DNA of 64,000 nucleotides from Longibaculum muris (GCF_004343035.1 NZ_SMCQ01000003.1:124001-188000), one strand, 5' to 3'; positions 1 to 64,000 are shown, numbered from the stretch's first letter. The notes: generated by a model from the sequence alone, not told the origin. Numbers and translations are program-made.

Positions 1-211
1 TTCCGGTAACGAGGCCCCATTTTAAAGTCACATTGCCATATTTTACAAGTCCTTGCTGCTTAAAAACAGTATTTACAGGATGAAGTCCCTCACGGTACTC
101 AATAGGATCTGTTATGATTTCTCCAGCGTTGACTTCAGAGAACCCACCAACTTCTTTTGAATCAATTAAAACAATATAATTGTATTTTTTATATGGATAT
201 ACATATGCCAT
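1..211 (-). CDS. contractile tail tube protein (gp19-like), 3' part outside window
   Basis: The first 70 codons of a gene that runs off the window's left edge. The protein begins MAYVYPYKKYNYIVLID and contains GGFSEVNAG, then IEYREG and LVKYGNVTLKWG. These blocks are typical of the T4 gp19-like inner tube protein of contractile phage tails and extracellular contractile injection systems. The start is an ATG at 211-209 behind a good GGAG ribosome binding site. The visible part is intact, unlike the sheath gene directly upstream. Sheath followed by tube is the usual order in contractile tails. A phage tail and an injection system cannot be told apart from this fragment. Confidence 0.8.
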   Translation of the reverse strand, partial: MAYVYPYKKYNYIVLIDSKEVGGFSEVNAGEIITDPIEYREGLHPVNTVFKQQGLVKYGNVTLKWGLVTG

Positions 212-239
212 TGTCTATTCACTCCTTTACCTTGCATCT

Positions 240-1867
240 TCCATTTTTGTGTAATTCTAAAAATAACAAATTTTGCTGGTCTAACTGGTGCAACGCCAAT
301 CACACAAATCAAACGACCATTTAAAATATCATTTTGTGTCATCGTTGACTTTCCAACATTTATGAAGAAAGCTTCATCAGATGTTGAACCAATTAATGCC
401 CCATCACGCCATAAAGTTGTTAAGAAAATGCGAATAATCCCAGAAACTCTTGACCATAGATTTTCATCATTAGGTTCAAAAACAGCCCAACTTGTATCTG
501 CTTTAATAGATTCATTTAAATAAATAGTCTACGTACATTGATATATTTCCAATTTCCATCACTCGAACATGTTCTTGCACCCCAAACATGAATTTCCATA
601 CCAGGTAAAGACCGAATTAAGTTTATACCTTTAGGATGATTTAACTTTTCTTGTTCTGCTTCATTATAATGAACTGATAATCTAGTTGCATTTCTCACAA
701 CTTCATTTGCCGGAGCTTTCCAGACACCACGTGTATTATCTACTCGTGCATAAATTCCAGCTATTGTCCCACTTAGTGGTGTGTATGAATTTTTCTTTAA
801 TAAAGGATCAAAAATACTTAACCATGGATGATACATTGCCGCATAAGTTGTATCAAACTGTTTACGATGTTCACTTAACTTATCTACTGCACTTACATCT
901 AATATAGCAAAACGACTTACCGTACTCTCACAATGTGTAATTAAAGCACTTTGAACTAGCCTAAATTCCAGATTGCTGAGATGGTCCATCATCTTTTCCA
1001 ATATACATATCTTCATATCTAGCAGCAGGCATAATCGTAGTTCCTCCAGCTAACAAATAAGACTTAAAATCTGTTGTGTATTTTGCATAAAATGCTTCAG
1101 TATCTAACTTTTTCTCAGCGGTTTCTATAAGACTAACATTAATGAAATCTGATTTTTCTAAGACATCGACAACAAATGATAGTGAACCAGGATTAAGAGA
1201 ACATTTCTCATAAACCTCACCAAAATCTTCACATATAATTTGCATATCGATGACAACAGTTTGTAAAAAAACATTAGGGTGTAAAACATCTTTAAAATAA
1301 TCACCCTCTAAAGGTTTATTCAATTCTAAAATGTTATCAAAAACATTTGTAACTGTGTAAAGCTTTTCATTAAGTTCAACAACATCGCCAGAATAAAAAT
1401 CCAGCTGACGAATTCACTGTGTATTGATTTTTTTTAACTTCATCTTCAGTTGCTTGATGAGTTACATATGTTTTTGTCTGATAAGCTTTACGAATCTGCA
1501 CTTTAATAGTATTACCCCAAGTTCCCGAACTCATTGCAGTCACTTTTAATGTATCTTCAATATCTGCAAATGCACTGATTTGCTCGAAGGAAGCCACTCG
1601 CATAACATAACAACTACTTCCACCATTCGCAAAGAATTGATCAACTGCATAACTTAAAAAACGATGTTCACCAAATTTTTCACCTAGGTAATCTCCAAAA
1701 TATTTGCGGAATTCCGCAACGCTAGTGATCAGTCTTGGTTTTCCAATTGTTTGTCCACGACTTGCCATCCCAACAAATCATGCTGTACTAGTCCCAATCC
1801 CTTCTATTGCCTTAACTCCTGATTCAAACGCTTCAATATAAACTCCTGGTGTTAAATATTCAGCCAT
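240..1867 (-). pseudogene. contractile tail sheath protein, broken
   Basis: Starts with ATG at 1867 behind AGGGAGAAGG and reads MAEYLTPGVYIEAFESG, the classic sheath N-terminus. The matching protein then continues in pieces. An in-frame TGA lies at about 1782 inside GTSTA-FVGMASRGQ. The frame shifts between about 1376 and 1323, again near 1000, and again at 516. The last shift lies in an ATTT tandem run (RLFI-stop followed in another frame by NESIKADTSWAVFEPNDE). The C-terminal part (RLICVIGVAPVRPAKFVIFR) is still recognisable down to about 245. It would have polymerised around the tail tube and contracted to drive it into a target. With at least four lesions it cannot give a full protein unless the assembly is wrong. 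Confidence 0.85.
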
Positions 1868-1947
1868 AATATTTTCCTTCTCCCTACCTTTATATTATTT
1901 AAACCCCTATTAATACCTCTTGCGACATGCTCCCACCACCTAGCTTC

Positions 1948-3051
1948 CTAATCAACAGCTTCTATAAGTTGAGCATCCACAGGATATCCCTTATTGATTG
2001 CTGCATTTGTATCTCTATCATGCTGTGTTCCACATATTGGACATATCCACTTTCTTGCTGATAGTTCTTTAACTTTCTTATTCTTGTATCCTCTGTTTGA
2101 CTGCTTGCATACCATCCATCAATCTTGCTAAGTTCCTTGTTTTGTTTTTCTAACTTATATGCTAGAAAGTTGACAAACATTCCCCAATCATTATCTGCAA
2201 CGCTTTCCCCAAAACTTAGTGATTGACTCATTACTTTCATATTTAAGATCTTCAATACATACAACATCATATTCATTAGCTATCTGATTTGATAATTTAT
2301 GTAGAAAGTCCTTCTTTGATTGGTAACCTTCTGATGAATCTTCACTAATCTTTTTCTTTGTTTTTGATAATGACTGCTGCCCTTTAATTGTCAATTATTT
2401 GATTTAACAATCTCTTTCAACTTGGAAAGCTTTCTTTGTTGTTTTATGAGCTTCTTTTCACTTTATCTGAAATACTTTTAATAGCTTGGCTGTTTGCCAT
2501 TGCTGTCAACATATAGCTCACTCATCGAATAATCCAAACCTATTTTTTTTAATACCTTTAGATTTAACATTGACTAGTTCCTCATATGCCAAGCATATAG
2601 AAACATAATATTCATCACTAGGTGTTCTTGATACTGTAACACTCTTGATTTGATATCCATCAGATATCTCCAAACTTTGGTAGATGAATATGATGTTCAC
2701 TTATGCAAATATTATTGTTCACCATATTTGTTGTATAGCTTGCTCGACTTCTATGCTTTGACTTAAATCTTTGACTCCCTGATTTCTCATTTCTGAAGTC
2801 ATTGATAAATGCCTTTTCAAGATTTTTTTGTGCATTGGCTAATGCAAGTAAAGAACTTCCTTTAGCTATACATAATCTTTCTTGTAATGCGCAAGAGCCA
2901 TGCCAATAAGAGTATGATGTTCTCTATAATATTCATTCTTTTCTTCTAACATCTTATTATATACAAAACGAACACACCCTAAAATCTTGGATAAAAGAAT
3001 GCATTCTTTCTTATTGGGATATATTCTATACTTATAGGCAATATTCTTCAC
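1948..3051 (-). pseudogene. tnpB: TnpB / IS605 OrfB RuvC-like nuclease, broken
   Basis: Begins with GTG at 3051 (MKNIAYKYRIYPNKKE), overlapping the tnpA stop as GTGA. The N-terminal helix domain (LGCVRFVYNKMLEEKNEYY) and the RuvC-II glutamate block (DVVCIEDLKYES) are recognisable. So are the region before the zinc ribbon ([28 protein letters not shown]) and the C-terminus [10 protein letters not shown] ending at 1948. They lie in several frames with many stops, around 2860, 2510, 2395 and 2230. The zinc-ribbon cysteines are partly lost. Intact relatives are RNA-guided nucleases; this copy is not functional. Confidence 0.85.
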
Positions 3052-3399
3052 GAATAATTACCCTGGTTTTCAATATAATTTTTCTATAATATCAAGTGTA
3101 GACCCACCTGTTGTCATGAGACAAAAAGAACGACTCCAAAAATATTCTTTCCATAACTAATTCTCTATTTATGGAAATTCTATTTTAGAGTGTGATTTGA
3201 AAAGGACATGAACATGATCACTATTGTGATTCCACTCCTCAAATGTAACATGATAATTTGCACCAATATAAGAAAAAATTTCTTTAAGTCTATCTGAGAC
3301 ATTGTTATCAATAACTTTTCTTCTGTATTTAACCACAAATACAAGATGATAATGAAGCGAAAGCACTGAATGATTATTTGTTTCTAATTGTACTCTCAT
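3048..3399 (-). pseudogene. tnpA: IS200-like TnpA Y1 transposase, broken
   Basis: Reads MRVQLETNNHSVLSLHYHLV from about 3399 and contains DHVHVLF, the HxH metal-binding motif of HUH single-strand transposases. Compared with the family, about 20 codons are missing after SHSKIE. Two nonsense codons follow (FP-stop-IEN-stop-LWKEYFW). Close to the end, a one-base insertion disrupts the region that should hold the catalytic tyrosine (DIIEK then YIENQG in another frame). A longer upstream reading frame to 3465 exists, but the start at 3399 has the better ribosome binding site and matches the family. Confidence 0.85.
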
Positions 3400-3572
3400 A
3401 TTTTTCACAATCCTTTCTGCCACTGAACATATTACAATATGCTTAGTTGCAAAAGACAAATGCAATGATAATCTATCTACAAATTCATCTCATCACTTAT
3501 TGAACTGAGAGAATTCTTTGCAACATTTGTTAAAATTAAAGCTGCATTCTACTCAATTTTACACATCAGCAA

Positions 3573-3752
3573 TTATGATTCATCTTTCTTAAATTTAGCT
3601 GTACTATAAGTAACAACAAGTAAGCTCACCATCATAATAATTCCATCTATTCTAATAACCCAATCTGTCAAAGGACTCATAAACCAGTGAACACACATTA
3701 TAATTAAAGTTATAATCAAAACAATTATACTCATCAATTGTATCTTTTTCAA
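3573..3752 (-). CDS. small two-helix membrane protein
   Basis: A 59-residue protein starting with TTG at 3752, 8 bases after a clear AAAGGAGC; the longer upstream frame lacks a ribosome binding site. It starts MKKIQLMSIIVLI, has two hydrophobic helices (about residues 6-25 and 35-50) separated by a short loop (SPLTDWVIRIDG), and ends in a charged tail KFKKDES. Similar small unnamed proteins are common in Firmicutes. I cannot assign a function. It stands alone between the dead insertion element and the ROK kinase. Confidence 0.6.
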   Translation of the reverse strand: MKKIQLMSIIVLIITLIIMCVHWFMSPLTDWVIRIDGIIMMVSLLVVTYSTAKFKKDES

Positions 3753-3823
3753 AATATCAGCTCCTTTTATGCATAACTTTATTATATAATGCTTCAATAT
3801 AATAAACAACGAAATCAAACTTT

Positions 3824-3866
3824 AAAAAAAATAAAACTCTATATACAATTCATTATATAGAGTTCC
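3824..3866 (-). terminator. intrinsic terminator of the mupG-ROK operon
   Basis: Inverted repeat AACTCTATATA / TATATAGAGTT (3864-3854 and 3844-3834 on the minus strand), followed by TTTATTTTTTTT. The ROK stop codon lies in its 5' arm, so termination is tightly placed after the gene. Confidence 0.8.
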
Positions 3867-4770
3867 CATCATTTATTTTTTTATATCTTCTTAAAAAAGA
3901 ATAGACTGCACCAATCATACCTGCATCATTTTTTAACTGACAAGTTAAAATATGAGGCATTTCTACTAAACTTAAAACGTGATAATCTTTACAAATATTT
4001 TGATATTCTTCCTCGATAGCTTCCATAACTTCTTGATTTTCACTAATTCCTCCACCAACAATAATCACTTCAGGAGCAATCATGACTGCAATGTTTACAA
4101 ATAATACTGCCACAGCATGATAAAAATGAGATAAACACAGTTTTGCAACTTCATCACCTTGTTGGCTTCGTTCAATGATCACTCTTGCATCTAAAACTCT
4201 TTCTTTAACACTATAGCTATACTCACGACATAGTCCGGCAACTGTCGCTGCATGATAAGAAAAAGAATGCTCATTATAATCACCTGGCTGCAAACTTGAC
4301 AAAGCAACTCCAAATTCTCCTGCTAAGCCACCAAGTCCTCTCACCAATTGTCCATTCATATAAATGGCACCACCAACAGCTGTTCCTAAGGTTAAGCAGG
4401 CAAATGAATCTTCATCTTTTGCGGCGCCTATCCATTTTTCTGCCATAGCTGCTGACTTTGCATCATTTTCAACAATCACTGGTAAATGTAAAAAGGCTTC
4501 TAATTCTTGTTGCACATAACAGTTTAAAAAACAATGAATAGCACCACTAGTTTGTGCATATCCATCACTCCTAATAACACCCGGTGTACTTAATCCAACT
4601 CCTTCAATTTGATAAGGATGTCTTTTTATAAAATGATCAATTTGAGTAAAGAGTTCCAATTTTTCTTTTTTTGTTTCTTCATTTTCATTAACAATAACTT
4701 CTCCAAGTTCATTGATAATCCCCATTTTTATTCTTGTTCCACCAATATCAATACCTGCATAATATTTCAT
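3853..4770 (-). CDS. ROK-family sugar kinase
   Basis: A 305-residue ROK protein. The N-terminal phosphate loop is AGIDIGGTRIKMGIIN, the catalytic-base region is VIVENDAKSAAMAE, and a second glycine-rich block is LGTAVGGAIYMNG. The usual ROK zinc motif with three cysteines is absent; the position reads GGLAGEFGVALSS, as in beta-glucoside or amino-sugar kinases of Gram-positives. It starts 4 bases after the mupG stop, so the two genes form one unit. MupG releases free GlcNAc from a phosphorylated muropeptide disaccharide, so an obvious role is GlcNAc (or glucose) 6-phosphorylation. The substrate is inferred from context only. Confidence 0.85.
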   Translation of the reverse strand: MKYYAGIDIGGTRIKMGIINELGEVIVNENEETKKEKLELFTQIDHFIKRHPYQIEGVGLSTPGVIRSDGYAQTSGAIHCFLNCYVQQELEAFLHLPVIVENDAKSAAMAEKWIGAAKDEDSFACLTLGTAVGGAIYMNGQLVRGLGGLAGEFGVALSSLQPGDYNEHSFSYHAATVAGLCREYSYSVKERVLDARVIIERSQQGDEVAKLCLSHFYHAVAVLFVNIAVMIAPEVIIVGGGISENQEVMEAIEEEYQNICKDYHVLSLVEMPHILTCQLKNDAGMIGAVYSFLRRYKKINDGNSI

Positions 4771-4774
4771 AAGT

Positions 4775-5863
4775 TTACTCCTTTATTTGAAATTGAAAGC
4801 TTTGAAATGGTTTTAAACAATCTATTAAAATCATTTCTTCTTCTAAAATATGACCAACAACATTAATTCTTGGATCATAAGGACGATCCATTAAAGAAAT
4901 TTGTACCTCTGCTTTATATTGTCCATAATCTTCATTCAAAATCAAGATATCTCCACGATGAATATTGCTTTTTCCATGAGCAGGTAAATCTTGCTTATAA
5001 TAACGCTCTCTATTTTTAGAAGAACGAATCACATATTCAGAAGCATCACCACGATAAATTTGATGATATTTCAATAACATTTCTTTTTCTAATTTAGTCA
5101 CATCCTCAAATAATTTAATATGTAAAATATCTATTTGTGATTGATAAATCTCACTGACAGCTTTTAATTCTTCATCACTTGCATAAGCATTTCCAATAAA
5201 CCAATCATCCACCATCCCTAACATTTTCATATGTCGTGCTTGAACATCTATTGGTAAATCTCGATGCATTTCTAAGGTACATAATCCCTCAGAAATAGGC
5301 CACGGTGAAACAGAGGCATGTTGCGATGTTAAAAAAGCTGCACTGGAAATATGATATTTTATAAATTTTTGACTACAGCGTTTAAAAGCTTCTAATGATA
5401 AACCAGTGTATCTTTGCGGATAGAAATTATGTGAACCAGTTAAAGCTTGACGATATGGATGATAAGAATGAATCAAATCAAGATAATTTGTTTCATTACT
5501 CATATTCACTTCAATATTGATATGATAAGGATTATGCGTCATCATAGCTTCTACTTTCCCATCATAACCACTATCTAATCTTATTGTTTTGACTCCTAAT
5601 TGAGAAAAATAACTTAAATCATCTTCCTTCATTTTTAAATATTGAAAAACCATTGGATGAATATCAAGTGTAACTTCCATATTCAATTCATTAGCAAACG
5701 CAATACTTTCTTTTAAACGACGAATAGATTTCTTAGGATCATCCTTATCGATTTGTAACATACTCATAAAAACTCTTTGATACCCATATTTTTTAGCTTT
5801 TAAAAGATAATCCTGATCATCTTTTAAATTTGTTTTATCTGGATATAAGGCAATACCTAACAT
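4775..5863 (-). CDS. mupG: MupG-type 6-phospho-N-acetylmuramidase (DUF871)
   Basis: A 362-residue protein of the DUF871 family, starting MLGIALYPDKTNLKDD. It has an N-terminal TIM-barrel (DIHPMVFQYL, IRLDSGYDG, ALTGSHNFYPQRYTGLS) and a small C-terminal beta domain. The characterised member, Staphylococcus aureus MupG, hydrolyses MurNAc-6-phosphate-GlcNAc in the cytoplasm during cell-wall recycling. The start follows a strong GGAGG. It is the first gene of a two-gene unit with the ROK kinase. No MurQ etherase or MurP permease lies nearby, so the rest of the pathway would be elsewhere. Confidence 0.85.
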   Translation of the reverse strand: MLGIALYPDKTNLKDDQDYLLKAKKYGYQRVFMSMLQIDKDDPKKSIRRLKESIAFANELNMEVTLDIHPMVFQYLKMKEDDLSYFSQLGVKTIRLDSGYDGKVEAMMTHNPYHINIEVNMSNETNYLDLIHSYHPYRQALTGSHNFYPQRYTGLSLEAFKRCSQKFIKYHISSAAFLTSQHASVSPWPISEGLCTLEMHRDLPIDVQARHMKMLGMVDDWFIGNAYASDEELKAVSEIYQSQIDILHIKLFEDVTKLEKEMLLKYHQIYRGDASEYVIRSSKNRERYYKQDLPAHGKSNIHRGDILILNEDYGQYKAEVQISLMDRPYDPRINVVGHILEEEMILIDCLKPFQSFQFQIKE

Positions 5864-5956
5864 ATAAAATTCCTCCTTTGTGTCTTTAGTTTAACAAAGT
5901 CTATGTTTTGTTTTTATCATATTTTTTATCTTTATATTAGATTCTTAAGATTTCAA

Positions 5957-5984
5957 GAAAAAAACTCTCCATTAAGAGAGTTAC
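5957..5984 (-). terminator. terminator of the heptad-repeat protein gene
   Basis: AACTCTC / GAGAGTT hairpin followed by TTTTTTCTTG on the minus strand, with the gene's TAA stop at its 5' edge. Confidence 0.8.
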
Positions 5985-7495
5985 TTCTTTTTACCACCAA
6001 CAGTTGAATATAATTGATGTGTTCCTTTTTTCAATGTTTTAATTCCTTCATACAATCCATTCATAGCATCTTTTACACCTGAATTTCCATCTTTAATTGC
6101 TTGTGCACCTTTTAATAAATCAGTTTTAATATCATCTAACTTTTGGACACCTTGACATAATGTATTCATTCCCATTAATAATGGTGTACTTGTTTGATCT
6201 AGTTGATTTAACCCAGTCATTAAAGCAAATGTTCCATCTTTTAATGGTGTCCCTGCTTGACTTAACTTTGAAGAACCATTGTAAAGTTCATGAATACCAC
6301 TCGTTAATTTTTGAGCACCTTGATTTAAAGTTGTTGTACCATTTTTTAATTCTTGTGTTCCACTATATAAAGCTGCACTTCCTTGATAAGCTGTTTGAAC
6401 ACCATTCACATAAGTTGTCATTCCTACTTTTTGTTCTTGAATAACGCCAATCATACCATCAATACCTTGCCCCATCTTTTGAGCAGCTTGTGGTAAAGCT
6501 GACATACTTTGAATTCCTTGATCAAGCACTCCATATTTTTCATTTAAAGAAGTCATTCCTTGTGATACCCCTGATGATAATGTTTGCATTCCTTCAATCG
6601 AAGTTGTTGCCCCATCTAATACTGTATTTGTTGCACTATAGACACCAAGTAAACCTAAAATAATCTCAGTCTTTTGATCTTCATTTAATGCTCCTAATAA
6701 TAACTTCACTAGTGTTGGATTTTTCTCCATCATACTTACATATTTATTTAAAGATTCATTTGAATATGCCTTTTCTTTTAATCCATGAATTGTTGTTTTT
6801 AAAGTTTCTACACCTTGATCAACTGCTGTGGCTCCATCAGATAATTTTGATAAAGTTGTCAAAATAGCAGATGAACCATCAGTTAATTGTTTGACTTGAT
6901 TTTCACTTGGTACAAGTGAAAGTCCACCTTTTAACTGAGTCAATCCTTCTACCATCATATCTGGTGCTGCTAATAATGCATCAGAATTATCATTTAAGAC
7001 TTTCATACCTTGATATAAAGTTTTTGTTCCATCATTCAATTTTGTTGTCCCTTCAGATAATCCAGTTGTTCCTTGTGATAAAACACCAGCACCTTGATCT
7101 AATGCTGTAATTCCATTATGCATACCCTCAACTGCTCCGGTATAACCATATACACCATTATACAAACCATCTGCCCCTTTTTTTAATAAAGAAACTGCTC
7201 CAGTATATTTTTCCATTCCTTCATTTAACTTATTTGCCCCTAGACCTAATGCACTGACTCCTTGAGTATATTGACTCAAACCTGTATACAATCCATGACT
7301 TCCATCTTTTAATGATGTTGTTCCAGCGACAATTTTTTGTGCCCCATCTTGAAGTGCTCCGGCACCACTATTTAATTGATGTGCCCCATCTTGAAGTGTA
7401 CCTAAAATCATCCCACCTCCAGAAAGACATCCAACAACCAATATAGCTGCTGTTGCTCCTCCTATCATTATTTTCTTTTTCTTACTCAATCCCAT
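5981..7495 (-). CDS. membrane-anchored Leu/Gly heptad-repeat protein (X-X-X-Leu-X-X-Gly type)
   Basis: A 504-residue protein with a basic N-terminus (MGLSKKKK) and one membrane segment (IMIGGATAAILVVGCLSGGG). A very long run of seven-residue repeats follows, such as LNDGTKTLYQGMKVL, LNQGAQKLTSGIHEL and LKDGSHGLYTGLSQY. These match the X3-Leu-X2-Gly heptads of YhgE/Pip-type and related surface proteins. Such repeats fold as extended helices outside the cell. The C-terminus is basic (GGKKK) without a sorting signal or second membrane segment. It reads away from an AraC regulator that may control it. Function unknown. Confidence 0.75.
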   Translation of the reverse strand: MGLSKKKKIMIGGATAAILVVGCLSGGGMILGTLQDGAHQLNSGAGALQDGAQKIVAGTTSLKDGSHGLYTGLSQYTQGVSALGLGANKLNEGMEKYTGAVSLLKKGADGLYNGVYGYTGAVEGMHNGITALDQGAGVLSQGTTGLSEGTTKLNDGTKTLYQGMKVLNDNSDALLAAPDMMVEGLTQLKGGLSLVPSENQVKQLTDGSSAILTTLSKLSDGATAVDQGVETLKTTIHGLKEKAYSNESLNKYVSMMEKNPTLVKLLLGALNEDQKTEIILGLLGVYSATNTVLDGATTSIEGMQTLSSGVSQGMTSLNEKYGVLDQGIQSMSALPQAAQKMGQGIDGMIGVIQEQKVGMTTYVNGVQTAYQGSAALYSGTQELKNGTTTLNQGAQKLTSGIHELYNGSSKLSQAGTPLKDGTFALMTGLNQLDQTSTPLLMGMNTLCQGVQKLDDIKTDLLKGAQAIKDGNSGVKDAMNGLYEGIKTLKKGTHQLYSTVGGKKK

Positions 7496-7628
7496 GTTTT
7501 TGTCCCCTTTCTTTTTGTAAGTGTTTACATTGTTTTCTCAACGCATTTAGTATATAATAATGATTATCTTATTTGTATTGATATTTTACTGTCTATATCA
7601 AAATTTTACTATAATTTAAGGAGTATTT
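7496..7628. promoter_or_regulatory. divergent promoter region of heptad-repeat gene and AraC regulator
   Basis: A 133-base spacer between divergent genes. Rightward, TATAAT lies at 7610-7615, close to the AAGGAG ribosome binding site at about 7618. No strong -35 is visible, as expected if an activator helps. Leftward, TATACT lies around 7550 and AAAGGGGAC precedes the start at 7495. Confidence 0.45.
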
Positions 7629-8792
7629 ATGAAAACACTGATTTCTATTATTGATGAGTTATATAATACATTACATATACCTTGTGTCATCTTTGACAAA
7701 GATTTACAACTTATTCATCCTAAAATAACAATTATTGATATGAAACAATTTCTACATGATGTTTTCCTCATGACATATCATCAAGTTCATATTTTGGTTT
7801 ATGATCATAGTATTGCTTATGCAAGAATGCAAGTCACTTATGAAAAACAAGACTATATGATTGTTTGTGCTTGTATATTAAACGATTTACAAAACCCTCA
7901 TCAAAATCTTCCTGAAAGCTGGATAAAGATTGTACCTGAATCAATGATTCGTTCACATATTGCATCCCTTCATTTTATGGCTTTTCAAAATTTTGTGAAA
8001 ATGTTATATGAAATGACAACTCATGAATATTTACCATTACAATCTATTCATGTGGATTATATTCAATCTAAACAAGTAAAGAAAAAAGACGATATTTTGA
8101 CACATCGTCGAATGACTCAGGAAACACCTGATTATTATCATTTTGAACAATCTCTATTAAAAGCTTATCAAGATGGACATTTTTACAAAGTGAAAGCATT
8201 ACTTAATCAAATAAATATCAAGGATACACAACTTCTGACACAAAATATTTTACAAGATTTAATCTATAAAGTTGTTAGTTTTATTACTCTGATTACTCGT
8301 ATTAATATTCAAGAAGGTGTTTCAAGTGAATTAGCTTTTTCTTTGTCAGATGCTACTTTAAATAAACTTTCTTATATCACCAATATTCAAGAATTAATTA
8401 CTTTATTTCAACAGTCCATCTATGATTTTTATCATCAATTAAATGAAACTAAAAAAGATCATTATTCTTTACATGTCTATAAATGTATTCATTATATAGA
8501 TACTCATCTTTATGATAAGATTTCATTATCACATTTGGTTGAACATACAGGGTTATCTGAAAGTTATCTTTCTGCAGCTTTTAAAAAAGAAGTTGGGGAA
8601 ACAATGACTCATTATATTCAAAGAAAAAAGGCAGACGAAGCTGCCCGTTTATTGTTATTTACGAATAAGAGTCATATTGAAATCAGTTGTCTATTAAATT
8701 ATAGTTCACAAAGTAATTTTATCCAAATCTTTAAAAAATATAAACACATGACTCCTAAACAATATCAACAATCTCATTTAAAAGATCATTAA
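7629..8792 (+). CDS. AraC-family transcriptional regulator
   Basis: A 387-residue protein. The last 100 residues are a clear AraC/XylS DNA-binding domain. Helix-turn-helix 1 is ISLSHLVEHTGLSESYLSAA; helix-turn-helix 2 lies around HIEISCLLNYSSQSNFIQIF and ends in FKKYKHMTPKQYQQ. The N-terminal 270 residues are not a cupin I recognise and probably hold a sensing domain. It starts with ATG after TTAAGGAG. It converges on the SGNH hydrolase with a 4-base overlap of the 3' ends and diverges from the heptad-repeat gene, its likeliest target by position. Confidence 0.85.
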   Translation: MKTLISIIDELYNTLHIPCVIFDKDLQLIHPKITIIDMKQFLHDVFLMTYHQVHILVYDHSIAYARMQVTYEKQDYMIVCACILNDLQNPHQNLPESWIKIVPESMIRSHIASLHFMAFQNFVKMLYEMTTHEYLPLQSIHVDYIQSKQVKKKDDILTHRRMTQETPDYYHFEQSLLKAYQDGHFYKVKALLNQINIKDTQLLTQNILQDLIYKVVSFITLITRINIQEGVSSELAFSLSDATLNKLSYITNIQELITLFQQSIYDFYHQLNETKKDHYSLHVYKCIHYIDTHLYDKISLSHLVEHTGLSESYLSAAFKKEVGETMTHYIQRKKADEAARLLLFTNKSHIEISCLLNYSSQSNFIQIFKKYKHMTPKQYQQSHLKDH

Positions 8793-9523
8793 TCTAAAAC
8801 CTCTAATATTGCATCCCTAATTGCTAAATAACCTTGCATATTAGGATGTAATCCATCAAAAGTGTATTCTTTCTTTAACTCTTTGTTTTTATCCATTAAA
8901 TAGGAATTCACATTTAAAAAAGTAATCTTTTCTTCTTTGGCTAAAGATTCTAACATTTCATTTAATTCATCAATTGTTTGATTATCTCTATCTCTTAATT
9001 GAAACTTATCAAATAAAGATTCACGATCAGTTTTATTGATAGGATAAACAGCTTGTAAAATGATATGTGTCTTAGTACTTTGTTGTTTGGTTAAAGTTAT
9101 CATTTGTTTAATATTGTTGACAATCTGTTGATTATCTACTTTTGCAGCAATATCATTAATCCCCATTAACATAACTAAATTTTTAGGTTTCATCACAAGA
9201 ACAGTCTTTTCGATTCGTTTAAGCATTGAATCGGTTGTTTCTGCACTAATTCCTCGATTGATAATAGGTACTCCTGTTTTTCTTGTATATGTTGCATATA
9301 AATCTTCAACAGGACATAATTCAGTAATAGAATCACCAAAGAACACTGTTGTTTCTTTTAAAGAATCTTGAGACAATTGTTCATAGTTTTGGGTTTTATG
9401 AAGTATCTCATTTTCTCCCATTTTTCCCACTTGATTAAAAACAAAAAGAATAAGAAATATTGTTATTAGGATTGGAACGAAAGCACAAATCATACCAACC
9501 CATAATGTTTTATGTTTTTTCAT
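8789..9523 (-). CDS. membrane-anchored SGNH/GDSL hydrolase
   Basis: A 244-residue protein with a membrane segment at residues 8-30, then an extracellular SGNH domain. Block I is VFFGDSITE (nucleophile Ser), block II NRGISAETT, block III LMGINDI, and block V DGLHPN with the Asp and His of the catalytic machinery. Family members are esterases or lipases that often remove acyl groups from surface polymers; the substrate here is unknown. The ribosome binding site AAAGGAG is inside a hairpin (see 9524-9566), so its translation or upstream transcription is probably controlled there. Confidence 0.85.
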   Translation of the reverse strand: MKKHKTLWVGMICAFVPILITIFLILFVFNQVGKMGENEILHKTQNYEQLSQDSLKETTVFFGDSITELCPVEDLYATYTRKTGVPIINRGISAETTDSMLKRIEKTVLVMKPKNLVMLMGINDIAAKVDNQQIVNNIKQMITLTKQQSTKTHIILQAVYPINKTDRESLFDKFQLRDRDNQTIDELNEMLESLAKEEKITFLNVNSYLMDKNKELKKEYTFDGLHPNMQGYLAIRDAILEVLD

Positions 9524-9566
9524 GTAAAAAATCTCCTTTCATTATTATTCTAAAGGAGATTGCTTT
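9524..9566 (-). terminator. terminator hairpin that also buries a ribosome binding site
   Basis: On the minus strand AATCTCCTTT (9561-9552) pairs perfectly with AAAGGAGATT (9539-9530), followed by TTTTTTAC and the ATG at 9523. It looks like the intrinsic terminator of the upstream AlkD/SAP unit, yet the 3' arm contains the ribosome binding site of the SGNH hydrolase. The hydrolase may thus be silent on readthrough transcripts. Confidence 0.65.
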
Positions 9567-9608
9567 TTTATTATATCGTATTTTTTATATAAATATCATG
9601 ATTTTAAG

Positions 9609-10223
9609 CTAATCAAATGATATATCTTCTTCATTTTTGATAAGTACTTTTAAATCATCTTTTTCATATTGATGATGACCAGCTTTAGATTTTTTATATT
9701 TCCAACAAAGAATTGCCTCTTGTAATGTCTTTCCTTGATTATCATTAAAAAAATCACGGATATAAGTATTGTATTCAAACTGTTTATCAATAGTCGTTTT
9801 CTTTGTTTTCTTTTCTTCTTGAATCTGATAATAGGCATTAATCGCATCTTGATATGTTTTCCCTGCATTTGCTTTTAACCATTTTTGAAAAGGGACTTGA
9901 AATGAAAATGATTTTCCAATCTTTTCTTTAAAGAAAGCCCGATGCTTTTCACTACATTTAAAATTTTCTTCAATCAAACTTTCTTCACAGATCTTCTCTA
10001 CAACAATCGTTTTGTTTACAGGCTTTGAAGAAGATAAAATTTCACCAGTATCAAGAAAATAAGCAATTCGCTTTGTGATGTCAACTTTGTTTCCTAAAGT
10101 TGGTAAACCATTTTGTTTACAGAAATCAACTAATTCCTCTTTTAAATAATAGTAATTAAGAAATGTTTGACTGTCTAATGACTTATCAAGTTGTGGACGT
10201 TGTTGATTATCGTCTATCATCAT
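9609..10223 (-). CDS. SAP-domain protein with DUF6434-like C-terminus
   Basis: A 204-residue protein. Residues about 20-60 form a SAP helix-extension-helix nucleic-acid-binding fold (LKEELVDFCKQNGLPTLGNK, then VDITKRIAYFLDTGE). The rest resembles the DUF6434 region that accompanies it (KHRAFFKEKIGKSFSFQVPF, AGKTYQDAINAYY). The start ATG overlaps the stop of the AlkD-like gene by one base (TAATG), so the two are translationally coupled. A link to DNA repair is suggested by this neighbour only. The C-terminal name is from memory and less sure than the SAP call. Confidence 0.65.
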   Translation of the reverse strand: MMIDDNQQRPQLDKSLDSQTFLNYYYLKEELVDFCKQNGLPTLGNKVDITKRIAYFLDTGEILSSSKPVNKTIVVEKICEESLIEENFKCSEKHRAFFKEKIGKSFSFQVPFQKWLKANAGKTYQDAINAYYQIQEEKKTKKTTIDKQFEYNTYIRDFFNDNQGKTLQEAILCWKYKKSKAGHHQYEKDDLKVLIKNEEDISFD

Positions 10224-10933
10224 TAAGATTCTCCCATCTTTGATTGACGTGAAATCAAACGTTCTCTACCCTTTGCTTCAACAACATTCTCTAATTCCTT
10301 TTTCACATCTCTAGCAATCCAAACTTGTGTTTTATTTTGCGTTCGTAACATTTCATCCACCATCAATAAAACCTTTTCATTATATTCAAAATCCTTTTTA
10401 CCAATTTCTCTTAATGCATATGATACAGCTTTTTTAACATGTTCATGATCACAATCCAGATGAGTTTGAATGAGATATAAATATTGGTCTAATGTATCGT
10501 GAGTAATAGTTTTATTTTTAATCACTGCACTTCCAATCAAAACAAACGCTGCCCGTTTTTTATATACATGATTTAAATCAATCCACTGTTCAATAAAATC
10601 ATCATAATCTTTTCTTTTCATAATCATTTGTTTACATATAAAATTACATAAATCCCAAGAAATAACATCATTCATTAATTGATCAATATCTTGAAAAGAT
10701 AACTTTTTCACTTCAAATACCAAAACAGCTAATAATTTTGCATCATGATAACCACTATTCCATAATTCATAAGCTATTTCATTTGATTTTCCAATCTCTT
10801 TAGCTATTGTTCTTAATTGTGATGTAGGAACACCTATACTATTTTCTTCAGGGACTCCCATTTTTATAACATTTGCTTTATATTTTTCTGATGATTCTTG
10901 TTTTAATTTTTCTATAATATCTTGACTTGTCAT
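10223..10933 (-). CDS. AlkD-like DNA alkylation repair protein
   Basis: A 236-residue all-helical HEAT-like repeat protein of the DNA alkylation repair (PF08713) family. Typical blocks are VPTSQLRTIAKEIGKSN, YHDAKLLAVLVFEV, VISWDLCNFICKQM and KKRAAFVLIGSAV, then HVKKAVSYALREIGKK. AlkD members excise N3- and N7-alkylated purines without base flipping. Not all relatives are active glycosylases, and I did not verify every catalytic residue. It is first in a unit with the SAP-domain protein and starts after AAGGAGAAAA. Confidence 0.8.
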   Translation of the reverse strand: MTSQDIIEKLKQESSEKYKANVIKMGVPEENSIGVPTSQLRTIAKEIGKSNEIAYELWNSGYHDAKLLAVLVFEVKKLSFQDIDQLMNDVISWDLCNFICKQMIMKRKDYDDFIEQWIDLNHVYKKRAAFVLIGSAVIKNKTITHDTLDQYLYLIQTHLDCDHEHVKKAVSYALREIGKKDFEYNEKVLLMVDEMLRTQNKTQVWIARDVKKELENVVEAKGRERLISRQSKMGES

Positions 10934-10989
10934 AATTTTTCTCCTTGATTACATTTATCTTATCATAAACCATTTTCTTTTTATACTCC

Positions 10990-11042
10990 AATCAATAAAA
11001 GTATCATCTTAACCCCTATTAGTTTCAATGATACTTCTTTAT
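10990..11042 (-). terminator. terminator downstream of the ABC operon
   Basis: Hairpin AAGTATCAT / ATGATACTT on the minus strand (11037-11029 with 11007-10999), then TTATTG. A second imperfect hairpin (AGACAAA...TTTGTCT) overlaps the end of the permease gene near 11110-11152. Between 10934 and 11127 I see no gene. Confidence 0.6.
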
Positions 11043-11127
11043 TTTAAAAGAGATAAAAGCATAATTTATTTATTATCAGCCCTCTGTACTTATAAAATTG
11101 AATGATTGCAAGACAAAAACATTTTCC

Positions 11128-11769
11128 TTATAAAAAATGTCTTTGTCTTTTTATACCAATAAAAATAATAATGATAAGTTCTATAATATGTTTTAAATAA
11201 TATTCTTTAGTCATTCCCAAAATTGGTTCATTTATATGAAATACATTAAGATAAGAAATAAATGGTAATAATGATATAAATACAAAACAATACAGTAAAA
11301 TAATTCCTAAAGCAACGATTGGTGAAACAAAGCAATAACTCAAACAATAAAATAATGAGGATAAAAAGAATAAGATAAAATTAAGATTCAAGAGTTCACT
11401 TAAAACCAAGGAGAAATCAAAATATATAAATGAAAGAACATAAAATGGGATTAAAATTATTTGAAAAAAGCATAAAATATAAATAATCAGTATAAATTTA
11501 TTTTTCATATTCATAACATGAATTGCTTCCATAGATTCATTATCTAAAAAGTTTCTAAAAAACAAATATAAATAATAAATCATAAGCAAAGGAAAAGTCT
11601 TTTGAAAATATTGAAAATAAATAAAGGGATCACCTCCAGTTAAAATGATATTTTCAGCTTGATTCATCATAAATGGAAAAAAGATCAGCAAAACAAAGAG
11701 AACAGGTATCAAATATATTATTTTTCTATGTTTTATGTCAAATATAATTAATTCTAAATCATACTTCAT
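11128..11769 (-). CDS. integral membrane subunit of an ABC transporter
   Basis: A 213-residue, very hydrophobic protein with about six membrane helices (starting near residues 16, 55, 92, 125, 150 and 190) and a short basic end (IKRQRHFL). It has no nucleotide-binding motif. Its start overlaps the ATPase gene's 3' end by 11 bases, so it is almost certainly the partner permease of that ATPase. The sequence is too divergent for a family name. It is the last gene of a leftward cluster with the 653-residue membrane protein. Confidence 0.7.
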   Translation of the reverse strand: MKYDLELIIFDIKHRKIIYLIPVLFVLLIFFPFMMNQAENIILTGGDPFIYFQYFQKTFPLLMIYYLYLFFRNFLDNESMEAIHVMNMKNKFILIIYILCFFQIILIPFYVLSFIYFDFSLVLSELLNLNFILFFLSSLFYCLSYCFVSPIVALGIILLYCFVFISLLPFISYLNVFHINEPILGMTKEYYLKHIIELIIIIFIGIKRQRHFL

Positions 11770-12601
11770 GGAAAGGTCCTTTAACTAAATACATATATCC
11801 ATCCTCTATCTCAGGTTCTCTTTTCCATGATTCATTTAAAATATCATCACATAAAATACGATAGTTTTTTTGTTTTTCACCAGAAATCTTAACCAAATAA
11901 TGAGGAAAAGAAATACTATGATAATCTTTTTCAGATAATTCATAAACATGATTTCTAGCATGATTTAAGATATCTTCTGGTGTTCCTGTATAAATGATTT
12001 TTCCTTTTTTCAAAACAATTAAGATATCACATGTTGATTCAACATCTTCAACAATATGTGTAGATATAACGATAGGGAAAGGAAAATCTTTGGCTGATAA
12101 AATACGTTTAAAACGCAATCTTTCTTCAACATCTAAACCAGCACTTGGTTCATCTAAAAGAATGATATCAGGATTTCCTAGAAATGTTTGAGCAATCCCT
12201 AAACGTCTGACCATTCCTCCAGAAAGTTCTTTACAATGTCTGTTTATCATATCTTCTAAATTGACACTTTCTAAAACTTCTTGAATAGACTCTTTTCTTT
12301 GTAATTGAGGAATTTTCTTTAAAATACAATAATACTCTAATTGTTCATAAACACTTAATTCTTTAAAAACACCAAACTTTTGAGGTAAATAACCAATAGA
12401 TGCCTCTTGTATAGATTTATCTTGAAAAACAATAGAACCATGATCTGCTTTCAATAAACCAGAAATAATTCTAAGTAATGTTGTCTTTCCACTTCCATTA
12501 GGACCTAATAAACCATAGACTTTGTTTTCCAAAGTCATATTTACATCATCTAAAGCAACATTCTTCTTATAACTTTTCTTAATATTTTGAATTGTAATCA
12601 T
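11759..12601 (-). CDS. ABC transporter ATP-binding protein
   Basis: A 280-residue ATPase. Walker A is GPNGSGKTT (about residue 34), the Q-loop is YLPQKFGVF, the signature is ELSGGMVRRLGIAQ, Walker B is IILLDEPSAGLD, and the switch histidine is in VISTHIVED. The extra C-terminal 70 residues are typical of exporter ATPases of the CcmA/DrrA group. It starts 4 bases inside the end of the preceding membrane protein gene (ATGA overlap) and overlaps the next permease, so the three are one complex or pathway. The cargo is unknown; neighbouring LytTR regulation and a secreted-protein remnant suggest peptide export or self-protection. Confidence 0.9.
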   Translation of the reverse strand: MITIQNIKKSYKKNVALDDVNMTLENKVYGLLGPNGSGKTTLLRIISGLLKADHGSIVFQDKSIQEASIGYLPQKFGVFKELSVYEQLEYYCILKKIPQLQRKESIQEVLESVNLEDMINRHCKELSGGMVRRLGIAQTFLGNPDIILLDEPSAGLDVEERLRFKRILSAKDFPFPIVISTHIVEDVESTCDILIVLKKGKIIYTGTPEDILNHARNHVYELSEKDYHSISFPHYLVKISGEKQKNYRILCDDILNESWKREPEIEDGYMYLVKGPFHEV

Positions 12602-14559
12602 AGACTCTCCATCCTTTCTAAGAACTTTTCATCATCAGCAGGTGTATCATCAAACATATATTCATATAACTCATGTAAAAAACGTTTTGTTCCTAACTTG
12701 TCAACAATTGCATTGATTTTCTTTATTTGGTCAATATTATTATCTCCATTACTTATGCTATTGATAAGATTTTGATAATATTTTTCTAGATTATCTTGAA
12801 CAGGACACCATTTCATAGCATAAGTTAGTAATGTTTTTTTAGGTGATGATTCAACAATTCCACAAAGTATAGAAGATCTAATATTCATATAGCTGCTTAT
12901 AATATAATCATCAAAAATCGCTGTTTCTCCAATGTTTGTATTTCTAGAAATATCTCCAGTCACATTAATAATTTTTTTAGCTCGATATTTTTCCATAGAT
13001 ACATCAAAAATCTTTTCAATCTTTTCTAATTCTTCTAAGTAATTATCTTCAATATCTTTTAGATATTGTTTTTTAGATTGTAAAGTTCCATTTAATGGTA
13101 AATAACTTATTATATTATGATAATCAGCAGACTCAATATATCCATCAAATAAACTGATACTATCACTTGTTCCTTGATAAACATGTTCACTTTTCTTAGT
13201 TAAATTTGTTATATAGTCTTTATCAGTATGAAGTGTTATTTTTGCATTATCAATGTGATTTAAAGTATTATATCCAAATTCCGTTGTATCATATCCATCA
13301 AGTTGTTTAATCTCATATGTTATAAAAATCTGTTTTTCACCACACATTGGATACCAAGAAAAATATCCTGGTAACATAGTTGCTTGAGCATTTGAATAGA
13401 AAATAGGATGATACCCTTTATACTCTATATTCAAATCAATTTGAGAAATAGGTTGATCAAATTGTATATAAATATAATCACCTTTTCTTTGATAAGTCAT
13501 ATTCTCATCACTTTTTAATTCTTTTAAATTATATTTTTGATAAAGTGTTAGAATAAAATCTTTTCTAGGAATTGAACTTTCTAAATGAAGTTCTCCTTCA
13601 ACACCAAGCATTCGCTTTGTACTCACTGTTAAATCATATTCAGATATCTTATAATTGACTTTCTCATCTTTTACCTCTGTAAGATTTCTATCTTTACGTA
13701 TATCATAGAAATAACCATCCCAGGCATCATTGATTCGATATTTTGATTCTGGCAAATATATCATAAAGCAACTTCCCACAGTCAAAACAAGCAGAATCTT
13801 ATATCCGCATTTATATATATTTGATTGATTTAGTGGACGCCAATTCATTTTAATAAAATAAAGACTTAATAATAAAATTCCCCACATTATAAATATCCAT
13901 AAACGACTCAGTTCACATTGATATCCATACATAACATCAGTGCCCCATTCACCATTTTGATAAAACAATTCAAATGGTAAATGGATAAATTGATAAATCT
14001 TATCAGTAGGAAACGATGGTTTGAGCGGCCAAGATATTTCAGAAAATGAACTTGTCATAAAGATAAAGATAATCAACATAACAATGTGCATAACATGATT
14101 TTTAAACAATGATAAAATAAAAACAATAGATAAACAAATCACTTGTGGAATCAATAAATTATAAAGATAAGGCTGAAGAAAATGTGTCAAAAAATAAGTA
14201 TTATGCCAATCATGAATAATAAGTACACAAGCCATAATTAAGTTAATGATTATAATCATTATCAAAAGAATAACATAAATATTCTTTTGATAACTATAAT
14301 TCATTTTATCTAAAGAATTTATACTTTCATCTTGTTGACTATTACTTGCACCTGTCAACAAAAGATAAGAAGTTACCATTAAAATGGCACAAAATATATA
14401 ATTTACTCTACTACTGAATCCTAAAACATCAAAGCTTGCCATTCCTAAAAAAATCAAATATCCAAAATAAATCATGAAAATAGATACCCCAAACAAAAGC
14501 ACACCATAAATTTTTGGAAAGCTTTTCATCAAACGTAAATGAACTTTTAATTTCTCCAT
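12598..14559 (-). CDS. large membrane protein with C-terminal M1-peptidase-like region, no zinc motif
   Basis: A 653-residue protein. The first 270 residues contain about seven membrane helices resembling an ABC-2 permease. The remaining 380 residues are predicted extracellular (for example MLPGYFSWYPMCGEKQIFI). The layout recalls ABC permeases fused to an M1 aminopeptidase domain, but no HExxH zinc-binding motif is present. If related, the domain would be a binding or chaperone module rather than a protease; this is inferred from layout and a few short blocks. It is coupled to the ATPase by a 4-base overlap. Confidence 0.6.
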   Translation of the reverse strand: MEKLKVHLRLMKSFPKIYGVLLFGVSIFMIYFGYLIFLGMASFDVLGFSSRVNYIFCAILMVTSYLLLTGASNSQQDESINSLDKMNYSYQKNIYVILLIMIIIINLIMACVLIIHDWHNTYFLTHFLQPYLYNLLIPQVICLSIVFILSLFKNHVMHIVMLIIFIFMTSSFSEISWPLKPSFPTDKIYQFIHLPFELFYQNGEWGTDVMYGYQCELSRLWIFIMWGILLLSLYFIKMNWRPLNQSNIYKCGYKILLVLTVGSCFMIYLPESKYRINDAWDGYFYDIRKDRNLTEVKDEKVNYKISEYDLTVSTKRMLGVEGELHLESSIPRKDFILTLYQKYNLKELKSDENMTYQRKGDYIYIQFDQPISQIDLNIEYKGYHPIFYSNAQATMLPGYFSWYPMCGEKQIFITYEIKQLDGYDTTEFGYNTLNHIDNAKITLHTDKDYITNLTKKSEHVYQGTSDSISLFDGYIESADYHNIISYLPLNGTLQSKKQYLKDIEDNYLEELEKIEKIFDVSMEKYRAKKIINVTGDISRNTNIGETAIFDDYIISSYMNIRSSILCGIVESSPKKTLLTYAMKWCPVQDNLEKYYQNLINSISNGDNNIDQIKKINAIVDKLGTKRFLHELYEYMFDDTPADDEKFLERMESL

Positions 14560-14595
14560 AAATTTTCCACTCCCATCTTTTAAATCTCTTTACTA

Positions 14596-14968
14596 TTATT
14601 CCTTGCTAGGTTTTATGGTTCCACTTCCAGCAACAAGTTCTTTTGCTTTTGGTGTTAAAACAAGTCGATAAATCGATGTATATTTTTGTGAATCACTAAA
14701 TGTTGTGGTCTTTTCCCATGATATTGTTACAACTGCTTCTTTCGGATTAGGAAAAATCGCACCCTTTCAAGAAGTCCAAGTAGCAGCTTCCATTAACGCT
14801 GAAGATGAAGCATCATTTTTAGCAATGTAATCATATCCTATCCAATCAGTTACTGCATCAGTAGACGAACTTTTATACAAAGTTGTACTCCTTAATCTTC
14901 CATAAGCAAAAACAGCAACCATTGAAAAAGTAGTCATAAGATAACTATACAAATAATTTTCTTTTCAT
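14596..14968 (-). pseudogene. small secreted protein, broken
   Basis: An ATG at 14968 after GGTGAAAG begins MKRKL. A frame change in the next few codons leads into a hydrophobic signal-peptide core (MTTFSMVAVFAYG). The frame then runs to an in-frame TGA at 14769-14767 (EAATWTS-stop-KGAIFPNPKEAV) and stays open in the same frame for 56 more codons to TAA at 14596. The intact product would be an exported protein of about 120 residues. I do not recognise the family; it lacks the Gly/Trp pattern of lactococcin 972. Its place between two ABC transporter units suggests it was their cargo or a related exported factor. Confidence 0.55.
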
Positions 14969-15038
14969 TCTTTCACCAATCCATATTATCATAGATAATA
15001 TTTCATTCATATTGTTAATTCAAATGATATAAAGAACT

Positions 15039-17006
15039 TTAATATTTATGAGTAATTGCCCTTATTGACATTTGACTCACTAAAGTGAATAAAACAATTA
15101 GAATAACTGTAGAACATACCCATAAACCCGATATAAGAATCCAGTTCGTTATAAAGCCACTCCATCTTATATAAATAACAAGTGCAATAACCGAAACAAC
15201 AAACCAAATTGTATCTAAATAAATATAATCAATTGTATAATATCTTTTGATTTTATTTTTTAATCCATTGTGTTTTAAAATAACAATCTCTTGCTTTCTT
15301 ATACGAATGTAATAATAACAAAGTAACGAAACTGCTAAGATCAGAATTGAATCAATAAAGAGAGTCGTATAATGAATAGAATGACCAGATTCAACAACTT
15401 GATATGTGTTCAAATTTTGATACCTTACTCTATAAAGTTCATTCATTCCTTCTATCTTTAATTTGATATCTTCCTTATTATCCTGCTCACACAAAATTAA
15501 ATAAGTCATAGGATGATCATATATATGCTTTGTCTGATTCATTGCATTATTTTTAAGTAAACTTTGCACTTCTTTAACAGGCATATAAATTCTTAAAAAA
15601 TTACTAGAATCTATAGCCGTTCCATCAATCCCGTTATATACATTATCAGGTAAAACTCCATCTACACTTATTTCAATATCTGATGCTTTGTGTAGGCATC
15701 CTATTTCCTTTACTTCTTCATTCATTTCTGTATACATTGTTTTTGTTTCAAAATATTGATAAGGAAATTCAAAATTCAATGATAACTTTAATCCTTTGTC
15801 TATATCTTCATTAATAAAATCTGCAAAATTTTCATCAATATAAGTCCCTTGAATATCTTTTCCATTTAATTGTATATGCTGTAGAGGATCATATGAAAAT
15901 ATAGCAATCTTGGCATACCAATCCTTATTATAATATTTTGACATTTTTTCCCAATAATATGAGATTTCTTTCTTTGTACCAGATGAATTTTCAACAGTCA
16001 TCGCTTTAATTTCTCCATCCCGCCAATCAGCAACAACATAATATGGTGTCACAGATTTAATACCTTCTACATCTTGAATATTTCTAATATCTTCATTATC
16101 AATAAAATCATATTCCTCCATATCTAACCATCTAGCATCAGGAACTTTATAAAAAATCAAACCATTTGTTTCATTAATATGAGTAGAAGTATTCACATCT
16201 AAATTTAAAAACACATTAACACTTACCCCAAATGATACCATTACAATTGTAATAACACCTATTATAAATATAATAGAAAACATAATTTTAAGCTTTAAAT
16301 TTTTATATCTATAGTAATTTAATTTTTGAGGTTTATGATTCTGTTCTTCTAATAATGACTCTTTTACAACTGTTTCTTTTTCTTTTATAATTTGATAATC
16401 TCTGATTGTATATATCTGGTCTGCTTGACTTATTAAATAATCATCATGTGATGTACAAACAACCAATATCTTTTGTGATAATTTTTTGAGCAAATCAATT
16501 AATATTTTCTTATTATCATTATCTAACGAAGATGTTGGTTCATCTAACAATAAGATATCTTTATGCATCATAAGTGCTAAAGCAATTAAAAACCTTTTAC
16601 GTTGCCCTGTAGATAGATAAGAAGGAGATTTTTTCACCTCAATATTTTCTAAATTGACTTCTTTTAAATAGTATAGAACATCTTCTTTTGATAGTGTTAT
16701 TCCATGTAATTGTGCATAGAAATAAAAGTGTTGATAAATATTCATATTAGGGAAAAATTGTCCTTCTTGATCAATATAACTTATATGATTAAATAGAAAA
16801 TCTTCCTGAGAATGAATTTCATTTCCATTATAAAGTATTTCACCAGAATCTAGCTTTAAATCAAAGATAAGTAATTTTAAAAGTGTTGTTTTTCCACTAC
16901 CACTTTTTCCTCGAATACATGCGAAGGATGTACTTGGTAACTCCATTGTTGTATTTTTAAAAATAGGTTTTTGATAACAAAAATGAATGTCTTTTAAAGT
17001 TAACAT
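15039..17006 (-). CDS. ABC transporter, ATPase fused to FtsX/MacB-like permease
   Basis: A 655-residue fusion. The N-terminal ATPase has Walker A GKSGSGKTT, signature YLSTGQRKR, Walker B ILLLDEPTSSLD and TSHDD. A membrane helix follows near residue 245 (IMFSIIFIIGVITIVMVS), then an extracellular domain of about 270 residues, then three C-terminal helices (DSILILAVSLLCYYYIRIRK onward). This is the MacB/FtsX mechanotransmission layout. The frame is open to 17123, but the ATG at 17006 (MLTLKDIHF) has an AGAGGG site 6 bases upstream and matches where ABC domains start. It reads from a LytTR-box promoter about 350 bases upstream. Confidence 0.85.
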   Translation of the reverse strand: MLTLKDIHFCYQKPIFKNTTMELPSTSFACIRGKSGSGKTTLLKLLIFDLKLDSGEILYNGNEIHSQEDFLFNHISYIDQEGQFFPNMNIYQHFYFYAQLHGITLSKEDVLYYLKEVNLENIEVKKSPSYLSTGQRKRFLIALALMMHKDILLLDEPTSSLDNDNKKILIDLLKKLSQKILVVCTSHDDYLISQADQIYTIRDYQIIKEKETVVKESLLEEQNHKPQKLNYYRYKNLKLKIMFSIIFIIGVITIVMVSFGVSVNVFLNLDVNTSTHINETNGLIFYKVPDARWLDMEEYDFIDNEDIRNIQDVEGIKSVTPYYVVADWRDGEIKAMTVENSSGTKKEISYYWEKMSKYYNKDWYAKIAIFSYDPLQHIQLNGKDIQGTYIDENFADFINEDIDKGLKLSLNFEFPYQYFETKTMYTEMNEEVKEIGCLHKASDIEISVDGVLPDNVYNGIDGTAIDSSNFLRIYMPVKEVQSLLKNNAMNQTKHIYDHPMTYLILCEQDNKEDIKLKIEGMNELYRVRYQNLNTYQVVESGHSIHYTTLFIDSILILAVSLLCYYYIRIRKQEIVILKHNGLKNKIKRYYTIDYIYLDTIWFVVSVIALVIYIRWSGFITNWILISGLWVCSTVILIVLFTLVSQMSIRAITHKY

Positions 17007-17128
17007 TTCCATCCCTCTTTCAATAATAAAGTTAAATGAATCTTGAATATATACATTTCTAACAGTATGAACTTGATAAGCTCCATGTAGGTGTCCTATA
17101 GAAAAATATGTAACATAATTCATTTTTA

Positions 17129-17185
17129 TTAAAATATAATTTCATGAAATTGATTCACTACTTCCATCAACAATGCCTCAATCAT
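17129..17185 (-). CDS. possible 18-residue peptide in the ABC leader
   Basis: ATG at 17185 with GAGGG 11 bases upstream encodes MIEALLMEVVNQFHEIIF and ends with TAA at 17129. It lies in the otherwise non-coding leader between the LytTR-controlled promoter and the ABC fusion. The peptide is short, hydrophobic on one face and has no signal sequence. A four-codon frame (MDNT) overlaps its start. There is no homology support, so it may be a chance frame, a regulatory leader peptide or a leaderless secreted peptide. Confidence 0.25.
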   Translation of the reverse strand: MIEALLMEVVNQFHEIIF

Positions 17186-17356
17186 GTATTATCCATCCCT
17201 CGTGATTCTACAGATTGATTTGTTTTATTATCTAATGCTTTTACTGAACAAAAATTTTAAATACTTATACTGAAACAATGCGTTATTGAAATAATTGTTT
17301 TTAAAAATTATCTTATAGACTTTTCTAAAAATTAAGTTAATGTTTCTTCTAATTTA

Positions 17357-17420
17357 ATTATATGGGAAAAGTTCGCTTATTTCAATCATTTGGCAAAATT
17401 GCAGTCTTTTTGGCAAAATT
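17357..17420 (-). promoter_or_regulatory. LytTR-box promoter of the leftward ABC locus
   Basis: On the minus strand TTGAAA (17385-17380), a 17-base spacer and TATAAT (17362-17357) form a near-ideal promoter. Directly upstream are two copies of AATTTTGCCAAA (17400-17389 and 17420-17409), exactly 20 bp apart. Paired direct repeats about two helical turns apart are the usual layout for LytTR-domain dimers. The same repeats lie upstream of the rightward regulator gene, so autoregulation is possible. From 17130 to 17490 there is otherwise only the possible peptide and promoters. Confidence 0.7.
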
Positions 17421-17491
17421 AAAATAGACTTCTTAGAAACAATATACTTTAACATATTTTTTCTATATAATTAATATAAGTAGGTGATAAT

Positions 17492-18172
17492 ATGAATAAA
17501 ATACTCATTGTCGATGATAATCAAGAAAATATTGATGATATCAAAAATATTATTGATGTCTATTTTAAAGAAAAAGATTTTAATTATCATATTGATTGTT
17601 TAAAAAATCCCACTGATTTTGATCATAACCATCAATATGATATTATCTTCCTAGATATTGATATGCCTCAGCAATCTGGATTTGATTTAGCAAAATCCAT
17701 TCCTTTGAATACATTTATAGTTTTTGTTTCTCATCGAGAAGATCTTGCCTATCTAGCTTGTGAACATCATCCTTTTTCATTTGTAAGAAAACATCATTTA
17801 AAAGATGATATGATAAAAACATTAGACAGACTCTATTCAAAATTAAACCAAACATTATCTATAACCTATCAAAATGAAAATATCTGTATTCCTTATCATG
17901 ATATTCTTTATATTGAAAGCATTGGACACTATATTTATATTCATACTCAAACAAATATATATAAAATACGTGTTCGCCTCAGTGATTTATTAACTCAACT
18001 CAATAATAATTTTTGTCTTGTACACCAATCTTATATTATTAATTTCTCTTATATCATTTCTGTTCAAGATTTGAATATATTACTGACTAACAATGAAATA
18101 ATACCAATAAGTCAAAGAAGATATAAAGATTTTCAATCTTCTTATCAACAATATAAGTTAAGGAGTATCTAA
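17492..18172 (+). CDS. LytTR-family response regulator (AgrA/LytR type)
   Basis: A 226-residue regulator. The receiver begins ILIVDDNQENIDD with the acidic pair and has the phospho-acceptor Asp in IIFLDIDMPQQSGFDLA. The C-terminal LytTR DNA-binding domain (about residues 125-220) contains ILYIESIGHYIYIHT and CLVHQSYIINFSYI. It is followed 2 bases later by the sensor gene, so the pair forms a two-component system. Weak promoter elements lie at 17443-17471 (TATAAT at 17466). Likely targets are the two-repeat promoter at 17357-17420 and the ABC locus behind it. Confidence 0.9.
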   Translation: MNKILIVDDNQENIDDIKNIIDVYFKEKDFNYHIDCLKNPTDFDHNHQYDIIFLDIDMPQQSGFDLAKSIPLNTFIVFVSHREDLAYLACEHHPFSFVRKHHLKDDMIKTLDRLYSKLNQTLSITYQNENICIPYHDILYIESIGHYIYIHTQTNIYKIRVRLSDLLTQLNNNFCLVHQSYIINFSYIISVQDLNILLTNNEIIPISQRRYKDFQSSYQQYKLRSI

Positions 18173-18174
18173 TT

Positions 18175-19383
18175 ATGAGTATATTTGATTTAAACATTAA
18201 TCTCATTGAAGGTTTATTATATTCAATATTTATTGCAAAAATATTTCGTACGCAATTTAAAAATTCTTACAAAATAATTTTGATTTTCACTTTTTTATTA
18301 TGTTTAAATATCTCTCTGTATAATTATTTTTCTTTAAGCGAAATTTATTATACATTGTCTATGCAAGTTATTCTTTTTCTCATGAGTGAGATATTAAATC
18401 CTCAACAAAATATTTCCAATCTCTTTATCAGTATGCTTGTTGACACGTTTTCTCTTTTTTCAAATACACTTACAATAATGATGAATCAAGTATTTTTTAA
18501 TAATTCATTATCCTATGTCATACTTGTTATTGTTTCAAAAATAATCTTCCTTTTGTTTGTTTTATTTATTCCACAATATTTAAATAAGTTTATTCAAAGT
18601 CAGAATATAAAGAATCGTTCTTTTCATATAGCTTTACTTTCTTTGCTTATTCTCTATACTCTAATATTTGATTCCTTATTTTATGAAGATACAATGAATA
18701 TAAAACTATATATCATGATTCTCTGTATTATCATTTTAACAATCTCTATATATAAAGCTATTCAATATATCAATACTGTTCATAATCAACAACTAGAAAA
18801 TCAGATGATCATTCAGGAATTAAAACTTAATAATAAAAATTATCTCCAAGTAGAACATTCTTTGAAAGTCTTATCAAAATCTCAACACGATAATCTTTAC
18901 ATTCTAGAACATATAAAAAAATTAAATCAGAATCAAAATACTTTGATTGATAATTTTATAGATGAACAGATTAATCTGCTAAATAAAAAAACAAATCCAA
19001 TAATGACTGGAAATACAACATTAGATTATATTCTTTATCAATATAGTGCACAGATTGAACAATATCATATTCATTTAAGTTATACAAAAGACACTTATCA
19101 ATGTCCTTTACCTAAAAATATTTACTATACTGTTCTTAATAAGATGATGGATATTGTGATAGATGCCTGTCAAGATAACGAATCATCTTTATTATCAATT
19201 CAACATGGTTTTATGGATCAACAATTTTATATAAAAATGACTTTTCCTTTGACTGATCATATTCATCAGGAAGATATTCATTTAATAGATTTACAATTAA
19301 GGGAATATCCTCATATATTAATTAACGAAAGAGATGTTAATGTTTATATTTTAGGTTTTATGTTGAAAAAGGAGCTCGATTGA
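18175..19383 (+). CDS. AgrC-like membrane sensor kinase with weak ATP-binding motifs
   Basis: A 402-residue protein. The N-terminal 200 residues hold about six membrane helices, as in peptide-sensing AgrC/ComD/BlpH kinases. A coiled linker follows, then a putative phospho-acceptor histidine in SKSQHDNLYILEHI. An N-box-like block NKMMDIVIDACQDN is visible near residue 325. The glycine-rich G-boxes expected after it are not: the end reads NERDVNVYILGFMLKKELD. It may be a highly diverged GHKL kinase or one that has lost activity. It ends inside a two-way terminator shared with the convergent PTS operon. Confidence 0.75.
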   Translation: MSIFDLNINLIEGLLYSIFIAKIFRTQFKNSYKIILIFTFLLCLNISLYNYFSLSEIYYTLSMQVILFLMSEILNPQQNISNLFISMLVDTFSLFSNTLTIMMNQVFFNNSLSYVILVIVSKIIFLLFVLFIPQYLNKFIQSQNIKNRSFHIALLSLLILYTLIFDSLFYEDTMNIKLYIMILCIIILTISIYKAIQYINTVHNQQLENQMIIQELKLNNKNYLQVEHSLKVLSKSQHDNLYILEHIKKLNQNQNTLIDNFIDEQINLLNKKTNPIMTGNTTLDYILYQYSAQIEQYHIHLSYTKDTYQCPLPKNIYYTVLNKMMDIVIDACQDNESSLLSIQHGFMDQQFYIKMTFPLTDHIHQEDIHLIDLQLREYPHILINERDVNVYILGFMLKKELD

Positions 19384-19398
19384 GCTCCTTATTTATAT
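19368..19398. terminator. two-way terminator between sensor gene and PTS operon
   Basis: Perfect hairpin AAGGAGCTC / GAGCTCCTT with an A/T-rich run on each side. The sensor's TGA stop (19381-19383) is within the hairpin and the IIA gene's TAA (19391-19389) lies at its edge, so one compact element serves both convergent units. Confidence 0.8.
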
Positions 19399-19865
19399 TC
19401 TATAATAGGTGATGTTTTGATTTGAACATCTTCATTTGCATGATATTTTGTGACTGTATGATTTTTTGGATCAACAAGAACAAGCATTGTTATATCGTTA
19501 ATACCATCTGCTTCAAATTTTTGCTTATCATAAGAAATCAATAAATCACCAGGTTTCACTTCATCCCCAACTTTAACAAAGACTTCAAATCCTTCCCCTT
19601 CAAGATTCACAGTATCTAAACCAACATGAATCAGAACTTCTATTCCATCTTCATTTTCGATTCCTACTGCATGTTTTGTATTGTCCATGACCATTGTCAC
19701 CTTACCAATACATGGTGAATAGATTTGTCCAACATTAGGTTGAATGGCTATTCCATCTCCCATCATCTTGGTAGCGAAAACTTCATCAGGTACATCTTCA
19801 ATAGCGACAGTTTTTCCATTTGCCATTGCATAAAATGCTTTATTTTTTTTCTTAAAGAATCCCAT
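19389..19865 (-). CDS. PTS glucose-type EIIA component
   Basis: A 158-residue stand-alone EIIA of the Crr/EIIA-Glc family. Typical blocks are TKMMGDGIAIQP, TKHAVGIENEDG with the first active-site histidine, and VLIHVGLDTV with the phosphorylated histidine. It receives phosphate from HPr and passes it to the IICB encoded three genes upstream. It starts one base after the MalH stop with its Shine-Dalgarno inside malH, and is last in the alpha-glucoside operon. Confidence 0.9.
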   Translation of the reverse strand: MGFFKKKNKAFYAMANGKTVAIEDVPDEVFATKMMGDGIAIQPNVGQIYSPCIGKVTMVMDNTKHAVGIENEDGIEVLIHVGLDTVNLEGEGFEVFVKVGDEVKPGDLLISYDKQKFEADGINDITMLVLVDPKNHTVTKYHANEDVQIKTSPIIEYK

Positions 19866-19866
19866 A

Positions 19867-21710
<1,844 letters not shown>

Positions 21711-21728
21711 TTTTTCTACCTACTTTCT

Positions 21729-23285
21729 TTATAATAAAGCTTCAAAATCTTCTCTAACACTTGGAACTTTTAATCCAACGATAACTTGGATATTTGTTTT
21801 TGTTGCTTTGATACCATGTGTACCAATTGATTTAAAATATGCATCTGATTTAACTAGAGTCTCATCTTTAACGTTAACACGTAAACGTGTTGCACAGTTT
21901 GTGACATCTACAATATTATCTTTTCCACCTAAGGCTTCTAAGATTTTTTCTGCTAAGCTTCCAGCACTTGTTGCTGCTGCTTGTTTTTCTTTGAAATCTG
22001 CTTTTGTATGGAAAGTGATTTCTTCTTCATCATCTTCACGACCTGGTGTCTTGAAGTCAAATTTAAGAATTAAGAATCTAAAGACAACGAAATAAATTCC
22101 TGTAAAGATTAATCCTACTGCTAATAATGTTAAATATGTTGGCCAGTGACTAGCCATTAATGGAATGTAGTTTAATGCTGACATTTCGATTAAACCACCT
22201 GATAAGACACCAACAACTCCACATAAGTAAGCGACTGTTGCAAGTGTTGCAGCTAAAACTGCATGAACAACGAATAATACTGGTGCGATAAATAAGAATG
22301 TAAATTCAATTGGTTCAGTAATACCACAAACAATTGCTGTTAAAGTAATTGGAATTAATAAACCTGCGATTTCTTTTTTCTTGCTATCTTTAGCTGTAAA
22401 GTAGAATGCTAAAGCGATACCTGGACAACCAAAGACTTTAGATAAACCTGTAAGTGTTGGCCAAGCGTAAGGTGCCATTGTTTTTAATGATTCACTGCTT
22501 GCAGCAAGTTGTGGTAAAGCATTTGCCCATGCTGAATAAACACCACCATTAATAACAGCTGAATCATAGAAGAATGGGAAATATAATAAGTGATGTAATC
22601 CAAATGGAATTAAGATACGTTCCATGAAGATAAAGATCCATACACCCATAGCTCCCGCATTAGAAATAAATCCTTGGAAAGCTCTCATACCACTTTGAAC
22701 CATTGGCCATAACCAAGCTGATAAGAAAGCCACTGGAATTAAAGCGAAGAATCCCACAATAACAACGAATGATGAACCACTGAATGTTCCTAACCATTCT
22801 GGTAATTCAGTATCAAAATAACGATTGTGTAGGAAGATAACGATTCCTGAAATCATTAATGCTCCAATCATCCCCATATCTAATGTTTTGATACTAGCGA
22901 TCATTGTTAGACCACTCACTCCTCCAACTTCAGCTGCGAAGTCAACTCCAAAGTTACCTCCCCATTGTGCTAAAATTGTGTTTAAGAAGTATTGGAATGT
23001 TAAGTAAAGAACTAACGCTTCCATACAACATCTGGCTTGTTGCTTTTTCGCTAAGCCAATAGGTAAACCAACAACGAATAATAATGGTAATTGATTAAAG
23101 ACTGTCCAGCCACCTTGTAGGATGACATTCCAACATTGATACCAAAGACCATCAGGACTTGCAAGCCCACCCATGATTGCTTCAGTTGTAAACAATGTTC
23201 CAATTCCAATTGTAATCCCTGCGAATGCAAAGAGTAGAACTGGTGTAAACATTGCCCCACCGAATCTTTGAATTTTTTGCATCAT
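21729..23285 (-). CDS. PTS alpha-glucoside-specific EIICB
   Basis: About 518 residues, starting at MMQKIQRFGGAMFTP behind GGGAGG; the longer open frame to 23375 includes promoter sequence. Ten hydrophobic segments make the IIC domain of the glucose superfamily, with FGLHHLLYFPFFY and CGITEPIEFTFLF (the GITEP substrate-site block). After about residue 430 comes the IIB domain with the phosphocysteine in DVTNCATRLRVNV. Together with the stand-alone EIIA and MalH it forms a maltose-type PTS. The cation-rich linker DEEEITFHTK separates the domains. Confidence 0.9.
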   Translation of the reverse strand: MMQKIQRFGGAMFTPVLLFAFAGITIGIGTLFTTEAIMGGLASPDGLWYQCWNVILQGGWTVFNQLPLLFVVGLPIGLAKKQQARCCMEALVLYLTFQYFLNTILAQWGGNFGVDFAAEVGGVSGLTMIASIKTLDMGMIGALMISGIVIFLHNRYFDTELPEWLGTFSGSSFVVIVGFFALIPVAFLSAWLWPMVQSGMRAFQGFISNAGAMGVWIFIFMERILIPFGLHHLLYFPFFYDSAVINGGVYSAWANALPQLAASSESLKTMAPYAWPTLTGLSKVFGCPGIALAFYFTAKDSKKKEIAGLLIPITLTAIVCGITEPIEFTFLFIAPVLFVVHAVLAATLATVAYLCGVVGVLSGGLIEMSALNYIPLMASHWPTYLTLLAVGLIFTGIYFVVFRFLILKFDFKTPGREDDEEEITFHTKADFKEKQAAATSAGSLAEKILEALGGKDNIVDVTNCATRLRVNVKDETLVKSDAYFKSIGTHGIKATKTNIQVIVGLKVPSVREDFEALL

Positions 23286-23308
23286 AACTCTTTTTTTCCT
23301 CCCTTTTC

Positions 23309-23352
23309 TTGTCTGCACGTTTATAGTAAACCCTTTCAAAAACGTTTTCAAT
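23309..23352 (-). promoter_or_regulatory. promoter and cre-like operator of the alpha-glucoside operon
   Basis: On the minus strand TTGAAA and TACTAT are separated by 17 bases. The -35 lies inside TTGAAAACGTTTTTGAAA (23352-23335), a near-palindrome with the central ACGT of LacI-family operators. It matches the CcpA cre consensus except for one late position. Binding here would block the promoter, fitting catabolite repression or a MalR-type repressor. Confidence 0.55.
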
Positions 23353-23377
23353 ACTTCCACCCGACTTAGGGACAAGG

Positions 23378-23419
23378 GTGATTCTTCAATGATTTATCAC
23401 ATTTACCGTGATTTTTCAC
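23378..23419. repeat. tandem GTGAT/ATCAC palindromes upstream of the alpha-glucoside promoter
   Basis: GTGAT (23378) and ATCAC (23396) form one inverted repeat, and GTGATTTTTCAC (23408-23419) a second. The two GTGAT half-sites are 30 bp apart, about three helical turns. They lie between the two divergent promoters and may be sites for an unidentified dimeric regulator. The rest of 23286-23802 holds the two promoters and the RAT/terminator; no gene is credible there. Confidence 0.35.
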
Positions 23420-23585
23420 AATCAAAAAAGCATTGAATTTATCAACACTTTTTTAAATTCCTTAAAAGGACAATATTTTAAAAAGATAAATAAAAATATA
23501 AACCAAAAATTTTTCACACCATATTTTCTCACTTTTCCATCAAAACATCTTTTCCTAAAATTTCACATATTTACCAAAAAAACGA

Positions 23586-23614
23586 TTGACAGTAATCGCT
23601 TTCAATGATAATAT
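23586..23614 (+). promoter_or_regulatory. promoter with internal cre site for the GH63-PTS-licT operon
   Basis: TTGACA (23586-23591) is followed after 17 bases by TAATAT (23609-23614). Between them, on the minus strand, TTGAAAGCGATTACT (23605-23591) fits the cre consensus WTGNAANCGNWNNCW at every fixed position. A CcpA complex here would overlap the polymerase site and repress the operon when better sugars are present. Confidence 0.7.
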
Positions 23615-23635
23615 ATTGCCTGTAAAAGTTGAAAG

Positions 23636-23669
23636 ATAGTGTGTAACTGGTAATGCAGGCATTAACTAT
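23636..23669 (+). promoter_or_regulatory. RAT (ribonucleic antiterminator) for LicT/BglG protein
   Basis: The leader contains TGTAACTGG, a four-base loop and GCAGGCATTAAC. This matches the conserved halves of BglG/LicT target hairpins (GTTACTG ... GCAGGCAAAACC). Its 3' half overlaps the 5' arm of the terminator that follows, so protein binding would stop the terminator from forming. The cognate protein is probably the LicT-type antiterminator encoded at the end of this operon. Confidence 0.75.
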
Positions 23670-23738
23670 ACAGAAATTATATATAAGGATTAGAGTTTCT
23701 TTATATATTCATTTTTGTATTGTTAATGTCTTTTTTTG
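23659..23738 (+). terminator. leader terminator controlled by the RAT
   Basis: A long imperfect hairpin: CATTAAC pairs with GTTAATG (23660-23666 with 23722-23728), ATACAGAAA with TTTTTGTAT, and ATATATAAG with CTTTATATAT. It ends in TCTTTTTTT. It lies 65 bases upstream of the GH63 start, so transcription stops there unless antiterminated. Confidence 0.75.
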
Positions 23739-23742
23739 ATGA

Positions 23743-26580
<2,838 letters not shown>

Positions 26581-26593
26581 TAACAAATAAAAA

Positions 26594-26637
26594 CAAGGTG
26601 GAAATTTGATATTTATTGTCGAACTTCTACCTTTTTC
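26594..26637 (+). terminator. partial terminator after the GH63 gene
   Basis: AAGGTGGAA (26595-26603) pairs with TTCTACCTT (26625-26633) with one G-T pair, followed by TTTTTC. It probably sets the secreted enzyme's transcript apart from the downstream PTS gene, which has its own promoter. Confidence 0.6.
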
Positions 26638-26656
26638 ATTATTAATGATGATAGCA

Positions 26657-26685
26657 TTGATTCTCATTGTATTCAATGTTAGTAT
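26657..26685 (+). promoter_or_regulatory. probable promoter of the EIICBA-licT pair
   Basis: TTGATT (26657-26662), 17-base spacer, TAGTAT (26680-26685). The start codon follows at 26717 behind GGAGGG. No RAT or cre site is obvious here, so the permease and antiterminator may have a basal level independent of the GH63 leader. Confidence 0.5.
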
Positions 26686-26716
26686 AAAATAAAGAATTTC
26701 ATTATTGGAGGGAAAA

Positions 26717-28798
26717 ATGAAGAATCAAATTTTTGCCATATTACAACGTTTAGGAAAGAGTTTTATGTTACCTATTGCCATTTTACCTATTGCTGGCTTA
26801 TTACTTGCCATTGGTACAACCTTTACAAATGAAGCCATGGTTTCTTCATTTCATTTAGAAAGTCTATTAGGACATCAAACAATTCTTAATGCATTATTCA
26901 TTATTATGAAAAATGTTGGTGGAGCTATTTTTGCCAATTTACCACTTATCTTTGCCATTGGTGTTGCCTTAGGAATGGCAAAAAAGGAAAAAGGTGTTGC
27001 TGTTTTATCGGCCGTTATTGCTTTTATTGTCATGCATACAACAATTCATTCTATGCTTGTGATTGATGGTCAAATTCTTAATGACAATATTATTGCTACT
27101 CATGTAGTGAGTGGAACAATCACATCTGTTTGTGGTATTTATAGTTTGGAAATGGGTGTTTTTGGTGGGATTATTGTAGGTCTTGGTGTAAGTTATCTTC
27201 ATAATCGTTTTTATAAGATGGAACTTCCTAGTACTCTATCTTTTTTTGGCGGAACACGTTTTGTTCCTATTATTTCAACATTAGTTTTTTTAGTTGTTGG
27301 GATTGCCATGTTTTATATTTGGCCAGTCGTTCAAAATGGGATTCTCTCTTTGGGACATCTGGTTGCTGATAGCGGTTATTTTGGAACTTTACTTTATGGA
27401 ATTATTAAACGTTTATTAATTCCTTTTGGATTACATCATATCTTCTATCTCCCCTTTTGGCAAACGGGTCTTGGTGGATCTATGCTTGTCAATGGAACGA
27501 TGGTTTATGGAGGACAAAATATCTTTTTTGCACAACTTGCTGATCCTCATATTGTTCATTTTAGTAGTGAAGCAACAAGATATTTTACAGGAGAATTTAT
27601 TTTTATGATTTTTGGTTTACCAGGAGCTGCTTTAGCAATGTATCATTGTGCAAAACCTGAAAATAAAAAAACTGTAGGTGGACTTCTTTTATCGGCTGCT
27701 TTAACAAGTATTTTGACGGGAATAACGGAACCTATAGAATTTTCTTTCTTATTTGTTGCGCCAATTTTATTTGGAGTACAGGTTATCTTAGCAGGTAGTG
27801 CTTATATGATTGCACATATTTTTAATATTGCTGTTGGACTTACTTTTTCTGGTGGTTTTATTGATTTATTGATGTTTGGTATTCTTCAGGGAAATAGTAA
27901 AACAAGTTGGGTATTATTAATTCCGATTGGTATTGTTTACTTTTTTCTTTATTATATAAGTTTTAAATATTTTATTATGCATTATGATTTAAAGACACTT
28001 GGTCGTAGTGATGAACAACCATTAAAGCAAAATCATATAAAGCCTATTTTTGAAGAAAACAAAGAAGATCAACAGTATCGACTCATTGTTAAGGGATTAG
28101 GTGGACGTCAAAACTTTAATGATTTAGATTGTTGTGTAACTCGTTTAAGAGCTCATATTATTGTACCTGAAAAAATTAATGAAAGTTTACTTAAACAATC
28201 AGGAGCAGCAGGAGTTTTATTACGTGGTGATAGTATTCAAATTATTTATGGACCACATGCTTCTGTGATTAAATCTAAATTAGAAGATTATTTAGAAAGA
28301 ACAACAGATGATGATTTCGTTGATGAAATTTCTCCAGTTTCAATAGAATCAGTTGAATTAAAGAATATTGTTGATGGTGAAGTTGTTGATATTAGTGAAT
28401 CATGTGATAATATATTTGCTCAAAAAATGATGGGTGATGGGCTTATGATTAAACCACAGCATGGTCTAATTTGTTCTCCTTGTGATGCTGTAGTTTCAAT
28501 GATTTTCCCAACTAAACATGCTATTGGTTTAAGATTAAACAATGGATGTGAGATTTTACTTCATTTTGGAGTGAATACGGTAAGTCTTAATGGTGAAGGT
28601 TTTGAATTATTAGTCAAACAAGATCAAACAATTGGTCTAGGTGAACCAATCTGGAATGCTGATCTTCATTACATTAGAGATCATGCTTTAAGTGAAAATA
28701 TAATGTTAGTTGTAACAAAACTACCTAATGGTTTAAAATTAGAAAAGAACTATGGTATAATGAGTACACAAGAAACAATTTTACATATCACAAAATAA
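26717..28798 (+). CDS. PTS glucose-superfamily EIICBA (alpha-glucoside type)
   Basis: About 693 residues from ATG at 26717; the open frame begins with TTG at 26705, but that codon is part of the ribosome binding site. The IIC domain comes first (LPIAGLLLAIGTTF, FGLHHIFYLPFW, GITEPIEFSFLF). IIB follows near residue 450 with the phosphocysteine in DLDCCVTRLRAH. IIA is at about 540-690 with KHAIGLRLNNG and ILLHFGVNTV containing the active histidines. All three domains in one chain need only HPr. The order in the operon, after a secreted glucosidase and before the antiterminator, suggests uptake of the glucosidase's product. Confidence 0.9.
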   Translation: MKNQIFAILQRLGKSFMLPIAILPIAGLLLAIGTTFTNEAMVSSFHLESLLGHQTILNALFIIMKNVGGAIFANLPLIFAIGVALGMAKKEKGVAVLSAVIAFIVMHTTIHSMLVIDGQILNDNIIATHVVSGTITSVCGIYSLEMGVFGGIIVGLGVSYLHNRFYKMELPSTLSFFGGTRFVPIISTLVFLVVGIAMFYIWPVVQNGILSLGHLVADSGYFGTLLYGIIKRLLIPFGLHHIFYLPFWQTGLGGSMLVNGTMVYGGQNIFFAQLADPHIVHFSSEATRYFTGEFIFMIFGLPGAALAMYHCAKPENKKTVGGLLLSAALTSILTGITEPIEFSFLFVAPILFGVQVILAGSAYMIAHIFNIAVGLTFSGGFIDLLMFGILQGNSKTSWVLLIPIGIVYFFLYYISFKYFIMHYDLKTLGRSDEQPLKQNHIKPIFEENKEDQQYRLIVKGLGGRQNFNDLDCCVTRLRAHIIVPEKINESLLKQSGAAGVLLRGDSIQIIYGPHASVIKSKLEDYLERTTDDDFVDEISPVSIESVELKNIVDGEVVDISESCDNIFAQKMMGDGLMIKPQHGLICSPCDAVVSMIFPTKHAIGLRLNNGCEILLHFGVNTVSLNGEGFELLVKQDQTIGLGEPIWNADLHYIRDHALSENIMLVVTKLPNGLKLEKNYGIMSTQETILHITK

Positions 28799-28810
28799 TT
28801 TAAGGAGTGA

Positions 28811-29659
28811 ATGAAATTGAAATATCAAATTATAAAAGTGCTAAATAATAATAGTATACTGGCTAAACAGGGAAATGATGAAGTTATTCTTTTAGCAAAA
28901 GGCATTGGCTTTCAAAAGAAAGTCAATGATATTTTTGAAGCACCAGCAAATACCAAAACATTTTTAATGGTAAAACAAGATGTAGATAAGAAAAAAACAC
29001 AAGATATTTTAAAGAATGTAAATCCTATTTATATAGAAATTTCTTCAGAAATTATTAGATATGCCACTGAAAAATTTGATAAAGTAGATACGAAGATTTT
29101 ACTTCCTTTAGCTGATCATATTGACTTTGCTATTCAAAGACTTAATGAAGGGATGACAATTACAAATCCATTTACAAAAGATATTCAGCTTTTATTTCCT
29201 GATGAATATGAAGTTGCTAAAAAAGGTAAAGAACTTATCCAAAAAATGACTGGACAAACAATTAATGATGATGAAATAGGTTATATAACTTTACATGTTC
29301 ATTCTGCTATTTCAAAAGAACATGTTTATGAGTCAATGGAAGCTACACAAGTCATACATGAAAGTATTGATCAATTAAAAAAAGATTTAAAAATTGAAAT
29401 TGATAGTAATTCTATTTCTTATATTCGACTTATGAATCATATAAAATTCCTATTTTTACGACTTCAAACTCATGAACAGTTACAAATGAATATCAGTGAC
29501 TTTACCAAAGAAAGATTCCCTTTTGCATATCAACAAGCTGAAAATATCTGCTTAAAGTTATCAAAAGTTTTACATCAAGATATTCCTCACTCTGAGATAG
29601 GCTATCTTGCCTTACACCTAGAAAGAATATTATCTATAAGTCTCCAAAATGAAAATTAA
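28811..29659 (+). CDS. licT: LicT/BglG-family transcription antiterminator
   Basis: A 282-residue protein with the RNA-binding CAT domain at 1-55 (IIKVLNNNSILAKQGND, LAKGIGFQKK). Two PRD modules follow: PRD1 has LADHIDFAIQRLNEG and IGYITLHVHSAIS, PRD2 has LMNHIKFLFLRLQ and IGYLALHLERI. Conserved histidines are phosphorylated by PTS proteins to tune activity. It sits 12 bases after EIICBA. The RAT in the GH63 leader is its natural target. The gene symbol marks the family, since the sugar is not known. Confidence 0.9.
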   Translation: MKLKYQIIKVLNNNSILAKQGNDEVILLAKGIGFQKKVNDIFEAPANTKTFLMVKQDVDKKKTQDILKNVNPIYIEISSEIIRYATEKFDKVDTKILLPLADHIDFAIQRLNEGMTITNPFTKDIQLLFPDEYEVAKKGKELIQKMTGQTINDDEIGYITLHVHSAISKEHVYESMEATQVIHESIDQLKKDLKIEIDSNSISYIRLMNHIKFLFLRLQTHEQLQMNISDFTKERFPFAYQQAENICLKLSKVLHQDIPHSEIGYLALHLERILSISLQNEN

Positions 29660-29688
29660 AACGTTGAGCATCCTCAACGTTTTTTTCA
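29657..29688 (+). terminator. terminator after the licT-type gene
   Basis: AACGTTGAG / CTCAACGTT with a four-base loop and TTTTTTC tail, beginning at the stop codon of the antiterminator gene. Confidence 0.9.
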
Positions 29689-29693
29689 TATCT

Positions 29694-30356
29694 TTATGCT
29701 GAATAATCATCAATAAAATCACTCACATTTTTTCTTTTTCCAATAACAACCATTGTATCTTCACTAGTCATTTGATAATGTGGATCAATATCAGTTTTTG
29801 TATCTTTTAAATTATGAATAGCAACAATATTTAACCCATATTTTTCTCTGACTCTCATTTCAACAATAGATTTTCCAATCATTCCAGAAGTTGCATGAAT
29901 CTCAATAATCTCTACATCTTTACCAATTGCAATATAATCAACTAAGTTCTTCCTTAAAATCTTTTCAGCAATTTTTAAAGCCATATCCCTTTCTGGATAA
30001 ACAACTTGAGCTCCTAATTTTTCTAAGACCTCACCCTGTTCTTCGGTAGTTGCTTTAGCAATAACTTGAGGAACCCCTAAATTCATCAAATTCAAGGTTG
30101 TTAAGATACTTGTTTCAATCTTACTTCCTATACAAACAATAACAATATCACAATTAGAAATACCAACTTCTTCTAGAACTTCTTTTGTCATCTTTTTACA
30201 TACATATGCATATTCACTATACTCTCTTAGTTCTTTAACTCTTTCCTCATCTTGATCAATCCCAATAATTTCTTTTCCTTCCTGAGCTAGCTTTTTAGCT
30301 AGTGGCATACCAAAACGTCCTAAACCAATAATTCCATAACAATGACTTTTTTTCAT
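29694..30356 (-). CDS. ktrA: KtrA/TrkA-type potassium channel regulatory subunit
   Basis: A 220-residue cytosolic ring protein. The N-terminal RCK_N Rossmann fold has GIIGLGRFGMPLAKKLA and ends its second strand with GIDQDEERV for nucleotide binding; a C-terminal RCK_C domain starts near residue 140 (VEIIEIHATSGMIGKSI). In Ktr systems RCK_N binds ATP/ADP and RCK_C may bind c-di-AMP. It is encoded 10 bases after ktrB and acts as its gate. Confidence 0.9.
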   Translation of the reverse strand: MKKSHCYGIIGLGRFGMPLAKKLAQEGKEIIGIDQDEERVKELREYSEYAYVCKKMTKEVLEEVGISNCDIVIVCIGSKIETSILTTLNLMNLGVPQVIAKATTEEQGEVLEKLGAQVVYPERDMALKIAEKILRKNLVDYIAIGKDVEIIEIHATSGMIGKSIVEMRVREKYGLNIVAIHNLKDTKTDIDPHYQMTSEDTMVVIGKRKNVSDFIDDYSA

Positions 30357-30366
30357 ATTCTCTCAC

Positions 30367-31689
30367 CTATCCTATCGTTATATCTTCTTCACTATAAACA
30401 GCTGTTTGTAACTCTTTATAAGTTCCAAGCGAAACAACTGTTAATGCCCCTAAACGACCAACATACATCGTTAATATAATAATCAATTTACCAATCACAC
30501 TTAAATGTGGGGTAATTCCAGTTGATAATCCAACTGTACCAAATGCTGATGTTACCTCAAATAACAATTGCATAAAAGTAAAATGCGGTTCAGCAATACA
30601 TAATAACAATGTGCTGATTAATACAACACATAATGATAAAATCGTTACAACAAAGGCTTGTTTAATAATACTTTCAGGTATCTTACGACGAAATGCAACA
30701 CAATGCTCATGTTTCATGACACTTCTCATTTCACACCAAATAACAAACAATGTACTTGTTTTAATACCTCCACCAGTTGAACCCGGTGATGCTCCAATAA
30801 ACATCAAAATTGCAAGTATAAATAATCCTGCCTGACTAAATGTTCCAAGAGGATAAGTAGAAAATCCTGCAGTTCTGGCTGATACACTTTGGAAAAAAGC
30901 GCCTAACCATGTCACATGATCTGTTAATTTCAATAAAACTGTTCCAACAACAATTAAAAATAAACTGACTGTAATAACAACTTTAGAATGAAGGGTTAAT
31001 TTCTTAAAAGACTTTTTTTCTTTAACATCAATAATAACAAGAAACCCTATCCCACCAAAGATAATCAATCCACAAGTCACTAAATTTAATAAAACATTAT
31101 TTTGATAAAGAATTAAATTCGTTAATCCACCTAAAATATCAAACCCTGAATTATTAAAAGCAGCAACAGAATGGAAAGCACTAATCCCTATCGCATCCCA
31201 TACATCATAATCCTTAACAAAAACAATAAAACTTAATAAAGCACCCACTAACTCAAATAATAATGTAATCTTTAAAACATGTTTCACCAACCGAATCAAT
31301 CCATGATAACTTCCTAGATTCCATGATTCTTTAATCAGTTTTCTGGCTTTTAATCCAACTCTTTTCCCAGCAGCAAGAATAAAAGCAACACCCACACAAG
31401 TAACACCAAGACCACCAATTTGAGTGAGCAAGGCAACAACTGTACGACCAAATACAGTAAAATGTTCAGCTGTATCAATAGCAATCAACCCGGTTACACA
31501 GACTGCACTTGTTGATGTAAACAAAGCATCTATAAAAGTAACTTTAGCCCCCTCACGAACAGAAATAGGTAACATCAGTATAATTGCTCCAATTAAAATA
31601 ACACTCAAAAAACCTAAACAGATTAATCGAGGTGGAGATGAATGTTTAAAAAAATGATTGACTTTTTGTTTAACTGTTTTCATAATCAT
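30367..31689 (-). CDS. ktrB: KtrB/TrkH-type potassium transporter
   Basis: A 440-residue membrane protein of the Trk/Ktr superfamily with four repeated membrane-pore-membrane units. Pore glycines are seen in SAVCVTGL, AFNNSGFD, ARTAGFST and AFGTVGLSTG. GASPGSTGGGIKTST is the flexible gating loop typical of KtrB. It imports potassium coupled to sodium. Translation may begin at 31689 or two codons later at the second ATG. The upstream leader contains a terminator and a competing segment, so expression is probably attenuated. Confidence 0.9.
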   Translation of the reverse strand: MIMKTVKQKVNHFFKHSSPPRLICLGFLSVILIGAIILMLPISVREGAKVTFIDALFTSTSAVCVTGLIAIDTAEHFTVFGRTVVALLTQIGGLGVTCVGVAFILAAGKRVGLKARKLIKESWNLGSYHGLIRLVKHVLKITLLFELVGALLSFIVFVKDYDVWDAIGISAFHSVAAFNNSGFDILGGLTNLILYQNNVLLNLVTCGLIIFGGIGFLVIIDVKEKKSFKKLTLHSKVVITVSLFLIVVGTVLLKLTDHVTWLGAFFQSVSARTAGFSTYPLGTFSQAGLFILAILMFIGASPGSTGGGIKTSTLFVIWCEMRSVMKHEHCVAFRRKIPESIIKQAFVVTILSLCVVLISTLLLCIAEPHFTFMQLLFEVTSAFGTVGLSTGITPHLSVIGKLIIILTMYVGRLGALTVVSLGTYKELQTAVYSEEDITIG

Positions 31690-31702
31690 CGACCTTTCTA
31701 CA

Positions 31703-31806
31703 AAAAAACAGACTCATCAAGGAGTCTGTTTTATAAGATATAATAAAAGTTATATAAAACTTATCTTGTTGAATAAATAAAGATTAAACTTTATGACAGA
31801 CTCCAC
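31703..31806 (-). promoter_or_regulatory. ktrBA leader with mutually exclusive hairpins
   Basis: On the minus strand, ACAGACTC (31729-31722) pairs with GAGTCTGT (31715-31708) and is followed by TTTTTTG, making an intrinsic terminator just before the ktrB ribosome binding site. About 70 bases upstream, GGAGTCTGT (31804-31796) is perfectly complementary to ACAGACTCC (31729-31721), the terminator's 5' arm. Pairing of the two would prevent termination. This is the layout of an attenuator or riboswitch. The element could also serve as terminator of the upstream phosphate transporter gene. Confidence 0.55.
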
Positions 31807-31875
31807 CACATATTCAACATATCATTTTATTAAGTTGTTAGTCATATTCTATGAACTCATAAACATAAATATTCA

Positions 31876-33567
31876 TTATACTGCCACTTCCAAATCTTCA
31901 TTTTGAGATTTTACCATTTTCATAGCAGCAACAGCTTCTTTAATTTTATAGAAACTTTCAGCAATATTTAAACCATGATCACCAATACGTTCAAAATCAG
32001 TTAATGTCTTAGTAAAGACAACACTATTTTCTGTCGTACATTCTTTTTTCTTTAATCTCTCTATTTGTCTTTTAGAGAACTCATAATGAGTTTTATCAAT
32101 GTTATCTTCAATAACATCAACCTTATCAACAATACCTTTAAATTCATCATAATTTAAAATTCTTAATTCATCTAAAATATTAGTACATAAACTACTCATA
32201 ATGCCAATTTCATCCATCGCTTCATGCGAGAAATGACGATTTTCTTCATAAAGATTCTTTGCTCTTAAAGCAATATTAACAGCATGATCTCCAACTCTTT
32301 CTAAATCAGCAGATACTTTTAAGAATAAACCAATTGTTTGAGATCCTTCTATTGGAAATTCAATTGAAAGAGCATTGGTTGTAAAATCAACAATATTTTT
32401 ATTTAAGTAATTGATATAATCTTCATTCTTTTGTAATTTTTCAAATTTTTCTTCTTTAAAATCAATCATTAATTCAAATGACTTTCTCACATTATCAATT
32501 GCAACATTTAACATATTTTGAGTTTCATTAAATAATTGTGTATTAGCAATTGCACTTGTTCCAATATGATAATCATTTTCAAAAATACCAAAATCAAGAT
32601 ATTTTAAAGTCATCTTATCTTCTAATCCTTCTTTTTCAGGTAAAATGATATAAGCTAATTGTACCAATTGTTTTCCAAATGGTAATAACAAGATTGTCGT
32701 AACAACATTGAAAACTGTATGTACATTAGCAATCTGAGCAGGAATATTAGAAGGTGTTAATGATTGCATGATATGTGCAAATGGCGTTAACATACTTATT
32801 ATAACAAATATGATTGTTCCAATAATATTAAATGACAAATGGATAATTGTTGTACGTTTTGCATTACGTCCTGTTCCAATTGAAGCTAACACCGCAGTAA
32901 TACATGTTCCAATATTTTGACCAAATAAAACATATATAGCAGATGGTAAAGTAATCACACCACTCATTGCTAAAGCTTGTAAAATACCTACTGAAGCAGA
33001 TGAACTTTGAATAATTGCAGTAAAGCCTGCTCCAACTAAAATACCAATCAATGGATTTTCAAAGTTAGAAACAATGCTGACAAATTCTGGTGAACTTCTT
33101 AATGGTGCCATTGCTGAGGACATCATTTCCATTCCCATAAACAAGATTCCTAGACCAGCAATAATTTCTCCAATTGCATCTAATTTTTTATTTTTTACAA
33201 AGGCAATTAAAGCAACTCCAATAAAAGCAATAACCGGTGCTAATGCTGTAATATCTAAGGCAATCAATTGACCAGTAATAGTTGTTCCAATATTGGCACC
33301 CATGATAACCCATACAGCATTTTCTAGCTTCATTAATCCAGCATTGACAAATCCAACAGTCATAACTGTTGTCGCTGAAGATGATTGGATTAAAGCTGTA
33401 ATTAAAGCCCCAACACCAACACCTAAAAAACGATTGGTTGTTAGCTTTTCTAAGATACTTTTCATCTTATTTCCAGCTGCTAATTCTAATCCGTTTGACA
33501 TCATTGTCATTCCATATAAGAATAATGCTAAGCCTCCTAATAAGGCAAATAAGTTTGTTAGTTCCAT
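31876..33567 (-). CDS. Na/Pi cotransporter family protein with PhoU-like tail
   Basis: A 563-residue protein from ATG at 33567 (MELTNLFALLGGLALFLYG) behind GGGAGG. The membrane part has the inverted QSSSA repeats (LIQSSSATTVMTVGFVNAG and AIIQSSSASVGILQA) and GANIGTTIT / GQNIGTCIT, diagnostic of the NptA family. From about residue 340 a PhoU-like helical domain follows (ADLERVGDHAVNIALRAK, DFERIGDHGLNIAE). It probably imports phosphate with sodium. An 11-bp-period array resembling a Pho box precedes the gene. Confidence 0.9.
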   Translation of the reverse strand: MELTNLFALLGGLALFLYGMTMMSNGLELAAGNKMKSILEKLTTNRFLGVGVGALITALIQSSSATTVMTVGFVNAGLMKLENAVWVIMGANIGTTITGQLIALDITALAPVIAFIGVALIAFVKNKKLDAIGEIIAGLGILFMGMEMMSSAMAPLRSSPEFVSIVSNFENPLIGILVGAGFTAIIQSSSASVGILQALAMSGVITLPSAIYVLFGQNIGTCITAVLASIGTGRNAKRTTIIHLSFNIIGTIIFVIISMLTPFAHIMQSLTPSNIPAQIANVHTVFNVVTTILLLPFGKQLVQLAYIILPEKEGLEDKMTLKYLDFGIFENDYHIGTSAIANTQLFNETQNMLNVAIDNVRKSFELMIDFKEEKFEKLQKNEDYINYLNKNIVDFTTNALSIEFPIEGSQTIGLFLKVSADLERVGDHAVNIALRAKNLYEENRHFSHEAMDEIGIMSSLCTNILDELRILNYDEFKGIVDKVDVIEDNIDKTHYEFSKRQIERLKKKECTTENSVVFTKTLTDFERIGDHGLNIAESFYKIKEAVAAMKMVKSQNEDLEVAV

Positions 33568-33596
33568 ACCTTTCCTCCCATTAATACAAGGTAAAC

Positions 33597-33666
33597 TTAA
33601 CATATATCTAACCTAATGTAAACGGACTTAACATAATCTTAACATAGACTTTACACAATCTTGTAA
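33597..33666. promoter_or_regulatory. Pho-box-like 11-bp repeat array upstream of the Na/Pi transporter
   Basis: TTAACA at 33628 and 33639, TTTACA at 33650 and TTGTAA at 33661 are exactly 11 bp apart. A further TTAACA at 33597 and TAAACG at 33619 keep nearly the same phase. PhoP of Bacillus binds repeats of TTAACA-type hexamers with this period. Location just upstream of a phosphate transporter supports the call. Confidence 0.6.
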
Positions 33667-33681
33667 ATAATCAGTTGAAAG

Positions 33682-34266
33682 CTATAGAGTCCCAAGTGAG
33701 AGTGATGAAAGTAAAAAATATTGCATAACATTTAAGATCCCTGCAAGTATCATCACAAAGACTGGACTCATCTTAAACTTCATTAATAAAACCATACAAA
33801 TGACAAATATCACGACCATTTGAATTTTTAAATTCTTCATAACAATTAAACCACTTTCACCAAAGAAAGCTGTCACTAATATCGAAACACCGGCTGAAGC
33901 AATCATCGCAACAACAGCAGGTCTTAAAGTTTTTAAAACACTTTGTAAAGAATCTAAATCACGATATTTCATATAGAAATAAGCAATGATTGTTACAATA
34001 ATAATAGATGGCATAATACATCCTAATGTTGCAACAATCGCACCTGGCACCCCAGCAATTTTCTCACCTACAAAGGTTGCTGAATTAATTGCAATTGGTC
34101 CTGGTGTCATCTGTGATATAGTAATCAAATCAGTAAACTCACTCAATGATAACCAATGATGAAGATTGACAACTTGGTTTTGAATAAGCGGCATAGCAGC
34201 GTATCCACCACCAAAACTAAATAAACCAATTTGTAAAAAACTTATAAATAATTGAATATAGATCAT
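33682..34266 (-). CDS. chromate transporter family (CHR) half-protein, second of pair
   Basis: A 194-residue membrane protein with a single CHR domain: FSFGGGYAAMPLIQN near the start, ISQMTPGPIAINSATFVG, then five or six helices. Short CHR proteins come as tandem pairs that act together, one in each orientation. Some export chromate, but in gut bacteria the natural substrate is unproven. Its start overlaps the partner's stop by 4 bases (ATGA). Confidence 0.85.
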   Translation of the reverse strand: MIYIQLFISFLQIGLFSFGGGYAAMPLIQNQVVNLHHWLSLSEFTDLITISQMTPGPIAINSATFVGEKIAGVPGAIVATLGCIMPSIIIVTIIAYFYMKYRDLDSLQSVLKTLRPAVVAMIASAGVSILVTAFFGESGLIVMKNLKIQMVVIFVICMVLLMKFKMSPVFVMILAGILNVMQYFLLSSLSLGTL

Positions 34267-34832
34267 TTTTCATCAACCTTCTTTCGCATAAATGTTTGTA
34301 TTAAGCCAATTCCAATACAAACAAGAATCACATAAATAACATTGATATTGAAAAAATATGTCACAATAAAAGAAATGAGCATAATAATCACTAAAGTTAT
34401 TTTTCTTTCTTTTAAAACCCCAGCTGCCATCTCAAAAACAACCGATGCTATGACAGCCCCTACACCTGATTGCATGCCTTCTAGCATTAAAGCTACAAAA
34501 ATATTTTCTCTAAAGAAACTATAAAAAACCGAGATTATGGAAATGATAATAAACGGTGGTAAGATGGTTGCTGTCACACTGACAATAATCCCAATAATCC
34601 CAGCAAGTTTATAACCTACAACAATTGCTCCATTAACAGCAATAGCTCCTGGTGCAGATTGAGCAATTGCCACTAAATCCAACATCTCATTTTCGTCAAT
34701 CCAATGATATTCACTAACAAATTTCTTTCTCATTAATGTCACAATGACATACCCGCCACCAAAAGTAAATGCACTCAGATAAAGCGTAGAAAGAAATAAT
34801 TTTAATAATAAATTCTTTTTTTCTGACATCAT
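34263..34832 (-). CDS. chromate transporter family (CHR) half-protein, first of pair
   Basis: A 189-residue single-domain CHR protein: SAFTFGGGYVIVTLM, AIAQSAPGAIAVNGAIVVG, then hydrophobic helices and a basic end. It forms the first half of a two-gene short-chain CHR transporter with the overlapping downstream gene. The true substrate is not evident. Confidence 0.85.
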   Translation of the reverse strand: MMSEKKNLLLKLFLSTLYLSAFTFGGGYVIVTLMRKKFVSEYHWIDENEMLDLVAIAQSAPGAIAVNGAIVVGYKLAGIIGIIVSVTATILPPFIIISIISVFYSFFRENIFVALMLEGMQSGVGAVIASVVFEMAAGVLKERKITLVIIMLISFIVTYFFNINVIYVILVCIGIGLIQTFMRKKVDEK

Positions 34833-34905
34833 TCTTCACCTCTCTATAATCATACTCTTATTTTAAGATAAAGGGAACTGATTCAACAAAACATATTTTT
34901 CACAT

Positions 34906-34935
34906 GAAAACGACGCAGTTTATCTGCGTCATTAT
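34906..34935 (-). terminator. terminator of the helicase gene
   Basis: GACGCAG / CTGCGTC with loop ATAAA, followed by GTTTTC on the minus strand; the helicase stop codon is at its 5' edge. Confidence 0.65.
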
Positions 34936-37604
34936 TCCAATGCTCCCTTTACTTTTTTCTTACTTACAATACGATCTTGTTTATTTGCCAAAGCTTTTAT
35001 TCTACCCTTCAATAAAATTTTTCGTCCTTCTAAACTTCTTGTATAAATGGCTTGATATTTTCCAATATAGTTTCGCATATATTGTGCAAAAATTTCAGCA
35101 TCTTCTTTACGTTTAGAAAAGATTTCTGGAATTACAAAATATCCATCCATCTGATTTTGTTTTATTGGTTGATAAAGAATATATCTTTGATTATCAATCG
35201 CATCAAAAAATTCATACACACACTTTGCAAATAAAGTCTTATCATGTCCTGTTCCACCAGCTAAATAAATCACATGATATACTCCAACAAGTTCGGTTTT
35301 CACAAGACATTGATAAGATTCTAATTGATTCGTTGCACGCAAGGCATTTAAAATACCATCACCACATATTTTTAATCTAGCAAGAGGATTTTTATACATA
35401 ATCACTTTTTTTGATACCAAACCAATTCCGATTAAAAAGATTCCAAGGTATAATCCCATCATCAAAAAGACAAAAATATTTTGAACACCAGTTAAAGGAA
35501 TAAAAACCATCATCAATACCATGCCTAAGAGACCACCAACAATTAAGATAATTAATTTTCTGATTGCATCATTTAAGATGACTGCTGTAATCATTTTCTC
35601 TTGAACTTGATTTTCATCAACAACCTCAATTTGATCATAAACAGCTAAAGAACGATCCCATCTTTGTTTCAATAAAGTTCGATCTTGAGAAAGTTTAAAC
35701 ATTTCTTTATTCGTGATTTTAATATTGTGTTTTGTTAAGGGATAACGAATTGCCGTTAAGCGTTCTATGCCATTTTCAATCACATCATTTTGATAATGCA
35801 GACCTAAAAAATGTTCCATACGTCGTGATAGAGTCTGAAAATCTTGACTTGCTTCTAAGCCTTGTATGCTTTTTGCCATTTGTGGATCTACACAAACCAA
35901 ATGCCAAATATGACTGGTCTTTTGTGGATCTTTGATAAAAGTACGAATAGCCCTTCCTCGCATTTGATTACTTAACATAAACGAACCAACAAAACTTGCT
36001 AAGATTAACGTATTGACACATGGTGAATCCCAACCTTCTCCAAGTAATGATTTTGTTCCAATTAAGACTTGCATATATCCTTCTTCAAAGAGTTGACTCA
36101 CAGCATCCACAATAAAATGTTGATCACCATGAATATTCACTTTGACATATTCATCAATACATCCAACACTATCAAATGATAACTGACTAGGATGATCAAT
36201 CATTTGTGTCAATCTTTCTTTTGCATGTTTTGGTATAATAACCATTGTTCCACATAAAACACCTAATTTTATATCTTGATGTAAAGTTAAAGCTTCTCTC
36301 CTTAATAATTCAAAGAAAGGTAAAACACCTAAATTATGAACATCCATTGTTTCATTTCCAATAGCTTTTTCATATTCTTTACGAATATAGTCAGTTAAGA
36401 TTAATAAACGTAAATTCTGTTTTAAACATCCATATTCATGAAAAACAATATCTTTGATACTTTCACACTTTCCAACTGATTTCACTAACATCTTTTCAAT
36501 GGCTTGATTCATCTGTAATAAGACTTGATTTTTTTCTATAAAGCCTTGTGATTTTAATCTTTTTAATAATTGTTCTTGATATTCTTCACTTATTGCATAT
36601 GAATCATGATCATCAAACAATAAACCTTGTAATAAGATTTCCATCCATTTTAAAGACATCTTCTCTAATTTTTGATAACCTAAAATCTCTTGATATTGTT
36701 TAGGATAACTTAAACCTTTTTCTTCTAAGAAAATAAGAACTGCTGAAAGATATTGAGGTTTATCTAATAATGTATCTAAATCTGGTTGTTGAAATAAACA
36801 TGTATGGGTTTGTATTGTTTTTTGAAAAGTTATATCATTCATCAATTCTTCTAGAAGTTTATGGCTTTTATCTTCAAAGGCACGTATTTCTTTTGTTTCT
36901 TCACTTGTTGGATAATTGAAATATACATAATCTTGATGTGGACATAAACTTCCTTCTTTGACTAATTCAGGAACTGTAATTTCTTCGTCTATTTCACCAC
37001 ACATATCAATATAACGATTCCACATACCTATACTTGAATCATATGGTGGTGTTGCTGTTAAGGCAATGGTATAAGGAAAATGATTTTGTTTTTTTAAAGT
37101 TTCTAAAGCTTTCCACCATTCACTTCGTAAATGATGACATTCATCTAAACATAAAATACCAATATTAGCTTTCTTGATTTCATCAAGAAAATGATAATCA
37201 TGATAATCAACTTCTTCTTGATGTTTATCAAATTCATTTTCATCTTCTTCAATAATTCCCTGATACTGACTCATTGCACTATGAATAGCTTGATATGTCG
37301 AAACCGTAATTAACTTTAAATCTTTTAAATCTTCAGATAAATATAAACTCGCATCAACACCCTCGTTTAAAAAAGCTTCTTTGATTCTTTCTATCCATTG
37401 TTGTCGAATGGTAATTGTAGGAACCAAAATAAGTGCTGGCTGATCAAGTCGTCTAATCAATTCAATTCCCAGTGTTGTTTTACCTGAACCAGGGGCTGCT
37501 ACAATATGAATCTTTCCATCACTTTTATAATCTTCAAAACGATTTAAAACACGTTGTTGATAGTTTCGCCATGTTCCTTTAAATTTTAAAATATTTTGAT
37601 ACAT
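34932..37604 (-). CDS. SF2 DEAD/DEAH-type helicase with two membrane segments
   Basis: An 890-residue protein from ATG at 37604 behind AAGGAGA. The N-terminal motor has Walker A in AAPGSGKTTLG (about residue 40), DECHH (motif II) and LTATPP (motif III). The second motor lobe has GTKSLLGEGWDSP and QMRGRAIR (motifs V and VI, near 540-580). Residues about 681-733 then form two strong membrane helices (LIILIVGGLLGMVLMMVFI, FVFLMMGLYLGIFLIGIGLV). A basic cytosolic tail of about 155 residues follows. A nucleic-acid motor tethered to the membrane is unusual. It stands alone with its own terminator; role unknown, with defence or DNA uptake as guesses. Confidence 0.8.
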   Translation of the reverse strand: MYQNILKFKGTWRNYQQRVLNRFEDYKSDGKIHIVAAPGSGKTTLGIELIRRLDQPALILVPTITIRQQWIERIKEAFLNEGVDASLYLSEDLKDLKLITVSTYQAIHSAMSQYQGIIEEDENEFDKHQEEVDYHDYHFLDEIKKANIGILCLDECHHLRSEWWKALETLKKQNHFPYTIALTATPPYDSSIGMWNRYIDMCGEIDEEITVPELVKEGSLCPHQDYVYFNYPTSEETKEIRAFEDKSHKLLEELMNDITFQKTIQTHTCLFQQPDLDTLLDKPQYLSAVLIFLEEKGLSYPKQYQEILGYQKLEKMSLKWMEILLQGLLFDDHDSYAISEEYQEQLLKRLKSQGFIEKNQVLLQMNQAIEKMLVKSVGKCESIKDIVFHEYGCLKQNLRLLILTDYIRKEYEKAIGNETMDVHNLGVLPFFELLRREALTLHQDIKLGVLCGTMVIIPKHAKERLTQMIDHPSQLSFDSVGCIDEYVKVNIHGDQHFIVDAVSQLFEEGYMQVLIGTKSLLGEGWDSPCVNTLILASFVGSFMLSNQMRGRAIRTFIKDPQKTSHIWHLVCVDPQMAKSIQGLEASQDFQTLSRRMEHFLGLHYQNDVIENGIERLTAIRYPLTKHNIKITNKEMFKLSQDRTLLKQRWDRSLAVYDQIEVVDENQVQEKMITAVILNDAIRKLIILIVGGLLGMVLMMVFIPLTGVQNIFVFLMMGLYLGIFLIGIGLVSKKVIMYKNPLARLKICGDGILNALRATNQLESYQCLVKTELVGVYHVIYLAGGTGHDKTLFAKCVYEFFDAIDNQRYILYQPIKQNQMDGYFVIPEIFSKRKEDAEIFAQYMRNYIGKYQAIYTRSLEGRKILLKGRIKALANKQDRIVSKKKVKGALE

Positions 37605-37733
37605 AAGCAATCTCCTTTATTTTCTCTATCATAACATAATTGCTTTATTCAATGAATAGAAATTATTTTAAATACATTTAACACTAATCTCATTTTTATC
37701 AATAAAGTTAATTCTTTTCTGTTTATAGAAATA

Positions 37734-37766
37734 GAAAACATCTACCAAAAATTGGTAGATGTTCAT
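37734..37766 (-). terminator. terminator of the purine operon
   Basis: Perfect hairpin ACATCTACCAA / TTGGTAGATGT with a short T loop, followed by TTTTCTATTTC on the minus strand, just after the purB stop. Confidence 0.9.
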
Positions 37767-37769
37767 GTA

Positions 37770-39152
37770 TTATTTCAACTTAATATCAGCAAGTTCACTT
37801 GCTTTTCCAATATAAGAAGCTGGAGTCATATTAACAAGAGTTGCACGATCTTCATCAGATAAGATATCTAAACTTTCCGCAAATTTTAAGATATCTTCTT
37901 TAGAAATACTCTTTCCTCTTGTGAGAGCTTTTAATGTATCATAAGCATCAGGGACACCATATTTTCTTAACATTGTTTGAATTGGTTCAGCTAAGACTTC
38001 CCATTTTTCATTTAAATCAGAAGCTAATTTATCAACATTAACAACACATTTTGCTAAACCATTCATTGTTTCATTAATTGCTTGTAATGAATATCCAACT
38101 GCAAGTCCTAAATTTCTTTGTGAAGATGAATCTGATAAATCTCTTTGCATACGAGATTTAGGAAGTTTATTTGATAATGCAACACAGATATTGTTAGACA
38201 TATCAATATTAGCTTCACTATTTTCAAAACGAATTGGATTGACTTTATGAGGCATTGTACTACTTCCAACTTCACCTTTGACAGGAATTTGTTTGAAATA
38301 TTCCATTGAAATGTATAACCACATATCAACATCAAAATCAACCAAGACATTGTTGAAATGACGAATACCATCTAGGATATGACAAGTATAGTCATGGCTT
38401 TCAATTTGTGTTGTCAATGGATTGAAAGCTAATCCTAAATAATCTTCAACAAATTTCTTTGCATATGTAGGCCAATCAATATTAGGGAAAGCCGTTAAAA
38501 TTGCACTATAGTTTCCTGTTGCACCATTGAATTTTGCTTTAATTTGAATATTTTCAATGTTTTCAATACTAGACATGAAACGATAAGCATAAACTTTAAA
38601 TTCTTTACCAATTGTTGTTGGTGTTGCTGGTTGTCCATGAGTATGAGCTAACATTGCATCATCTTTATGATTCTCAGCCCATTGATTAATAATATCAGCA
38701 AATTCTTTTGCTTTAGGTAACCATACATCTTTTAAACCATATTTTAACATACATGCATAAGATGTATTGTTAATATCTTCAGAAGTACATCCAATATGAA
38801 CAAAGCTAATTAAATAATCATAACCCATTTCTTTTAATGTATTGCCAATGAAATATTCAACAGCTTTTACATCATGACGTGTTGTTGCTTCAATTTCTTT
38901 AATTTTTGCAAATGAATCATAATTGAAATCTTTAGAAATAGATTCAATTTTATCCATTTCAGCTTTATTGAATTTTGCTAAAATATCACTTTCAACATTT
39001 TCAATTAAGAACTTTAACCATTGAATTTCAACAAAAACTCTATATTTCACTAAAGCATATTCAGAAAAATATTCACCTAAAGCATCTTTGATACCTGAAT
39101 AACGTCCATCTAATGGACAAAGTGTCATACTTTCAAATTCTTGATTTTCCAT
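37770..39152 (-). CDS. purB: adenylosuccinate lyase
   Basis: A 460-residue fumarase-superfamily enzyme. The signature GSSTMPHKVNPIRFENSE carries the catalytic serine loop; HTHGQPATPTTIGKE and TRHDVKAVEYF bear catalytic histidines. It removes fumarate from SAICAR and adenylosuccinate, serving both the IMP and AMP branches. Its start follows the purL stop directly, with its ribosome binding site inside purL. It is last in the purine operon. Confidence 0.95.
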   Translation of the reverse strand: MENQEFESMTLCPLDGRYSGIKDALGEYFSEYALVKYRVFVEIQWLKFLIENVESDILAKFNKAEMDKIESISKDFNYDSFAKIKEIEATTRHDVKAVEYFIGNTLKEMGYDYLISFVHIGCTSEDINNTSYACMLKYGLKDVWLPKAKEFADIINQWAENHKDDAMLAHTHGQPATPTTIGKEFKVYAYRFMSSIENIENIQIKAKFNGATGNYSAILTAFPNIDWPTYAKKFVEDYLGLAFNPLTTQIESHDYTCHILDGIRHFNNVLVDFDVDMWLYISMEYFKQIPVKGEVGSSTMPHKVNPIRFENSEANIDMSNNICVALSNKLPKSRMQRDLSDSSSQRNLGLAVGYSLQAINETMNGLAKCVVNVDKLASDLNEKWEVLAEPIQTMLRKYGVPDAYDTLKALTRGKSISKEDILKFAESLDILSDEDRATLVNMTPASYIGKASELADIKLK

Positions 39153-42100
39153 TTATTTACCACCTTTAAAATATTTTACACCAGCTTCAAATAATTTTTG
39201 ATCCATTTCACCATAAATATTTTTATTTCTATTTTCACCTTGACGTTCACTATGAGCCATCTTACCTAAGACACGACCATCAGCAGATAAGATCCCTTCA
39301 ATTGCCATCATTGATCCATTAGGATTATATGGTGATTCCATCGTTGGTTGTCCTTTATCATCAACATATTGTGTAAAGACTTGACCATTTTCAAATAATT
39401 TTTCAATGACTTCTTTAGGAGCAACGAAACGTCCTTCACCATGACTAATAGGGACTGTATGGATATCTCCTACATTGACACCTGTTAACCAAGGTGATTT
39501 AACTGAAGCAATTCTTGTATCAACCATTTGTGATAAGTGACGTCCAATCGTATTGAATGTTAATGTTGGATCATCTTTATCCATTGTCTTAATATGTCCA
39601 TAAGGAAGTAATCCTAATTTCACTAAAGCTTGGAATCCATTACAAATACCAATCATTAAACCTTCACGGTTATCTAATAAATCACTGATTGCATCTTTTA
39701 ATTTTGGATTTCTTAAAACAGTCGCAATAAATTTACCTGAACCTTCTGGTTCATCACCAGCAGAGAAACCACCTGGTAACATCACAATTTGAGCACTTCT
39801 AATAGCTGCTTCTAATTCATCAACTGACTTTTTAATATCAGCTTCTGTTTTATTTCTAATTAAAACAAGTTGAACAGTTGCGCCAGCTTTTTCAAAAGCA
39901 TGTTTAGAATCATATTCACAGTTTGTTCCTGGGAATACAGGAATAACAACTTTGACTTCATCATAAACACGAGAAGCATGTAATAATCCTCTTTCTTGGC
40001 AATCTTTAACAATCATATCAGTTGTTGGAGCTTTTTCTGTTGTTGGATAAACGTCATCTAAAACAGATGCATAAACACTGTATGCTTCATCTAATGATAA
40101 AGTTTCACCTTGATAAGAAACACTATTTTCATTGTTTGTATGACCAATGATTCTTGTATTTTCAAAAGTCACAACATCATCATTTTCAACTTCTAAGATG
40201 ATATTTCCATAGTTTTTATCAATCATTGATGCAAGTGTTAATTCACTATTCAATTCAACTCCAATTGCATTACCAAAAGCCATCTTATAAACAGCTTCAA
40301 GAACGCCACCATCTTTGACTGTATAAGCACTATAAACTTTTCCATCTCTCATTAATGCCATAACTGCATCATATTGTGCTTTTAAAGCATCAAAATCATA
40401 AACATGGAATTGATCTTTTGGTAACATCACTTCAACCAATGTATGACCTTCTGCTTTTAATTCAGGTGTCATAACATCTTTCACATCTGCTCCAGTAATA
40501 GCAAATGAAACAAGAGTTGGTGGAACATCTAAATCTTCAAATGTTCCTGACATTGAATCTTTACCACCAATAGATGGTAATTTCATTTCAGATTGAACAC
40601 GATATGCTCCTAATAATGCAGCAAATGGTTTTCCCCATTTTGTTGGAACATCTAATAATTTTTCAAAATATTCTTGGAATGAGAAACGAATTGTATGATA
40701 ATCTCCACCCATTGCAACAATCTTTGCAATAGATTCTACAATGGCATACATAGCTCCATGATATGGAGACCATTTAGCAATCTCTGGATTATATCCATAA
40801 CTCATTAATGAACATGTTGTTGTTTCTTTTCCTAATACAGGAATTAAAGCAGCCATACCTTCTGTTTCAGTTCTTAAAGTCTTTCCACCAAATGGTGATA
40901 AAACTGTTCCATTTCCAATTGATGAGTCAAATCTTTCAACTAAACCTTTTTGACCACAAACAGATAAACGACTTAAAACTTCTTTTGAAGTTTCTTTAAA
41001 AGTTGGTTTTGCTTCTTTTTCAAATGGTGTGTTATCAAAATCAGGTAATTTCACTTCAATCTTTTGATAACGAGAAGCCCCATTCTTATCTAAGAAAGCT
41101 CTGTCAATATCAACAATAGTTTGACCCATATAACGCATTGTTAAACGGTTATTATCAGTGACTGTCGCAACTCTAACAACTTCCAAGTTTTCATCATAAC
41201 ATGCTTGTTTAATCATTTCTTCATCTTTTGCATCAATAACGATAGCCATACGTTCTTGTGATTCAGAAATAGCAAGTTCTGTTCCTGTTAAACCTTCATA
41301 TTTCTTTAACACAGCATCTAAATTAATATCTAAACCTGGGGCAAGTTCACCAACAGCAACGCAGACACCACCTGCTCCAAAGTCATTACAACGAATGATT
41401 TTTTCAGAAACAGCTTTGTTTCTAAATAATCTTTGAATTTTTCTTTCTTCAACTGGATTTCCTTTTTGAACTTCAGCACCAGCTGTCGTTGTGGTTTTTA
41501 ATTCATGTTTCTTAGAAGAACCTGTTGCTCCACCAATTCCATCACGACCAGTTCTCCCACCAATTAATAAGACAATATGATCTTTTAATGGTTCTAAACG
41601 TTTTACTTGATCTTTTGGCGCAGCTGCTACAACAGCACCAAGTTCCATACGTTTTGCAACAAATCCATCATCATAAATTTCATGAACAAAACCAGTTGTT
41701 AAACCAATTTGGTTTCCATAACTTGAGAATCCATGTGCAGCCTCTTGACAAATTTTTCTTTGTGGAAGTTTTCCTGCCATTGTTTCATCAAGTGATTTTC
41801 TAGGATCACCAGCACCAGTAATACGCATTGATTGATAAACATAAGCACGTCCTGATAATGGGTCACGGATTGCTCCACCTAAACAAGTGGCAGCTCCACC
41901 AAATGGTTCAATTTCAGTTGGATGGTTATGTGTTTCGTTTTTAAACATTAATAACCAATCTTCATCACCTTCACTTGTATGAATCTTTAATTCAACTGAA
42001 CAAGCATTGATTTCTTCAGAGACTTCTAAGTCATCTAAGTAACCTGTTTTTCTAAGTTCTTTCATAGAAATTGTTGCTAAGTCCATTAAAGTTAATGGAC

Positions 42101-42911
42101 GTTTTGTATCAATTCCATAAACAAGATGTCTTGATGTTTTATAATCTTCTACATCTTTTTCTAAGATTTCTTGAAAAGCTCCTGATTCAATATCTAAATC
42201 TGTGATAATTGTTGCAAATGTTGTATGACGACAATGATCAGACCAATATGTATCTAAAACTTTTAATTCTGTTTCTGTAGGATCTCTTTTTTCTTCATTT
42301 TTATAATAATCTTGAGTCACTTTTAAATCATCAAAGTTCATTGCCATTCCATTATCTTGAATATATTGTTTTAATGCATCATCACTAAAATCAATAAATC
42401 CTTCAATCACCGGAACTGGATCAATATGCACTTGACCATCACTTAAATCATCAACTTTATCTAAAGATGCTAATCTTTGATCAACTGGATTGATTAAATA
42501 TTTTTGAATACGGGCAACATCTTCATCACTTAATTCACCCATTAAAACAATTAATTTTGCACATTTAACTTTGACATTCTTTTCACCAGTTAATAATTGA
42601 AAACATTGTTCACAAGCATCAGCTCTTTGATCATATTGTCCAGGTAAGAACTCAATCGCAAAAACTTTTGCCCCAACACTTGCTGGATAATCTTCAAAAT
42701 AAACATCATCCACCATTGGTTCACTTAAGATAGTTGGAACCCCTTGATTTAAAACATCTTCACTTACACCTTGAACATCATAACGATTCACAATACTCAA
42801 AGATGTAATACTATCAATCTTTAATTGTGTTTTTAAGTCATTAAGCAAATCATTAGCTTCTACTGCATAATCTTTTCTTTTTTCTACATATATACGATAG
42901 ACTTTACTCAT
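39153..42911 (-). CDS. purL: phosphoribosylformylglycinamidine synthase, single-chain
   Basis: A 1252-residue large-type enzyme that converts FGAR, glutamine and ATP to FGAM. The N-terminal PurS-like region leads into two synthetase halves (TYWSDHCRHTTF, FKNETHNHPTEIEPFGGAAT, GGKDSMSGTF). The C-terminal glutamine amidotransferase has the nucleophile Cys in GICNGFQALVKLG and a His in ISHGEGRFVAP. Bacilli usually have separate PurS, PurQ and PurL, so the fused form suits a clostridial or erysipelotrichial lineage. It lies between purD and purB. Confidence 0.95.
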   Translation of the reverse strand: MSKVYRIYVEKRKDYAVEANDLLNDLKTQLKIDSITSLSIVNRYDVQGVSEDVLNQGVPTILSEPMVDDVYFEDYPASVGAKVFAIEFLPGQYDQRADACEQCFQLLTGEKNVKVKCAKLIVLMGELSDEDVARIQKYLINPVDQRLASLDKVDDLSDGQVHIDPVPVIEGFIDFSDDALKQYIQDNGMAMNFDDLKVTQDYYKNEEKRDPTETELKVLDTYWSDHCRHTTFATIITDLDIESGAFQEILEKDVEDYKTSRHLVYGIDTKRPLTLMDLATISMKELRKTGYLDDLEVSEEINACSVELKIHTSEGDEDWLLMFKNETHNHPTEIEPFGGAATCLGGAIRDPLSGRAYVYQSMRITGAGDPRKSLDETMAGKLPQRKICQEAAHGFSSYGNQIGLTTGFVHEIYDDGFVAKRMELGAVVAAAPKDQVKRLEPLKDHIVLLIGGRTGRDGIGGATGSSKKHELKTTTTAGAEVQKGNPVEERKIQRLFRNKAVSEKIIRCNDFGAGGVCVAVGELAPGLDINLDAVLKKYEGLTGTELAISESQERMAIVIDAKDEEMIKQACYDENLEVVRVATVTDNNRLTMRYMGQTIVDIDRAFLDKNGASRYQKIEVKLPDFDNTPFEKEAKPTFKETSKEVLSRLSVCGQKGLVERFDSSIGNGTVLSPFGGKTLRTETEGMAALIPVLGKETTTCSLMSYGYNPEIAKWSPYHGAMYAIVESIAKIVAMGGDYHTIRFSFQEYFEKLLDVPTKWGKPFAALLGAYRVQSEMKLPSIGGKDSMSGTFEDLDVPPTLVSFAITGADVKDVMTPELKAEGHTLVEVMLPKDQFHVYDFDALKAQYDAVMALMRDGKVYSAYTVKDGGVLEAVYKMAFGNAIGVELNSELTLASMIDKNYGNIILEVENDDVVTFENTRIIGHTNNENSVSYQGETLSLDEAYSVYASVLDDVYPTTEKAPTTDMIVKDCQERGLLHASRVYDEVKVVIPVFPGTNCEYDSKHAFEKAGATVQLVLIRNKTEADIKKSVDELEAAIRSAQIVMLPGGFSAGDEPEGSGKFIATVLRNPKLKDAISDLLDNREGLMIGICNGFQALVKLGLLPYGHIKTMDKDDPTLTFNTIGRHLSQMVDTRIASVKSPWLTGVNVGDIHTVPISHGEGRFVAPKEVIEKLFENGQVFTQYVDDKGQPTMESPYNPNGSMMAIEGILSADGRVLGKMAHSERQGENRNKNIYGEMDQKLFEAGVKYFKGGK

Positions 42912-42923
42912 CTTTTCACCTCA

Positions 42924-44180
42924 TTAATTAAGACCAATGTCTTTACGATAATATTTACCTTCAAAATCAATCACTTCTGCCCCTTGATAAACTTTTTCTC
43001 TTGTTTCTTCAAGATTCTTACCAAAAGCACAAATATTTAAAACACGTCCACCACTTGTTACAACTTCGCCTTGAGTATTAAAAGCTGTTCCAGCATGGAA
43101 AACAATGATATCATCATTGACTTTATCTAATCCAGTAATCACTTTTCCTTTTTCATAGCTACCTGGATATCCACCACTTGCTAAAACAAGACAAGCGACA
43201 TGTTCCTCTTTCCATTTTACATTGACTTGATCTAATGTACCAGTAGAAACAGCATACATAATATCAAATAAATCACTATCTAAACGAAGTAAGATAGATT
43301 GGGTTTCAGGATCACCAAAACGCACATTAAATTCTAAGACTTTGGCTTTGTTATTTTCAATCATTAAACCAATGAAAACAACACCACGATAATCCATATG
43401 ATCAGCCTTTAAACCAGCCATAAATGGATCTAAGATATCTTTTTTAAAGATGTCATCCATACCTTCTGGTAAGAAAGGATTTGGTGAAACAGTTCCCATA
43501 CCACCGGTATTAGGACCTTTATTTTCATCATATACTTGCTTATGGTCTTTGGCACTTACCATTGGTACAATTGTTTTTCCATCTGTAAAGCAAAGTAATG
43601 AACATTCAAATCCAGTTAAGAATTCTTCTAACACAACTTTACTTCCAGCCCCATCTAAGGCACCATCAATCATCATTTCTTTTAATGCTGTTTGAGCTTG
43701 TTGATAATTTTCACAAATCACAACACCTTTACCAGCAGCTAAACCATCAGCTTTGACAACAACTGGATAAGAGAATTTTTCTAAAGCAGCAATCGCTTCA
43801 TCATAAGAATTCACTTCTTCATAAGCTGCGGTAGGAATATTGTGTCTTGCCATGAAGTCTTTAGAGAAAGCTTTGCTGCCTTCTAAAGTCGCTGCATGTT
43901 TCGTTGGTCCAAAAACTTTATGTCCATGACTTTCTAATAAATCTGCTAGTCCCATGCATAATGGAACTTCTGGTCCAATGACAGTAAAATCAATACTGTT
44001 ATCTTCAACAAATTTTAAAATTCCTTCTAAATCTTCGACACTGCCTGGATGACAAGTTCCAATTTGTGCAATTCCTGGATTTCCTGGAATGGCATGAATT
44101 TCATCAACCTTAGGACTTTTATTCAAGGCATATGCAATCGCATGTTCACGACCGCCACTACCAATAATTAATACCTTCAT
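42924..44180 (-). CDS. purD: phosphoribosylamine-glycine ligase
   Basis: A 418-residue ATP-grasp enzyme starting MKVLIIGSGGREHAIAYAL at 44180 after GGAGG; the open frame extends 45 codons into purH but that is not credible. Blocks KADGLAAGKGVVIC and GVVFIGLMIENNKAKVLEFN with RFGDPETQ contain the ATP and metal sites. It makes GAR, the second step of purine synthesis. Confidence 0.95.
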   Translation of the reverse strand: MKVLIIGSGGREHAIAYALNKSPKVDEIHAIPGNPGIAQIGTCHPGSVEDLEGILKFVEDNSIDFTVIGPEVPLCMGLADLLESHGHKVFGPTKHAATLEGSKAFSKDFMARHNIPTAAYEEVNSYDEAIAALEKFSYPVVVKADGLAAGKGVVICENYQQAQTALKEMMIDGALDGAGSKVVLEEFLTGFECSLLCFTDGKTIVPMVSAKDHKQVYDENKGPNTGGMGTVSPNPFLPEGMDDIFKKDILDPFMAGLKADHMDYRGVVFIGLMIENNKAKVLEFNVRFGDPETQSILLRLDSDLFDIMYAVSTGTLDQVNVKWKEEHVACLVLASGGYPGSYEKGKVITGLDKVNDDIIVFHAGTAFNTQGEVVTSGGRVLNICAFGKNLEETREKVYQGAEVIDFEGKYYRKDIGLN

Positions 44181-44190
44181 GGTTTCCTCC

Positions 44191-45714
44191 TTAATGTCTA
44201 AAATGTCTATAACCTGTAAAGACCATTGGCACATTGTGTTCATTACATAAATCAATAGAATCTTGATCTCTAATACTTCCACCTGGTTGAACAATTGCTG
44301 TAATACCAGCATCAATTGCTACCTGGGCACAGTCATTGAATGGGAAGAACGCATCACTTGCTAAAACAGCACCTTTGAAATCTTTATCAGGATTATTAGC
44401 AATTGCATTTTCTAAAGCCCATACACGTGAAGTTTGTCCTCCACCAATGGCTAAAGTGACACCATTTTTCACAATACAGATGGCATTTGATTTGACATAT
44501 TTTACAACTTTCATACCAAATTCCATATCTGAGATTTGTTCTTGTGTAGGAGAAGCAGTTGTGACAACTTTCATTTCATCAATCATCTTTGTATTTAACT
44601 CTTGAACTAAGACTTTTCCTTCAAGATATTTAATATCATATTTTGCTTCTCTTGCATCTAAATTCTTTAATTTTAAGATACGTAAGTTTTTCTTTTTCTT
44701 TAAAACTTCTAATGCATCATCATCAAAATCAGGTGCAGCAACAATTTCTAAGAAAATTTTGTGCATTTCTTCAGCTGTTGCTTTATCAATTTTATAGTTC
44801 ACTGCCACAATACCACCAAAGATAGATTGTGGATCAGCTTCATAAGCCTTCATATATGATTCATATCCTGTTTTTCCAATTGCAACTCCACAAGGTGTAG
44901 AATGTTTAATCGCTGCCGTTACAATTTGATCACCAAATTCTCTTACAACTGCAACAGCACCATATAAATCATTAACATTGTTAAATGAAATTTCTTTTCC
45001 ATGTAATTGTTCATAATCTAATAATGATTTTTGAACAAATGGATCTTCATATTTATTAGCAGCTTGTTGAGAGTTTTCACCATAACGTAAATGTTCTACT
45101 TTCTTTAATGAAATATTTAATGTATCTGGGAATTCATCACCAACAACACCAGCAAAATAGCGAGAAATCATAGCATCATAAGCACCAGTTGTGCTAAATG
45201 CTTTATATGCTAAATTCAATCTAAAATCATAATTATCTGTTTTATTTTCAATGGCTTCTAAAACACTTGGATAATCTTTAGGATCAGTCACAATTAAGAC
45301 ATCTTTAAAGTTCTTAGCTGCACTTCTAATCATTGATGGTCCACCAATATCAATATTTTCAATCATATCTTCCATTGGTTTTCCAGCTTTTAAAGCTTTT
45401 TCAAATTCATATAAATTCACACAAACCAAATCAATTGGTTGAATCCCATGTTCTTTAACAGTTGCAACATGTTCAGGTAAATCCCTTCTAAATAATAACC
45501 CACCATGAACTTTAGGATGCAATGTTTTGACACGTCCATCTAAGATTTCAGGAAATCCAGTCACATCATCAATCGCAATAGCTTTGATACCAGCTTCTTG
45601 TAATTTATGTAAAGTTCCTCCTGTTGAAACAATTTCAAAACCTAATTTTACTAATCCTTGGCAAAATTCAACAACACCATCTTTGTTTGTAACACTGACT
45701 AATGCTCTTTTCAT
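44191..45714 (-). CDS. purH: bifunctional AICAR transformylase / IMP cyclohydrolase
   Basis: A 507-residue enzyme. The N-terminal cyclohydrolase has FEIVSTGGTLHKLQ and VKTLHPKVHGGLL. The C-terminal transformylase has AAIKHSTPCGVAIG (Lys-His pair) and SDAFFPFNDCAQVA. It uses 10-formyl-THF, the product of Fhs encoded at the operon's head, and its substrate AICAR (ZMP) is the riboswitch ligand. The start overlaps purN's TGA as ATGA. Confidence 0.95.
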   Translation of the reverse strand: MKRALVSVTNKDGVVEFCQGLVKLGFEIVSTGGTLHKLQEAGIKAIAIDDVTGFPEILDGRVKTLHPKVHGGLLFRRDLPEHVATVKEHGIQPIDLVCVNLYEFEKALKAGKPMEDMIENIDIGGPSMIRSAAKNFKDVLIVTDPKDYPSVLEAIENKTDNYDFRLNLAYKAFSTTGAYDAMISRYFAGVVGDEFPDTLNISLKKVEHLRYGENSQQAANKYEDPFVQKSLLDYEQLHGKEISFNNVNDLYGAVAVVREFGDQIVTAAIKHSTPCGVAIGKTGYESYMKAYEADPQSIFGGIVAVNYKIDKATAEEMHKIFLEIVAAPDFDDDALEVLKKKKNLRILKLKNLDAREAKYDIKYLEGKVLVQELNTKMIDEMKVVTTASPTQEQISDMEFGMKVVKYVKSNAICIVKNGVTLAIGGGQTSRVWALENAIANNPDKDFKGAVLASDAFFPFNDCAQVAIDAGITAIVQPGGSIRDQDSIDLCNEHNVPMVFTGYRHFRH

Positions 45715-46301
45715 AATATTTCGACCCTTTCATTTTCAACTTTTAATTGCCCATTACAGAATAATCTCACTGCTTCTGGTAAAATACGATGTTCAATTGT
45801 TAAAACCATTTGTTGCATTTCTTCAGGCGTTGATGCTTTTGATACATCCATCGCTTCTTGTAAGATAATTGGTCCACCATCAACAACTGGGGAAACAAAA
45901 TGAACAGTTGCTCCAGCTACTTTCACACCACGTTTAAAAGCATGTTCATGAACATGTAATCCATAAAACCCTGGTCCACAGAAAGCTGGAATTAATGATG
46001 GATGAATATTGATAATTCTATTTTCATAAAGTGATACCAATTCATCACTTAAAATAGCAAGATAACCTGCTAAAACAATTAATTCAACGCCTTCTTCTTT
46101 TAAACGTTGAATCAGTAATTTGTCATCTTTAATGCACTCAGCTTTAATGCCTGCATTTTTAGCTCTTTCTAATCCATAAGCTTTTTTTCTATTAGAAACA
46201 ACCAAAACAATCTCACCGTTGATGCTACCAGCTTGGGTAGCATCAATCAGTGATTGCAGGTTTGTTCCTCCACCAGAAACAAAGACTGCGATTTTTAGCA
46301 T
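45711..46301 (-). CDS. purN: phosphoribosylglycinamide formyltransferase
   Basis: A 196-residue folate-dependent GAR transformylase: VFVSGGGTNLQSLIDA at the start, GYLAILSD, then INIHPSLIPAFCGPGFYGLHVHEHA with the catalytic Asn/His and a later GATVHFVSPVVDGGPII. It overlaps purM by 7 bases and purH by 4, so the three are translationally coupled. Confidence 0.95.
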   Translation of the reverse strand: MLKIAVFVSGGGTNLQSLIDATQAGSINGEIVLVVSNRKKAYGLERAKNAGIKAECIKDDKLLIQRLKEEGVELIVLAGYLAILSDELVSLYENRIINIHPSLIPAFCGPGFYGLHVHEHAFKRGVKVAGATVHFVSPVVDGGPIILQEAMDVSKASTPEEMQQMVLTIEHRILPEAVRLFCNGQLKVENERVEIL

Positions 46302-47320
46302 AACTCGACTCCTTTATCTCCTGCTTCAACATGTCCAACTTTATAGCATGTATCTCCAGCTGCTTCAATAGCTGCCATTGTTTTTTCTACGTCAGCTTCA
46401 TCTACAGCAATCACCATACCAAGTCCCATATTGAATGTGTTATACATCATTTCTTCAGCAATATCTCCATTTTTCGCAATTAAATCAAAAATTGCCGGAA
46501 CCTTGTAACTTTCTTTTTGAATAACAGCTTTTACCCCTTCTGGTAACATTCTAGGTACATTTTCATAGAATCCACCACCAGTGATATGGCTACATCCTTT
46601 AATTTTCACACCAGCATTTTTCACATTCTTTAATGCTTTAACATAAATTCTTGTTGGTTCAATTAAAGCTTCACCTAATGTTTTTCCTAATTCATCATAG
46701 TATGTATCTAAAGATTCCTTTGTAATTTCAAAAACTTTTCTTACAAGTGAGAATCCATTACTATGAACCCCACTAGAAGCAATACCAATTAAAGTATCAC
46801 CAGGTTTAATCGTTGAACCATCAATAATATCTTTCTTATCAACAACCCCTACAGCAAATCCTGCTAAATCATAATCATCAACAGGCATTAAACCTGGATG
46901 TTCAGCTGTTTCTCCACCAACTAAAGCACATTCAGATTGTTTACATCCTTCAGCAACACCACTTACGATAGTTGCAATTTTTTCCGGATAATTTTTTCCA
47001 CAAGCAATATAATCTAAGAAGAATAATGGTTCTCCACCAGAACATGCAATATCATTGACACACATAGCTACAGCATCAATTCCAATTGTATCATGTTTAT
47101 CCATAACAAAAGCAAGTTTTACTTTTGTACCACAACCATCAGTTCCAGATAAAAGAACAGGTTCATCCATATTTTTAATTGCACTTAAATCAAAAGCTCC
47201 AGCAAATCCTCCAAGTCCACCTAAGACTTCAGGACGCATTGTTTCTTTGACATGTTTTTTCATCAATTCAACTGATTTGTATCCAGCTTCAATATCGACT
47301 CCAGCTTTTTTGTAATCCAT
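46295..47320 (-). CDS. purM: phosphoribosylformylglycinamidine cyclo-ligase
   Basis: A 341-residue AIR synthetase beginning MDYKKAGVDIEAGYKSVELM. ATP and substrate blocks are LLSGTDGCGTKVKLAF, GIDAVAMCVNDIACSGGEPLF, GGETAEHPGLM and ITGGGFYENVPRML. It closes the imidazole ring. Located between purC and purN. Confidence 0.95.
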   Translation of the reverse strand: MDYKKAGVDIEAGYKSVELMKKHVKETMRPEVLGGLGGFAGAFDLSAIKNMDEPVLLSGTDGCGTKVKLAFVMDKHDTIGIDAVAMCVNDIACSGGEPLFFLDYIACGKNYPEKIATIVSGVAEGCKQSECALVGGETAEHPGLMPVDDYDLAGFAVGVVDKKDIIDGSTIKPGDTLIGIASSGVHSNGFSLVRKVFEITKESLDTYYDELGKTLGEALIEPTRIYVKALKNVKNAGVKIKGCSHITGGGFYENVPRMLPEGVKAVIQKESYKVPAIFDLIAKNGDIAEEMMYNTFNMGLGMVIAVDEADVEKTMAAIEAAGDTCYKVGHVEAGDKGVELC

Positions 47321-47334
47321 TGTTTATCTCCTTC

Positions 47335-48039
47335 TTATTTACTTTGCATACGTGCTAAAACAGCTTTATAAGTTTCAATTAAATCCCCAATATCTTGTCT
47401 GAAAACATCTTTATCATATTTTTGGTTTGTTTCAACATCCCATAAACGACAAGAATCAGGTGAAATTTCATCAGCTAATAAGATTTCTCCATCTGCTGTT
47501 TTACCAAATTCAATTTTAAAATCAACTAATTTTAAATTAAATTTTAAGAAGAATTCTTTTAATAATTCATTAATTTTTAAAGTTGTTTCTTTAATATAAG
47601 CTAATTCTTCACGTGTTGCTAATTTTAATGCAACAGCATGATCATCATTGATTAATGGATCACCATAATCATCATTTTTATAACTCATTTCAAAGATTGG
47701 TTCATCTAAAACAACCCCTTCAGGTGCTCCTAATCTTTTACAGAAAGATCCTGTTGTAATATTTCTAATAATAACTTCTAATGGGAAGATTTCTACTTTT
47801 TTTACTAAGATATCACGATCATTCAATTTTTTAATCATGTGAGTCTTAATTCCAGCTTCTTCTAACATATCAAAGATAATACAAGAAATTGTGTTATTTA
47901 AAACACCTTTTCCTTCAAATTGGTCATGTTTAACACCATTTCCAGCTGTTGCATCATCTTTATAATGAATCATGTATTCATCTGGATTTTCTGTTTCATA
48001 AACTTGTTTTGCTTTTCCTTCGTACAATAATTTAGCCAT
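47335..48039 (-). CDS. purC: SAICAR synthetase
   Basis: A 234-residue enzyme starting MAKLLYEGKAKQVYETENP. Family motifs include KLNDRDILVKKVEIFPLEVI, IRNITTGSF, and LADEISPDSCRLWD, which binds aspartate and metal. It joins CAIR with aspartate. Follows purE with a short spacer. Confidence 0.95.
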   Translation of the reverse strand: MAKLLYEGKAKQVYETENPDEYMIHYKDDATAGNGVKHDQFEGKGVLNNTISCIIFDMLEEAGIKTHMIKKLNDRDILVKKVEIFPLEVIIRNITTGSFCKRLGAPEGVVLDEPIFEMSYKNDDYGDPLINDDHAVALKLATREELAYIKETTLKINELLKEFFLKFNLKLVDFKIEFGKTADGEILLADEISPDSCRLWDVETNQKYDKDVFRQDIGDLIETYKAVLARMQSK

Positions 48040-48056
48040 TTTTCTTTGCCCCTTTT

Positions 48057-48545
48057 TTATTTAAATTTTTCTATCATTTCATCGTTAGCACGCATTGCTT
48101 GTGCTTCCATGTCTTTTCGATAATCTAATAATTTTGCTTTAATATCATCATGTTTAATTGCCATGATTTGTAATGCTAGATAAGCTGCATTTTTACTTCC
48201 ATTAATTGCTACTGTTGCTACAGGAATCCCTGAAGGCATTTGAACAATTGAAAGTAATGCATCCATACCATCTAATGTTGCACCACTTAATGGTACCCCA
48301 ATGACTGGTAAAACTGTTTGTGAAGCAACGACTCCAGGTAATGCTGCTGCCATTCCTGCAGCTGTAATAATGACTTCTGTTCCATCAGTTTCTGTTTCTT
48401 GAATAAATTGACTTAAACCTAAATGAGCACGGTGAGCTGATAAACATCTCACATTCACTTCTACTCCATAACTTTTTAAAATCTCAACAGCTGGTTCTAC
48501 CTTAGATAAATCACTTGTAGAACCCATAATAATAGCAACTTTCAT
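48057..48545 (-). CDS. purE: N5-CAIR mutase, class I PurE
   Basis: A 162-residue protein beginning MKVAIIMGSTSDLSKVEPAV; the class I signature CLSAHRAH and AAGMAAALPGVVA are present. Class I PurE normally needs PurK to make N5-CAIR, but purK is not in this operon. Either purK is elsewhere or the cell relies on bicarbonate chemistry. Confidence 0.92.
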   Translation of the reverse strand: MKVAIIMGSTSDLSKVEPAVEILKSYGVEVNVRCLSAHRAHLGLSQFIQETETDGTEVIITAAGMAAALPGVVASQTVLPVIGVPLSGATLDGMDALLSIVQMPSGIPVATVAINGSKNAAYLALQIMAIKHDDIKAKLLDYRKDMEAQAMRANDEMIEKFK

Positions 48546-48563
48546 TTTTTCATCCTTTCATCT

Positions 48564-50237
48564 CTAGAATAATCCAACAATTTTTCCATCTTCATCAATA
48601 TCCATATTGACTGCCGCAGGAACTTTAGGAAGTCCTGGCATACGCATGATATCACCACTAATAGCCACTAAGAACCCAGCTCCAGTATTTGGAATCAAAT
48701 CATTAATTGTGACTTTGAAACCACTAGGACGACCTAACAAAGTTGGGTCATCAGATAAAGAATATTGCGTTTTAGCAACACAAATTGGTAAGTTTCCTAA
48801 TCCTTGTGCTTCATATTTCTTTATCTTATTTAACACTTTCTTAGTGAAAGTGACATCATCTCCACCATAGATTTCTTTAACAATCGTTCTAATCTTTTCT
48901 TGAATTGGTAAATCAAGATCATAGATTGGCGCAAAATGAGCTTCTTTTGTCTCTAATACATTCAACAATTTTTCCGCCAATTCAATTCCCCCATCAGCAC
49001 CTTTTTCCCAAACTTTACTAATCGCTACATCAACACCTTTTTCTTGACAAATCTTATTAAGTAATTGAAGTTCTGCTTCCGTATCTGTTGGGAAAGCATT
49101 AATAGCTACGACACTTGGTAAATTGTATTTTGCAATATTTTCAATATGCTTTTCAAGGTTTTCAATCCCGGCTCTTAAAGCATCTAAATTTTCTTCACCT
49201 AAATCTTTTTTCGCAACACCACCATGCATCTTTAACGCACGAACTGTTGCTACAATGACAACTGCATCAGGATTCAATCCAGCTTGACGACATTTAATAT
49301 CTAAGAACTTTTCAGCCCCTAAATCAGCCCCAAAACCAGCTTCAGTAATTGCATAATCACCTAACTTCATAGCAAGTGTTGTTGCCATTACAGAGTTACA
49401 TCCATGGGCAATATTGGCAAATGGACCACCATGAACAAAAACCGGTGTATGATCTAAAGTTTGCACTAAATTTGGTTTAATCGCATCCTTTAATAATAAT
49501 GTCACTGCTCCAGTTGCCTTAATATCATCAACAGTCACAGGTTCACCAGCATGATTATAAGCCACAATCATACGTCCAGCACGTTTCTTCAAATCTTCTA
49601 AAGAAGTTGCTAAACATAAAATCGCCATAACTTCACTAGCTACACTGATATCAAATCCATCTTCTCTAGGCACACCATTGACTTTTCCACCAAGACCTAC
49701 AACGATATGTCTTAAAGCACGATCATTTAAATCCACAACACGTTTCCAAACAATTTGTCTGGTATCAATATCTAATGGATTCCCTTGTTGAATAGAGTTA
49801 TCAAGCATTGCTGCAATTAAGTTATTGGCAGTTGTAATCGCATGAATATCTCCAGTAAAATGTAAGTTAATATCTTCCATTGGTACAACTTGAGCATATC
49901 CTCCTCCAGCTGCCCCACCTTTCACACCAAAACAAGGTCCTAAGCTTGGTTCACGCATTGCCACCACTGATTTTTTCCCTAACTTATTTAAAGCTTGAGA
50001 TAAACCAATCATTGTTGTTGTTTTTCCTTCACCAGCAGGTGTTGGATTAATTGCAGTAACCAAAATCAATTTACCATCTTCTTGATTTTTTAATTTATTG
50101 ATGGCTTCTAATGAAATCTTTGCTTTATATTTTCCATAAAGCTCTAAATCATCTTCATCTAATCCTACTTTTTGTGCAATTTCTTTAATCGGTAACATAC
50201 TTGCACTTTGTGCAATTTCTACATCTGTTAACATCAT
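48564..50237 (-). CDS. fhs: formate-tetrahydrofolate ligase
   Basis: About 557 residues from the ATG pair at 50237 behind AAGGGG; the longer open frame covers the riboswitch terminator. The P-loop is [18 protein letters not shown]; other hallmarks are [19 protein letters not shown] and [17 protein letters not shown]. It makes 10-formyl-THF from formate and ATP for PurN and PurH. As first gene it is directly behind the ZTP riboswitch, which responds to 10-formyl-THF shortage. Confidence 0.95.
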
Positions 50238-50343
50238 AACACCCCTTCTTTTTTTATTATTGAAATCAAGGACTTTTCCACTTCTTTTATACCACAAATA
50301 TCGGTTTTTCACCAGTGATATCGTTATCATTTTCCAAAAAACC

Positions 50344-50445
50344 AAAAAAAGAGCCTACTCGTCCAGACTATTGCCCAGACGGTCGACTCTTACCATTATA
50401 CTCCATGTGGTTAATTCCACTTCCGCCAGTTGTATAACTAAGTGA
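50344..50445 (-). ncRNA. ZTP (pfl) riboswitch with terminator
   Basis: The minus strand reads ACTGGCGGAAGTGG, then ACCACATGGAG, and after a linker CGACCGTCTGGGCA. These are the conserved blocks of the ZTP/ZMP (pfl) aptamer, including the 3' pseudoknot element. The last block is also the 5' arm of a terminator: GAGTC and CGTCTGG pair with CTGGACG and GGCTC, followed by TTTTTTT at 50350-50344. ZMP binding should stabilise the aptamer and let transcription reach fhs and the pur genes. This class often controls fhs and purH. Confidence 0.9.
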
Positions 50446-50474
50446 ATAATATCATTTCTCCTATGATTTTTCAA
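50446..50474 (-). promoter_or_regulatory. promoter of the fhs-pur operon
   Basis: TTGAAA (50474-50469), 17-base spacer, TATTAT (50451-50446), ending where the riboswitch begins. Confidence 0.75.
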
Positions 50475-50509
50475 CCACTATTCTACAATTTTTTCGTTTT
50501 TTATCTTAG

Positions 50510-51214
50510 TTAAATTTCTCGCATATAAGATTGAATCGCATCATCAATAATTTCTTTATTCATTGCTGATGTTGGAACACAATCCCCATTATCCATTCCT
50601 AACTCGCCATTTCTGACAACTGAAATATATTCCATGTTTACAAAATAATTAGGATGCATTGGAAAGAAATGATGTTGATTCATCAATTCTTGCTGGATTT
50701 TCTTGAAATTCTCAAAATGTCCTTTAAAACGACGATCCTCTGTGACTACTTCTAAACCATCATTATTAATAACAATATACATAATTTCTGAAGGTAGAAA
50801 ATCATGAGTTTTACCATTATCTAAATGAAATAATATATGATAATGCAATTTCTTATAAATCATCAAAGCTCTTTTAAATTCATAATCAAATAATTTCTCT
50901 TGTGGCTTTAAAACCATCTGGAATCCATAAGCCCTAAATCCTTCATGCATATAACGATAATCCTCACACACATAAATCAATAGACACGCAGGATTCTTTT
51001 CATGAATCATTCTCCCTAGTTCAAAACCATTTCTCCCATTAATGACTCCTCCTAAATAAGCAAGATCAAAATTTTCTTTCTCAATTCGACGAGCAATCCC
51101 CACAGTATCAGTGTAGCTTTCAATAATAATTTCTTCATCACAAGGATAACTGCGAATTGTCTTAACCATATGGTCTACAAATTCTTCACTTTGTTCACAA
51201 ATTAATATCTTCAT
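50510..51214 (-). CDS. LytTR regulator with degenerate receiver domain
   Basis: A 234-residue protein. The C-terminal LytTR domain (about 125-230) is clear (HPNYFVNMEYISVVRNGELG). The N-terminal receiver fold is visible (ILICEQSEEF, then FDLAYLGGVINGRNGFELGR), but glycine replaces the phospho-acceptor aspartate of the usual LD.xMP.xxG block. There is no sensor kinase beside it. It may act without phosphorylation or sense a ligand. It starts after GGGAGG and reads away from a four-gene ABC transporter, its likely target. Confidence 0.85.
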   Translation of the reverse strand: MKILICEQSEEFVDHMVKTIRSYPCDEEIIIESYTDTVGIARRIEKENFDLAYLGGVINGRNGFELGRMIHEKNPACLLIYVCEDYRYMHEGFRAYGFQMVLKPQEKLFDYEFKRALMIYKKLHYHILFHLDNGKTHDFLPSEIMYIVINNDGLEVVTEDRRFKGHFENFKKIQQELMNQHHFFPMHPNYFVNMEYISVVRNGELGMDNGDCVPTSAMNKEIIDDAIQSYMREI

Positions 51215-51268
51215 ATATTACTAGCCTCCCTTATCATCTCTATTTTACTACAAAATCTGACAAAAAAA

Positions 51269-51300
51269 ATGCCACTTTTCGGTCAATATGTGCACTTTTT
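51269..51300 (+). promoter_or_regulatory. 20-bp-spaced direct repeat, probable LytTR site
   Basis: ATGCCACTTTTC (51269-51280) and TGTGCACTTTTT (51289-51300) match at 8 of 12 positions and are exactly 20 bp apart. They lie between the divergent LytTR regulator and the ABC operon. The spacing equals that of the repeats at 17389-17420 near the other LytTR gene. Confidence 0.5.
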
Positions 51301-51368
51301 ACGCTTTTATCTATTTTTCTTTCACTTTTTATGTATTTTATAACCAACAAAATACAAGGAGGTTAGCT

Positions 51369-52211
51369 ATGCAAAGCAATAAATCATTATGGTTTCCTTT
51401 TCTTCATAAAGAAAAAATCTTGCTTATTTTCATTGTTTTTATTCTTATTAATATCAGTATTTATACAACTTTTCAAAATTCTATTTTTTCTTATGCCAAT
51501 TATGATGTGAATTATCCCAATGCTGGTTTAGAATTTTTCTATTATATCTATTGTATTGGGGTGAATCCTTTCTTTTTTATTTTATTGATGTTATTGTTGC
51601 CAAATCTCGTCAGTTATGACTTTTTAAACATGCATCAAAATCATCATGCTTATATGATTGAAACAAGAATCAATAAAAAACAATATTATTTTGATATTTT
51701 TAAAAAGAATATCTTGATGACTTTTATTGTTATGTTGGTGATTCAAGGACTTATGGCACTGATTATTCACTTTTTTTACTTACCTATTCATTTTAATATG
51801 ATGAATTATCCTATTGATTATTACTGTACAACTCAAGTCCTTGCACATAATGAACTCATTAGTTTTATTTTCTTTCTCATCTTCACTGCTTTAGGTTACA
51901 GTATTGTTTCTAGTCTTGTTTTCTCACTTCAAATCATCATTACCAATAAATATATCTATCGCTGTTTTGGTGTTATCTTTGGTATCCTTTTAGTGCTCAT
52001 TCCAGCGCTTATTCAAGGTTATTTACCCATTCCTGAAGCTGCTTTTCTTCTCCAAATTAATAATCTAGTCGCTATTGGCATGGAAAATGTTCGGGTGAAT
52101 CCATTTGGTTTATCCAATCTTTCTCTTTATTTTATCAGTGCTTTACTTTATAGTCTGCTTTCCATTATTTGTTTTGAAATTTTTATAAAGAGGAGACAAA
52201 TCAATGATTAG
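51369..52211 (+). CDS. ABC transporter membrane protein
   Basis: 280 residues from ATG at 51369 behind AAGGAGG; the upstream open frame from 51288 runs through the regulatory repeats and is not likely translated. About six membrane helices, with one pair near the N-terminus flanking a large loop, as in ABC-2 exporters. First of a four-gene unit with a second membrane protein, an ATPase and a third membrane protein. Cargo unknown. Confidence 0.7.
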   Translation: MQSNKSLWFPFLHKEKILLIFIVFILINISIYTTFQNSIFSYANYDVNYPNAGLEFFYYIYCIGVNPFFFILLMLLLPNLVSYDFLNMHQNHHAYMIETRINKKQYYFDIFKKNILMTFIVMLVIQGLMALIIHFFYLPIHFNMMNYPIDYYCTTQVLAHNELISFIFFLIFTALGYSIVSSLVFSLQIIITNKYIYRCFGVIFGILLVLIPALIQGYLPIPEAAFLLQINNLVAIGMENVRVNPFGLSNLSLYFISALLYSLLSIICFEIFIKRRQIND

Positions 52212-52701
52212 AAAGTTTTATCATTTATTAGATTATCGTTTAGTGGTTTTACTGATTGGCATGTTATTGGCTTCACCAATCTTATGTGGCAAAAATACTT
52301 ATACTATTTGTTTAATCTATTCACATTATTTAACTGTCTATATGAACAATATTTTTCTATTGATGACTTATCAATTGGCTTATCGTTTTAATAGTTTACA
52401 TGCTTTTATGTTACTTAGAATTGGTGAAAAAAAATATTATCAAATGACTTATTTTTCACTTATTCTACTTGGTTTACTTTATACCTTTATGATTTATATA
52501 AGTTACTATTTTTTCTTTGGAGCTATTGAAATACAAAGTCTTTATATCACTGTTATTTATATGTTACTTAATATCATTGTTGTTTGTATAGAAAATACCA
52601 TTATTTATTTACAAATTGGTCAAAAAAAGAATTTCCTTTATTTAGCTTTACCGATTTTCATTAATTTCTTATTTCATATTTTATTTAGTCAATTATTTTA
52701 G
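52204..52701 (+). CDS. ABC transporter membrane protein, small
   Basis: A 165-residue, highly hydrophobic protein with about five helices. It overlaps the preceding gene by 8 bases and has its ribosome binding site (GAGGAGAC) inside it. No family recognised; its place before the ATPase suggests a permease subunit or immunity protein. Confidence 0.65.
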   Translation: MIRKFYHLLDYRLVVLLIGMLLASPILCGKNTYTICLIYSHYLTVYMNNIFLLMTYQLAYRFNSLHAFMLLRIGEKKYYQMTYFSLILLGLLYTFMIYISYYFFFGAIEIQSLYITVIYMLLNIIVVCIENTIIYLQIGQKKNFLYLALPIFINFLFHILFSQLF

Positions 52702-52710
52702 GAGGTCAAT

Positions 52711-53337
52711 ATGTTAGAAATATCAAAACTAAACAAATCATTTCATAAACATTCGGTTTTAAAAGATTTAGATTTAAAGATTGAAGATGGGGACTTTATT
52801 TATATTCATGGCATTAATGGTTCTGGGAAATCAACTTTATTTAAATTAATTTGTCATATTCTTGAAGCTGATACAGGTTGTATTGTCATGGATGAAGATG
52901 TGCATATAGGAGCCTTGATTGAAAATCCAGGTTTCTTAGAAAATGAAACTTTATTATTTAATTTACGTTTTTTAGCCTCTTTAAAACATCATTTTGATGA
53001 AACCCATGTTGCCAGATTATGTACACTTTTTCAACTTGATTTATATAGTCCGATTAAGATGAAAAACTATTCTTTAGGGATGCGTCAAAAGGCGGGAATT
53101 ATTCAAGCTATTATGGAGAATCAAAATCTTATTTTATTAGATGAACCTACCCGTGGTCTTGATTTTGAGTCAGTAAAGATTTTTTGTCAGTTAGTTAATG
53201 ATTTACATGAACAAGGCAAAACAATTATAATTGCTGCTCATGATTATTTAACTGACATTCATTATCAAACTATCTATCAACTTAAAAATGGACAAATCAT
53301 CCAAGATCAAGACTTTAAAAATCATTATTCTTTATAG
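52711..53337 (+). CDS. ABC transporter ATP-binding protein
   Basis: A 208-residue ATPase with GINGSGKST (Walker A, about residue 36), NYSLGMRQKAGIIQA (signature with LGM in place of SGG), LILLDEPTRGLD (Walker B) and AAHD (switch His). It starts behind AGGAGGT, 9 bases after the small membrane protein. Short exporter ATPases like this power peptide or drug export. Its partners are the three flanking membrane proteins. Confidence 0.9.
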   Translation: MLEISKLNKSFHKHSVLKDLDLKIEDGDFIYIHGINGSGKSTLFKLICHILEADTGCIVMDEDVHIGALIENPGFLENETLLFNLRFLASLKHHFDETHVARLCTLFQLDLYSPIKMKNYSLGMRQKAGIIQAIMENQNLILLDEPTRGLDFESVKIFCQLVNDLHEQGKTIIIAAHDYLTDIHYQTIYQLKNGQIIQDQDFKNHYSL

Positions 53338-53758
53338 TCTATTGATTTTCTTTCTTTATCCACTCTATCAAGACATTCTATCCAAACTTATTTTCCATTA
53401 TTCTCAAATAGACTTCCGTTATCTCATCTTTATGAGTATTCAAATCTTTTGGTGTTATCTCCTTTATCAAATTGTTTATCAATATATATGTTTATATACT
53501 TTTATGAGAATCAGATTATCAAAAAGTGAATGTTATGCTATATTGCTAAAACAAGTAAGCTTATATTTATGTTTCTACATTATTCTACATACTTTGATAT
53601 TCTTTGTTATTTCTCAACAAATTCCCTTAAATATGCTTATTTTCAACCTCATTATTCAGCTATTTAGCTTCATTATTGTCTTGAATTTACAAAAATTTTG
53701 GAATTATAGTTACATTTTTATTATATTTATAATACTTTTGTGTCATTTTATTGTATAA
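53288..53758 (+). CDS. membrane protein at the end of the ABC unit
   Basis: A 156-residue hydrophobic protein with about four to five helices (from IIILYSLLIFFLYPLY onward). The proposed ATG lies 50 bases inside the ATPase gene without a visible ribosome binding site, so translation may depend on coupling or an alternative start further in. No family recognised; probably a subunit or immunity component of the transporter. Confidence 0.55.
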   Translation: MDKSSKIKTLKIIILYSLLIFFLYPLYQDILSKLIFHYSQIDFRYLIFMSIQIFWCYLLYQIVYQYICLYTFMRIRLSKSECYAILLKQVSLYLCFYIILHTLIFFVISQQIPLNMLIFNLIIQLFSFIIVLNLQKFWNYSYIFIIFIILLCHFIV

Positions 53759-53784
53759 TAAAAATAGAAAAGCGAGGAATGAAC

Positions 53785-53970
53785 ATGGATAACAATATTG
53801 ATAAAGCCAATGATTTGGTTTATAGCACTTTAAATCTTTTAAGAACATTAGAAAACCAAGATATTGATTTAAAAGAAAAAGAGGAATTCTTAAAAGCAAT
53901 GGATACTTTAGAAGAAGTAAGACATCTTTTATATGAATTACGTAATGAAAGAAAGCTAGAGATGGCATAA
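53785..53970 (+). CDS. small acidic helical protein
   Basis: A 61-residue protein from ATG at 53785 (MDNNIDKANDLVYSTLN) behind GCGAGG. Almost entirely charged helix with leucine spacing (LRTLENQDIDLKEKEEFL, LEEVRHLLYELRNERK), so a coiled coil or helical pair is likely. No membrane segment. Function unknown. It is followed at once by a strong two-way terminator. Confidence 0.65.
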   Translation: MDNNIDKANDLVYSTLNLLRTLENQDIDLKEKEEFLKAMDTLEEVRHLLYELRNERKLEMA

Positions 53971-53998
53971 AACGTACGCTTAGGCGTACGTTTTATTT
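53968..53998. terminator. two-way terminator
   Basis: AAAACGTACGC / GCGTACGTTTT with loop TTAG, serving the small helical gene on the left and the convergent alpha/beta hydrolase on the right. Confidence 0.9.
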
Positions 53999-54916
53999 TG
54001 TATATAAATCAATAAAATTAAAAACTGTTGAATAATAAGTTGATTCATCAACTGAACAGCTATTAGCATGTTTTGCTCCTTCAACAATAAGTTTTTGTTT
54101 AGGACAAGTTGCAGCTTGATACAATTCATCAAGCATGCTAAAAGGCACAAAATGATCTTCACGCCCATGGATAAAAAGCATTGGCGTTTGACTCTTTTTG
54201 ACTTGTTCAATAGGTTGAACATCTTCTAAATAATAACCAGCTCGAACTTTTGTCACCAGACTAGCCATATGCATAGCCAACTCACTTTCAATTTCAGGCA
54301 TATCTATATGTGATTTAAAAATATCCCAAACACTCGTATAACCACAATCCTCAATAATTGCTTTTACTGCCTGAGGGAGTTTTTCTCCAGCCACATTCAT
54401 CACTGTTGCTCCTCCCATAGAAACACCATATAAAACAATCTTAGCATTTTGATTCTTCAAAAGAATATAATCAATCCACTTTAAAATATCTAAACGATCA
54501 TCCCAGCCCATCCCAATATAATCACCTTCACTTAAACCATGTCCTCTTAAATCAGGAATCAACAAATTATAACCCTGTTTATAAAATTTTTTAATTGGTG
54601 CAATAATACTTGCGCCATCACCGCGATAACCATGTACCATAATCACATAGATGGGATGATCTTGTTCTATAAAATAACCATGAAGCTGTAAATGATCATC
54701 ACTTTCAATAGAAACATTAACACTTTTTTCATTGAGCCAAAGTCTTGAAGCTTGTTCAACATCTTCATTTGTTTCTATTTTTTCTGAGATATTATGTTTG
54801 GCATAGGGATTGAGTGTATAATCATAAAGGTAATTTCCTACATATAAAGCTAAACAGCTTAAAACAATCAAACAAAAAACACTTATAAACACAATAACTT
54901 TAACAGCTTTTTTCAT
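53993..54916 (-). CDS. membrane-anchored alpha/beta hydrolase
   Basis: A 307-residue protein with an N-terminal membrane helix (VIVFISVFCLIVLSCLALYV). The alpha/beta-hydrolase fold follows: VMVHGYRGDGAS (oxyanion region), LYGVSMGGATVM with the nucleophile Ser in GxSxG, HGREDHFVP with the acid, and GAKHANSC with the histidine. Related to the YqkD/BAAT-type surface hydrolases. Substrate unknown. Confidence 0.85.
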   Translation of the reverse strand: MKKAVKVIVFISVFCLIVLSCLALYVGNYLYDYTLNPYAKHNISEKIETNEDVEQASRLWLNEKSVNVSIESDDHLQLHGYFIEQDHPIYVIMVHGYRGDGASIIAPIKKFYKQGYNLLIPDLRGHGLSEGDYIGMGWDDRLDILKWIDYILLKNQNAKIVLYGVSMGGATVMNVAGEKLPQAVKAIIEDCGYTSVWDIFKSHIDMPEIESELAMHMASLVTKVRAGYYLEDVQPIEQVKKSQTPMLFIHGREDHFVPFSMLDELYQAATCPKQKLIVEGAKHANSCSVDESTYYSTVFNFIDLYTK

Positions 54917-54991
54917 AGTATACCTCCCCCTATCGGCTATAATTTTATCTTCTATTATGCTATAATATAAACATAATAGGAGGTTAGAAAA

Positions 54992-55495
54992 ATGGCATTT
55001 GTAAAAATTGATATTAAGGATTTAAAAATGAATCCATTTGTAGCCATTGGTAAAGAATGGATGTTGATTACTGCTGGTGATGAAAATCAAGTCAATACAA
55101 TGACAGCTTCTTGGGGTGGCATGGGTGTACTTTGGAATAAAGATGTTGTTACTGCTTATATCCGTCCACAACGCTATACCAAAGAATTTGTTGATTCTCA
55201 AGATTGTTTCTCATTATCTTTTTTTGATGGATATAAAAAAGAACTTTCTTTATTAGGAACAGTTTCAGGACGTGATCAAAATAAGATTGAAGATGTTGAT
55301 TTTCATATCACATATCTAGATAATGTTCCGACTTTCCAAGAAGCAAAACTTGTCTTTATCGTTGAAAAGCTCTACGCTGATACAATCAAACCAGAATGTT
55401 TTATTGATCATACAATTGATGAACAATGTTATCCACAAAAAGATTATCACATCATGTATATTGCTAAAATTAAAAGTGTTTATGTCCAAGAATAA
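54992..55495 (+). CDS. flavin reductase-like FMN-binding protein
   Basis: A 167-residue split-barrel protein of the flavin reductase family. NTMTASWGGMGVLWNKDVV and YIRPQRYTKEFV with FSLSFFDG form the FMN-binding face. It probably reduces flavin or binds FMN in a small redox reaction. Starts after AGGAGG, divergent from the hydrolase gene. Confidence 0.85.
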   Translation: MAFVKIDIKDLKMNPFVAIGKEWMLITAGDENQVNTMTASWGGMGVLWNKDVVTAYIRPQRYTKEFVDSQDCFSLSFFDGYKKELSLLGTVSGRDQNKIEDVDFHITYLDNVPTFQEAKLVFIVEKLYADTIKPECFIDHTIDEQCYPQKDYHIMYIAKIKSVYVQE

Positions 55496-55549
55496 GGCAT
55501 AAACCTTTTTTATTACTTATTTATTTTATCCATATATGTAAGTTATAGA

Positions 55550-55957
55550 CTATCGAGTTAAGAAAATTTGCATCCCACTTCCTGAAAAATCATCAGGAAT
55601 CTTATGAAAACCACAATTTTCATAAAAACTTTCTTTTCCCTTTGCGGCAATTAAACAAACAGATGCACGTGATTCCATCATATCATAAGCCAAATGCAAT
55701 AATTGTTCAATCATGTCATGTCCAATTCCTTGTCTTTGATAATTTGGATGAACAATAACATCAACTATAAAATCATAAGTTCCATCACCAATTAACCTTG
55801 CCATAGCAATACACTTATCATAATCATAAACACTTATGATAGCTAAACTATTTTTTAGCATAGTTGATATTTGTTTAGCTTCAAAAGTTTTCCATTTTAC
55901 ACTTTTTCTTAATTCATTAACGTCTTTTATTGTTATATAGTCTCGATACTGATACAT
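55550..55957 (-). CDS. GNAT-family N-acetyltransferase
   Basis: A 135-residue acetyltransferase with the acetyl-CoA loop in HPNYQRQGIGHDMIEQLL and the late beta-bulge region SFYENCGFHKIPDD. Small single-domain GNAT proteins acetylate varied amines; the substrate cannot be told. Starts with ATG after GGAGGTTTATT. Confidence 0.85.
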   Translation of the reverse strand: MYQYRDYITIKDVNELRKSVKWKTFEAKQISTMLKNSLAIISVYDYDKCIAMARLIGDGTYDFIVDVIVHPNYQRQGIGHDMIEQLLHLAYDMMESRASVCLIAAKGKESFYENCGFHKIPDDFSGSGMQIFLTR

Positions 55958-55989
55958 AATAAACCTCCAATTAAGAAAAAAATGAAAGC

Positions 55990-57591
55990 CTAAGCTCCCA
56001 TCTTCTCTTTATATTCTAAATATTCATCAAATGTAGATAGACGATCAATACATCCATCAGTTGTGAATTCAATAACTCTATTTGCAACTGTTTGAACAAA
56101 TTGATGGTCATGCGAAGCAAATAAAATATTTTCTTTAAAACGCATAAGACCTTCATTTAAAGCTTGAATTGATTCAAGATCCAAATGGTTTGTTGGTTCA
56201 TCAAGAATTAAGACATTACAGTTAGCCATCATCATTTTTGCTAACATACATCTGACCTTTTCTCCTCCTGATAAAACATTCGCTTTCTTTAATGCTTCTT
56301 CACCAGAGAATAAAACACGTCCTAACCAGCCTCTTAAATCTTGGTCATACACATCACCAACTGCATATTGTCTTAACCAATCAACTAATGTTAAATCACA
56401 GTCATCAAAATATTCATTATTATCTTTAGGGAAATAAGATTGAGAAGTTGTCACACCCCATTGGAATGTTCCTTCATAATCCTCAATTTCACCAGTAATA
56501 ATCTTAAAGAATGTTGTTACTGCTAATTCATTATCAGAAACAAAAGCCACTTTATCTTTAGGTGAAATAGAAAAACTAACATTATTTAAAATCTTTTCCC
56601 CATTAAGTTCATAAGATAAACCTTCCACATTTAAAACAATATTTCCCACTTCACGATCAGGGGTAAACCCAATAAAAGGATATCTTCTTAGTGATGGTTT
56701 AATATCTACCATTTCTAAGTTATCTAATAATTTTTTACGAGATGTTGCTTGTTTTGCTTTAGAAGCATTGGCACTAAAACGAGCAATAAATTCTTCTAAT
56801 TCTTTTTTCTTTGCTTCGGCTTTTTTATTAATTTCTTTTGCTTGTTTTAACATCATTTGTGAATATTCATACCAGAAATCATAGTTTCCAACATATAATT
56901 GAATTTTACTATAATCAATATCTGCAATATGTGTACAAACTTTATTTAAGAAATGTCTATCATGGGAAACAACAATCACTGTATTTGGGAAGTTTAATAA
57001 AAAGTTTTCTAACCAATTGATACTTTTTAAATCTAAGTGGTTTGTTGGTTCGTCCAATAATAAAACATCAGGATTTCCAAATAAAGCTTGAGCAAGTAAA
57101 ACTTTTACTTTTTGTTGATCCCCTAATTCTTTCATTAATAAATGATGAAATTCACCACTAACCCCTAATCCATTTAATAAGATTTCAGCATCAGTTTCTG
57201 CATTCCAGCCATCCATTTCCATGAATTCACCTTCTAATTCAGCTAATTCCAAGCCGTCCTCATCATTAAAATCAGGTTTGCTATATAATTCTTCTTTTCT
57301 TTGCATAATTTCATATAAACGCTTATTTCCCATTAAAACCGTTTTAATGACTTCTTCTTCTTCATACGCAAAGTGATCTTGTTTTAATACAGACAATCTT
57401 TGTCCAGGCGTCATCACAACTTCACCTTTATTAGGCTCAATTTCACCAGATAATATTTTTAAAAATGTTGATTTCCCAGCTCCATTTGCCCCAATAATTC
57501 CATAACAATTTCCTTCTGTAAATTGAATAGAAACATTTTCAAATAAAGCCCGATCACCATATCTTAATGTTACATTTTGTGTTGATATCAT
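55990..57591 (-). CDS. ABC-F family ATPase (YkpA/YbiT-like)
   Basis: 533 residues from ATG at 57591 behind AAGGAGA, with two ABC domains and no membrane part. First domain: GANGAGKST and LLLDEPTNHLD; second: LSGGEKVRC and LILDEPTNHLD. The linker between them (about 240-310) is basic and helical (KKAEAKKKELEEFIARFSAN), as in ribosome-acting ABC-F proteins. The first domain has KELGDQQKV in place of a standard signature. Likely a translation factor rather than a transporter. Confidence 0.9.
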   Translation of the reverse strand: MISTQNVTLRYGDRALFENVSIQFTEGNCYGIIGANGAGKSTFLKILSGEIEPNKGEVVMTPGQRLSVLKQDHFAYEEEEVIKTVLMGNKRLYEIMQRKEELYSKPDFNDEDGLELAELEGEFMEMDGWNAETDAEILLNGLGVSGEFHHLLMKELGDQQKVKVLLAQALFGNPDVLLLDEPTNHLDLKSINWLENFLLNFPNTVIVVSHDRHFLNKVCTHIADIDYSKIQLYVGNYDFWYEYSQMMLKQAKEINKKAEAKKKELEEFIARFSANASKAKQATSRKKLLDNLEMVDIKPSLRRYPFIGFTPDREVGNIVLNVEGLSYELNGEKILNNVSFSISPKDKVAFVSDNELAVTTFFKIITGEIEDYEGTFQWGVTTSQSYFPKDNNEYFDDCDLTLVDWLRQYAVGDVYDQDLRGWLGRVLFSGEEALKKANVLSGGEKVRCMLAKMMMANCNVLILDEPTNHLDLESIQALNEGLMRFKENILFASHDHQFVQTVANRVIEFTTDGCIDRLSTFDEYLEYKEKMGA

Positions 57592-57661
57592 GTATATATT
57601 TCTCCTTTTTTGCAAGTCCATTCTATTATACATGTTTCTAAGTTTTTTTCAACATATTATA

Positions 57662-57696
57662 AGATAAAAAGAAGTTGTATTAAAACAACTTCTAAC
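57662..57696 (-). terminator. terminator of the chbG-PTS-GH4 operon
   Basis: AGAAGTTGT / ACAACTTCT with loop TTTAAT, followed by TTTTTATC on the minus strand, 30 bases after the GH4 stop. Confidence 0.9.
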
Positions 57697-57721
57697 TTTA
57701 TATAAGGGAGGTTAAAATATT

Positions 57722-59053
57722 TTATTTATAAAACTTTGGATTCCAATAATCCTTATTTAATTCTAAGAAATCATCTAAAACTTCTTTTCCTTTACGATAT
57801 GAAGGAACCGTTTTATTTAGTAAAATAGCTTGTAATGCTTTATCATATGAACCTTCTAAACAAGCTTCAACAGCTAATTTTTCATAACCCTTTTGAGCTT
57901 CCATTAAAGATTTATGGAATTGAGGAATATATCCAACAGCAACTGGTTCTACCCCTGATGCTCCTACATAACAAGGAACTTCCACAACAGCATCATGATT
58001 AAAATTACCAATCGCTCCATTATTCATAACATTTACAATAAATCTTTCACGCTTATCATTAATAATAGAACTTGCTAAATCAACAATATAATTACCATGT
58101 ACACCTGAAATCAAATATGAATCTTTTGCTGATTGAGTTTCGATAACACGTTTACATTCTTGATAAACTGTTATTTCACGTCCGGCTAATACTGAATCTG
58201 CACGAGTAAACTCATGATCAAATTGTTCCATCATTTCATCATGGAAATAATAATATTGTAAATAACATAATGGCATAAAGTCTGGATAAGCCTTAAATCC
58301 TTTAATGACATTATTAAATGTTTTAAACCAATAGTCATCTAATTTTCCAGCATCTTGTGAAGCACTTAATCCTGTCACTTTTCCTGATAAAACATCTTCT
58401 CTTAATTGTGGTAAAAGATCTTCACCTTTTTTATTATAGATATTTGTATACCAACCAAAATGATTTAAACCAAAATATTTAAAAGTTAAATCTTTTTCAT
58501 CATATCCTAAATAAGCTGCAACTTGTTCTTGTTGTGAAATTGGCATATCACAAATACACAACATTTTAGCTTGTGGATAAGTACGATAAACTGCTTCTGA
58601 TACCATTGCTTCTGGATTTGAATAATTTAATAACCAAGCATTAGGACAAACTTCTAAAGCTGTTTTAACAATTTCTAAAATTGCTGGAATTGTTCTTAAG
58701 GCAAAAGCAAATCCCCCTAGACCACAAGTTTCTTGTCCAATTAATCCATGTTTATAACATGTATGTTCATCAACTGCTCTTTGTTCATTTCTTCCTGGTC
58801 GAATTTGAATAAAGACATAATCAGCCCCAGTTAATGCTTCTTTTAAATCAGTTGTCCAACTTGTTTTAATATCTGGGCGATGTTCACTCATATAAATTCT
58901 ATTAAATTCACCCATATGATAAACACGATCATATTCAATATCATGTAAACATAATTCTGACATTTTGATTTCATCTGCTTTAGCTGTTAAAGCAGCTAAA
59001 ATTCCTGGTGTATGTGTTGATCCTGCTCCAATAATAACAAATTTATTTCCCAT
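57722..59053 (-). CDS. GH4 6-phosphoglycosidase, phospho-alpha-glucosidase class
   Basis: A 443-residue GH4 enzyme. NAD-binding start FVIIGAGSTHTPGILAAL, LLNYSNPEAM, the class motif ICDMP (phospho-alpha-glucosidases; phospho-beta enzymes have CNVP), and GLNHFGWY for the metal site. Needs NAD and a divalent metal. It is last in an operon with a ChbG-type deacetylase and a NagE-type permease. The natural substrate may therefore be a deacetylated, phosphorylated, alpha-linked amino disaccharide. Clearly a different branch from the MalH copy at 19867. Confidence 0.88.
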   Translation of the reverse strand: MGNKFVIIGAGSTHTPGILAALTAKADEIKMSELCLHDIEYDRVYHMGEFNRIYMSEHRPDIKTSWTTDLKEALTGADYVFIQIRPGRNEQRAVDEHTCYKHGLIGQETCGLGGFAFALRTIPAILEIVKTALEVCPNAWLLNYSNPEAMVSEAVYRTYPQAKMLCICDMPISQQEQVAAYLGYDEKDLTFKYFGLNHFGWYTNIYNKKGEDLLPQLREDVLSGKVTGLSASQDAGKLDDYWFKTFNNVIKGFKAYPDFMPLCYLQYYYFHDEMMEQFDHEFTRADSVLAGREITVYQECKRVIETQSAKDSYLISGVHGNYIVDLASSIINDKRERFIVNVMNNGAIGNFNHDAVVEVPCYVGASGVEPVAVGYIPQFHKSLMEAQKGYEKLAVEACLEGSYDKALQAILLNKTVPSYRKGKEVLDDFLELNKDYWNPKFYK

Positions 59054-59070
59054 AATAATATACTCTCCTT

Positions 59071-60489
59071 CTAATCTTCTAACATTTCTTTAAATTCTTT
59101 AGCAACTTTATTAACTTCTGTTCCAATAATAATTTGAATAGAAGTATCACTTAATTTCACAATTCCTTTAGCACCAGTTTTTTTAATATTAACTTCATTA
59201 ACCAATGCTCCATCTTTTAATTCTAAACGCAATCTTGTTACACAACTTTCAACTTCTTCAATATTTTCTTTTCCACCAACATTTTGTAATAGTTTTTTAG
59301 CCATATATTGATAATTTGATGACTCTAATTTAATATTTAATTCTTCTTCAGAAATATCTTCTTCAATAATGAAATCATCTTCTCTACCTGGCGTCTTTAA
59401 ATCAAATTTTTCAATCATAAACTTAAATCCAAAGTAGTAAATAAAGAAGAATACAATACCTACAGGTATAATAATCCATGCATTTGTTCCCATATTAAAA
59501 TTCAAGACAAAATCAATAATACAGAAATTAATAGACATCCCCAAATGAACATCTAATAAATATAGAATTGCTCCAGCAGCCCCAGTTAAAATCGCATGGA
59601 AAGCATATAAACGAGGTGCCACAAACATAAATGAGAATTCTACTGGTTCAGTAATTCCAGCTACAAATGAAGTTAAAGCACCAGATGTCATTAAAGACTT
59701 TGTTTCAGCTTTTTTCTTTTCTTTTGCAGTTTTAGCAATCACAGCACAAGCTCCAGGTAAACCAAACATCATTGGAATAAAGAACATCGCCAAGAACAAA
59801 CCAGCAGTTGGATCTCCTGCTAAGAAACGAGGAATCTCCCCTTTAACAACTTCACCACTCGCTGTAACAAATGAACCTAATTCATAATAAATATACGTAT
59901 TCACAACATGATGTAAACCAATTGGAATTAATAAACGGTTTGTTAAACCAAAGACAAAGACTCCTAATGCTCCAGCACCGGCAATCCAAATCCCAAAACT
60001 ATTTAAACCAGCTTGACAAGGTACCCAAATATAGCTGAAGGCAATTCCTAAAGGTACGGCAACCAATGGTGCCAAAGTTACAACAAACTTTTCACCTGTA
60101 AAGAATGAGAACATTTGAGGGGTTTTCCACTCTTTACTATAGTTATAAACAATTGCTGTCATAACCCCAACAACAATCCCAGCAAAAACCCCCATATTAA
60201 TTGTTTCATTCATGAAAGTTAATACAGATTTAAAAACTGATAATGAAATGACTGCTCCAATAATTGGTATAGCTTTATCTTTTGCTTTGGCATAAGCAAT
60301 CACAGCCCCCACAGCAAATAATAAATCCATCATTCCAAAAACAACCCATGCCGCATTCTCTAATACTGGCAAATTTAATAAATCGGCTGCACTTAAACGT
60401 GCAAGTAACCCTGCAACTGGTGTTGCAGCAATTGGAATCAGCATTGCTTTTCCCAATTTTGATAATTGTTTCATAATTCTGTTAAACAT
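59071..60489 (-). CDS. PTS EIICB, NagE/glucose superfamily
   Basis: 472 residues from ATG at 60489 behind AGGAGAGG, overlapping chbG by 8 bases. The IIC domain has PIAATPVAGLLARLS, IGLHHVVNTYIYYELGSF, RFLAGDPTAGLFLAMFF and GITEPVEFSFMF. The GDPTAG block and Tyr-rich HH region are typical of GlcNAc-type (NagE/NagP) permeases. The IIB domain carries the phosphocysteine in EEVESCVTRLRLE. It has no IIA domain and probably uses the separate IIA encoded at 62235. Strongly similar to the partial IICB at the window's end. Confidence 0.9.
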   Translation of the reverse strand: MFNRIMKQLSKLGKAMLIPIAATPVAGLLARLSAADLLNLPVLENAAWVVFGMMDLLFAVGAVIAYAKAKDKAIPIIGAVISLSVFKSVLTFMNETINMGVFAGIVVGVMTAIVYNYSKEWKTPQMFSFFTGEKFVVTLAPLVAVPLGIAFSYIWVPCQAGLNSFGIWIAGAGALGVFVFGLTNRLLIPIGLHHVVNTYIYYELGSFVTASGEVVKGEIPRFLAGDPTAGLFLAMFFIPMMFGLPGACAVIAKTAKEKKKAETKSLMTSGALTSFVAGITEPVEFSFMFVAPRLYAFHAILTGAAGAILYLLDVHLGMSINFCIIDFVLNFNMGTNAWIIIPVGIVFFFIYYFGFKFMIEKFDLKTPGREDDFIIEEDISEEELNIKLESSNYQYMAKKLLQNVGGKENIEEVESCVTRLRLELKDGALVNEVNIKKTGAKGIVKLSDTSIQIIIGTEVNKVAKEFKEMLED

Positions 60490-61285
60490 TTTTTTCCTCT
60501 CCTTTTGATATATTTTGATAAGTACATAATTCAAAATTGTCTTTCATGTACTTGACCAAGTCTTTTTGTTTAATAGCTTCAGCTTCAATGACTCTTGGAT
60601 AAGCAAAACTAGACTCTGTTAAAATCTTATAATCTAAATATGCTGGATGCCACATCACTTCAATAATCTCATTTTGTAATGATGCCTCTTGAACCAAAGA
60701 TATAATTTCTTCTGATAAAACTTTGACTTTATCCTCAATGTTTTCAATCTTATCACCTAAATTTTTCCATGGATCAATGAGTATATCATTACATTGAATA
60801 TTCTCACTTGTTAAAATTGTTTTATCAGCAAAAGAATTTCTCACAGGTAAGTTATATTCTTTAGCTAACTTCTTAACAATTGATGGATTATTCTTAAATG
60901 TATGAATATGGTGATGGGAATCTAAATGCGTTGGTTGAATACCTGCTTGATAAACTTTTTCAATTTGAGCTTTCCATTCTGCATAAACTTCTTCATCACT
61001 GATGGATGTTGTTGCATCTTGATAAAATGCAAGTTTTTTAAAATTTCCATTTTCATCCACTAAAGTCTGATGTCCTTTTAAAAGTGGTTTTCCACAAGTT
61101 AATGTTAAGTGAACTCCAATTCCAAGTCCCGGATTTGCTTTAGCTAAAGCAATCGCATGATCAAATCCCATCATGGCTGGCATAATTGTTGTTGATGTTA
61201 AAACACCTTGTAGATAACTTTCAATAATCCCATAATTGATGGCTGGTGAATAACCAAAATCATCAGCATTGTTAATAATTCTCAT
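60482..61285 (-). CDS. chbG: ChbG/YdjC-type carbohydrate deacetylase
   Basis: 267 residues from ATG at 61285 after AAAGGAGG. The metal-binding residues are seen in INNADDFGYSPAIN and THLDSHHHIHTF; HPAYLD lies near the C-terminus. Escherichia coli ChbG removes an acetyl group from phosphorylated chitobiose and chitotriose so that the GH4 enzyme ChbF can act. Here it pairs with a GH4 of the alpha class and a NagE-type permease. It is the first gene after the RAT/terminator at 61309-61380. Confidence 0.85.
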   Translation of the reverse strand: MRIINNADDFGYSPAINYGIIESYLQGVLTSTTIMPAMMGFDHAIALAKANPGLGIGVHLTLTCGKPLLKGHQTLVDENGNFKKLAFYQDATTSISDEEVYAEWKAQIEKVYQAGIQPTHLDSHHHIHTFKNNPSIVKKLAKEYNLPVRNSFADKTILTSENIQCNDILIDPWKNLGDKIENIEDKVKVLSEEIISLVQEASLQNEIIEVMWHPAYLDYKILTESSFAYPRVIEAEAIKQKDLVKYMKDNFELCTYQNISKGEEKNV

Positions 61286-61308
61286 GTTTTTCCTCCTTTT
61301 TTCCAAAC

Positions 61309-61380
61309 AAAAAACCTAAAATATAAAATACATAAGTATCTCATATCCTAGGTTTTGCCTGCTTATTCAGTTACAATCCT
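61309..61380 (-). promoter_or_regulatory. RAT and terminator between licT-type gene and chbG
   Basis: On the minus strand GGATTGTAACTG, a short loop and GCAGGCAAAACCT (61380-61350) match the RAT consensus almost base for base. The 3' end AAAACCTA is also the 5' arm of a terminator that closes with TAGGTTTTTT (down to 61309). The RAT's first bases are the last bases of the TAG stop of the antiterminator gene. No promoter is visible between the two genes, so this is an internal switch in the operon. Confidence 0.88.
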
Positions 61381-62230
61381 AATTGCCTAATATTTGTGTT
61401 ATATGAATCATTAAATAAACAATCTCTGCTCTATTCACATCACTCTCCAATTCTTTTTTTACAAATGCTACGATATATCGACTACAATCCAATAGTCTTG
61501 GATCATTTGCAACCAATAATTTATAAATATTTTCATTCACAATTGTCTCATCTCTTAATTCTTTATTCATAACACGTCCAATAAAGAATCTTAAATGTGT
61601 GACTAAACGCATATAAGCTAAAGAATCTCGGTCAATATTTATTTCAAAAACGGCTTCTATAATCTTAACAATATCTATAACATATTGAAGCATTTCAAGG
61701 GAACGATTTTCTCTTTCTTTTTGATCTTCTGGTGTAAAATACAAAGCCATATATCCTGCTTCATCAACTGGTAATCTTACGCCCGTTTTTTCTTCAATAT
61801 AATCAATCATCTTTAAACTCAAATCAAATTCTTCTTTCCAAATGGTTTTAACTTCCATTAAAACCAAATTTGGTAAAAGGATTCCTTCTTTTGTACGTTG
61901 TATGGCTCCAGCAATATGATCTGTAAAATTCATAAAAGTTGATAATGTCATCTTTTTTCCTAAAACAGTTTCTGCTTGTCGAAGTATTTCTTCACTTAAA
62001 CCAAAATATTCTTTTGGAACCCTTTGAACCAATTGGTTCATTTTCTTTTTCTTTCCATCATCTAAGACAAATTTTTGAGTGACCTTATTCATTTCAACAG
62101 AATCACCAATTTTTTTCTTAAAACCAAGTCCTGCCCCTGTCAAAATGATTTCTTCACCTTTTTTATTGAGGCAACTTACAACATTATTGTTATAAATTTT
62201 TAGAATTTCCAAATTCTTGACCTCCTTCAT
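61379..62230 (-). CDS. LicT/BglG-family transcription antiterminator
   Basis: A 283-residue protein: CAT RNA-binding domain at 1-55 (LEILKIYNNNVVSCLNKKG, LTGAGLGFKKKIGD), PRD1 (NFTDHIAGAIQRTKEG, AGYMALYF) and PRD2 (LVTHLRFFIGRVM, IVYLMIHITQI). Relative to most members, HTP-like PRD2 histidines are retained. It lies 4 bases after the IIA gene. RAT elements stand both upstream of its operon and immediately after its own stop codon, so it probably controls its own synthesis and the downstream catabolic genes. Confidence 0.9.
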   Translation of the reverse strand: MKEVKNLEILKIYNNNVVSCLNKKGEEIILTGAGLGFKKKIGDSVEMNKVTQKFVLDDGKKKKMNQLVQRVPKEYFGLSEEILRQAETVLGKKMTLSTFMNFTDHIAGAIQRTKEGILLPNLVLMEVKTIWKEEFDLSLKMIDYIEEKTGVRLPVDEAGYMALYFTPEDQKERENRSLEMLQYVIDIVKIIEAVFEINIDRDSLAYMRLVTHLRFFIGRVMNKELRDETIVNENIYKLLVANDPRLLDCSRYIVAFVKKELESDVNRAEIVYLMIHITQILGN

Positions 62231-62234
62231 ACTT

Positions 62235-62702
62235 TTAATATTCTATCATTGTCGTTGTACCTGACTGACAATTTTCAACTGATAATTTTTTTAAACTCTT
62301 ACCGTTATCATTTAAAATGATAACTGGTGTAACTAAGGATATTCCTTCTTGATGAAAAAACTCTACATCAACTTTTATAACTGGTGTTCCTTTTTTAACC
62401 TTGTCTCCAACTTTGACAAGTGGCTGAAAACCTTGTCCCTTCTTCATAACAGTATCTAAACCAATATGAATCAAAAGTTCTATTCCATCGGTTGATTTTA
62501 TTCCAAAAGCATGTTTAGTTTCAGGAATCAATACAATCTCACCATCACAAGGAGCTACAAAGATATCATCAGTTGGTTGAATAGCTATGCCGTCTCCCAT
62601 CATTCCTGATGAAAAGACTTCATCTTTAACATCACTTAAAGGAATCACTTGACCACTGACTGGTGCAACAATTGTTTTCTTTTTCTTTAAAATATTAAAC
62701 AT
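62235..62702 (-). CDS. PTS glucose-type EIIA component
   Basis: 155 residues from ATG at 62702 behind GGAGG; the longer open frame includes the terminator and RAT. Crr-family blocks are VFSSGMMGDGIAIQP, TKHAFGIKSTDG and LLIHIGLDTVMKKGQG, with the two active-site histidines. It should feed both flanking IICB permeases. First gene of the IIA-antiterminator unit. Confidence 0.9.
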   Translation of the reverse strand: MFNILKKKKTIVAPVSGQVIPLSDVKDEVFSSGMMGDGIAIQPTDDIFVAPCDGEIVLIPETKHAFGIKSTDGIELLIHIGLDTVMKKGQGFQPLVKVGDKVKKGTPVIKVDVEFFHQEGISLVTPVIILNDNGKSLKKLSVENCQSGTTTMIEY

Positions 62703-62713
62703 ATCATTTCCTC

Positions 62714-62778
62714 CAAAAAAATAAAGGCAAAGACATCTTAAAATAAGAAATCTTTGCCTAATTGAATAGTTACAAATC
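62714..62778 (-). promoter_or_regulatory. RAT and terminator in the IIA leader
   Basis: On the minus strand GATTTGTAACT, a loop and TTAGGCAAAGAT (62778-62750) resemble a RAT. The end is shared with a terminator AGGCAAAGA / TCTTTGCCT (62759-62751 with 62733-62725) followed by TTATTTTTTT. The conserved GTAACT and GGCAAA cores are present; outer bases differ from the copy at 61350. Confidence 0.75.
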
Positions 62779-62803
62779 AAATATAGTTTTTGTTTACATC
62801 TAT

Positions 62804-62853
62804 ACTCTAGCAAAAGATTTCCTTCATGTCAATAGTTTTTTAAGCGTTTTCAT
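62804..62853 (-). promoter_or_regulatory. promoter and cre-like site of the IIA-antiterminator-chbG operon
   Basis: TTGACA (62832-62827), 17-base spacer, TAGAGT (62809-62804). Just upstream, ATGAAAACGCTTAAA (62853-62839) fits the cre consensus except the late C. The site touches the end of the IICB gene, so the IIA unit has its own carbon-controlled promoter. Confidence 0.65.
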
Positions 62854-62854
62854 T

Positions 62855-64000
62855 TCAATCTAATAATTCTTTAAATTCCCTTGCTATTTTATTAACATTA
62901 GCTCCAATAATAATTTGAATTTCATGTTCGCCAAATCGCATGATTCCTTTTGAACCACATTGTTTTAATTTTTCTTCATTAACTAACTTTGTATTCTTTA
63001 ATTCTATACGTAATCTTGTTGTACATGCTTCAACATCAATTACATTAGCTTTTCCTCCAACATATTTTAAAATATTCTCTGCAGTATTTTGGTATTGAGA
63101 TCCATTTAAAATGGCTTCAAGTTCTTTTTCTATATTCTGATTTTCTGCATTATCTTCTCTACCTGGTGTTTTTAAATCAAAATGTTCGATTGCTAATTGA
63201 AATGAACAATCATAAAGGAAAAAGAAGAAAATACCCACGGGTATAATAATCCATGCATTTTGTCCCATATTAAAATTCATAATATAATCTATGACACAAA
63301 AATTAACCGATATTCCTAAATGAACATTCATTAAATAAAGAATAACTCCAGAAAATCCAGTAAAAAATGCATGTAAAATATACAATTGTGGAGCAACAAA
63401 CATAAACGAAAATTCAATAGGCTCTGTAATCCCAGAAATAAAACTGGTAATTGCACTTGAAAACATAAATGCTTTTATCTTTTGTTTATTAACCTTTGCC
63501 TTTTTATAGATTGCATGACAGACTCCTGGTAAACCAAACATCATCGGAATAAAAAACATTGCTAAAAATAATCCTGCCGTTGGATCGCCGGCGAGAAAAC
63601 GAGGTAATTCACCTTTCACAACTTCTCCAGAAGCACTTACAAAGGTTCCGAGTTCATAATAAATATATGAATTTAAAACATGGTGTAAACCAGTTGGAAT
63701 CAATAAACGATTAAGTAGACCATAGATAAATATTCCAATTGCCCCAGCACTTGCTATCCAAACACCAAAATCATTTAAACCAGATTGAATAGGAAGCCAA
63801 ACATAACTACAAATATTAGCTAAAACAATCGCAACCAAAGGAGCTAAAGTGACAACTAGCTTCTCACCTCTAAAAAAGATAAATATCTCTGGAATTTTCC
63901 ACTCTTTACTATAGTTAAAAACAATCGCTGTCATAACGCCTACTAAAATTCCAGCAAAAACTCCCATATCAATTGAAGGATCAATAAATGATAATACAGA
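62855..64000 (-). CDS. PTS EIICB, NagE/glucose superfamily, 5' part outside window
   Basis: The frame is open to the window edge (11 more codons beyond an internal Met at 63967), so the start lies outside. Visible: MGVFAGILVGVMTAIVFNY, GLHHVLNSYIYYELGTF, RFLAGDPTAGLFLAMFF and GITEPIEFSFMF, then the IIB domain with DVEACTTRLRIEL. Nearly the same blocks as the IICB at 59071, so the two are close paralogues. No IIA domain; the gene for IIA follows 153 bases downstream under its own promoter. Confidence 0.9.
   Translation of the reverse strand, partial: SVLSFIDPSIDMGVFAGILVGVMTAIVFNYSKEWKIPEIFIFFRGEKLVVTLAPLVAIVLANICSYVWLPIQSGLNDFGVWIASAGAIGIFIYGLLNRLLIPTGLHHVLNSYIYYELGTFVSASGEVVKGELPRFLAGDPTAGLFLAMFFIPMMFGLPGVCHAIYKKAKVNKQKIKAFMFSSAITSFISGITEPIEFSFMFVAPQLYILHAFFTGFSGVILYLMNVHLGISVNFCVIDYIMNFNMGQNAWIIIPVGIFFFFLYDCSFQLAIEHFDLKTPGREDNAENQNIEKELEAILNGSQYQNTAENILKYVGGKANVIDVEACTTRLRIELKNTKLVNEEKLKQCGSKGIMRFGEHEIQIIIGANVNKIAREFKELLD

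Follow-up and report, generated by a model that had tools for sequence, protein, structure and literature searches.

The gene cluster at the end of the 64-kb stretch of the Longibaculum muris genome analyzed here (hereinafter, the window) raises the question of which sugar is processed when a ChbG-type deacetylase is encoded next to phosphotransferase system (PTS) permeases of the NagE type and a family 4 glycoside hydrolase (GH4) with the ICDMP signature of phospho-alpha enzymes. The initial annotation predicted that an N-acetylated alpha-linked disaccharide, perhaps from mucin, is imported, deacetylated and then cleaved by the NAD-dependent GH4. All the genes and motifs on which this prediction was built are present and intact on the minus strand; the gene list was right in what it named and left out a LicT/BglG-type antiterminator and a free EIIA protein. 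The genes are transcribed in the order first EIICB, EIIA, LicT antiterminator, ChbG, second EIICB and GH4, followed by a terminator (Table 1).

Table 1. Features of the L. muris cluster in window positions, listed in the direction of transcription
Feature	Position	Strand	Remarks
EIICB no. 1, NagE-like PTS permease	62855..64000	-	continues past the window edge to a start at 64270 (whole contig)
Sigma-70-like promoter, TTGACA-17-TAGAGT, 5' of the EIIA gene	62804..62832	-	consensus match only
RAT-like stem and strong terminator, 5' of the EIIA gene	62727..62778	-	terminator -16.9 kcal/mol, z -5.7
EIIA, free domain, glucose/beta-glucoside PTS superfamily	62235..62702	-	probable ATG at 62702
LicT/BglG-type antiterminator, CAT-PRD-PRD	61379..62212	-	probable TTG start at 62212
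RAT site directly 5' of chbG	61351..61379	-	exact match to LicT consensus
Terminator overlapping RAT, 20-bp stem then T run	61312..61355	-	-21.5 kcal/mol, z -7.8
ChbG/YdjC-family deacetylase	60482..61285	-	family motifs kept
EIICB no. 2, NagE-like PTS permease	59071..60489	-	NagE/PtsG superfamily
GH4, predicted 6-phospho-alpha-glucosaminidase, 443 aa	57722..59053	-	ICDMP, E148, S152
Terminator-like hairpin 3' of the GH4 gene	57670..57693	-	reads on the plus strand too

Both GH4 domains are recognized in the window enzyme (Pfam Glyco_hydro_4 and 4C, 180.6 and 184.9 bits), and the NAD/Mn active-site residues (N146, C168, D169, H198, E108, T109 and R92) are invariant in the alignment, which together place the protein in the family. 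The phospho-alpha signature occupies residues 167-171, and the nearest solved structures are 6-phospho-alpha-glucosidases, led by GlvA of Bacillus subtilis (1U8X; E = 2.8e-113), with the nearest 6-phospho-beta-glucosidase structure at E = 2.8e-66. The window GH4 shares the CDMP signature and the NAD/Mn active-site residues with the GlvA-type enzymes and is about 41-43% identical to B. subtilis GlvA and 41-45% identical to GlvA-type enzymes overall, but in the tree it falls outside the GlvA clade and has NPEAMVS where the GlvA type has NPAAIVA. The two residues E148, located two positions past the active-site Asn146, and S152 correspond to Ala at 151 and 155 of GlvA, whose loci lack ChbG.

The window ChbG retains the NADDFG, GVHLTLT, HLDSHHHIH and HPA motifs and belongs to the YdjC family by its Pfam score (191 bits) and the conserved metal site (DD, H66, H131 and H220). 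Its association with this type of GH4 is far beyond chance. Among the GH4 homologs gathered from the family, the order, the phylum, a genome-contig collection and one further order, every close relative of the window enzyme (at least 49% identity; lineage A) has ChbG alongside, whichever of three permease types is present. ChbG is found within 8 kb of all eight genome-contig GH4s with at least 55% identity and also accompanies those of G031 (55%) and G198 (49%); the deep-branching loci L044 and L045 (47-49% identity) lack it. An apparent truncation of ChbG at L037 and L127 was an artifact of ORF calling, the NADDFG part being present in frames with an ATT start. Four more loci with 44-46% identity, from enterococci and Bacillus chungangensis, also carry ChbG and form a second GH4 lineage in the tree; a topology joining the two ChbG-linked lineages was rejected (p-AU 0.009). 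Overall, the pair occurs in Coprobacillaceae and Erysipelotrichia-like relatives, Butyricicoccus, Peptostreptococcaceae, Clostridium, Enterococcus and Streptococcus, so that the gene-set survey proposed at the outset found it conserved, in the first collection as well as in the second set described below. A nagB-like gene (GlcN6P deaminase, below the cut-off) is clustered with genes for a ChbG-like protein and a GH4 at L211 and L212, which fits GlcN6P as the product.

The pairing is mirrored in the GH4 sequence itself. Both E148 and S152 occur in the two ChbG-linked lineages and, in the first set, fully split the ChbG-linked GH4s from the others; in this survey, ChbG adjoins 16 of the 16 enzymes with Glu at position 148 and none of the 71 with Ala. 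The second set consisted of Lactobacillales genomes and was largely independent. Once sequences sharing 95% or higher identity with earlier entries had been dropped, ChbG was located near 16 of 24 Glu-GH4s but near none of the 23 others (Fisher p = 6.5e-7). The remaining eight Glu-GH4s all belong to one type, NPET, and an N-acetylmannosamine-6-phosphate epimerase was identified near four of them by ORF reading and one family search; S152 was a looser mark of ChbG than E148 in this set. One might guess that E148 binds the C2 amine of the substrate.

The permeases are less informative. The second EIICB matches the NagE GlcNAc PTS equivalog TIGR01998 (E = 1e-127) below the cut-off (426.8 vs 553.2 bits), which assigns it to the same superfamily but not to a specificity; the first, 66% identical to it, is probably a paralog with its own promoter, and its role in the pathway is uncertain. 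NagE-like permeases accompany GH4-ChbG in the window, L037, L038, L101 and L127, whereas the orthologous pairs are combined with MalX-like permeases in G031 and streptococci and with a cellobiose-type permease in G198. Hence the NagE-type permease, which the initial annotation placed correctly in the GlcNAc/glucose superfamily, is not the diagnostic feature. With the ChbG-GH4 pair fixed and the permeases exchangeable, we argue that it is the pair that defines the substrate.

The substrate can be narrowed to GlcNAc-alpha-1,4-Gal above all by a gene neighbor in relatives of the window organism. At five loci (L032, L037, L040, L042 and L043), a secreted GH16 enzyme adjoins ChbG-EIICB-GH4, and its best solved match is 1UPS of Clostridium perfringens (E = 4.5e-156; next match 7e-9), an endo-beta-galactosidase that frees GlcNAc-alpha-1,4-Gal from the mucin of gastric glands, an activity published by others (Ashida 2002; Tempel 2005; both in the reference lists of PMC6827312 and PMC7419316). 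This disaccharide caps the mucin of deep gastric and duodenal glands and has been tied to defense against Helicobacter pylori (PMC3313936). In a reciprocal test, in which GH16 alone was used for the search, a 1UPS-like GH16 was detected in 1 of 207 Clostridiaceae genomes (G729), where the gene order is RpiR, ChbG, EIICB (56% identical to that of the window), GH4 (62%) and GH16, and in 1 of 197 streptococci, the only one being the genome that gave the query. The G729 GH16 is clearly distinct from the 1UPS sequence itself. Of the nine lineage-A loci in the second Lactobacillales set, seven have the GH16 (4 of 6 when non-redundant), compared with none of the 41 other loci. In S. cuniculi, the GH16 homolog is on a contig other than that of the ChbG-GH4 cluster. 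The second EIICB of the window is 56-59% identical to the permeases directly adjoining the 1UPS-like GH16 in L037 and L127, and in the tree the window GH4 is closest to the sequence group of these GH16-linked loci. Thus, close homologs of 1UPS adjoin the orthologous ChbG-GH4 clusters of other species, but the window genome (3.17 Mb, estimated 100% complete) encodes none, its sole GH16 being laminarinase-like; the window organism therefore probably cross-feeds on the released disaccharide, which is the weakest step of the proposed route. A 1UPS-like GH16 is likewise absent from Butyricicoccus, E. dispar and G198, which carry the ChbG-GH4 pair. All loci of the second ChbG-linked GH4 lineage also lack it, so that ChbG and GH4 may together act on several substrates.

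Sequence elements upstream of the genes suggest how the cluster might be controlled. The RAT site before chbG is the sole exact match in the 64 kb to what we take to be the LicT consensus, with none in 100 shuffles, and the best Rfam match of the region, bglG-cis-reg, overlaps it (28.1 bits, E = 0.068, below the gathering score). The cluster accordingly combines a CAT-PRD-PRD protein with a RAT that overlaps a terminator before the target genes, the hallmarks of LicT/BglG antitermination. This arrangement implies that antitermination governs a single unit comprising chbG and the genes for the second EIICB and the GH4, in which the RAT site would be the switch. Antitermination may also operate in the leader of the EIIA gene; promoter-like matches near this gene are no more numerous in the region than in shuffles. 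No canonical LicT RAT motif was detected at up to 4 mismatches in other ChbG loci that encode an antiterminator.

Collectively, the ChbG pairing, the phospho-alpha class of the GH4 and the 1UPS-like GH16 of relatives support the initially proposed route from an N-acetylated alpha-disaccharide of mucin, and we consider it likely that the operon catabolizes GlcNAc-alpha-1,4-Gal, with the enzyme activities and the phosphorylated position as predicted below. The disaccharide, which caps class III mucin of gastric glands, would be freed by the secreted GH16 endo-beta-galactosidase, supplied by the relatives themselves and, for the window strain, presumably by its neighbors. The NagE-type EIICB would import it and phosphorylate GlcNAc at C6, with phosphate delivered via the free EIIA; ChbG would remove the acetyl group from the resulting GlcNAc6P-alpha-1,4-Gal; and the GH4 would split GlcN6P-alpha-1,4-Gal by NAD/Mn oxidation-elimination into GlcN6P, which could proceed to NagB and glycolysis, and galactose. 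The action of GH4 enzymes on 6-phospho-hexosides starts with oxidation by enzyme-bound NAD and proceeds through elimination and the addition of water to re-reduction (PMC10628242). Sugar uptake would turn on chbG-EIICB-GH4 through LicT and RAT. Deacetylation presumably precedes cleavage, by analogy with Escherichia coli, in which ChbF is reportedly inactive on GlcNAc6P-GlcNAc and ChbG is needed first (Walter 2021, as related in PMC13197890 and PMC12791066).

The E. coli chb system (ChbBCA PTS, ChbG and ChbF) resembles the window cluster in that an N-acetylated disaccharide is imported through a PTS, deacetylated by a ChbG-family enzyme and then passed to a GH4. Ordinary use of beta-linked chitobiose by the same two families would agree with this precedent and with the score of the window ChbG, which at 219.9 bits is just below the cut-off (227) of the PRK02134 equivalog 'chitin disaccharide deacetylase'. 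However, the E. coli system pairs beta-linked chitobiose with a phospho-beta GH4, whereas the window cluster combines a GH4 that groups with phospho-alpha enzymes (ICDMP), a NagE-type permease and LicT antitermination; it contains neither a ChbF-type phospho-beta GH4 nor a Lac/chitobiose-family permease. As the permeases mostly fall within the glucose/GlcNAc superfamily and the product of the linked endo-enzyme is an alpha-linked GlcNAc disaccharide, we regard chitobiose as a most improbable substrate. The resemblance of the GH4 to the GlvA type would speak for an operon of a maltose-type phospho-alpha-glucosidase in which ChbG is a passenger unrelated to the pathway, but this reading is just as improbable: lineage-A GH4s always have ChbG alongside and the 71 maltose-type loci never do, RAT control puts chbG first in the unit of the GH4, and a separate GlvA-clade GH4 is encoded at window positions 19867-21198, so that the studied cluster is not the maltose system. 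The class of the GH4, the conservation pattern and the partnership with GH16 led us to reject both readings.

A rather unlikely but more serious alternative retains the same chemistry and assumes a broader or different substrate, namely, alpha-linked GlcNAc disaccharides in general, with class III mucin used only by the lineages that possess GH16. It would fit that the window genome and several relatives have no 1UPS-like GH16, that the second ChbG-linked lineage consistently lacks this enzyme and that the permease type varies between loci; the similarity of the window EIICB to the GH16-adjoining permeases of L037 and L127, and the position of the window GH4 nearest to the same sequence group, argue against it.

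The same mucin epitope is the target of GH89 alpha-N-acetylglucosaminidases (CpGH89 and those of Bifidobacterium bifidum and Hoskinsella; PMC3313936, PMC13096917), but these enzymes free GlcNAc by extracellular cleavage, whereas the route proposed here would bring the disaccharide into the cell intact, for deacetylation and cleavage there. The gastric-mucin specialist Hoskinsella mucinilytica also has a GH4 that is induced by mucin oligosaccharides and was inactive on the substrates tried (PMC13096917); its 68-72% identity to known 6-phospho-alpha-glucosidases (PMC13096917) speaks against it being of the window type. In the open-access literature, we found no paper on a '6-phospho-alpha-glucosaminidase' and no pathway joining GlcNAc-alpha-1,4-Gal, the endo-enzyme, a PTS and ChbG. 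Known families account for every part of the cluster; what we did not encounter in the open-access papers searched is the way in which they are combined, the GH4 activity predicted here and an intracellular route for this mucin disaccharide, so that their novelty is provisional.

The bacterial routes that we found described for GlcNAc-alpha-1,4-Gal are extracellular. A dedicated PTS route would account for the fate of the product of 1UPS-type endo-enzymes and would carry the logic of ChbG over from chitin to host mucin. Furthermore, it predicts a new GH4 activity, and NPE in place of NPA provides a sequence mark by which annotations as 'maltose-6-phosphate glucosidase' could be corrected. Finally, it points to cross-feeding on a single, defined disaccharide of mucin.

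Besides the main cluster, the window carries a second GH4 gene, which belongs to the GlvA clade and is adjoined by a gene for a secreted YgjK/GH63-like glucosidase and by an EIIBCA-LicT pair; this gene set is likely a maltose-type alpha-glucoside system. The same genome encodes two further YdjC/ChbG paralogues; the HLDSHHH motif has been lost from the one in L003, whose gene neighbours PTS regulator and EIIB-like genes.

Among the close relatives of the main-cluster GH4 (lineage A), one Lactobacillales genome has a stop codon that interrupts the GH4 gene, and the pathway may therefore be decaying there. In two clostridial species, the apparent start codon of chbG is ATT, so that ORF callers restricted to ATG, GTG and TTG remove the catalytic N-terminus of the protein.

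Features discussed, with locus coordinates
Feature	Locus	Position	Remarks
GlvA-clade GH4 region	window	19389-29659	own EIICB and EIIA
	L033	7389-17659	same region
YdjC/ChbG paralogue	L002	1450-2229	window genome, different contig
YdjC/ChbG paralogue	L003	1450-2214	window genome, different contig
Split GH4	L173	6229-7554
chbG ATT start	L037	~5772
chbG ATT start	L127	~6060
ChbG-like, PRD regulator, GH4 (NPET), HAD phosphatase, NagB-like	L211	3296-9070	single cluster; also L212

The ChbG-like protein of L211/L212 is missing the usual HHH motif. Eight further Lactobacillales GH4 operons with NPET at the signature site encode a MalX-like EIICB permease and no ChbG. An N-acetylmannosamine-6-phosphate epimerase (NanE) gene lies near the GH4 in four of these loci (L188, L198, L206, L208), and none was seen at L192, L197, L199 and L207; several of the operons include a membrane acyltransferase gene. 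The substrate of these ChbG-less operons is possibly another amino-sugar disaccharide.
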